Shown here piece by piece: positions 1 through 32,352 of a DNA stretch of 32,352 bases (position 1 is its first letter; every line of letters begins with the position of its first letter). A program made the position numbers and the translations under genes. The notes under the pieces are model-generated. The model saw nothing but the letters and a program-made list of their open reading frames with translations, made no database searches and was not told the DNA's origin. The stretch is from Rhodobiaceae bacterium (GTDB lineage: Bacteria > Pseudomonadota > Alphaproteobacteria > Rhizobiales > Aestuariivirgaceae), in contig VFJY01000004.1 of the NCBI GenBank assembly GCA_009885825.1, positions 1-32,352 on the forward strand. The letters are read 5' to 3'.

Positions 1-612
1 AGCCGTGAAGGCCTCGCGGCCGCGCTCGCCGGCGATGTCGCCAACGCCCTTGCCCAATGCGTCAAATCAGATGGCAAGGCCTGTCTTGCGGTATCGGGCG
101 GCGCAACGCCAAGATTGTTTTTTGAGACGCTCTCACGCATTGAGGTTCCGTGGAGTAAAGTTACAGTCACTCTCGTTGATGAGCGGCAGGTCCCCGAAAG
201 CAGCGAACGGTCCAACGCGAGGCTCGTGCGCGAGAGCCTGATTCAGAATCTCGGCGCCTACGCCGCATTCAGGCCAATTTCCGGCGAAACCAAAATCGAT
301 GTTGCCATCCTCGGAATGGGAAATGACGGTCACACGGCGTCTTTTTTTCCCGGCGGGGACAACTTGGCCAAGGCCATCGACCCCAACGGAGATCAGCGGA
401 TAACAACCATGTCTGCCCCCGGCGCGGGCGAACCACGGCTGACGTTCACATTGCCAGCGCTGCTTGAAGCAAGGTTGCTCTGCTTGCACATCGAAGGACA
501 GGAAAAGCGCGATGTGCTAGATGTGGCGCGTGGCGAAGGACCAACTGAAGCCATGCCGATACGCGCGTTTTTGAGATCGCCAAAACCCCTGACACTTTAC
601 TGGTGTCCCTGA
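1..612 (+). CDS. pgl: 6-phosphogluconolactonase, 5'-partial
   Basis: This gene hydrolyses 6-phosphogluconolactone to 6-phosphogluconate, the cytosolic step just before the Entner-Doudoroff branch. Reading frame 1 is open from the window edge, so the N-terminus and start codon lie outside. The SGGATP substrate-loop motif is at about nt 100-117, and the family signature [13 protein letters not shown] is in the middle of the visible protein. About 203 residues are present; the family is usually 230-250, so perhaps 30 or so are missing. The stop codon is 14 nt before the ATG chosen for edd, with the edd Shine-Dalgarno just past the pgl stop, so the genes are probably co-transcribed. In alphaproteobacteria zwf usually lies upstream, but that cannot be seen here. 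Confidence 0.95.
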
Positions 613-626
613 CGGAGCAAAGCCCA

Positions 627-2450
627 ATGTCTGTTCATTCTATTGTTTCTGCAGTCACCGAAAAAATCGTCGAGCGCAGCAAATCGTCCCGCTCCCGCTA
701 TCTCGCCCGTATGGAAGTGGCCGTCAGCCAGCAACCCAAGCGCAAAGCTCTGGGATGCGCCAACATCGCCCACGGCTTTGCCGCCTGCGGCCCCCATGAC
801 AAGAACCAGTTGCGCAATGGCGCCGGGCCAAACCTCGGCATCGTCACCTCATTCAATGACATGCTCTCAGCGCATCAGCCCTTTGAACATTATCCCGACA
901 TCATCCGGCGGGCAGCGCGCGAGGCAGGTGGCACAGCCCAAGTCGCAGGCGGCGTTCCCGCCATGTGCGATGGTGTCACCCAGGGTGAAACCGGCATGGA
1001 ATTGTCGCTGTTTTCACGTGACGTCATAGCTCTTTCAACTGCGATTGCCCTTTCACACCAGATGTTTGATGCGGCGGTCTATCTCGGCGTCTGCGACAAG
1101 ATCGTGCCCGGCCTCATCATCGGCGCGCTCTCATTCGGCCACCTGCCCGCCGTGTTCATCCCCGCAGGCCCCATGACTTCGGGCATGCCCAACGAAGAGA
1201 AAGGCAAAATCCGCCAGCTCTATGCCGAAGGCAAGGTCGATCGCGCAGCGCTCCTTGAAGCCGAAGCGCAATCCTATCATGGCCCGGGAACCTGCACATT
1301 TTACGGAACTGCGAATTCCAACCAGATGCTCATGGAAATCATGGGGCTTCACTTGCCGGGAACGACCTTTGTCAATCCGGGCACTGAGCTCCGTGACGAG
1401 ATCACCAAGGCATCAGCTCTTCAGGCGCTATCAATCACGGCATTGGGAAACAACTACACGCCCATCGGAAAAATCTATGATGAAAAGGCCGTGGTGAATG
1501 GCGTTGTGGGATTGCTGGCGACTGGCGGCTCCACCAACCACACGCTGCATCTCATCGCCATGGCGGCGGCGGCGGGAATCATTCTGACATGGAAGGATCT
1601 GGCCGAGCTGTCAAAAGTCGTGCCCCTGATGACCCGCATTTATCCAAACGGCAAGGCTGACGTGAACCACTTCAACGCGGCAGGCGGCATGGGCCTCTTG
1701 ATCCGCGAACTGCTGAAGCAGGGCCTTGTCCACAAGGATGTGACAACCATCATGGGAATTGGCCTTGATGGCTATCTGGTGGAGCCAAAACTAAATCCCG
1801 GCGGCGGATTGGATTGGAAGGAAGCGGCGGCTGTTTCCCGTGATGACACGGTGCTTCGCGGCTGCGAAAAGCCTTTCCAGGAAACTGGCGGCCTCAACGT
1901 GCTTGAAGGCCCGCTGGGACACGCTGTCATAAAAACCTCCTCAATCCCCGCTGACCGTCACATCGTCGAAGCCCCGGCCCGCGTGTTCCATTCCCAGGAA
2001 GAACTTCACGTTGCCTTCAAATTGGGCGAATTGCACAAGGATGTTGTCGTGGTCGTGCGCTTCCAGGGGCCGAAGGCCAACGGCATGCCGGAGCTTCACC
2101 GCATGACACCGCCTCTTGCTGTATTGCAGGACAAGGGATTCCGTGTGGGCCTCGTCACCGATGGCCGCATGTCCGGCGCTTCCGGCAAAGTGCCCGCCGC
2201 CATTCATGTGACACCCGAGGCCGCCAACGGCGGTGCCATCGCCAAAATCCGCGACGGCGACATCATCCGCATCGACGCCGACGCCGGTCGCCTCGAAGTC
2301 ATGGTGGATGAGACGGAATTTTTCGCCCGCAAGCCCGCCACCACGAATCTTTCAAAGAATGGCCAGGGCACAGGCCGCGAATTGTTCGCAGCCTTCCGCA
2401 ATCTCGCGGGCCGCGCCGACCAGGGCGCATCGATTTTCGAGGAGGTTTGA
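627..2450 (+). CDS. edd: Phosphogluconate dehydratase (Entner-Doudoroff)
   Basis: Edd dehydrates 6-phosphogluconate to 2-keto-3-deoxy-6-phosphogluconate. It belongs to the IlvD/Edd family of Fe-S dehydratases. The roughly 607-residue length is normal. Visible family blocks include [35 protein letters not shown] and, near the C-terminus, [16 protein letters not shown]; the conserved cysteines in CDK and GTCTF fit Fe-S ligands. A GTG at 603 in the same frame would overlap pgl. The ATG at 627 is preferred because GGAG (614-617) sits nine bases upstream of it. The stop is one base before the eda start, so translation is likely coupled. Confidence 0.96.
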
Positions 2451-2451
2451 C

Positions 2452-3114
2452 ATGACCCGCGATTTGCAGACAGGTTTGGAGGCGATCTTGAAATCGGCGC
2501 CGGTGGTGCCGGTGATGGTCATCGAAAATGTTGCCGAAGCGGTGCCGCTGGCCCGCGCCTTGGTGAAGGGGGGCCTGCCGGTCCTGGAAATCACGCTGCG
2601 GACCAAGGCGGCGCTCGAGTGCATCAAGGCCATCATCACCGAAGTCGATGGCGCCATCGTCGGCGTCGGCACGGTGCTCGACGGCAAGAAACTCAGGGAG
2701 ACAGAGCACATTGGCTGCGCTTTCGCGGTGTCGCCGGGTTTCACCCGTTCGCTGCTCGATGCGGCGGAGGACATGATCATTCCATTGCTGCCGGGCAGCG
2801 CCACCGCAGCGGAATGCATGACGCTGATGGAGCGCGGCTACCGCTTCCAGAAATTTTTTCCGGCCGAGGCGACGGGCGGTATCGCCTATCTCGCGTCGCT
2901 TGCCTCGCCTCTGCCGCAAGTGAACTTCTGCCCGACAGGCGGCATCACGCTGGAATCCGCGCCCCGGTATTTGAAGCTCGCCAATGTCATAACTGTTGGC
3001 GGTTCCTGGATGGTGCCGAAGAAACTGATCGAAACCGCTGACTGGCCTGGAATCGAAGCCCTGGCGCGGGAAGCCGCGGGCCTGCAAAGCCTAACGAGCG
3101 AACCAAGAATATGA
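2452..3114 (+). CDS. eda: KDPG aldolase (2-keto-3-deoxy-6-phosphogluconate aldolase)
   Basis: Eda cleaves KDPG into pyruvate and glyceraldehyde-3-phosphate, completing the Entner-Doudoroff pathway. The protein has 220 residues, the usual size of this class I aldolase. The Schiff-base lysine is in FQKFFPAEA (about residue 134), the conserved catalytic glutamate is in LEITLRT (about residue 46), and GVGTVLDG and CPTGGI are the expected phosphate and barrel motifs. The ATG at 2452 is preceded by GGAGG inside the end of edd. The open frame extends upstream into edd, but that part is a shadow of edd. It converges with the DUF599 gene on the other strand, with only 42 bases between stops and no obvious terminator hairpin. 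Confidence 0.96.
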   Translation: MTRDLQTGLEAILKSAPVVPVMVIENVAEAVPLARALVKGGLPVLEITLRTKAALECIKAIITEVDGAIVGVGTVLDGKKLRETEHIGCAFAVSPGFTRSLLDAAEDMIIPLLPGSATAAECMTLMERGYRFQKFFPAEATGGIAYLASLASPLPQVNFCPTGGITLESAPRYLKLANVITVGGSWMVPKKLIETADWPGIEALAREAAGLQSLTSEPRI

Positions 3115-3156
3115 ACTATGAATAGAAATCAATCCCGTGACTCGTTGGAGGGCGCG

Positions 3157-3870
3157 CTACTTTGAATTATTCTTCAAAGCGTCTACATAGCGACCGATGG
3201 CCAATGCGGTGGTGGAAAAGCCCTGCCGGTAGAGCAAAACTGAACTCATCACAGATGTCATCGCAATGCTGTAATAGGGTCCGATGAACAAAAACAGGGC
3301 AGCCACCGCAAAATAGTATCCGCGAATGCCGCTGTTCAGGCTCATCACAGACTCGGTCATGACTGTCGCTGTTTCGGAAATCATGATTTGCGAACTGGCA
3401 TTTCCACCTGGCGCCTCATTCAACCCGCCAATCATCGCTAGAGTATAGGCCAGTTTCCGGAGCGCGTAGGTGAAGGAAAAGAAGCAAATGGCCATGATCA
3501 AGGTGAGGGCCGCAAAATAGATCGTAAAAAGTTCCAGGCTGACAACCGGCACAAACTTGATTTCCATCACAGCCGCGTAAGCGCGGCTTATATTGGCCAG
3601 TGTTCCCAAAAGCCCGGCAAGAACCAGAAGTGTCGCCGACCCAAAAAATGACATGGAGCTCGAAATATGCCCCAGCATGACCGCATCAAATGTGCGGTGG
3701 TCGCGCGGCGTTTGCATCAGCATGCGCATCCAGCGTTGGCGCACCGCATGCAACTGCGCATTCAAAGTGCCACGACCGAGAACCCGCAAAATCGGCCCAT
3801 AAAGCCCCCACATCGCAAAAAGAAATAGCAGGGCGAAGGCGCGTGGCGGATCAAGATCAGTTGGAAGCAT
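3157..3870 (-). CDS. DUF599 family membrane protein
   Basis: This encodes about 237 residues with four hydrophobic stretches: near the N-terminus (FALLFLFAMWGLYGP), and around SATLLVLAGLLG, FAALTLIMAICFFSF and FAVAALFLFIGPYY. The conserved polar segment between the first two, with RQRWMRMLMQTPRDHRTFDA, is typical of DUF599 proteins. The family is widespread in proteobacteria and has no firm function. I chose the ATG at 3870, one base past the prfC stop, over an upstream in-frame ATG at 3903 that lies inside prfC. The arrangement implies co-transcription with prfC. Confidence 0.8.
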   Translation of the reverse strand: MLPTDLDPPRAFALLFLFAMWGLYGPILRVLGRGTLNAQLHAVRQRWMRMLMQTPRDHRTFDAVMLGHISSSMSFFGSATLLVLAGLLGTLANISRAYAAVMEIKFVPVVSLELFTIYFAALTLIMAICFFSFTYALRKLAYTLAMIGGLNEAPGGNASSQIMISETATVMTESVMSLNSGIRGYYFAVAALFLFIGPYYSIAMTSVMSSVLLYRQGFSTTALAIGRYVDALKNNSK

Positions 3871-3871
3871 G

Positions 3872-5455
3872 TCAGTTGGCCTTATGCATTTCCTTGATTT
3901 CAAATGCTTTTATATCAGGCGCCCGCTCCAGCGTATAGTTCAGGCTGAACGCGGATTGCGCCATCAGCACCGGAGCCCCATCAAGATCATTGGCAATTGA
4001 GAAGCGGTTGGCCGCAATAAAATCATCCAGCTTCTTTTCATCAGCGCAGGAAATCCACCGCATCACCTCATGGCGGGTAACTTCAAAATCCACCGGCACG
4101 CCATATTCATTGGCGAGCCGGTCCGCCAGCACATCAAGCTGCAAAGCCCCCACCACACCCACGACAGCGGCCGAGCCATCAATTGGTATGAAAAGCTGCA
4201 CCACACCTTCTTCGGCCAATTCTTCCAGAGCGCTGCGAAGTTTTTTGGCCTTCATGGGATCACCCAACTTGACGCGGCGCAAGATCTCAGGCGCAAAGCT
4301 CGGCACGCCGGTGAAAACAATGTCTTCGCCTTCCGTCAGTGTGTCGCCGATCCGCAACACGCCGTGGTTTGGAATGCCCACCACATCGCCAGCAAAGGCT
4401 TCCTCTGCGAGCGAACGATCCTGCGCGAAGAAAAACTGCGGCGCGTTGAGCGCCAGCGTCTTTCCCGTGCGAACAATCTTGACTCGCATGCCGCGCGTCA
4501 GCTTGCCAGAGGCCAGGCGCATGAACGCAATTCGGTCCCGGTGATTGGGGTCCATATTGGCCTGGATTTTGAAAACAATCCCGGTCATCTTTTCCTCGCT
4601 GGCATGGATCACACGCTGCCGCGCCTGCTGGTCACGGGGCGGCGGCGCATGGGTTATCAGAGTGTCGAGCAAATCACGCACGCCAAAATTCCGGAGAGCC
4701 GAACCAAACAGCACTGGTGACAGATGGCCCTCCAGAAACGAGTTCTTGTCGAAGCTGTGGCACAGGTCCCGCACCAGTTCCATTTCATCGCGCCATGTCG
4801 CAAGCTGGGGTGGTGTCAGCAAGGTTGCAATGAGTGGATCATCCGGGCCTGAAACAGGTTGCCCAGCCGGGTCCTCATCCAGTCTCCGCACCCTTGGCGT
4901 ATTGAGATCATAGGTTCCAGCGAACGCCCGGCCCAGGCCGATTGGCCAAACCATCGGCGCGACGGTGAGCGCCAGGCCCTTTTCAATCTCATCCAGAATA
5001 TCCAGAGGCTCGCGGGTTTCCCGGTCCATCTTGTTGATGAAGGTGATGATGGGAATATCGCGCAAGCGGCAAATCTCGAATAGCTTGCGGGTGCGCGCTT
5101 CAATGCCCTTGGCCCCGTCGATAACCATGACGGCGGCATCAACGGCGGTCAGTGTGCGGTAAGTGTCTTCGGAAAAGTCCTCGTGGCCCGGCGTATCCAG
5201 AAGATTGAAAACACAGTCATTGTACTCAAAAGTCATGACTGAGGTGACCACCGAGATGCCGCGCGCCCGCTCGATTGACATCCAGTCCGAGCGGGTCCGC
5301 CGCCTGTCACCCTTGGCGCGCACCTGGCCCGCCAATTGAATGGCGCCGCCAAATAGCAACAGCTTTTCGGTGAGTGTCGTCTTGCCGGCGTCGGGATGGG
5401 AAATGATGGCAAAAGTGCGCCTGCGCGCAACTTCCGAGGCTATTTGATGGGTCAC
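3872..5455 (-). CDS. prfC: Peptide chain release factor 3 (RF3)
   Basis: RF3 is a translational GTPase that recycles RF1/RF2 from the ribosome after peptide release. The 527-residue protein starts with the G domain: the P-loop ISHPDAGKTT at residues 18-27, switch II DTPGHEDFSEDTY, and the G4 motif NKMD. Beta-barrel domain II and the RF3 C-terminal domain follow (for example VGVVGALQLDVLADRL). Length and motifs fit PrfC rather than EF-G or TypA. It is followed by the DUF599 gene. Its 5' end faces glk across 118 bases, so a divergent promoter region is likely. This minus-strand pair separates edd-eda from glk. Confidence 0.96.
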   Translation of the reverse strand: MTHQIASEVARRRTFAIISHPDAGKTTLTEKLLLFGGAIQLAGQVRAKGDRRRTRSDWMSIERARGISVVTSVMTFEYNDCVFNLLDTPGHEDFSEDTYRTLTAVDAAVMVIDGAKGIEARTRKLFEICRLRDIPIITFINKMDRETREPLDILDEIEKGLALTVAPMVWPIGLGRAFAGTYDLNTPRVRRLDEDPAGQPVSGPDDPLIATLLTPPQLATWRDEMELVRDLCHSFDKNSFLEGHLSPVLFGSALRNFGVRDLLDTLITHAPPPRDQQARQRVIHASEEKMTGIVFKIQANMDPNHRDRIAFMRLASGKLTRGMRVKIVRTGKTLALNAPQFFFAQDRSLAEEAFAGDVVGIPNHGVLRIGDTLTEGEDIVFTGVPSFAPEILRRVKLGDPMKAKKLRSALEELAEEGVVQLFIPIDGSAAVVGVVGALQLDVLADRLANEYGVPVDFEVTRHEVMRWISCADEKKLDDFIAANRFSIANDLDGAPVLMAQSAFSLNYTLERAPDIKAFEIKEMHKAN

Positions 5456-5573
5456 GGAAATCTCAACTGGTTGGTGTTGAGAGGCTTCCTAGAGCAAATT
5501 CCCCCGAATCGCCAGTTCCACAGAACTCTTGCCCAAAAAGTCCGGTCATGGCAGTTGAGAGTAAAGGCAAGCA

Positions 5574-6515
5574 ATGACTGATTTTTCTCTCGTAGGCGAT
5601 ATCGGCGGAACAAACTCCCGCTTTGGATTGGTGGAGCAGGGCTCCATGGCGGTCAGAGACATGGAGTCCCTGAAAAACGATAATTTCAACTCTTTGGAAG
5701 CGGCCATTCAGCAGTATTTGCGCAATCGTGGCATTGCTTCGCTATCGGCGTTGGCCATCGCGGTCGCGGCCCCCGTTGACCGCGAGCACATCACGCTTAC
5801 CAACCGTGACTGGACTTTTTCGGCTGAAAGCCTACGGGTCGCCGCCGCGGCAAACCGCATCCGCCTGCTGAACGACTATGAAGCTCTGGCGCTATCGCTG
5901 CCTCATCTACAAGGCGATGATCTGGTGCAAATTGGCGGCCAGGCTTCAGTCAGCCCCAAACTGAAAATTGTCATTGGCCCGGGAACCGGCCTCGGCATGG
6001 CTGCCTTGGCGCCCCTGCCAAAAGGTGGCTGGATGGCGCTCCCTTGCGAGCCAGGCCACATTTCATTGCCAACCGAAACCCGCGCGGAGTTTGATTTGCG
6101 CGAAGGCATGCGCCAATCCGGCGCCACCTTCACCACCGAGGACGCCATAAGTGGCGGCGGACTCCACCTGATGTATAGGACGCTCTTTCCCAATGGTGCC
6201 CTTGAATCGCCAGAAGCCGTCATCCAGGCGGCGCTTTCCGGCCAAGACGCCACCGCTGCGAAAACCCTCGATCATTTTATCACATGGCTGGCGCGCATCA
6301 CTGGCGACGCCGCCATGCTGCTGCAGGCGCGCGGCGGTGTCTACCTCGCTGGCGGCATCGCGCCTTCCATTATTGAAAAATTGCAAGCCGACGTGTTCCG
6401 CCAGATATTCGAAGACAAAGGCAAGATTTCCGAAGTTATGAAGCCTATTCCGGTTTATGTTATTGTCGACCGCTATCCCGCCTTCAAGGGTTGTGCGGCG
6501 TCGTTGCTTGAGTGA
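5574..6515 (+). CDS. glk: Glucokinase
   Basis: Glucokinase phosphorylates glucose to glucose-6-phosphate using ATP, feeding the Entner-Doudoroff genes upstream. The 313-residue length is typical of the proteobacterial Glk family. The phosphate-1 motif DIGGTNSRFGL is at residues 9-19, the sugar-binding LLNDYEALAL is near residue 100, GPGTGLGMA forms the second phosphate-binding loop, and CEPGHISLP carries conserved glucose-contacting residues. The ATG has a weak AAGG upstream. The stop overlaps the region of the nicotinamidase start, suggesting co-transcription. Confidence 0.94.
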   Translation: MTDFSLVGDIGGTNSRFGLVEQGSMAVRDMESLKNDNFNSLEAAIQQYLRNRGIASLSALAIAVAAPVDREHITLTNRDWTFSAESLRVAAAANRIRLLNDYEALALSLPHLQGDDLVQIGGQASVSPKLKIVIGPGTGLGMAALAPLPKGGWMALPCEPGHISLPTETRAEFDLREGMRQSGATFTTEDAISGGGLHLMYRTLFPNGALESPEAVIQAALSGQDATAAKTLDHFITWLARITGDAAMLLQARGGVYLAGGIAPSIIEKLQADVFRQIFEDKGKISEVMKPIPVYVIVDRYPAFKGCAASLLE

Positions 6516-6522
6516 GGTGATT

Positions 6523-7131
6523 GTGGACAACGTGGATGCCGATGTTCTGCTGGTGATAGATGTGCAGAATGATTTTTGCGCGGGCGGAAGCCTTGAGGTG
6601 CCCGGAGGCGATGATGTGGTGCCGCTCATCAACGAGATCGCCCAGGACTTCAGGCACGTTGTGCTCACCCAGGACTGGCATCCGCCAAGGCACCTCTCGT
6701 TCGCCTCGTCCCATAAGGGCAGCGAAGCCTTTTCACAAATCGATTTGCCCTATGGCCCCCAAACCCTGTGGCCCGACCACTGCGTTCAGAACAGGCCCGG
6801 CGCCGCCCTGCACAAGGGCCTAAATGTTCCGCATACGGAGCTTATAATCCGGAAAGGTTTTCGCCGGGAGATTGATTCCTATTCAGCTTTCTTTGAAAAC
6901 GACCATAAAACCCCGACTGGACTCGCTGGTTATTTTAAAGAGCGCGGCTTTAAGAAAGTCTATCTTGCCGGGCTGGCTTTTGATTACTGCGTCCGCTATT
7001 CGGCCGAGGATGCGAAAAGTCTTGGCTTTGAAACACTGGTGATCGAGAACGCCTGCAAGGCCATTGATTTCAACGGTTCAGCTGAAGCTACACGCAAGCT
7101 GTTTCGCTACCGGGGCATCGACTTGATATGA
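6523..7131 (+). CDS. pncA: Nicotinamidase (pyrazinamidase)
   Basis: PncA hydrolyses nicotinamide to nicotinate and ammonia in NAD salvage. The 202-residue protein shows the catalytic aspartate in VIDVQNDFCAGGSL, the metal-binding D-x-H-x3-H in QDWHPPRHLSF, the catalytic lysine in RKGF, and the catalytic cysteine in GLAFDYCVRYS. The start is not certain. GTG at 6523 is preferred because GAGG (6514-6517) lies five bases upstream, overlapping the glk stop. GTGs at 6517 and 6532 are alternatives, and an ATG at 6457 inside glk is unlikely. The gene ends in an ATGA overlap with the next one. Confidence 0.92.
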   Translation: MDNVDADVLLVIDVQNDFCAGGSLEVPGGDDVVPLINEIAQDFRHVVLTQDWHPPRHLSFASSHKGSEAFSQIDLPYGPQTLWPDHCVQNRPGAALHKGLNVPHTELIIRKGFRREIDSYSAFFENDHKTPTGLAGYFKERGFKKVYLAGLAFDYCVRYSAEDAKSLGFETLVIENACKAIDFNGSAEATRKLFRYRGIDLI

Positions 7132-7820
7132 GTTACGTCATCGCCGCGCCACGGCCGGTGAGCGTTCCGGTCAAGGCGACTAATCTTCGCTTTCCAGTGC
7201 GCCGCATCTATTGCGTGGGCCGCAATTACAATGATCACGTCATCGAAATGGGCGGCGCGCCGGGCCGCGAGCCGCCATTCTTTTTCCAGAAACCTGCCGA
7301 TGCCCTGGTGCTGGATGGCAATTTTCCCTATCCATCAGGAAGTTCCAACGTCCACCACGAAGTGGAACTCGTTGTCGCTTTGCAGTCTGGCGGCAAGGAC
7401 ATTCCGCCAAGCGCAGCAAACCAGCACATCTATGGTTACGCCGTTGGCATCGACATGACGCGCCGGGATCTTCAGGCCAAAGCCAAGCAGGCGGGGCGGC
7501 CCTGGGAGGTGGCGAAGGCTTTCGATCATTCCGCCCCGGTCAGTGAAATCACACCCGCTGCGGAAATCGGAATTCTGGACCGCGCCGGAATTTCCCTGTC
7601 GGTCAATGGCGCTCAACGGCAGAACTCCAACATTTCCGAAATGATCTGGAGCGTGCCCGAAATTATCTCTGAACTCTCGAAACTCTTCGAACTTTATCCC
7701 GGCGACATAATTTTTACCGGCACGCCACAAGGCGTTGGCCCGGTTCAGATTGGCGACGCCCTTTCAGCCCGCATTGAAGGCGTGGGTGAGATCAACCTGC
7801 AAGTGTGTAAGCCGTCTTGA
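7128..7820 (+). CDS. Fumarylacetoacetate hydrolase (FAH) family protein, fumarylpyruvate hydrolase-like
   Basis: The 230-residue single-domain FAH-fold hydrolase has the metal-binding glutamates in HHEVELVV and the aspartate in GIDMTRRDLQ. The active-site region VGRNYNDH and the C-terminal FTGTPQGVGP are standard. Its size and text (FFFQKPADA, KAFDHSAP) resemble NagK-type fumarylpyruvate hydrolases, but members also include oxaloacetate decarboxylases and acylpyruvases, so the substrate is open. No gentisate genes are near. It starts in an ATGA overlap with pncA, which suggests coupled translation. Its last 29 bases overlap the 3' end of the opposite-strand aldehyde dehydrogenase. Confidence 0.88.
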   Translation: MSYVIAAPRPVSVPVKATNLRFPVRRIYCVGRNYNDHVIEMGGAPGREPPFFFQKPADALVLDGNFPYPSGSSNVHHEVELVVALQSGGKDIPPSAANQHIYGYAVGIDMTRRDLQAKAKQAGRPWEVAKAFDHSAPVSEITPAAEIGILDRAGISLSVNGAQRQNSNISEMIWSVPEIISELSKLFELYPGDIIFTGTPQGVGPVQIGDALSARIEGVGEINLQVCKPS

Positions 7821-9231
7821 TGGTTGTGTAGAATTCAGCCGCGTGGGTTCCCTGCTCCCGCGCCCCATAGCTCGAGCCCTTCCGCCCGCCAAACGGCACA
7901 TGATAGTCCACTCCCGCCGTTGGCAGATTGACCATCACCATGCCGGCGGCCGATTTCTTGCGGAAATCCGTGGCGTGTTTCAGCGACGTCGTGAAAATGC
8001 CTGAAGACAGGCCAAACACCGTGTCATTGGCGACCGCCAGCGCCTCATCATAGCTTTCAACCTTGATGACCGAAGCAACCGGCCCAAACACTTCTTCGCG
8101 GTTGATGCGCATGTCGTTTTTCGTGTTCACAATAAGGGCAGGCGACAGGAAATGCCCCTTGGTATCGCGGTTCAGCCGTTCGCCACCCCAGGCCAGCTCG
8201 CCGCCCTCGTCACGGCCGATGCCGATATATTTCTCGTCCTGCGCCATCTGCGCCTCGTCTATGACGGGACCGATCTGTGTGCCGTCTTTCAGCGCGTGGT
8301 CAACCTTGAGGGCCTTCATGGCATTGACCATCTTCTCCACATAAGCATCATGAACCTTGCTGTGCACAATCAGCCGCGAGGAAGCCGTGCAGCGCTGCCC
8401 GGTCTGATAGAAGGCACCGTCAATCGAGGCCGCAACCGCCGCATCAATACTGGCGTCTTCCAGAACGATGAGGGGATTCTTGCCACCCATCTCCAATTGA
8501 TACTTGGCGCCTCGCGCGGAACAAGCCATCGCCACCTTCGCGCCCGTTTCAACCGAGCCGGTGAATGAAACGGCATTCACGCCGCGCGATTCCAACAGCG
8601 TCTGTCCCACAACCGAGCCGCGCCCCATGACCAGGTTGAGAACGCCCTTGGGCAAGCCGGCGCGCGAAAGAATTTCAACCAGCGCCCAACATGAAGCTGG
8701 AACCAGATCGGCGGGCTTCAGCACAACAGTGTTTCCATAGGCCAGTGCTGGGGCAACTTTCCAGGCCGGAATGGCAATCGGAAAATTCCATGGGCAGATG
8801 ATTCCAACCACACCCAGGGGCTCGCGGGTGATGGTGACATCAACGCCCGCCCGAACAGAGGCCAGTGAACGGCCCTCAATGCGCAGGGCTTCCTGGGCGT
8901 AGAACTTGAAAATCTGGGCGGCGCGTGTGGTTTCGGCGATGCCGTTTGCCAGGGGTTTTCCTTCTTCCCGCGACAGCAGGCGGCCAATCTCATCCCGTCG
9001 CGCCAGCAGTTCTGCACCCGTCGCTTCCAGAATATCGGCCCGCTGTTGTGGTGTCGTGGCCGACCAGCCAGAAAACGCTGCCTGCGCCGCAGCTATGGCG
9101 GCCTCAGTCTGCCCCCTGTCGGCATGTGAAAATTCGCCGACAACATCTGTGAGATCTGAGGGGTTGATGTTGGCTTTGGCATCAACGCCTTCAACCCATT
9201 CGCCATTGATGAAATTTTTATGTAAAGCCAT
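7792..9231 (-). CDS. NAD(P)+-dependent aldehyde dehydrogenase, 2,5-dioxovalerate/succinate-semialdehyde type
   Basis: This 479-residue protein oxidises an aldehyde to the acid. The motifs are complete: CPWNFP near residue 146, catalytic glutamate in LEMGGKNP (E247), the FTGS cofactor loop, and the nucleophilic cysteine in GQRCTASS (C281). The overall text resembles alpha-ketoglutaric semialdehyde (2,5-dioxovalerate) dehydrogenases and GabD-like enzymes. Which aldehyde is used cannot be decided from sequence alone. A neighbouring FAH protein and dehydrogenase are compatible with a sugar-acid role, but that is inference. The ATG at 9231 faces the next gene across 59 bases. Confidence 0.9.
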   Translation of the reverse strand: MALHKNFINGEWVEGVDAKANINPSDLTDVVGEFSHADRGQTEAAIAAAQAAFSGWSATTPQQRADILEATGAELLARRDEIGRLLSREEGKPLANGIAETTRAAQIFKFYAQEALRIEGRSLASVRAGVDVTITREPLGVVGIICPWNFPIAIPAWKVAPALAYGNTVVLKPADLVPASCWALVEILSRAGLPKGVLNLVMGRGSVVGQTLLESRGVNAVSFTGSVETGAKVAMACSARGAKYQLEMGGKNPLIVLEDASIDAAVAASIDGAFYQTGQRCTASSRLIVHSKVHDAYVEKMVNAMKALKVDHALKDGTQIGPVIDEAQMAQDEKYIGIGRDEGGELAWGGERLNRDTKGHFLSPALIVNTKNDMRINREEVFGPVASVIKVESYDEALAVANDTVFGLSSGIFTTSLKHATDFRKKSAAGMVMVNLPTAGVDYHVPFGGRKGSSYGAREQGTHAAEFYTTIKTAYTLAG

Positions 9232-9290
9232 GATGCAAGTGCTCCAAATTCACGGAGCAGGGTCTAGCACAGCTTAGGCAGGAGGCAAGC

Positions 9291-10139
9291 ATGAGGATTG
9301 GTTTCATAGGTGCCGGGCTGATGGGTCATGGCATGGTGAGCAATCTGCTCAAACACCGCCACCAGGTCTCGGTGATTGCCCATCGCAATCGAACCCCGAT
9401 CGATGACTTGGTTTCAAAGGGGGCCACCGAAGTTGGGACCTTGCAAGAATTGGCGTTGAACAGCGAGGTTGTCTTTCTGTGCCTCTCATCATCACAGATC
9501 GTTGCCGAAACAATCTCCGCGATCAAGCCCGGCTTGAAGCAGGGCCAGATCATCATCGACTCGGGAAGCTCCAAACCCCAATCAACACGCCAGCTGGCAG
9601 GCGAACTGGAGGCGATGGGAATAGCCTTCGCCGATGCGCCGATGACGGGCGGTCCAGAGCAGGCCACCAAGGCCGAACTAGGTGTTCTCTGCGGCGCAAA
9701 CCCGCAAATATATGAAGTGATAAAACCGCTGTTCGCCTGTTTCGCCAACACCATCCGCCATATGGGGCCTGTGGGTTCCGGCCATGCGGCCAAGCTGATT
9801 TCAAATTATCTTGTGACCGGAATGATTGCGCTCGTGGCCGAGGCTTTCGCCACCGCTCGCAAGGCTGATATTGATTGGCGCGATCTCTATGAGGCGATGC
9901 TCAATGGCTCGGGAAACTCAGGCGTGCTCCGCAAAATGGTGGCCCCAGCGTTGGAAAGCGATTTTGAGGGCTATAGATTCGCAACCGCCAATGCTCTCAA
10001 GGATATCGGCTACTTCAAGGAGTTTGCCAGGGAATTTGGCGCCACAAGTCAACTCATCGCAGCTGTGGAGCAGGTTTTTTCCAATGCGGTCTCAAGTGGC
10101 CTCGCTGAGGAGAACGTCAGCCACCTTCTCAAGTCATGA
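9291..10139 (+). CDS. NAD(P)-dependent beta-hydroxyacid dehydrogenase family oxidoreductase
   Basis: This is a 282-residue member of the 3-hydroxyisobutyrate dehydrogenase / tartronate semialdehyde reductase family. The Rossmann motif GFIGAGLMGHGM is at residues 4-15. The substrate-binding loop is seen in DAPMTGGPEQA, and the catalytic lysine in GSGHAAKLISNYL. An all-helical C-terminal domain follows. The substrate is not evident. It is divergent from the aldehyde dehydrogenase, with the short gap of 59 bases probably carrying both promoters. GGAGG occurs about seven bases before the ATG. It overlaps the 3' end of the EamA gene by six bases. Confidence 0.9.
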   Translation: MRIGFIGAGLMGHGMVSNLLKHRHQVSVIAHRNRTPIDDLVSKGATEVGTLQELALNSEVVFLCLSSSQIVAETISAIKPGLKQGQIIIDSGSSKPQSTRQLAGELEAMGIAFADAPMTGGPEQATKAELGVLCGANPQIYEVIKPLFACFANTIRHMGPVGSGHAAKLISNYLVTGMIALVAEAFATARKADIDWRDLYEAMLNGSGNSGVLRKMVAPALESDFEGYRFATANALKDIGYFKEFAREFGATSQLIAAVEQVFSNAVSSGLAEENVSHLLKS

Positions 10140-10976
10140 CAGGCGAAGGGCCACCGCTCCCAGCACAACCAGTATGCCGCCTGCGACTCTGGGCGCTGTC
10201 ATGCTTTCTTTCAGGTAGCGGGCCGACATCAGGATGACAAACAGGATGCTGGTTTCCCGAAGTGCCGCAACGGCCGCGATGGGCGCTTCCGTCATCGCCC
10301 AGATCACAATCCAGTAAGACGCCGCCGACAGCAGCGCACCCATTACGCCACTTTTCCAGAAGGGCGCCACCGCTTTCAATATGCCCGGCCCCCGCACATA
10401 TATGCCGTAAGCAAACAGGAACACGGCATCGAGAATGAAGACAGTGGCGGTATAGCCCGATGGAGCGCCAGAAATCCGCCCGCCCAGGCCATCCACAACC
10501 GTATAGGCCGCGATGAAACACGAGGTCCCCAGGGCAAAGAGCAGCGATTTGCTGTCAAGCCGCAGGGTTTCCGACTTGCCAAAGGCAATGAGCCAAATGC
10601 CTGACACCAGAACGCCAATGCCAAGGGCTGTAACAACGCCAATTTGTTCATGCGCTGCAAACCACGTGATGAGAAGCGTGAGAAGGGGAGCGGTGCCCCG
10701 CGCAATGGGATAAACTTGGCTCAGGTCGCCATGCTTATAACTGCGTGCCAGAAAGGTGTTGTAACCCGTATGCAGCACGCCAGAAATGAACGCATAGGGC
10801 AGGCTGGCGGGCGATGGCCACGCAAACACCAGCAGCATGCCAACACCCATGATGCCCATAAGTGTCTGCAGCAAAAATATGGAAAGAAACCGGTCAAGCT
10901 TCAGCTTCACCAGAAGATTCCAGCTCGCATGCATGAAAGCAGCGGCCAAGACGGCCAGAAAGACGGTGATTTCCAA
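10134..10976 (-). CDS. EamA/DMT-family transporter
   Basis: The 280-residue hydrophobic protein shows about ten transmembrane segments in two repeats, as expected for the drug/metabolite transporter superfamily. The N-terminus, MEITVFLAVLAAAFMHASWNLLVK, has the ASWN motif typical of EamA proteins. The region near GGRISGAPSGYTATVFILD divides the two halves, and AALRETSILFVILMS is the second-repeat signature. The transported compound is unknown. It is convergent with the hydroxyacid dehydrogenase gene and overlaps it by six bases. Confidence 0.87.
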   Translation of the reverse strand: MEITVFLAVLAAAFMHASWNLLVKLKLDRFLSIFLLQTLMGIMGVGMLLVFAWPSPASLPYAFISGVLHTGYNTFLARSYKHGDLSQVYPIARGTAPLLTLLITWFAAHEQIGVVTALGIGVLVSGIWLIAFGKSETLRLDSKSLLFALGTSCFIAAYTVVDGLGGRISGAPSGYTATVFILDAVFLFAYGIYVRGPGILKAVAPFWKSGVMGALLSAASYWIVIWAMTEAPIAAVAALRETSILFVILMSARYLKESMTAPRVAGGILVVLGAVALRLS

Positions 10977-11055
10977 GTGAAAGTCCCCAGAACTGGGAGC
11001 TTGTTACTCCAGAGGCATCGCCCTTACTAGAGCATGTGCGATGGTTTGCCTGAGG

Positions 11056-11634
11056 CTATGAGCAAACAGCCCCGCCAACAACCGTGGTGTAGCAAGTCAG
11101 CGTTGTTGAAATGCGCGGCCGGTCAGTGATCGTCTCGGAAACAGTGAGGGTTGGGTTTGGAAAAAATGTAGACCCCAAGAAGGAAGTCATAACTGGTGTG
11201 TAGGTTGTGCAGACTCGAGCGACAACGAGATCATTTCCCGAAACCATCAGCGGATCCATGTTTGCGGTTCCCGGGACAGCGCCACAGGAACTGCCCAGGC
11301 CATTGTTGACTTTCCATATTTGAGAAATTGTCGCGCCAACCTTGCGATATCCAAACAGTTCGACGCGAACATTCGCGCTGGGAGTGGGAAACATCGCCAT
11401 TTCGGCGGCGTTGTAATAGTCAGCGATTTGTGGTCGCAGAATGCTTGTATTGTGCCTTGTGACAAGGTCAGCCATTGCGCTTGTCGCAAGTGTCACCCGC
11501 CGGTTTATTGAAATTGCCGAAGTCAATTCAAACAGGCTGATAAACAGGAGAATTAGCACTGGAAAGCAGAGCGCCGCTTCAATAGCCGGCATGCCTCGTT
11601 CATCACATTTGAATTTGCGCAACAATTCTTTCAT
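11056..11634 (-). CDS. TadE/TadG-type minor pseudopilin of the Tad pilus
   Basis: This encodes about 192 residues with an N-terminal cytoplasmic tail rich in basic residues (MKELLRKFKCDERG), then the TadE-like motif PAIEAALCFPVLILLFISLFEL, and a C-terminal extracytoplasmic region with several cysteines. These proteins are secreted and processed near the E-x-A segment, and are needed for pilus assembly. I chose the ATG at 11634 because its N-terminus matches the usual family pattern. In-frame ATGs at 11673 and 11670 and a GTG at 11679 would give overlap with the tadE stop and are alternatives. It is the last gene of the minus-strand arm. Confidence 0.82.
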   Translation of the reverse strand: MKELLRKFKCDERGMPAIEAALCFPVLILLFISLFELTSAISINRRVTLATSAMADLVTRHNTSILRPQIADYYNAAEMAMFPTPSANVRVELFGYRKVGATISQIWKVNNGLGSSCGAVPGTANMDPLMVSGNDLVVARVCTTYTPVMTSFLGSTFFPNPTLTVSETITDRPRISTTLTCYTTVVGGAVCS

Positions 11635-11669
11635 CGTATCACTCAACAGTTTTGCGGTTAATTCGAGCA

Positions 11670-12272
11670 TCATGAACACGTATTGGTTGCCATGTAGGGT
11701 TCATTGCGCAATATGGCCATTCCGTAGAGTCGGCGCGTGGTTCCAGCAACCGGCGTGCCACCGTGCACGTTCGCTAGTGGACTCAGGAATGGAAACACAA
11801 TCTTCCATTCATAGGATGCAATGACACCGACTGGAACCGATGGGCCGCCGCATGTGAATGATGCAGGATTCGGAGTTCCGTCTGCCTTCGGGCCGACATT
11901 TACAAAACTCGGCAAATTTGCGCGAAGATTGGCAAATGTATAGGCGGGAGCATCTGTGGCCGCCTGGACGTGAACTGTTAGATTATTGCAATTTACCACG
12001 ATACCGGCAATTTCACACACTTTGGATTTGAATTGAACCGCGCTTTGCGCGAGATTCTGCGCTTGACCTGTTCGCAGCGTGCGCGCTGCCTGCTGAACCG
12101 CGGCCTGGATTGAATATTCAGTAAAATTCATAACGCCAATTTCAATTATGCAGCCCATGAGGAAGAAGAACGGTCCTCCCACCATTGCGAATTCTATCGC
12201 CGCGACACCGCTTTCGGATTTGATGATCCGCCGCAGGAACCTTGAGCTAAACCTTTTCAACAAATCCCGCAT
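11670..12272 (-). CDS. tadE: TadE-family pilus assembly protein
   Basis: The 200-residue protein has a basic N-terminus (MRDLLKRFSSRFLRRIIKSE), the family core SGVAAIEFAMVGGPFFFLM, and a single hydrophobic segment followed by a helical stretch and an extracytoplasmic C-terminal domain with cysteines. TadE proteins are pseudopilins that cooperate with the Flp pilin. GGAG lies six bases upstream of the ATG. It is followed by a second TadE/TadG-type gene in the same direction. The 186-base gap before it carries the terminator of the preceding gene, so tadE probably has its own promoter or depends on readthrough. Confidence 0.86.
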   Translation of the reverse strand: MRDLLKRFSSRFLRRIIKSESGVAAIEFAMVGGPFFFLMGCIIEIGVMNFTEYSIQAAVQQAARTLRTGQAQNLAQSAVQFKSKVCEIAGIVVNCNNLTVHVQAATDAPAYTFANLRANLPSFVNVGPKADGTPNPASFTCGGPSVPVGVIASYEWKIVFPFLSPLANVHGGTPVAGTTRRLYGMAILRNEPYMATNTCS

Positions 12273-12406
12273 GAAAAACTCCAGTCAAAACGCGGCTGAA
12301 TTAAGCCAACAGACAAATCCCATGGCATTTCTAACCTATTGACAATTTCCATTGTCTGAAATTGTTTGGTAAATTTGTAACTAATCCATCCAGGCTGCGC
12401 GCACAC

Positions 12407-12431
12407 AAAAAAGGCGCCAATAGATGGCGCC
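12407..12431 (-). terminator. Rho-independent terminator downstream of the CpaC-N-like gene
   Basis: Read on the minus strand, the sequence has a perfect 7-bp stem (TGGCGCC / GGCGCCA) with a 5-base loop, followed by six T residues (an A-run at 12407-12412 on the plus strand). It sits just past the stop of the minus-strand gene 12459-12947 and separates it from tadE. Confidence 0.85.
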
Positions 12432-12458
12432 CCTGACAATATCTTGTCTCCAAATCGA

Positions 12459-12947
12459 CTATTCGCCTCCGGGGGGGGGAGCGGAGGCAGGCCCAGAGCT
12501 AGCCTCACCCTTCGCAAATCCCGACTTTGTCTGGTTGGCGCCCACAACTTTTCCACCCCATTCAAATTCATCGCCGGGTTGCATCGCCGTTTCGCATAGG
12601 GGTGCGCAAACATACGAGTAGCGAAGACCGGCCTTGAAAACAGCCACATTATTGGATCCGCCAATCCTCACCGTGATTTCCATCGAAGCCAGCTCTGCGC
12701 CGTTTTGATCAAGGATGATCATGTTTGTGCTGCCAAACGCGCGGCCATGAATGAACACCTTGTCTCCATGCACCGTCGCGTCCGCAATGCTCGGATTTCC
12801 CACCACAACGGTTCCTGGATTGCCAGAAACACTGATCAATTGGGTTTGATCAGTGGAAATCACAATGTTCTCAGCGGCAGTGGCAAGAGTGGCAAATAGA
12901 AAACCTAGCAAGAGAGTGCTCGCGGAAAAACGCAACAGGTTGGGCAT
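12459..12947 (-). CDS. Secreted protein with secretin N-terminal (pilus assembly protein N-terminal) domain, CpaC paralogue fragment-like
   Basis: The 162-residue protein starts with a signal peptide (hydrophobic LLLGFLFATLATA, cleavage likely near TAA-AEN). A domain follows that matches the N-terminal domain of CpaC/RcpA secretins: VVVGNPSIADATVHGDKVFIHGRAFGSTNMIILD. CpaC in this window has the parallel VIVGDPSKVDAVIRSKDTAYIFARGVGQTNIFFFD. No secretin beta-domain is present. The C-terminus is proline/glycine rich. The ATG at 12947 is preferred, since AAGGAG lies seven bases upstream; longer in-frame starts to 13004 are less likely. Such stand-alone domains occur near tad loci, and their role is unknown. 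Confidence 0.82.
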   Translation of the reverse strand: MPNLLRFSASTLLLGFLFATLATAAENIVISTDQTQLISVSGNPGTVVVGNPSIADATVHGDKVFIHGRAFGSTNMIILDQNGAELASMEITVRIGGSNNVAVFKAGLRYSYVCAPLCETAMQPGDEFEWGGKVVGANQTKSGFAKGEASSGPASAPPPGGE

Positions 12948-13325
12948 ACAAGGGCTCCTTCGTTCTGGGCAATTCATGAAACTCATTCCCTGGCCAGTCT
13001 GCACTGTAATGGTGAATGTTCTATTACCAATATCATTCCAACGGTTCGTGGCGGATGATCATTGCTTGTCACAAATTGCGGGTGGATCGTTCTGAAGCGA
13101 AATTCCGGCAGACATCTGCCAATTTATTGAAAGGGTAAAATTCTAGGTAAAACGGGTTGGCTCTGATAACTTTGATAAGTCTTTGGCGGCTGGCTGGTTG
13201 TTGTGATCACAGGTATTTACGCGGCGTTAATGAGTGGAGGTTACTTTGGACCCCGGTTCACATCGACGCCGCATGAAGCGTCGTCGCAAGGAATCAGGTG
13301 CTGAAGAGTTAACTTGGAGAATTAA
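12948..13325. promoter_or_regulatory. Divergent intergenic region between the two tad arms
   Basis: About 380 bases hold no gene. It must contain promoters for the minus arm and for the Flp pilin. Two structures stand out: a perfect 10-base palindrome TGTGATCACA at 13202-13211, and a hairpin CGACGC / GCGTCG (13264-13269 with 13278-13283), probably in the pilin leader. GGAG at 13316-13319 is the pilin ribosome binding site. I see no confident -10/-35 or sigma-54 match. Confidence 0.6.
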
Positions 13326-13490
13326 ATGATTAAGTTTGTGCGTTTCCTGAAAGACGAATCCGGTGCAACCGCGATTGAATATGGCCTGATTGCCGCTGGC
13401 ATCGGTCTGGTGCTTGTTGCCGCCGCGCCTCTGATTGGCGCCCAGATCACCGCGTTGTTCGGTGCTATTGCGACCGCTCTTACTCCTTAA
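13326..13490 (+). CDS. pilA: Flp-type pilin subunit
   Basis: This 54-residue protein is the major pilin of the Tad pilus. It begins MIKFVRFLKDESG, followed by the processing site and the Flp signature ATAIEYGLIAAGIGLVLVAAA. Cleavage after the glycine preceding ATAIEYG by the CpaA peptidase is expected, leaving the conserved E-Y pair at mature positions 5 and 6. The remainder is a hydrophobic helix ending ALTP. The gene is short and easy to miss. A GGAG ribosome binding site is six bases before the ATG. It is followed by two hairpins before cpaA, which probably makes pilin mRNA more abundant than the assembly genes. Confidence 0.96.
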   Translation: MIKFVRFLKDESGATAIEYGLIAAGIGLVLVAAAPLIGAQITALFGAIATALTP

Positions 13491-13498
13491 CTTCAAAA

Positions 13499-13523
13499 GC
13501 CGCGCCGTTGCCAACGGCGCGGC
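13499..13523 (+). terminator. Long perfect GC-rich hairpin after the pilin gene
   Basis: The sequence GCCGCGCCGTTG pairs perfectly with CAACGGCGCGGC, leaving almost no loop. It begins 9 bases past the pilin stop. There is no T-run directly after it, so it may protect the pilin mRNA 3' end or act together with the next terminator. Confidence 0.7.
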
Positions 13524-13543
13524 CTCGAAAAATTCAAAACGGG

Positions 13544-13577
13544 AACCACTGGATCAGCTCCAGTGGTTCTTTTTGTT
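13544..13577 (+). terminator. Rho-independent terminator after the pilin gene
   Basis: A 10-bp perfect stem (AACCACTGGA / TCCAGTGGTT) with a 5-base loop is followed by CTTTTTGTT. This is a classic intrinsic terminator on the plus strand. It lies between the pilin and cpaA, so cpaA and the assembly genes are reached by readthrough or by a promoter in 13578-13679. Confidence 0.88.
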
Positions 13578-13679
13578 ATTGGAGTATTGATGGACAAGGT
13601 TAACCCTATCTTTACGAGCGGTGTGTGAAGCTATTGATGATTGCGGCTTGAGTTCCGCCCAAAATTGTCCTGAGGCAGC

Positions 13680-14180
13680 ATGGCACACCACCTATCGGTT
13701 TCACTTTTCCCAGTCTTGATGATCATTGCGGGAATAGGTGACGCCCTATCGCTGCGTATTCCGAATCTGTTGAATCAAATTATTTTTGCGAGTTTCTTTC
13801 CCATTGCATGGGCGGCAGGAATGCCGCTTGAAGTTTTTGGCCTGCATTTTTTTACATGCGTAGTTCTGCTTGTTCTCGGTTTTCTGTTTTTTTCCGCAAA
13901 TATGATTGGCGGCGGCGACGCGAAACTGCTGGCTGCCGCTGGCATTTGGATTGGGCCCATGCAAGCTGCGCCATTCCTTGTTCAAACAGTTATCGCCGGG
14001 GGCATCCTTGCCCTCATTGTTGTCACATGGACCAGGATTTCGGGATACTGGGAATTTCATGACGGACCGTTTTCAAGCAAAATAGCAGGCTTTCGCCCGC
14101 AAATTCCTTACGGATACGCCTTTGCCATTGGCGCCATCCTGGTGTTTCCAGAAACTTGGTGGATGGTGTCGTTTGGTTAA
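13680..14180 (+). CDS. cpaA: Prepilin peptidase CpaA/TadV
   Basis: CpaA is the aspartic prepilin peptidase of the inner membrane that processes Flp pilin and the TadE-like pseudopilins. The 166-residue, highly hydrophobic protein shows both catalytic aspartates: the first in GDALSLRIPN (about residue 22), the second in the GxGD motif GGGDAKLLAA (about residue 80). Length fits the short TadV type without a methylase domain. TGAGG lies just upstream of the ATG. The downstream gap of 100 bases contains an imperfect repeat (GGTCA at 14201 and TGACC at 14218). Confidence 0.93.
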   Translation: MAHHLSVSLFPVLMIIAGIGDALSLRIPNLLNQIIFASFFPIAWAAGMPLEVFGLHFFTCVVLLVLGFLFFSANMIGGGDAKLLAAAGIWIGPMQAAPFLVQTVIAGGILALIVVTWTRISGYWEFHDGPFSSKIAGFRPQIPYGYAFAIGAILVFPETWWMVSFG

Positions 14181-14280
14181 CACTTCAACACTAAACTGTC
14201 GGTCATTAACCTAAATTTGACCATTCTGTAAGAAAGTCAAATCAGCAACAGGCGCCAGTGGCGCGGGGTAAAGGTAAAAA

Positions 14281-15093
14281 ATGAGTAAGATGCGAATTGT
14301 CGTTTTAGGATTGGCCGCAGGTTCAGCTGTGATGGCGGGGCTTTTGGCCAAAGGATTTATTGGCGCGAAACCAGAAGTGGCGGCGGTTGAAGTCACTACC
14401 AGCACAAAAACGACCGATGTGCTGGTTGCCTCAAAGGACATTCTCATGGGTGATCGGCTCTCCGAGGGCGCCGCTGAGTGGAAGGCATGGCCTGATGCCA
14501 ACATATCCGGCACGATGATCACCAGGGACGCAAAGCCAGACGCAAGGGAATTCTATGGCGCGGCCCGTGCGAGAACGATGGTCTTCGCTGGCGAGACCAT
14601 CATGGAACAGAAGCTCGTCCTCCCAGGGGAAACGGGTTTCATGAGCGCGATTCTACCCAAAGGAATGCGGGCAATCTCTGTTTCCATATCCGAGCGCTCC
14701 AGCGCCGGCGGGTTCATCTTGCCCAATGACCGTGTGGACGTGATTTTGACCCGGAAGATAGATGACATTTCACGCGCTGAAACCGTTTTGACAAATGTCA
14801 GGGTATTGGCGATCAATCAGACCTTTCGGCAGGAGAAAGAAGGCGATAGCGCCACAATCGCTGAAGGAAAAACAGCCACGCTTGAGCTCGATCCGCGCCA
14901 GACCGAAATCATCGCCATGATTGAATCGGCCGGAGAACTCTCGCTTGCCTTGCGCTCCATGGCTGAGAATGACGGCAAGGGCCTGGGCCAGGATGGTCCA
15001 CGCCTGGCGGACAAATACACGGGCAAGAAATCCGGGACCACTGACACTCTCTATGTTCGTTACGGCGTTCAAGTTTACACATCCAATCGGTGA
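14281..15093 (+). CDS. cpaB: Flp pilus assembly protein CpaB/RcpC
   Basis: CpaB is a periplasmic, inner-membrane-anchored component of the Tad machine that associates with the secretin. The 270-residue protein has an N-terminal membrane anchor (VVLGLAAGSAVMAGLLA), then a SAF-type domain (VLVASKDILMGDRLSEGAAEWKAWP) and the RcpC motif region SAGGFILPNDRVDVILTR. It ends in a CpaB-type tail (YVRYGVQVYTSNR). The ribosome binding site is weak. Twelve bases separate its stop from cpaC, so the two are co-transcribed. Confidence 0.92.
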   Translation: MSKMRIVVLGLAAGSAVMAGLLAKGFIGAKPEVAAVEVTTSTKTTDVLVASKDILMGDRLSEGAAEWKAWPDANISGTMITRDAKPDAREFYGAARARTMVFAGETIMEQKLVLPGETGFMSAILPKGMRAISVSISERSSAGGFILPNDRVDVILTRKIDDISRAETVLTNVRVLAINQTFRQEKEGDSATIAEGKTATLELDPRQTEIIAMIESAGELSLALRSMAENDGKGLGQDGPRLADKYTGKKSGTTDTLYVRYGVQVYTSNR

Positions 15094-15105
15094 GGCATAA
15101 AAGTC

Positions 15106-16530
15106 ATGTTATTGAAACGTCTTACGTCAGCAGCGCAGGGAACCAGAACTCGAAGCTTCAAATGGGCGGCGCTGTGCTCCTGCCTGGTTGCATTCGCACC
15201 GTTGGCAAGCGCGCTGCTGCCGCACCCGGCCATGGCCACCGATTTGGATATCGTTGACGTGGCCACCGAGAACGAAAGCAACTTTGTTCGCATCGGGCTG
15301 AACAAATCGGTTGTCATTCGTCTGCCAGCTGAAGCACGGGATGTGATCGTTGGAGATCCCTCAAAAGTGGACGCGGTCATCAGATCGAAGGACACAGCAT
15401 ACATATTCGCGCGCGGTGTCGGTCAAACTAACATTTTCTTCTTTGATGCGAATGGCAAGCAGATTCTCAATCTGGAGCTCGAAGTTGCCGTTGACATGAC
15501 GGCGCTTCAGAAACTTCTCAAAAGAAGCATTCCCGGAACAAAGATAACGGTTGACACAGTCAACAACAGCGTAGTGCTTGGCGGAACCGCGCCAAACGCC
15601 GCGGAGGCGAAAATTGCCGAGGACATCGCGGCCAGCTTCGTGGCGAGTGTTTATACCGGCGCCTCACCTGATGGAAGAGTGATAAATACGATCAAGATCA
15701 CCGGCGAGGATCAGGTGATGCTGAAAGTTCGCATCGTTGAGGTGCAGAGAGATGTGATCAAGCAGTTTGGCGTCGATTTCAATGCGCTATTGCAACTTGG
15801 AGGGCTGGCGCTCAATTTCAACGGCTTTAGTCCGCTTGTCGCCGGAAACAGCTTGACTAGCACCTATGCCAGCGGGGCGGACAGTGTTTCAGCTGTCATC
15901 CGCGCCCTGGAAACAGACGGCCTTCTGAAAACCTTGGCTGAGCCGAACCTGACGGCGATCTCTGGCCAACCAGCGAAATTTCATGCAGGCGGACAGGTGC
16001 CGGTTCCAAGCTGCAGCGTCGCAAATGGCTGCACGAACACATACAAGGACTTTGGTGTGTCGCTTAATTTTACCCCCGTCGTGATCTCAGAAGGTCGCAT
16101 AAACCTGAAGATACAAACGGATGTCAGTGAGCTTGGGCCAATAATTAGCGGTGAGCAATCATTTATTGCGCGCAATGCTGAAACGAATGTTGAACTTCCA
16201 AGCGGTGGCTCGATGATGCTCGCTGGTCTTATCAAAGACTCAACACGCCAAACAATTTCGGGAACACCAGGATTAAAACAGCTTCCAGTGCTTGGAGCGC
16301 TCTTTCGGAGCCGTGACTTCACCAGCAACCAAAGCGAGCTGGTGGTGATTGTAACCCCGTATCTCGTGGGATCAGTCGCAGAGAAGCAGCTTACAACACC
16401 CTCCGACCGTTTGAATGTAGCCACAGACAGGCAGACGATCCTCCTGGGCAGGTTGAATAGAATCTACGGTACACCAGGCAATCATCCTGATGGTGTGTAC
16501 CATGGCAACGTCGGTTTCATTGTAGAATAG
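15106..16530 (+). CDS. cpaC: Secretin CpaC/RcpA of the Tad pilus
   Basis: CpaC forms the outer-membrane channel through which the Flp pilus exits. The 474-residue protein carries a signal peptide ending near ASALLPHPAMA, an N-terminal pilus-assembly domain (VIVGDPSKVDAVI...), a BON-like region (KITVDTVNNSVVLGGTAPN), and the C-terminal secretin domain with GFSPLVAGNS, LAEPNLTAISGQPAKFHAGGQ and VELPSGGSMMLAGLI. Length matches the RcpA family. It is preceded by cpaB and directly abuts cpaD. Confidence 0.94.
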   Translation: MLLKRLTSAAQGTRTRSFKWAALCSCLVAFAPLASALLPHPAMATDLDIVDVATENESNFVRIGLNKSVVIRLPAEARDVIVGDPSKVDAVIRSKDTAYIFARGVGQTNIFFFDANGKQILNLELEVAVDMTALQKLLKRSIPGTKITVDTVNNSVVLGGTAPNAAEAKIAEDIAASFVASVYTGASPDGRVINTIKITGEDQVMLKVRIVEVQRDVIKQFGVDFNALLQLGGLALNFNGFSPLVAGNSLTSTYASGADSVSAVIRALETDGLLKTLAEPNLTAISGQPAKFHAGGQVPVPSCSVANGCTNTYKDFGVSLNFTPVVISEGRINLKIQTDVSELGPIISGEQSFIARNAETNVELPSGGSMMLAGLIKDSTRQTISGTPGLKQLPVLGALFRSRDFTSNQSELVVIVTPYLVGSVAEKQLTTPSDRLNVATDRQTILLGRLNRIYGTPGNHPDGVYHGNVGFIVE

Positions 16531-16548
16531 ATGTCAGCGGAGAGTATT

Positions 16549-17175
16549 ATGTGTAAGAATTATTCAATTTTGACCGCTACGAAATTGGCGATGATCCTGA
16601 CAGTTTCAACAGCCCTCGCGGGATGCATGGAGGGAGGACAGGCATTTGATGACGAGTATGTGCCTGCGGCACACTACGACATGTATCCAATTGCGGTCAC
16701 CACTGCGCCCGTCAAGTTGGAAATTTCTTCAAAGCGTGGAACACTGCAGCCATCCCAGATAAATGCAATCGCTGCATTCGCCCGATCAGCGCAAAGCTCC
16801 AGCACATCCAAATTCGCGATCAAGCGGCCTTCAGGTGGCGGCGCATCGAGCCGTGTCGCAAAGGAGACCTATCAGGTCATGGTGAAAAACGGAATTTCAC
16901 CGTCCATGATTGTTCAGGGAACCTATCCGGCTTCGGCGAAATCGCCGGTTCAGATTGTGTACACGCGGAGTGTGGCGGTAACCAAGGAATGTGGCGACTG
17001 GTCTTCCGACTGGGCCAACTCGGCATCCAACGAAACGCCGATGAACCATGGTTGCTCGATACAAAACAATATCGCGGCGATGGTTGTTAATCCGCAGGAT
17101 TTCGAAACGCCGCGGGCAACAACGCCAGCCCTTGGTGCTTCCCGCACTTCGGAAATAAGAGCCTTGGACGAATAA
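16549..17175 (+). CDS. cpaD: Pilus assembly lipoprotein CpaD
   Basis: CpaD is an outer-membrane lipoprotein partner of the CpaC secretin. The 208-residue protein has a lipobox ending TALAGC (cysteine near residue 26), then a CpaD domain with SKRGTLQPSQINAIAAFARSA and CGDWSSDWANSASNE, the family signature. An in-frame ATG at 16531 abuts the cpaC stop. The ATG at 16549 is preferred because GGAG is six bases before it and the resulting signal peptide is more regular. A 58-base gap separates it from cpaE. Confidence 0.88.
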   Translation: MCKNYSILTATKLAMILTVSTALAGCMEGGQAFDDEYVPAAHYDMYPIAVTTAPVKLEISSKRGTLQPSQINAIAAFARSAQSSSTSKFAIKRPSGGGASSRVAKETYQVMVKNGISPSMIVQGTYPASAKSPVQIVYTRSVAVTKECGDWSSDWANSASNETPMNHGCSIQNNIAAMVVNPQDFETPRATTPALGASRTSEIRALDE

Positions 17176-17233
17176 GAATTTACCAGTTTAGCACCCCGGC
17201 AAGTGACGCATAAAGATTTGGAACAGGTCAAAA

Positions 17234-18499
17234 ATGATCAACGCAGCGACAGCAAACAACGCAATGGCAGAACCCACAGAGTTTCCTGTGGCCCAGGTGC
17301 CGCGAGTCAATATCCATACTTTTTGTGATAATCAGCAAACTGCCGAGACACTTCAGTCCGCCGCCATGGACAGGCGAATGGCGCGGGCCCATGTCACCAT
17401 CCAACTCGGTGGCATATTGGCGGCGGTCCAAGTCTATCAGACACAGCCTACGCCAAATGTTCTCGTTGTCGAGTCTCATAGCTCAAGGGAAGGAATTCTG
17501 CTCGAGCTGGGCCAGCTTGCCCAGGTTTGTCAGCCAACCACCAAGGTTATCGTCATCGGACATCTTAATGATGTCATTCTTTACCGTGAATTGATCCGCC
17601 AAGGTGTCAGTGAATATCTGGTGGCGCCCATCGGCCAGATGCAGTTGATAGAAACGATCGCCAGCCTTTTTCAGGATCCAAAGGCCAAGCCGCTGGGCCG
17701 CATTATCGCATTCGTCGGCGCGAAGGGCGGCGTGGGATCGAGTACGATCGCCCACCATATCGCTTGGGCGATGTCAAACAACTTCGGGCTTGAAACCGTC
17801 ATTACGGATCTCGATCTTGCCTTCGGCACAGCGGGTTTGAATTTCAACCAGGATGCCTCCGGCGGCATGCTTGATGCCTTGGGTCAGCCTGATCGTATTG
17901 ACGCTACATTGCTTGATCGCATGTTGACAAAGCTGGGCGACAAGCTCAGCCTTTTGAATGGGCCAGGTGGTGTTGACCGGGATGTTTCCATTGATGCCTC
18001 AGCGATTGAAACAATCCTGAGCGTCATCAGGAACAGTGTTCCAAGCGTTATTGTCGATGTGCCAAATATGTGGGCGCCATGGATCAAGCACACATTGCTG
18101 AATGCTGATGAGGTTGTGATCACTTCGACGCCGGAATTGGCGAGTTTGAGAAATACTAAAAACATCATAGATCTTCTCAAAGTCTCGAGAACCAATGATG
18201 AAGCACCAAGATTGATTCTCAACCAGGTTGGCATGCCGAAACGTCCAGAGATTCCTGCGGCAGAGTTTGCCAAGGCGGTCGGCATTGCCCCTTCGCTCGT
18301 GATACCCCATGACCCGCAGTCGTTTGGCGCGGCGCAGAGCAATGGCCAGATGCTGTTCGAAGTCGCCCCCAAATCCAAATCAGCGGAGCTGCTCGCGGCG
18401 TTCACACAAGTTCTGCTGGGCACTGACAAGGGCGGAAAAGTGGCCAAGTCCGGGCTTTCGTCCCTATTCCAGAAATTTCCGACGCTGAGGAAGAAATAA
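17234..18499 (+). CDS. cpaE: Pilus localization ATPase CpaE/TadZ
   Basis: CpaE/TadZ is a MinD/ParA-like protein that positions the Tad pilus machine at the pole. The 421-residue protein has an N-terminal receiver-like domain (VLVVESHSSREGILLELGQLA, VIVIGHLNDVILYRELI) and a C-terminal ATPase domain with an intact deviant Walker A, GAKGGVGSST (about residue 162), and the partner motif DLDLAFGTAGLNFNQD. The receiver domain lacks an obvious full set of phospho-acceptor residues, as usual in the family. The stop overlaps the cpaF start in TAATG. Confidence 0.93.
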   Translation: MINAATANNAMAEPTEFPVAQVPRVNIHTFCDNQQTAETLQSAAMDRRMARAHVTIQLGGILAAVQVYQTQPTPNVLVVESHSSREGILLELGQLAQVCQPTTKVIVIGHLNDVILYRELIRQGVSEYLVAPIGQMQLIETIASLFQDPKAKPLGRIIAFVGAKGGVGSSTIAHHIAWAMSNNFGLETVITDLDLAFGTAGLNFNQDASGGMLDALGQPDRIDATLLDRMLTKLGDKLSLLNGPGGVDRDVSIDASAIETILSVIRNSVPSVIVDVPNMWAPWIKHTLLNADEVVITSTPELASLRNTKNIIDLLKVSRTNDEAPRLILNQVGMPKRPEIPAAEFAKAVGIAPSLVIPHDPQSFGAAQSNGQMLFEVAPKSKSAELLAAFTQVLLGTDKGGKVAKSGLSSLFQKFPTLRKK

Positions 18500-20013
18500 T
18501 GTTTGGCAAACGCGACGGCGCCGGACAAGAACAAAAGTCCTTTGCGCCCGCCTCCCATCCTCTCGCCACGAATGGAGATCAATTTGGTTTGGGCGCGGCC
18601 GCGGCTGTTGCCAGCCATATTCCTGAGCTCAATTCTCCTGGCGTTAAACAGGCGCCTCGCACGGCAGCACCCGCTGCGCCGTCGAGGGCCAGAGCGCCTG
18701 AACCGGTTCAAGCAGTGCGCAAATCCGAAAGCTACTACGACATCAAGAGTGCGATATTCAACGCCCTGATTGATGCCATCGATCTTACCCAGCTCGGCCA
18801 GCTTGATCGCGATGCAGCACGCGATGAAATCCGCGATATCGTCAATGAAATCATCACGCTCAAAGATGTCGTGATGTCAATTGCCGAGCAGGAAGAACTG
18901 CTTGAAGATATTTGTAACGACGTGTTGGGGTACGGGCCGCTTGAGCCGCTTTTGGCTCGCGACGATATATCCGATATTATGGTCAACGGCGCGAACCTTA
19001 CCTTCATCGAAGTTGCCGGCAAGATGCAGCAGACTGGCGTTCGCTTTCGCGACAATGGACAGCTTCTGAACATCTGCCAGCGAATCGTGAGCCAGGTCGG
19101 CAGGCGTGTTGACGAAGCCAGCCCCATATGCGACGCGCGTTTGCCAGACGGCTCTCGTGTCAACGTCATTGTAGGCCCGCTCGCGATTGATGGCCCGTGT
19201 CTCACAATTCGTAAGTTTAAAAAAGACCGTCTCAAACTAAATGATCTGGTGAAGTTCGGTTCTATTACGCCTGAGGGTGCGGTCATCCTTGAAATTATCG
19301 GCCGTGTACGCTGCAATGTGTTGATTTCCGGCGGCACAGGCTCCGGAAAAACCACACTTCTGAATTGCATGACCGGTCATATCGATCATGATGAACGCGT
19401 CATCACCTGCGAAGACGCCGCAGAACTCCAGCTTCAGCAGCCTCACGTTGTAAGACTCGAAACTCGCCCGCCCAATTTGGAGGGCGAAGGCTCAATCACC
19501 ATGCGCGATCTTGTCAAAAACTGCCTGCGTATGCGCCCTGAAAGAATCATTGTCGGCGAGGTTCGTGGACCTGAGGCATTCGATCTTCTGCAGGCCATGA
19601 ACACCGGTCACGACGGTTCGATGGGCACACTCCATGCAAACACGCCACGTGAGGCGCTCTCACGACTTGAATCAATGATCACCATGGGTGGCTACGCGCT
19701 GCCATCAAAGACCATCCGCGAAATGATTTGTGGTTCGATTGATGTGGTGATTCAGGCGGCGCGTCTGCGTGATGGCTCTCGCCGCATAACACACATAACG
19801 GAAGTTGTGGGCATGGAAGGGGAGGTCGTCATTACGCAGGACTTGTTCCTCTATGAAATGGTTGGCGAGGATGCCAATGGCAAGATCGTTGGCCGTCACC
19901 GGTCTACCGGAATAGCCAAGCCGCATTTCTGGGACCGCGCCCGCTATTACAATGAGGAAAGACGATTGGCTGATGCGCTTGAAAGCGCGGAAGCACGCAA
20001 TGAAAAGGATTAA
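18499..20013 (+). CDS. cpaF: Tad pilus secretion ATPase CpaF/TadA
   Basis: CpaF is the hexameric cytoplasmic ATPase powering Tad pilus assembly and retraction. The 504-residue protein has a variable N-terminus, then the PulE/TadA-type core: Walker [12 protein letters not shown] (about residue 280), the Asp box [21 protein letters not shown], Walker [27 protein letters not shown], and the His box [16 protein letters not shown]. It overlaps cpaE by one base and is followed by a 59-base gap before tadB. Confidence 0.96.
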
Positions 20014-20072
20014 TTCTAAAGACGTATGCGTGTCCAAAAGCCACACCTGACACAATAAGGATCGAAGCAATT

Positions 20073-21080
20073 ATGTTTTTTGGCCAGGATGTTACGCAGA
20101 TTGCATTCATTTTCATGGTCGCCATTTCTGTGGGTGGCCTTGCGGTCGCAATACTGTTTCCCATGTTTGGCGGGTCTCCCGCATCAAAGCGAATTCAAGC
20201 AACGACCTCTGGAACCAAGATGGTGGCCAGGCAGTCACTGCGTTCAAGACTGATGGAAGATCCGAAAGATGCACGGCGAAAACAAATTCAGGAATCGCTC
20301 AATCAGGTAGCGGAGCGGGAGAAACAACGCAAACAACGCATCACTTTGCGGACACAGATTGCGCAAGCCGGACTTGATTTGACCGTTCGGAATTTTTGGC
20401 TTGCGTCATTCTGCATTGGAGCGGCATTTGCTGCAGCGTCATATTTCTTTGGAGCGCCGATCTATGTCACGGGAGCGGCGGCGGTTGTTGGATTTCTCGG
20501 CTTTCCAAGATGGGTCATAAAATTCTTGCGCACGCGCCGGCAGAATACTTTTCTCAATGACTTCGCTGACGCCATTGACGTCATGGTGCGGGGTCTGAAA
20601 TCCGGTCTGCCGGTTACCGATGCAATGCGCGTGATCGCAGCCGAGTCCGGGCCGCCGGTCGGTCCTGAATTCATGGAAATTGTCGAGGGGCAAAGAGTGG
20701 GGATTTCTATCGACCAAGGTGTTGAAAGAATGGTCGAAAGGATGCCTTTGCCTGAAGTCAATTTTCTCGCAATCGTGATGTCCATTCAGTCAAAGACAGG
20801 CGGCAATCTTTCAGAGGCCCTGGGCAACCTCTCCAAAGTGTTGCGTGATCGGAAAAAAATGAAATCCAAAATAAAAGCGGTCAGCCAAGAGGCCAAGTCT
20901 TCGGCCGCCATTATTGGGTCGCTGCCATTTCTCATCATGACTGGTATGATGTTCATGAGTCCCGGCTATCTTGACCCAATGTTCAATACAAGTTTGGGTA
21001 ATTTATTGGTGATAGGAAGCGCTGTTTGGATGACCCTGGGCGTGCTCGTGATGAAGAAAATGATCAATATTGATATCTAA
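20073..21080 (+). CDS. tadB: Tad pilus inner-membrane protein TadB
   Basis: TadB is one of two inner-membrane platform proteins related to GspF/PilC. The 335-residue protein has an N-terminal transmembrane segment (IAFIFMVAISVGGLAVAILFP), a basic cytoplasmic region, then a pair of hydrophobic segments and the T2SF domain with DAIDVMVRGLKSGLPVTDAM and TGGNLSEALGNLSKVLRDR, and a C-terminal hydrophobic pair. These are the standard TadB signatures. AAGGA lies eleven bases upstream of the ATG. It is followed by tadC after 17 bases. Confidence 0.93.
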   Translation: MFFGQDVTQIAFIFMVAISVGGLAVAILFPMFGGSPASKRIQATTSGTKMVARQSLRSRLMEDPKDARRKQIQESLNQVAEREKQRKQRITLRTQIAQAGLDLTVRNFWLASFCIGAAFAAASYFFGAPIYVTGAAAVVGFLGFPRWVIKFLRTRRQNTFLNDFADAIDVMVRGLKSGLPVTDAMRVIAAESGPPVGPEFMEIVEGQRVGISIDQGVERMVERMPLPEVNFLAIVMSIQSKTGGNLSEALGNLSKVLRDRKKMKSKIKAVSQEAKSSAAIIGSLPFLIMTGMMFMSPGYLDPMFNTSLGNLLVIGSAVWMTLGVLVMKKMINIDI

Positions 21081-21097
21081 GGCAAGGCCAGCCCAAA

Positions 21098-22069
21098 ATG
21101 ATGAATGTAGTTTCGAACCTGATCCAAGTCGAAGTCTTGATTTCCATATTTATTGGATTTGCGGCATTTGGAACAATATTGACCATCGCCGCGCCCTACT
21201 TCGCCACTGACAGGCTGGGTTCCCGTATTAAAGCCGTGTCCATTGAGCGTGACAAACTGCGGGCGCAACAGAAAGCCCAGATGGCAGGCAGCGAAGCAAG
21301 ACTGCGCGATAAGCCCAAGACGGGTATTGTCACTCAAGCAGTTGAAGCCCTGAATTTACGGCGTTACTTTGCTGCTGATAGCGCGCGAGACCTGTTGCGT
21401 CAGGCCGGCATGAGAACTGAGCGGCAGCTTGTGATGTTTCTCGGTTTGAGGTTTGTGACCCCAATCGTTATCGCAATTGTTGCGTTTGTCTATTCTTCCA
21501 CTGTTTTTGCCGAGAAAGTTCCACCAAATATGCGGCCAATTGTTGGATTAATAGGCCTCATTGTAGGTTTCTACCTGCCGAGTATTGTCGTCAAGAATCT
21601 CAGAAGCAGGCGGCAGGAATCAATTCGAAGATCATGGTCGGATGCGCTTGATCTGCTGCTGATTTGTGTCGAGTCCGGCATGGCGATAGAACCGGCAATG
21701 CATCGTGTGGCGCGCGAAATTGGCAGCGGATCTGTTCCCTTGGCTGAAGAGCTGACTTTGACAATAGCTGAATTGTCATATCTGCAGGATCGCCGCAAGG
21801 CTTTCGAAAATTTGGCCAAGCGCACCGGCATGCCAACAGTGAAATCTGTTGTCACGAGCCTTATTCAGTCTGAGCGATACGGCACACCGCTTGGAACAGC
21901 CCTTCGTGTTCTGGCCCAGGAAAACCGCGATGCGCGCATGTCTGAAGCGGAGAGAAAGGCGGCAGCGCTCCCGCCAAAACTGACCGTGCCAATGATTCTG
22001 TTTTTCCTTCCAATTATTTTTGTTGTCATTCTGGGGCCTGCTATCATTCAAGTTATGGGCCTCAAATAG
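21098..22069 (+). CDS. tadC: Tad pilus inner-membrane protein TadC
   Basis: TadC partners TadB in the inner-membrane platform. The 323-residue protein has an N-terminal hydrophobic segment, a central membrane pair (LRFVTPIVIAIVAFVYSSTVFA, IVGLIGLIVGFYLPSIVV), the T2SF region SDALDLLLICVESGMAIEPAMHRVA and SLIQSERYGTPLGTALRVLAQENRD, and a C-terminal membrane anchor. It is complete. The customary downstream tadD gene, a TPR lipoprotein, is absent; an IS remnant begins within 25 bases. No terminator is visible after the stop. Confidence 0.93.
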   Translation: MMNVVSNLIQVEVLISIFIGFAAFGTILTIAAPYFATDRLGSRIKAVSIERDKLRAQQKAQMAGSEARLRDKPKTGIVTQAVEALNLRRYFAADSARDLLRQAGMRTERQLVMFLGLRFVTPIVIAIVAFVYSSTVFAEKVPPNMRPIVGLIGLIVGFYLPSIVVKNLRSRRQESIRRSWSDALDLLLICVESGMAIEPAMHRVAREIGSGSVPLAEELTLTIAELSYLQDRRKAFENLAKRTGMPTVKSVVTSLIQSERYGTPLGTALRVLAQENRDARMSEAERKAAALPPKLTVPMILFFLPIIFVVILGPAIIQVMGLK

Positions 22070-22093
22070 CGGGAGCATTTCGCCCAGCGTGAA

Positions 22094-22403
22094 CTAGTCA
22101 TAACTCATTGGGCTCAGGACCCATTGATTGAGATTGAAGATGAAGGCTGCTGCGATGCAGATGGCCGAGAAGAAAGTTGGGCGCAGCGGTCATAACGGGT
22201 TGAGATACGCCGCCAGTCTTTGAGTCCGCCGAACATGTTATCGATTTTTTGGCGCTGCCTGTAGAGGATTTGTCGAATGAGACGGACTGGCGGTGGTTTA
22301 TCGTGGGCGGGATACAGGCGACAATGCCCTTGACTTCGAGCGCATCGCGGAACTCGTCGCTGTCATAGCCTTTGTCGGCAATGAGGGTCTTGGCCCTCGG
22401 AAG
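22094..22403 (-). pseudogene. 3' remnant of an IS5-family transposase gene
   Basis: On the minus strand the text KTLIADKGYDSDEFRDALE, then GIVACIPP, identifies the C-terminal third of an IS5-type transposase. Two frameshifts break the frame. One lies after FDK; restoring a base gives YRQRQKIDNMFGGLKDWRRIS. The second lies after RYDRCA; another correction gives FFSAICIAAAFIFNLNQ and the TAG stop at 22094-22096. The terminal glutamate of the usual catalytic motif IEN reads D (IDN). The N-terminal part, the start and one IS end are missing, and the sequence breaks off near 22403. Confidence 0.85.
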
Positions 22404-22483
22404 TTATGAATAGAGCAGTTTTGCGCTAGTGTGGTCGCTCATTAGGTCCGCCTGTTGCAATCAAGCTATCTGAAGTCCCTCCA

Positions 22484-23349
22484 CTCTTTCGGGGCAAGTC
22501 CAGGTTTGTCGGGCTGGCGATGGATGACTGGGTGCGGGATGCCTCGACCTTCTCCAAGAACCTGGAGTGGCTGATGCAGGTGGATGTGGCGCGAGCCTTT
22601 TCATGTCCACCTTGCTGAACCTGCCACAGGTGAAGGGCCTGCTGTCTTCGGGGCACTTTGTCGGTGGATGGCACGCTGATTGATGCTTGGGCGTCGATGA
22701 AGAGTTTCGCGCCGAAGGATGGCTCGGGCGAACCGCCAACTAGAGGCCGCAAAGGTGAGCGCAACTTCCGCAAGGAGAAGCGCTCCAACGAGACCCACGC
22801 GTCAACAACCTATCCCGCTGCCATGCTGTTCCACAAGGGCGATGGCCGGTCAAGCCGCCTGTGCTTCATGGGCCATGCGCTGATGGAGAACCGCAACGGC
22901 CTCATCGTCGATTGCGATCTCACCCAGGCCACAGGCAGCGCAGAACGCGAGGCGACACTTGCAATGATCGCGCGCAGCAGCAAGGGCAAAACCATGAGCA
23001 AGGCCCGCGTGACGCTTGCTGCCGACAAGGGCTTCGACGCCGAAAGCTTTGTGCAAACGCTCAAAGCGCAGAAGGTGACGCCGCCCATCGCCATCAATGC
23101 CAGGACCTGCCAGACAGGCACCATCCACAAGACCGCCGTCGATGGCCGCACCACCCGCCATGAAGGTTATGCCATCAGCCAAAGATGCCGTAAGCGCATC
23201 GAAGAATCCTTTGGCTGTGCCAGGACCATCGGTGGGGCCGCCAAGCTGAAAGTCAGGGGGGGCTCGCCAAGGCCAAGGGCTTCTTCACGTTCCGAATGAT
23301 TGCCTGCAATCTCATCCGCGTCCCCAAACTGCTGGCAGCCGCAGCGTGA
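22484..23349 (+). pseudogene. Degenerate DDE transposase, IS5/IS1182-like
   Basis: The plus strand holds a transposase of a second element. It starts within FVGLAMDDWVRDASTFSKN at about 22505-22560, so the N-terminus is gone. The catalytic D is in SVDGTLIDAWAS, the second D in AADKGFDAESF, and the E in RKRIEESFG. Breaks in frame are visible near 22597-22602 (run of T before the ATG), near 22660, and at a seven-G run around 23255, after which LAKAKGFFTFRMIACNLIRVPKLLAAAA ends at TGA 23347-23349. It is not translatable as one protein. The family label is from memory of similar sequences. Confidence 0.85.
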
Positions 23350-23458
23350 TGCCGCATCTCCTGAACATAAAAAACCAATACAGCAGCCGCAGAAGCCGAC
23401 AGCATCCGTCAACCCGCATGATCAAAAATCAAGACAACATACATAAACGATGGGTGTG

Positions 23459-23480
23459 AGAGTTTTTCAACAGCCTGTTA
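23459..23480. repeat. Right end (terminal repeat) of the IS5/IS1182-like element
   Basis: The segment AGAGTTTTTCAACAGCCTGT lies 110 bases past the transposase stop and resembles termini of this IS group. Coding homology to an ABC permease resumes directly after it at 23481. No inverted partner copy is visible on the left side (22404-22484), in line with the element's left end having been lost. Confidence 0.55.
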
Positions 23481-23960
23481 GGCACTGGTTCTGTGGCGCT
23501 TATCTATATGCTGCTCCGTTCCAAAATTGGCCTTGCGCTCACGGCGATCCGCGACAGTGAAATCGCCTCCTCAAGCCTCGGCGTCAAAATCGAGCCGGTG
23601 AAATTTGCGGTCTATATCCTGGTCGCCGCCGCCACGGCCATGGTGGGAGCATTGATCTTCCTGCAAAAGCTCCGCATCTCGCCCGATGCCGCTTTCAGCG
23701 TCAATGACTGGACCGCCTTTGTCATTTTCATCGTTGTCATCGGTGGCATCGGCACCATCGAAGGCCCAATTATTGGAACAATCATATATTTCCTGCTGCG
23801 TGAATTCCTTGCTGACCTGGGCTCAACCTATCTGATGATTTTGGGTGCGCTCGCCATCATCATCATGCTGGCTGCACCGAAGGGCATTTGGGGCTACATT
23901 GCCCAGCGCTACAATATTTCACTCTTCCCCACTGGTTACCGTGTTCATTGGAAGGACTAG
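23481..23960 (+). pseudogene. livM: Branched-chain-type ABC transporter permease LivM, 5'-truncated
   Basis: About 159 codons remain of a LivM-type inner-membrane permease, which normally has 320-350. The frame is open from the IS end and includes the diagnostic LLRSKIGLALTAIRDSEIASSSLGV and the EAA-like loop, followed by three or four hydrophobic segments and WGYIAQRYNISLFPTGYRVHWKD. The N-terminal half and any livH, livG, livF or binding-protein genes are missing. A GTG or ATG start inside (23493 or 23508) could give a fragment, but that would not be a working permease. Just two bases separate its stop from the next gene, so in the parent operon it was co-transcribed with the catabolic genes and probably imported the substrate. 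Confidence 0.85.
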
Positions 23961-23962
23961 AC

Positions 23963-24901
23963 ATGGCAAAGGCTCCGGCGAGAAAAATCATCATATCCTG
24001 CGCGATTACAGGCAGCATCCATACGCCCACCATGTCTGACGCCCTTCCCATAACGCCAACACAAATTGCCGAACAGGCCATTGACGCGGCCAAGGCGGGC
24101 GCTGCCATCTTGCATCTTCATGCCCGCAACCCCGAAACCGGAAAGCCAACGCCCGATCCCGCCGTATTCATGGAGTTTCTGCCGCGCATCAAGCAGGGGT
24201 GCGATGCGGTCATTAACATTACAACTGGCGGCAGCATGATCATGACCGTTGACCAGCGCTTGGAGGGACCCAGGGCGTTGAAGCCCGAAATGTGTTCCCT
24301 CAATATGGGATCCATGAACTTCGCGCTGCATCCCCTGGCTGACCGTTACAAGGCCTGGAAGCATGACTGGGAAGAACCCTATCTGCGCGCTTCCGAGGAC
24401 ATGATTTTCCGCAACACGTTCCGCGATATTGACCGAATCATGAAAACAATGGGCGATAACGGCACCCGCTTTGAGCATGAATGTTATGATGTGGGCCATC
24501 TCTACAATCTCGCGCATTTTGTTGACCGCGGACTGGTGAAAGGCCCATTTTTTGTGCAGATGATTTTCGGAATACTCGGCGGCATTGGCGCCGAAATTCG
24601 CAATCTCGTATTCATGAAAGAAACCGCTGACAAGCTGTTTGGAGATGACTATCAATGGTCGGTGCTCGCCGCAGGCAGGAATCAGATGCCCTTTGCCACC
24701 CAGGCCGTGATGATGGGTGGCAATGTGCGCGTGGGTCTTGAAGACAGTCTTTTTATCAGCAAGGGAAAACTGGCCACATCGAATGCGGAGCAAGTGACGA
24801 AGATTCGCCATATCATTGAGGAATTGGGCTTCGAAATCGCCAACCCCAATGAAGCCCGCGCCATGCTGGCGCTCAAGGGCGCCGACAAAATTGGTTTCTG
24901 A
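23963..24901 (+). CDS. Beta-keto acid cleavage enzyme (BKACE, DUF849)
   Basis: BKACE enzymes condense a beta-keto acid with acetyl-CoA and cleave it to acetoacetate plus a shorter acyl-CoA; the first one known is Kce of lysine fermentation. This 312-residue protein shows the family zinc-binding HLHARNP segment near residue 53, ISCAITGSIHTPTMSD at the N-terminus, the glutamate-containing strand GAEIRNLVFMKETAD, and the C-terminal GGNVRVGLEDSLFI (family GxEDN-like, here EDS). The ATG at 23963 follows GGAAGGA; a longer in-frame ORF from 23888 lies inside livM. Its place in a hydroxyquinol operon points to 3-oxoadipate as substrate, an inference. Confidence 0.88.
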   Translation: MAKAPARKIIISCAITGSIHTPTMSDALPITPTQIAEQAIDAAKAGAAILHLHARNPETGKPTPDPAVFMEFLPRIKQGCDAVINITTGGSMIMTVDQRLEGPRALKPEMCSLNMGSMNFALHPLADRYKAWKHDWEEPYLRASEDMIFRNTFRDIDRIMKTMGDNGTRFEHECYDVGHLYNLAHFVDRGLVKGPFFVQMIFGILGGIGAEIRNLVFMKETADKLFGDDYQWSVLAAGRNQMPFATQAVMMGGNVRVGLEDSLFISKGKLATSNAEQVTKIRHIIEELGFEIANPNEARAMLALKGADKIGF

Positions 24902-24904
24902 CCA

Positions 24905-25933
24905 ATGACAAAACTGTTGTTCGCCTTTTCTGGCCTGCCCACACGCGTCATTTTTGGCGCGGGCAAGCTTGCAGAGGTTTCAGCCGAGTCCGAAAAGCTT
25001 GGCATGAAACGCCCGTTGATCATAACCGGTCAACAACAGTCAAAACTTGGCCGCGACATTGCTGCGAAACTTGTGGCCACGGCCTTCGACGGCGCGGCCA
25101 TGCACACGCCAGTGAACATCACAGAAACCGCAATGGCAATTGTCGGGGACCAGAAAATTGACGGCACAATAGCGATTGGCGGCGGCTCGGCCATTGGCCT
25201 TGGAAAGGCCATCGCCTGGCGCACCGGTCTGCCGCAAATCGCCGTGCCCACGACCTATGCCGGTTCAGAAATGACAAATATTCTGGGCGAAACCGAAGCG
25301 GGCGCAAAAATCACCAGGCGCGATACAAAAATCCAGCCGGAAACCGTGATCTATGATCCCGATCTCACAATGTCATTGCCCAGAGCCTTGGCCGCGACCT
25401 CCGCCATGAATGCCATCGCCCATGCGGTTGAGGCGCTCTATGCGAAGGACGGAAATCCCGTGATCTCGCTGATGGCGGAAGAGGGCATCAGGGCCCTGGC
25501 CATGGTTGGCGCGGACCGCGAAGAAGCTCTCTACGGAGCCTGGCTTTGTGGTTCGGTTTTGGGCGCGGTCAGCATGGCGCTGCACCACAAGCTGTGCCAC
25601 GTGCTGGGAGGTTCTTTCAATCTGCCCCATTCTGAAACCCATGCCGTGGTCCTGCCCCATGCCACTGCCTACAATGCGGCGGCGGCCCCGGATGCGATGG
25701 CCCGCGTCGTGCGCGCCCTCAACGCCAGATCCGCCCCACAGGGCCTATATGATCTTGCGAAATCCTTGAACGCGCCAACTTCCCTCAAGGCGCTTGGTCT
25801 CAAGGAAACCGACCTCGCCCGCGCCGCAGAGATAGCGGCGGCCAATCCCTATTGGAACCCCCAAGTCATTACGCTGGAGGGACTTCGAAAACTTCTGGAC
25901 GACGCTTTCCATGGCCACCGTCCCCATGCTTGA
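24905..25933 (+). CDS. Maleylacetate reductase
   Basis: This enzyme reduces maleylacetate to 3-oxoadipate with NAD(P)H. The 342-residue protein is an iron-type alcohol dehydrogenase-fold enzyme of the maleylacetate reductase group: RVIFGAGKLAEV at the N-terminus, IGGGSAIGLGKAIA nucleotide-binding loop, PTTYAGSEMTNILGETEAG (diagnostic of the group), and the histidine-rich stretch LHHKLCHVLGGSFNLPHSETHAVVLPH. The stop of the BKACE gene is four bases upstream. It acts directly after the hydroxyquinol dioxygenase in the pathway. Confidence 0.93.
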   Translation: MTKLLFAFSGLPTRVIFGAGKLAEVSAESEKLGMKRPLIITGQQQSKLGRDIAAKLVATAFDGAAMHTPVNITETAMAIVGDQKIDGTIAIGGGSAIGLGKAIAWRTGLPQIAVPTTYAGSEMTNILGETEAGAKITRRDTKIQPETVIYDPDLTMSLPRALAATSAMNAIAHAVEALYAKDGNPVISLMAEEGIRALAMVGADREEALYGAWLCGSVLGAVSMALHHKLCHVLGGSFNLPHSETHAVVLPHATAYNAAAAPDAMARVVRALNARSAPQGLYDLAKSLNAPTSLKALGLKETDLARAAEIAAANPYWNPQVITLEGLRKLLDDAFHGHRPHA

Positions 25934-25960
25934 ATTGCATAATTTTCAGGGAGGCGCCAA

Positions 25961-27694
25961 ATGATCGAAACGGATGTGCTTGTGGTTGGGTCTGGTCCTG
26001 CTGGCTCATCAACGGCCGCACTGCTGTCAACCTATGGTGTTGAAAACACGCTGGTCACCAAGTACCGCTGGCTGTCCGATACGCCGCGCGGCCACATCAC
26101 CAATCAGCGCACCATGGAAATCATGCGCGACCTCGGTCTTGAGCAGCAATGCATGATGTTTGCCACCGGCCAGAAACTGATGGGCAACAACGTGTTCTGC
26201 GCCAGTCTTGCTGGCGAAGAGCTTGGCCGCCTTGCAACCTGGGGCAATCATCCCAATTCCTACGCCCGGCATCGGCTGGCCAGCCCAACGGAAATGAACG
26301 ACCTGCCGCAGAATTTTCTCGAGCCCATCCTGTTTGGCGCGGCCTGCGGGCGCGGCACGAGAGCCCGCCTACCTACCGAATATGTGTCCCATGTTCAGGA
26401 CAAGGACGGTGTCACCGCCACCGTGCGTGACCGTGTGACCGGGGAAACCTACCCTATCCGCGCCAAATATCTGGTGGGCGCCGACGGCGGAAATTCACAG
26501 GTGGCCGAAGATATTGGATTGCCCATGAACGGAAAAATGGGCGTCGCCGGCTCGATGAACATCATCGTTGAAGCCGATCTCACCAGATACGTGGCCCACC
26601 GGCCCAGCGTTCTCTATTGGGTTCTGCAGCCCGGCTCAAACGTCGGCGGCATCGGCATGGGATTGGTGCGCATGATACGGCCCTGGCATGAATGGCTCAT
26701 CCTGTGGGGCTATGACATCAGTGAACCGGCTCCGGAAATCACCGAGGAATTCGCCCGGGGCGTCGTTCATAATCTGATTGGCGATGCAACCATTCCGGTA
26801 AAAATAAAATCCATCTCCACCTGGACCGTGAATCACATGCACGCTGCGGAATATTCCAAAGGCCGCGACTTCTGTATGGGTGATGCCGTGCATCGCCACC
26901 CGCCGTCCAATGGCCTGGGGTCCAACACGTCCATTCAGGATGCCTTCAATCTCAGCTGGAAACTGGCCCATGTTTTGAAAGGCAATGCCTCGCCAAAGCT
27001 TTTGGAAACCTACAACATGGAGCGCGGGCCCATCGGCAAGCAGATTGTTGACCGCGCCAACAAATCCATCGGCGAATTCGGCCCCATATTTGATGCGCTG
27101 GGACTTCTCTCAACCACCGATCCCGACGCCATGAAGGCCAACATGGAATCGCGCAAGGAGGCAACGCCCCTTGGCGCCGAACGCCGGGCGAAATTGCATG
27201 AAGCCATCGCCTACAAGGTTTACGAGTTCGATTGCCACGGCGTGGAAATGAACCATCGATATGCCTCACCGGTAGTTGTTCCTGACGGAACACCGGAACC
27301 CCCATTCATGGAAGACGCCGAACTTTACCACCAGGCTACCACCTGGCCAGGAGCCCACTTGCCCCACGTCTGGTTGGAGAAAAACCGCAAGGCCCTCTCA
27401 ACCCTTGATCTCGCGGGGCAGGGCCGTTTCACGCTCATCACGTCGATTGGCGGCGAGGCATGGATCAAGGCCGCGAAAGAAATGGCAGGAGTTGAAATAG
27501 AAACAGTGACCATAGGCCCTGCCTGCGATGCGGAGGACCCCTTCGGTGACTGGGCCCGCATGAAGGAAATATTGGACGATGGCTGCCTGCTGGTCAGGCC
27601 CGATATGGTTGTAGCCTTCCGCGCCCACACATTGCCGAAATCTGCCGCACAGGATTTGAAAGCCGCAGTCGCCCGAATTTTAGGAAACCAGTGA
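25961..27694 (+). CDS. FAD-dependent aromatic hydroxylase (TfdB/phenol-2-monooxygenase-like)
   Basis: The 577-residue protein is a single-component NAD(P)H:FAD aromatic hydroxylase. The Rossmann FAD motif VVGSGPAGSSTA is at residues 8-19, the DG motif is YLVGADGGNSQVA, and the second FAD motif is GDAVHRHPPSNGLGSNTSIQDAFNLSWKLA. A C-terminal thioredoxin-like domain is expected in this subfamily. Relatives are 2,4-dichlorophenol 6-monooxygenase TfdB and resorcinol or phenol hydroxylases. With a hydroxyquinol dioxygenase next door it should give a 1,2,4-trihydroxybenzene, for example from resorcinol. The exact substrate is not decided by sequence. GGAGG is eight bases before the ATG. Confidence 0.9.
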   Translation: MIETDVLVVGSGPAGSSTAALLSTYGVENTLVTKYRWLSDTPRGHITNQRTMEIMRDLGLEQQCMMFATGQKLMGNNVFCASLAGEELGRLATWGNHPNSYARHRLASPTEMNDLPQNFLEPILFGAACGRGTRARLPTEYVSHVQDKDGVTATVRDRVTGETYPIRAKYLVGADGGNSQVAEDIGLPMNGKMGVAGSMNIIVEADLTRYVAHRPSVLYWVLQPGSNVGGIGMGLVRMIRPWHEWLILWGYDISEPAPEITEEFARGVVHNLIGDATIPVKIKSISTWTVNHMHAAEYSKGRDFCMGDAVHRHPPSNGLGSNTSIQDAFNLSWKLAHVLKGNASPKLLETYNMERGPIGKQIVDRANKSIGEFGPIFDALGLLSTTDPDAMKANMESRKEATPLGAERRAKLHEAIAYKVYEFDCHGVEMNHRYASPVVVPDGTPEPPFMEDAELYHQATTWPGAHLPHVWLEKNRKALSTLDLAGQGRFTLITSIGGEAWIKAAKEMAGVEIETVTIGPACDAEDPFGDWARMKEILDDGCLLVRPDMVVAFRAHTLPKSAAQDLKAAVARILGNQ

Positions 27695-27696
27695 TC

Positions 27697-28539
27697 ATGG
27701 AAGACAAGGCCTATTTCACCGAAAGGCATTCGGAAGACGTAGTCATCGCCGGCTCCGGCCCCAAGGCCAATCCGCGCGTCAAGCAGATTGTTGATGCCCT
27801 GGTGCGCCATCTCCATGCGGCCGTCAAGGAAACCGAACCCACCCTCGATGAGTGGATGCAGGGCATCGAGTTCCTGACCAAAACGGGCCACCTCTCAACC
27901 GAGTGGCGGCAGGAATTCATATTGCTGTCGGACACGCTGGGAATTTCCATGCTGGTTGAAACCATCAACAACCGCAACAACGCCGGCGAAACGGAATCAA
28001 CCGTGCTGGGGCCATTTCATGTCTCGAACGCGCCGCGCTATCCCAATGGCGCCAACATCTGCCTTGATGGCAAGGGCGAGCCGTTGTTCGTTTCCGGCTC
28101 CGTGAGGGATGCCAGGGGCAATCCAATCGCCGGCGCCACGCTGGATGTCTGGCAAGCCAACGCCGATGGTTTCTATGACGTTCAGCAAAAAGGCATCCAG
28201 CCCGACAACAACTTGCGTGGCGTCTTTACGTCGGACGCCGAGGGAAAATTCCGCTTCCAATCCGTCTATCCCCGCCACTATCCCATCCCCAATGACGGCA
28301 CTGCGGGCAACATGCTGAAAGCCCTGGACCGCGAACCCAACCGGCCCGCCCACATTCATTTCATCGTCAGCGCTCCTGGCTTCCGCCCCGTCACCACCCA
28401 TATTTTCACCCCCGACTGCCCATGGCTCAAGAAAGACGCCGTGTTTGGGGTCAGGGAAAGCCTCATCGCCGATTTCCGCAAATCCGGCGGCCACTGGGAA
28501 GTTGAGTGGAACTTCGTGCTGCCGCGCAATGACAGTTAG
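27697..28539 (+). CDS. Hydroxyquinol 1,2-dioxygenase (intradiol)
   Basis: This Fe(III) intradiol dioxygenase cleaves hydroxyquinol (1,2,4-trihydroxybenzene) to maleylacetate. The 280-residue protein has an N-terminal helical dimerization domain and a beta-sandwich core. The ferric ligands are visible as Tyr160 (NADGFYDVQ), Tyr195 (RHYPIPNDG) and His219/His221 (RPAHIHFIV). The text matches hydroxyquinol dioxygenases better than catechol dioxygenases. A GTG start at 27691 is possible, since AGGA lies upstream; the ATG at 27697 is preferred. The stop overlaps the next gene's first ATG. Confidence 0.92.
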   Translation: MEDKAYFTERHSEDVVIAGSGPKANPRVKQIVDALVRHLHAAVKETEPTLDEWMQGIEFLTKTGHLSTEWRQEFILLSDTLGISMLVETINNRNNAGETESTVLGPFHVSNAPRYPNGANICLDGKGEPLFVSGSVRDARGNPIAGATLDVWQANADGFYDVQQKGIQPDNNLRGVFTSDAEGKFRFQSVYPRHYPIPNDGTAGNMLKALDREPNRPAHIHFIVSAPGFRPVTTHIFTPDCPWLKKDAVFGVRESLIADFRKSGGHWEVEWNFVLPRNDS

Positions 28540-29962
28540 GCTTTCATCGCGTCATGACATGACGCTTGAAGCCTTGCAGCGCGTCGCATGGAACGGCGAG
28601 TCGGTGGTTTTTGATGATGCGGCCCTGGCACATATGGCTGCTGCGCGGAAATGCTTCATGACGCTCCTCGAAGATCCCGAGATATCGGTTTATGGAGTAA
28701 CCAGCGGCTACGGCCAGAATGCCAGCAAGCGATTGACGGAAGCCGAGCGAAAGGCCCATTCCAGGCGCCCGCCCATTCAACAGGCGGCAACCTGGGGCGA
28801 TCCGTTGCCGGATCGCGTCACCCGCGCCATCATATTTGCCCGCCTTGCAAATCTGATCGACGGCGGCGCTGCCATCACACCGGGCGTGGCGATTGCGGTG
28901 GCTGAGATGCTCGACGGCAGGCCCCTGCCTGTAATTCCGGCGCGCGGCCAGGGCGGCGCAGGGGAAATACTCTCGCTCTCCCACGTCTTTGGCGGGCTCG
29001 CCGCAACAGCGCCCATTGCCGAGAAAGATGTGCTCTCGCTGATAAATGGATCACCTGCTGCAAGCGCCCTGGTTTCCGATGCAGCCCTTGCTGCCAATGC
29101 CAGGCTTACTGTTGCGGTTGAAATTTTTGCCCTCGCCGCCGAAGCTTTCAACACGCCTCTCGGTCATTTTGCCCCTGAACTTGGCGAACTCTGGAACAAC
29201 CCGCATGACGCATGGGCGCTGGCTGCCCTGCATGCGGCCATAGGTGGCGGCCATGGCGGTGCCCGAAGGCCCTATCAGGCGCCAGTGAGTTTTCGAATTC
29301 TGCCCCGCATGCTGGGGCAGGCGCGCAGGGCCGAACGCCTCGCCCGCGAAATTGCCGCAGAATCCCTGAGTGCCGTGACAGACAATCCGGTGCTGCTGCA
29401 GCCGGATGCGGATCATCCCCATGGCCGCATCATCAGCACTGGCGGCTATCACAATCCCCACGCGGTTATGGCGATGGATGCGGTTACGGCAGCAACAGTG
29501 AACTTGATTACAATTGCTGGCCGCCTTGCCGCCAAACTGCTCGACGGGAATGTTTCGCAATTGCCTGATCAACTGGGTCTGAGTGGCCAGGCGGGCTACA
29601 TGGGTTGCCTGCCCATGGCGATCACTGGTTTCGAGGAAGAAGCGCGCCTTCATGCCGGTTCAACCCTGTTGCCGGGCTCTGAGTCCGGCAGCTTCGGTCA
29701 GGATGACGTGGCCTCACCCATATTCCTGGCCTGGGGCAAGCAGGAAAAGACCGGAGCCTTGCTGGAAGCAGCGCTTGCCAGCCTCGCCTTTATCGCACTC
29801 CGCGCTCTTGATGTGACAGCGCGGCCCGTTCCGCCGGCGCTTGCGCCCATGGCCGAATTGATCCGCAGGTTTTTGCCTGCATCCGACTCGAATCAAGTTC
29901 TCGGCCCCGCCGCCGCACAGCTCGAAACTCATTTGCGCTCAAGAGTCTACCGCGCGCAGTAG
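28529..29962 (+). CDS. HAL/PAL-fold aromatic amino acid lyase homologue lacking the MIO serine
   Basis: This 477-residue protein is a member of the histidine/phenylalanine ammonia-lyase family. Conserved blocks include the catalytic-loop tyrosine VYGVTSGYG (Y55), SLSAVTDNPVLL, ISTGGYHNPHAV and SGSFGQDDVASP. The segment that normally reads GSVGASGDLAPLAH, where Ala-Ser-Gly cyclises into the electrophile MIO, reads GQGGAGEILSLSH here (residues 140-152), one residue shorter, with no serine at the MIO position. Ordinary ammonia-lyase chemistry is therefore not expected. The ATG at 28529 overlaps the dioxygenase stop; ATG 28559 is an alternative, and neither has a strong ribosome binding site. It is the last gene of the operon. 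Confidence 0.85.
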   Translation: MTVRLSSRHDMTLEALQRVAWNGESVVFDDAALAHMAAARKCFMTLLEDPEISVYGVTSGYGQNASKRLTEAERKAHSRRPPIQQAATWGDPLPDRVTRAIIFARLANLIDGGAAITPGVAIAVAEMLDGRPLPVIPARGQGGAGEILSLSHVFGGLAATAPIAEKDVLSLINGSPAASALVSDAALAANARLTVAVEIFALAAEAFNTPLGHFAPELGELWNNPHDAWALAALHAAIGGGHGGARRPYQAPVSFRILPRMLGQARRAERLAREIAAESLSAVTDNPVLLQPDADHPHGRIISTGGYHNPHAVMAMDAVTAATVNLITIAGRLAAKLLDGNVSQLPDQLGLSGQAGYMGCLPMAITGFEEEARLHAGSTLLPGSESGSFGQDDVASPIFLAWGKQEKTGALLEAALASLAFIALRALDVTARPVPPALAPMAELIRRFLPASDSNQVLGPAAAQLETHLRSRVYRAQ

Positions 29963-29965
29963 TTC

Positions 29966-30847
29966 CTATTCCGCCGCGATCATCTGCAGTTTGAGATTTG
30001 AAAGGCTTTCCGTCACGTGCCGCGCCAGCGCTTCAATGGCCGAGTTGGACTTGCCGGGCTTGCGCACCAGCCCGATGTCGAAGGTTCCAAGCGCTGGAAA
30101 GCCATCCTTTTCGGTGAGCACCCGCATGCCGGGCCGCACACAAAGCTCCGGCATTGCGCCAACCGCCAGCCCCTGCATCACGGCGGCATTCACCGCGTTT
30201 GAATTGGGCGTCGAATAGGCCACGCGGAATTTGCGCCCCGCGCCATCAAGAGACTTCACGACCTTGCTCCGCCAATCGCAACCCGCATGGGAAACCGCGA
30301 GGGGCAGCACATCAAGCATGTGAACGCTGTGGCGCGTGGAGGTGACCCACACCAGTTTTTCACGCCGCACCGGCTCGTCGGTGATGATGTCGCAACCGAA
30401 AGTCACCACCGCCAAATCCATTTCGCTGCGCTTCACCCGCTCAAACAACACGCTGCTGTTCAGGCAATCCACATCCACGGTCACAAGCGGGTGCGTGCGG
30501 GCAAAGCGCGCCAGAATTTCCGGCAGGAACCTGTCGGCATAATCATCAGGCGTGCCAAAGCGGATGGTGCCCGTGAGTTCAGGCTTGGTGAACGCCGAAA
30601 CCGCCTCATCATTCATCGCCACCATGCGCCTTGCGTAGTCCACCAGCCTTTCGCCATCGGGCGTGAAGCGGCTGTTCCTGCCGTCTTTCGCAAACAGCGG
30701 GCAGGCCACCAGGTCTTCCAGCCGTTTCATCTGCATGGAAACCGCCGACTGGGTCTTGTTAACCTCTTCAGCGGCGCGCGTGAAACTGCCGAAATCGGCG
30801 ATGGCCAGAAACGTCTTCAACAGGTCGACATCAAGATTGGCAATCAT
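29966..30847 (-). CDS. LysR-family transcriptional regulator
   Basis: The 293-residue protein has an N-terminal winged helix-turn-helix (LKTFLAIADFGSFTRAAEEVNKTQSAVSMQMKRLED, residues 10-45) and a C-terminal LysR substrate domain (from about residue 92, TGTIRFGTPDDYADRFLPEIL). It is convergent with the catabolic operon; its stop is three bases from the lyase stop. That placement makes it a candidate regulator of that operon, but LysR regulators are more often divergent from their targets, so this is uncertain. Its promoter faces the DUF1127 gene across 165 bases. Confidence 0.92.
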   Translation of the reverse strand: MIANLDVDLLKTFLAIADFGSFTRAAEEVNKTQSAVSMQMKRLEDLVACPLFAKDGRNSRFTPDGERLVDYARRMVAMNDEAVSAFTKPELTGTIRFGTPDDYADRFLPEILARFARTHPLVTVDVDCLNSSVLFERVKRSEMDLAVVTFGCDIITDEPVRREKLVWVTSTRHSVHMLDVLPLAVSHAGCDWRSKVVKSLDGAGRKFRVAYSTPNSNAVNAAVMQGLAVGAMPELCVRPGMRVLTEKDGFPALGTFDIGLVRKPGKSNSAIEALARHVTESLSNLKLQMIAAE

Positions 30848-30973
30848 GGCTCACCTCATTGCATCAACATAAATTATGAATACTATAAAATACATTCGTT
30901 GGACAAATCAATAGAAATCTTCAATTATGCATCATCACAAACGTGATTTTTAGATCATATATAAATAAGTTAA

Positions 30974-30996
30974 CGCAGAAAACATGGGTTTCTGCG
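30974..30996 (+). promoter_or_regulatory. Leader hairpin just upstream of the DUF1127 ribosome binding site
   Basis: CGCAGAAA pairs with TTTCTGCG around a 7-base loop, ending three bases before the AAGGAG Shine-Dalgarno at 31000-31005. It could be the mRNA 5'-end stabiliser or modulate translation; this is inference from position only. The surrounding 30848-30973 is AT-rich and probably contains the divergent promoters for LysR and DUF1127, but I cannot name a specific site. Confidence 0.55.
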
Positions 30997-31012
30997 AACA
31001 AGGAGAACTATC

Positions 31013-31270
31013 ATGAGAGACTATGTTCTGAACCGCGCCATATCCCTTGAGGAAGCCTACGCACCGTCAATTTTTCACCGCCTGATCCGCAATTGGAAGG
31101 CCAGGCGACGCGTCGCCAACTTGCAGAACTTCGATGACCACATGTTGGCAGACATAGGCGTCACCCGCGAAGACGTGCAATGGGCGCAAGGCCAGCCACT
31201 GACAGTAAACGCAGCACTCGCCTTGGAAGAACGCGCCTTCAAACGCCGCCATGATGAAAGATTCAGGTGA
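31013..31270 (+). CDS. DUF1127 domain-containing small protein
   Basis: The 85-residue protein contains the DUF1127 (YjiS-like) core at residues 22-50: FHRLIRNWKARRRVANLQNFDDHMLADIGVTREDV. Longer members of this kind, with an extra N-terminal segment and C-terminal charged helix, are common in alphaproteobacteria, and small DUF1127 proteins have been tied to RNA maturation and to phosphate or carbon responses in some species. AAGGAG seven bases upstream gives a strong start. A terminator-like hairpin follows the stop, so it is monocistronic. Confidence 0.88.
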   Translation: MRDYVLNRAISLEEAYAPSIFHRLIRNWKARRRVANLQNFDDHMLADIGVTREDVQWAQGQPLTVNAALALEERAFKRRHDERFR

Positions 31271-31284
31271 ATGATGAAAAAATG

Positions 31285-31315
31285 ATGCGGAGAATAGCCA
31301 GGCTATCCTCCGCAT
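31285..31315 (+). terminator. Hairpin terminator after the DUF1127 gene
   Basis: The arms ATGCGGAG-A-ATAGCC and GGCTAT-C-CTCCGCAT pair with a single mismatch around one base, followed by TTTAAT. The T-run is short, so it may be a weak intrinsic or bidirectional terminator. Confidence 0.7.
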
Positions 31316-31460
31316 TTAATGCAGTTGCGGGAGAACTGGCGCGCCGGACGAGATGAAACTGGGCACTCTTATGTGATTGTTTTTGCTATATAAAATTAGC
31401 GGTCTGTTTGAGGCGACTGCTAGAAACGCACTTTCGCCCCGCCCATGTTAGACTGCCGCA

Positions 31461-31985
31461 ATGGCTTTGATTCAGTATTTTGCCTATGGCTCAAACATGT
31501 TCACAGAGCGCTTGCGGGCGCGCTGTTCGTCCGCGCAACCGCGAGGAGTCGCGTACGCGGACAACCTTGTGCTCGGCTTCTGTAAGAAGAGCGGGGACGG
31601 ATCGGGTAAGGCAACACTTTGCCCCGAAGCCGGACATCAGGTGTTTGGCGTCGTCTTTAACTTGAACGAGAACGAACTAGCGAAGCTCGATGAGGCCGAA
31701 GGTGCCGGGAGCGGATACGACCGGATCGACGATTTTTGGGTCCGCATACAAGGTTCGCATGACCTTGAAAGGACCTTCACCTACCTAGCCCCGCCTGCCT
31801 TTATAGATCAGAGCGTCAAACCCTATGATTGGTATTTGAAGCTGGTACTGGCTGGCGCTCGGCAGCACAGACTGCCTTTACAATATGTAGGCGAGATCAC
31901 GGCTGTGCAGGCGGTCGCTGATCCAAAACGCAATCGGAAATCGCGGCTCGAAGCTCTCAAGCTGCTAGGGGAACCGGCTGAATGA
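31461..31985 (+). CDS. Gamma-glutamylcyclotransferase-like (GGCT/AIG2 fold) protein
   Basis: The 174-residue protein has the fold-defining FAYGSNM near the N-terminus (residues 7-13) and the catalytic glutamate in LDEAEGAGSGYDR (about residue 80), as in gamma-glutamylcyclotransferases that release 5-oxoproline from gamma-glutamyl peptides. The substrate is not certain, as the fold has several activities. It is preceded by about 145 bases with no gene. Its stop overlaps the following ORF in ATGA. Confidence 0.85.
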   Translation: MALIQYFAYGSNMFTERLRARCSSAQPRGVAYADNLVLGFCKKSGDGSGKATLCPEAGHQVFGVVFNLNENELAKLDEAEGAGSGYDRIDDFWVRIQGSHDLERTFTYLAPPAFIDQSVKPYDWYLKLVLAGARQHRLPLQYVGEITAVQAVADPKRNRKSRLEALKLLGEPAE

Positions 31986-32275
31986 TGCTCCATGAAAGCA
32001 CCTGGATCGCGGGGAGAAAGACTGTTGCAGACTGGCTGGCTTTTAAGGATCGTTTGCACGGCAGCGACGACCCCGCAATCTGGAATGATGCATTCACGAA
32101 TTTCTTCGAGGCTCGCCTTGACAGCCGGTACTTTGCGCCCATCCGGGCAATAGAAAAATTAGATCAGGATATCGGCGAGGGCTTTGCAATCGTAACACTG
32201 CACTGCTCGCTCATCGAGTTTCTGGCGACGACTATTGTCAATGGCGGAGACAAATTGTGCCAGATGGCGGGGTAA
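31982..32275 (+). pseudogene. Hypothetical protein, probably truncated by an IS end
   Basis: The 97-codon ORF begins in an ATGA overlap with the GGCT gene. I do not recognise the family. The encoded text (WIAGRKTVADWLAFKDRL, HCSLIEFLATTIVNG) ends abruptly where IS21-like terminal repeats begin at about 32236, so the last dozen codons (GGDKLCQMAG) are probably encoded by IS sequence. The authentic gene would be longer. Whether a short protein is made is unknown. Confidence 0.55.
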
Positions 32276-32297
32276 AAGTGTACCAGTCTGGTTAAGA
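32236..32297. mobile_element. End of an IS21-like element (two direct terminal repeats)
   Basis: Two 21-base direct repeats, TGGCGGAGACAAATTGTGCCA at 32242-32262 and TGGCGGGGTAAAAGTGTACCA at 32265-32285, agree at 16 of 21 positions. The segment starts with TG at 32236. Multiple internal direct repeats at a TG-beginning end are typical of IS21-family ends. No transposase gene can be read in the remaining 60 bases, so the family call is inference and the element would continue beyond 32352. Confidence 0.5.
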
Positions 32298-32352
32298 GAA
32301 AAGGGCAATGACGCCCTTGGTTCAGTTAGGCTCGGCTGTTGTGCGCTATGAG

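Follow-up and report, generated by a model that had tools for sequence, protein, structure and literature searches.

Introduction

MIO is textbook knowledge for the HAL/PAL fold, and PAL, TAL and the aminomutases, which have this fold in common with the protein described here, use it as their electrophile. For histidine ammonia-lyase (HutH; PDB 1gkj and relatives; model TIGR01225), whose residue numbering is used throughout, we take Tyr53 to be the base, Asn195 and Arg283 to bind the carboxylate, Gln277 and Asp415 to hold the site, His83 to bind the imidazole, and His83 and Glu414 to belong to the active site. A HAL-like protein without the MIO triad is already known, namely ergothionase, the ergothioneine trimethylamine-lyase (PDB 6s7j and 6s7q), which is reported to lack MIO in a 2026 paper (PMC13405746). 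Another such variant is the GAGE clade described here, on which no paper was recognised in the open-access literature as represented mainly by titles and the beginnings of abstracts, together with parts of PMC13405746 and PMC9732360.

The gene under study, called GAGE-HAL after its loop, was found in a window of 32,352 nucleotides (the whole stretch of DNA analysed) from a Rhodobiaceae bacterium. Its protein was compared with HutH, with ergothionase and with its own relatives, and the genes around it and around these relatives were identified by profile and similarity searches.

Results

Loop of the GAGE-HAL protein

The GAGE-HAL gene lies at 28529..29962 on the forward strand and encodes 477 aa. 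The start was set at ATG 28529 because an alignment of 30 relatives shows hardly any variation at M1 of this frame, and the translated frame contains PARGQGGAGEILSLSHVFG. Membership of the superfamily was established with PF00221 (Lyase_aromatic, Pfam), which gave 200.8 bits over a cut-off of 27.3 when run on the frame starting at 28556. The window protein stayed under the cut-off of every NCBIfam model, TIGR01225 (HutH) giving 129.2 bits against 539.15. The nearest solved structures by sequence were histidine ammonia-lyases (1gkj, E 1.7e-15), and no chain close to the window protein or its clade was found in the search of solved-structure sequences.

By translation and alignment, GQGGAGEILSLSH (28946..28984, forward strand) stands in place of the GASGD MIO triad. 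Compared with canonical HutH (GSVGASGDLAPL or SVGASGDLAPL), the loop has one residue fewer, the gap falling in the column of the MIO serine, Ser143, so that it reads GQGGA-GEIL, and Asp145 after the triad is replaced by Glu. Both the absence of the serine and the loss of one residue, as claimed by the first-pass annotation, were thus confirmed. The other blocks that it had reported as retained (Y55, DNP, GGYHN and Q-D-D) are present, and the 30 aligned relatives show little or no variation in them apart from the middle Q-D-D residue, which is either Asp or Asn.

Distribution and conservation of the clade

Relatives were collected by one pattern-led and two motif-independent searches. The scan with the patterns GQGGAGEI and [IV]STGGYHN found 133 relatives, of which 80 were kept; after the partial or broken rows L060, L072 and L081 had been dropped, the remaining 77 and the window protein gave an alignment of 78. 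Adding a plasmid gene from Rhizobium (L102) and the L108 second copy brought these 78 to the 80 GAGE rows that were compared with four HutH rows. The Ser143 column is a gap in all 80 GAGE rows, 77 of which come from the pattern scan, their loci being partly selected by the motif itself. Searching 100 related genomes with the protein (own genome counted; E 1e-30 or better) gave 17 matches in 15 genomes, and the serine is absent from 17/17, including two distant tandem copies in G045. In 387 genomes drawn evenly from the class, the own one among them, the profile search gave 27 matches in 20 genomes, with Ala-Ser-Gly in 0/27 loops, so that the missing serine is well beyond a chance finding; these loops are mostly GGAGE, some distant ones being GSAGE or GPGE, and the most distant match (L167, 38% identity) reads GQDSEGEL. 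The first-pass annotation had asked whether GAGE is conserved in a clade; it is, and a recent local loss of the serine is ruled out by the Ser-less loops across the whole clade. An alternative electrophile formed from a Ser, Thr or Cys of the loop core was judged unlikely, since 76/80 rows have none of the three in the seven residues GGAGEIL (the other four have a Cys), with the exception of some more distant copies from the 387-genome search, in which a Ser stands one place before the Ala (GSAGE).

Tyr53, Asn195, Gln277, Arg283, His330 and Asp415 are kept in 80/80 GAGE rows, and Asp145 is replaced by Glu and Tyr280 by Val in all of them. At the position of His83, His is found in 0/80, and the position of Glu414 is occupied by Asp in 29/80 and by Asn in 51/80. 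Altogether 88 alignment columns are identical in at least 78/80 rows. The dN/dS ratio of the window gene against its closest relative (L021, 76% identical protein) was about 0.12 at a dS of 1.66, which is near saturation, and three closer, unsaturated pairs of relatives gave 0.14-0.18. GAGE-HAL genes are under purifying selection, as the first-pass annotation had proposed to check, and the remaining residues of the catalytic framework are kept throughout.

Runs of two to three divergent GAGE-type paralogues side by side were observed in G217 (L161, L164, L166, L168) and G045 (L018/L020), with the Glu of GE retained and the remaining loop variable. The copies in L032 and L062, from records named Chloroflexota and Oceanobacillus, group with alphaproteobacterial ones and are probably mis-binned or mislabelled.

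Place in the family

A tree of 94 rows was built by a quick method from groups other than ergothionase and has several long branches. In it, a fully supported branch separates the two G045 copies together with all 80 GAGE rows from HutH, from a group of proteins reading GASD or GSSD instead of GASGD, and from a Rhizobium daejeonense protein with GYLTH at this place. The triad has thus been lost in several groups of PF00221. HutH shares with GAGE-HAL the PF00221 fold family and Tyr53, Asn195, Gln277, Arg283 and Asp415; it differs in the MIO serine, His83, Glu414 and Tyr280, all absent or replaced in GAGE-HAL, and it falls in a separate clade.

Over the loop, 6s7j has no extra residue relative to the window protein, unlike unprocessed HutH (100 vs 101 residues), and the same comparison with a GASD protein gave 119 vs 120 residues; judged from these alignment lengths, the loop region of ergothionase has the same net length as that of the window protein. 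With the GAGE clade profile, 6s7j reached 71 bits and HutH 1gkj 109 bits, the tyrosine aminomutases being about equal to HutH and the PAL chains below it. The ergothionase score is thus below those of HutH, the tyrosine aminomutases and AdmH, which speaks against close kinship. A GASD member gave 210 bits with 6s7j and 224 bits with 1gkj, so that ergothionase is nearer by score to the GASD group than to the GAGE clade. By these comparisons the GAGE clade looks like a separate MIO-less lineage beside ergothionase.

The GASD/GSSD group (L114-L119 and L121, in G112, G114, G117, G120, G126 and G142) has a loop one residue shorter than GASGD; one of its members is nearly as near to ergothionase as to HutH by score, and G126 holds no other HutH-like protein over 100 bits. 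The R. daejeonense protein (L105 2845-4341, on a plasmid) is HutH-like with 454 bits to TIGR01225, under the cut-off, and its triad region, GSVGYLTHAAA, adds a further MIO-less form. The annotation of this stretch includes a molybdopterin-binding protein and a PhnD-type binding protein.

The operon in the window

GAGE-HAL is preceded on the forward strand by the C-terminal part of a LivM-type ABC permease (23493..23960; BPD_transp_2 profile positions 144-269 of 269 only), a beta-keto acid cleavage enzyme (BKACE, 23960..24901; PF05853; NF053538 552 bits over a cut-off of 430), an iron-ADH-family reductase (24905..25933; Pfam Fe-ADH and ADH_Fe_C; under the cut-off of all NCBIfam models matched), an FAD aromatic-ring monooxygenase (25961..27694; Pfam FAD_binding_3 370 bits, Rng_hyd_C) and an intradiol ring-cleavage dioxygenase (27691..28539; Dioxygenase_N and Dioxygenase_C; under the cut-off of the NCBIfam dioxygenase models matched), and it is followed by a convergent LysR-type regulator on the reverse strand (29966..30847; HTH_1, LysR_substrate). 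From context we take the reductase to be a maleylacetate reductase, and the dioxygenase is presumably hydroxyquinol 1,2-dioxygenase-like, as named in the first-pass annotation. Because the first 11 bases of GAGE-HAL are shared with the dioxygenase gene (11 bp overlap), the two are probably co-transcribed. At 22060-23492, transposase-like remains, presumably of IS5 type, end right before the LivM gene reduced to its C-terminal part, and the importer of the operon seems to have been cut off by an insertion.

The neighbours were sought by tblastn (E 1e-12, half of the query length) in the 80 related loci (1.42 Mb, many truncated where the contig stops). The monooxygenase, dioxygenase, reductase and LivM genes were found near 0/80 loci, the closest relative L021 included, and BKACE-type proteins (31-36% identity) near 4/80. 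Conversely, 36 other genomes had a dioxygenase match, and the surroundings were fetched for eight of them: the reductase was found in four of these eight loci and the monooxygenase and LivM in three of those four, and at the thresholds used GAGE-HAL and BKACE were each found in 0/8. In the five other sampled genomes holding both, GAGE-HAL and the dioxygenase are on different contigs. GAGE-HAL thus has no conserved place in hydroxyquinol-type operons (0/80 GAGE loci, 0/8 dioxygenase loci); therefore neither GAGE-HAL nor the aromatic gene set needs the other, and the operon in the window has two additions. The role in the processing of an aromatic substrate that the first-pass annotation had suggested from the position of the gene is not supported by these counts, though GAGE-HAL may still serve this single operon.

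Genes beside the relatives

Gene calling around the relatives was limited by the callers, the first being poor and the second missing GAGE-HAL itself in 6/81 loci. No neighbour conserved across the whole clade was found, clusters at 38% identity being confined to branches, and of the about 50 neighbours named in the 80 loci, most are unconnected with betaines or urocanate. A trans-3-hydroxy-L-proline dehydratase homologue (613 bits over 550 in L027) lies within 6 kb in 5/80 loci (L021, L027, L042, L052 and L057), which are in separate branches of the tree. In L025, L031 and L033, GAGE-HAL follows a betaine-aldehyde-dehydrogenase-like gene, with carnitine-dehydrogenase-like, crotonobetainyl-CoA-hydratase-like, BKACE, HisA-like and RidA-like genes on the opposite strand; the neighbour proteins named in L031 and L025 are all under NCBIfam cut-offs.

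Two kinds of neighbourhood come together in one subclade. In L039, hutC (273 bits over 220) and hutU (945 over 375) are followed directly by GAGE-HAL. The hutU product scored 701 with the thiourocanate hydratase model, under its cut-off of 930; in this the locus differs from what ergothionase would suggest, the urocanase beside the hut-linked GAGE-HAL scoring as urocanase and not as thiourocanate hydratase. The same gene order, with hutC and hutU homologues of 88-92% identity, is found in L053 and L032, the latter also holding HutI (472 over 298), HutG (309 over 279) and a HutF homologue of 91% identity. In G123, HutC and HutU homologues precede the second copy (L108), and its contig also carries HutF (556 over 413) as well as homologues of HutG and HutI. 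The hut-linked GAGE-HAL sits in the place of HutH after hutC-hutU.

Canonical HutH was not found in the genomes of three of these loci (G110, G136 and G123). It was also not found in G109, which holds L032; as this bin carries the name Chloroflexota and its L032 contig was probably mis-binned, no weight is given to the lack of HutH and Tmm there. The same set of hut genes, again with no HutH, occurs in G113, where the GAGE copy is on another contig. Among 39 genomes picked by choice from those of the 80 loci, not by random draw, HutH was over cut-off in 23 and HutU in 32. HutI was under cut-off or absent in G110, G136 and G125 although HutU is present, perhaps owing to incomplete assemblies. 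Four genomes combine a hut-linked copy with the lack of HutH; set against 5/28 others, this gave a Fisher p of 0.0035, a value not relied on because G109 is a doubtful host of L032, the four copies fall in one subclade and the genomes were chosen.

In L029, L038 and L058, an OpuAC-type binding protein gene stands directly upstream of GAGE-HAL (it is read in two frames in L038), with a ProV-type ATPase beyond (355 bits over 327 in L029) and a choXWV/ProW-type permease in L029 and L038 (372 over 363 in L038), L058 ending there. The second gene downstream of GAGE-HAL in L038 encodes trimethylamine monooxygenase (Tmm, 835 over 675), and TMAO demethylase (Tdm, 1250 over 1100) lies beyond the importer; a Tmm copy 96% identical to that of L038 is cut by the contig end in L058, and in L040 a TMAO demethylase (1133 over 1100) lies 8 kb away from GAGE-HAL. 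A protein to which neither Pfam nor NCBIfam gave a match at the limits used (L038 11451-12206, reverse strand; L058 3339-4064, reverse strand; L139 7235-7879) adjoins Tmm in G125, G138 and G136 and sits between Tmm and GAGE-HAL in G125 and G138.

The four hut-linked and three importer-linked rows form, with L046 and L050, a nine-row subclade with support of 100, within which L029, L038, L058, L039 and L053 form a group with support of 98. Among the seven subclade genomes tested (G109 set aside and the genome of L046 left out), all hold HutU, one as a contig-end fragment, and five are without canonical HutH. The window protein is about 60% identical to this subclade. Its own genome also encodes HutU and a conventional HutH (596 bits to PF00221), both on another contig (C205); contig C30 carries Tmm (843 bits) and, near it, a Tdm homologue. 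The organism could use trimethylamine, and no tie of these Tmm and Tdm genes to GAGE-HAL was seen.

Co-occurrence in the sampled genomes

Across the 387 genomes, Tmm was found in 12/20 GAGE-HAL carriers vs 25/387 overall (p 2.5e-11). Counted by genus, it was found in 4/12 (p 0.002), or 3/11 (p 0.012) with the own genome removed. The dioxygenase, taken as a control, was found in 6/20 carriers (p 0.007), in 5/12 by genus (p 0.007) and in 4/11 with the own genome removed (p 0.026). At the genus level the co-occurrence of Tmm is hardly stronger than that of the control. Five carrier genomes (G122, G127, G129, G130 and G133) have no HutU, HutH or Tmm over cut-off, and G123, with its hut-linked copy, has no Tmm over cut-off. 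Because of these five genomes, one substrate cannot serve the whole clade.

Discussion

The preferred reading, to which we give a probability of about 0.45, is that GAGE-HAL is an active MIO-free lyase in a clade of its own within the HAL/PAL fold, which would act by elimination from a betaine, with hercynine (histidine betaine) as the likely substrate in the hut- and importer-linked subclade. The protein would still deprotonate an alpha-amino-acid-like substrate at its beta-carbon, and the leaving group, trimethylammonium, would already be a good one, making MIO unneeded; by analogy, this would be the same kind of elimination as that of ergothionase. The loss of the serine while the base and the carboxylate-binding residues are kept would be explained in this way, since trimethylammonium could leave without the help of MIO. 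In the subclade, hercynine would most likely be converted to urocanate and trimethylamine, the former passing to HutU and the latter to Tmm and Tdm. Hercynine is suggested because the import of a quaternary ammonium compound, an enzyme for urocanate and an enzyme for trimethylamine come together there, and ergothioneine is disfavoured because the urocanase of L039 scores as urocanase. We infer this chain from importer, hut and Tmm links that come from few, closely related loci. The window protein, too, would most likely act on a betaine by this type of elimination. The odds of an MIO-free betaine lyase as the type of reaction are put at about even, and those of hercynine as the substrate of the window protein itself are put below that.

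Four other explanations were weighed against betaine elimination. The clade may act on several substrates, the window protein removing some other good leaving group, neither trimethylamine nor ammonia, from an amino-acid-like compound; this is possible and the least unlikely of the four, as the neighbours are branch-specific (for example, a class III aminotransferase with a SnoaL-like protein, a cupin, the trans-3-hydroxyproline dehydratase and the carnitine-dehydrogenase-like and RidA-like proteins), while the uniform loop and site residues clade-wide argue for one reaction type. An enzyme of the aromatic pathway, as proposed in the first-pass annotation (a lyase, hydratase or isomerase acting on a ring-cleavage product or an aromatic precursor), would agree with the place of GAGE-HAL as the last gene of the operon, overlapping the dioxygenase gene, and with the mild enrichment of the dioxygenase in GAGE-HAL genomes. 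We regard it as unlikely, since the monooxygenase, dioxygenase and reductase are absent near all 80 related loci, the related gene sets of L169, L171 and L172 occur without GAGE-HAL, and the two partners lie on different contigs in the five other genomes with both.

Rather doubtful is an MIO-free histidine ammonia-lyase, in which the hut-linked members would perform the reaction of HutH on free histidine by a new mechanism, the window protein being a relative of them. The position after hutC-hutU, the hutG, hutI and hutF homologues in L032 and L108 and the three genomes without canonical HutH, one of them (G123) also without Tmm over cut-off, point towards it; the lost His83, the replacement of Glu414 by Asp or Asn and the sister members beside a betaine importer and Tmm/Tdm point away from it, and we know of no way to expel ammonia without an electrophile, which counts against it as well. 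That GAGE-HAL is a non-catalytic homologue (pseudoenzyme) would fit the loss of the electrophile of the family, and it is improbable in view of the kept catalytic residues, the dN/dS values of about 0.12-0.18 and the operon positions in place of an enzyme. The first-pass annotation had left the choice between a subfamily with different chemistry and a dead homologue. A subfamily rather than a local loss is what was found, and with the catalytic framework strongly conserved, different chemistry is the likelier of the two.

Ergothionase represents one way round MIO, and the GAGE clade, present in 20 of the 387 sampled genomes, is not rare in the Alphaproteobacteria. If the betaine reading is true, the clade would offer a way to turn histidine betaine into urocanate and trimethylamine, and trimethylamine would have a source overlooked by models of the NCBIfam type. 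If instead the MIO-free histidine ammonia-lyase is true, working with no electrophilic cofactor of any kind, HutH would have been replaced in whole hut operons, which would overturn the view that the fold needs MIO for ammonia. The hut operons with an MIO-less protein in the place of HutH make the question directly testable.
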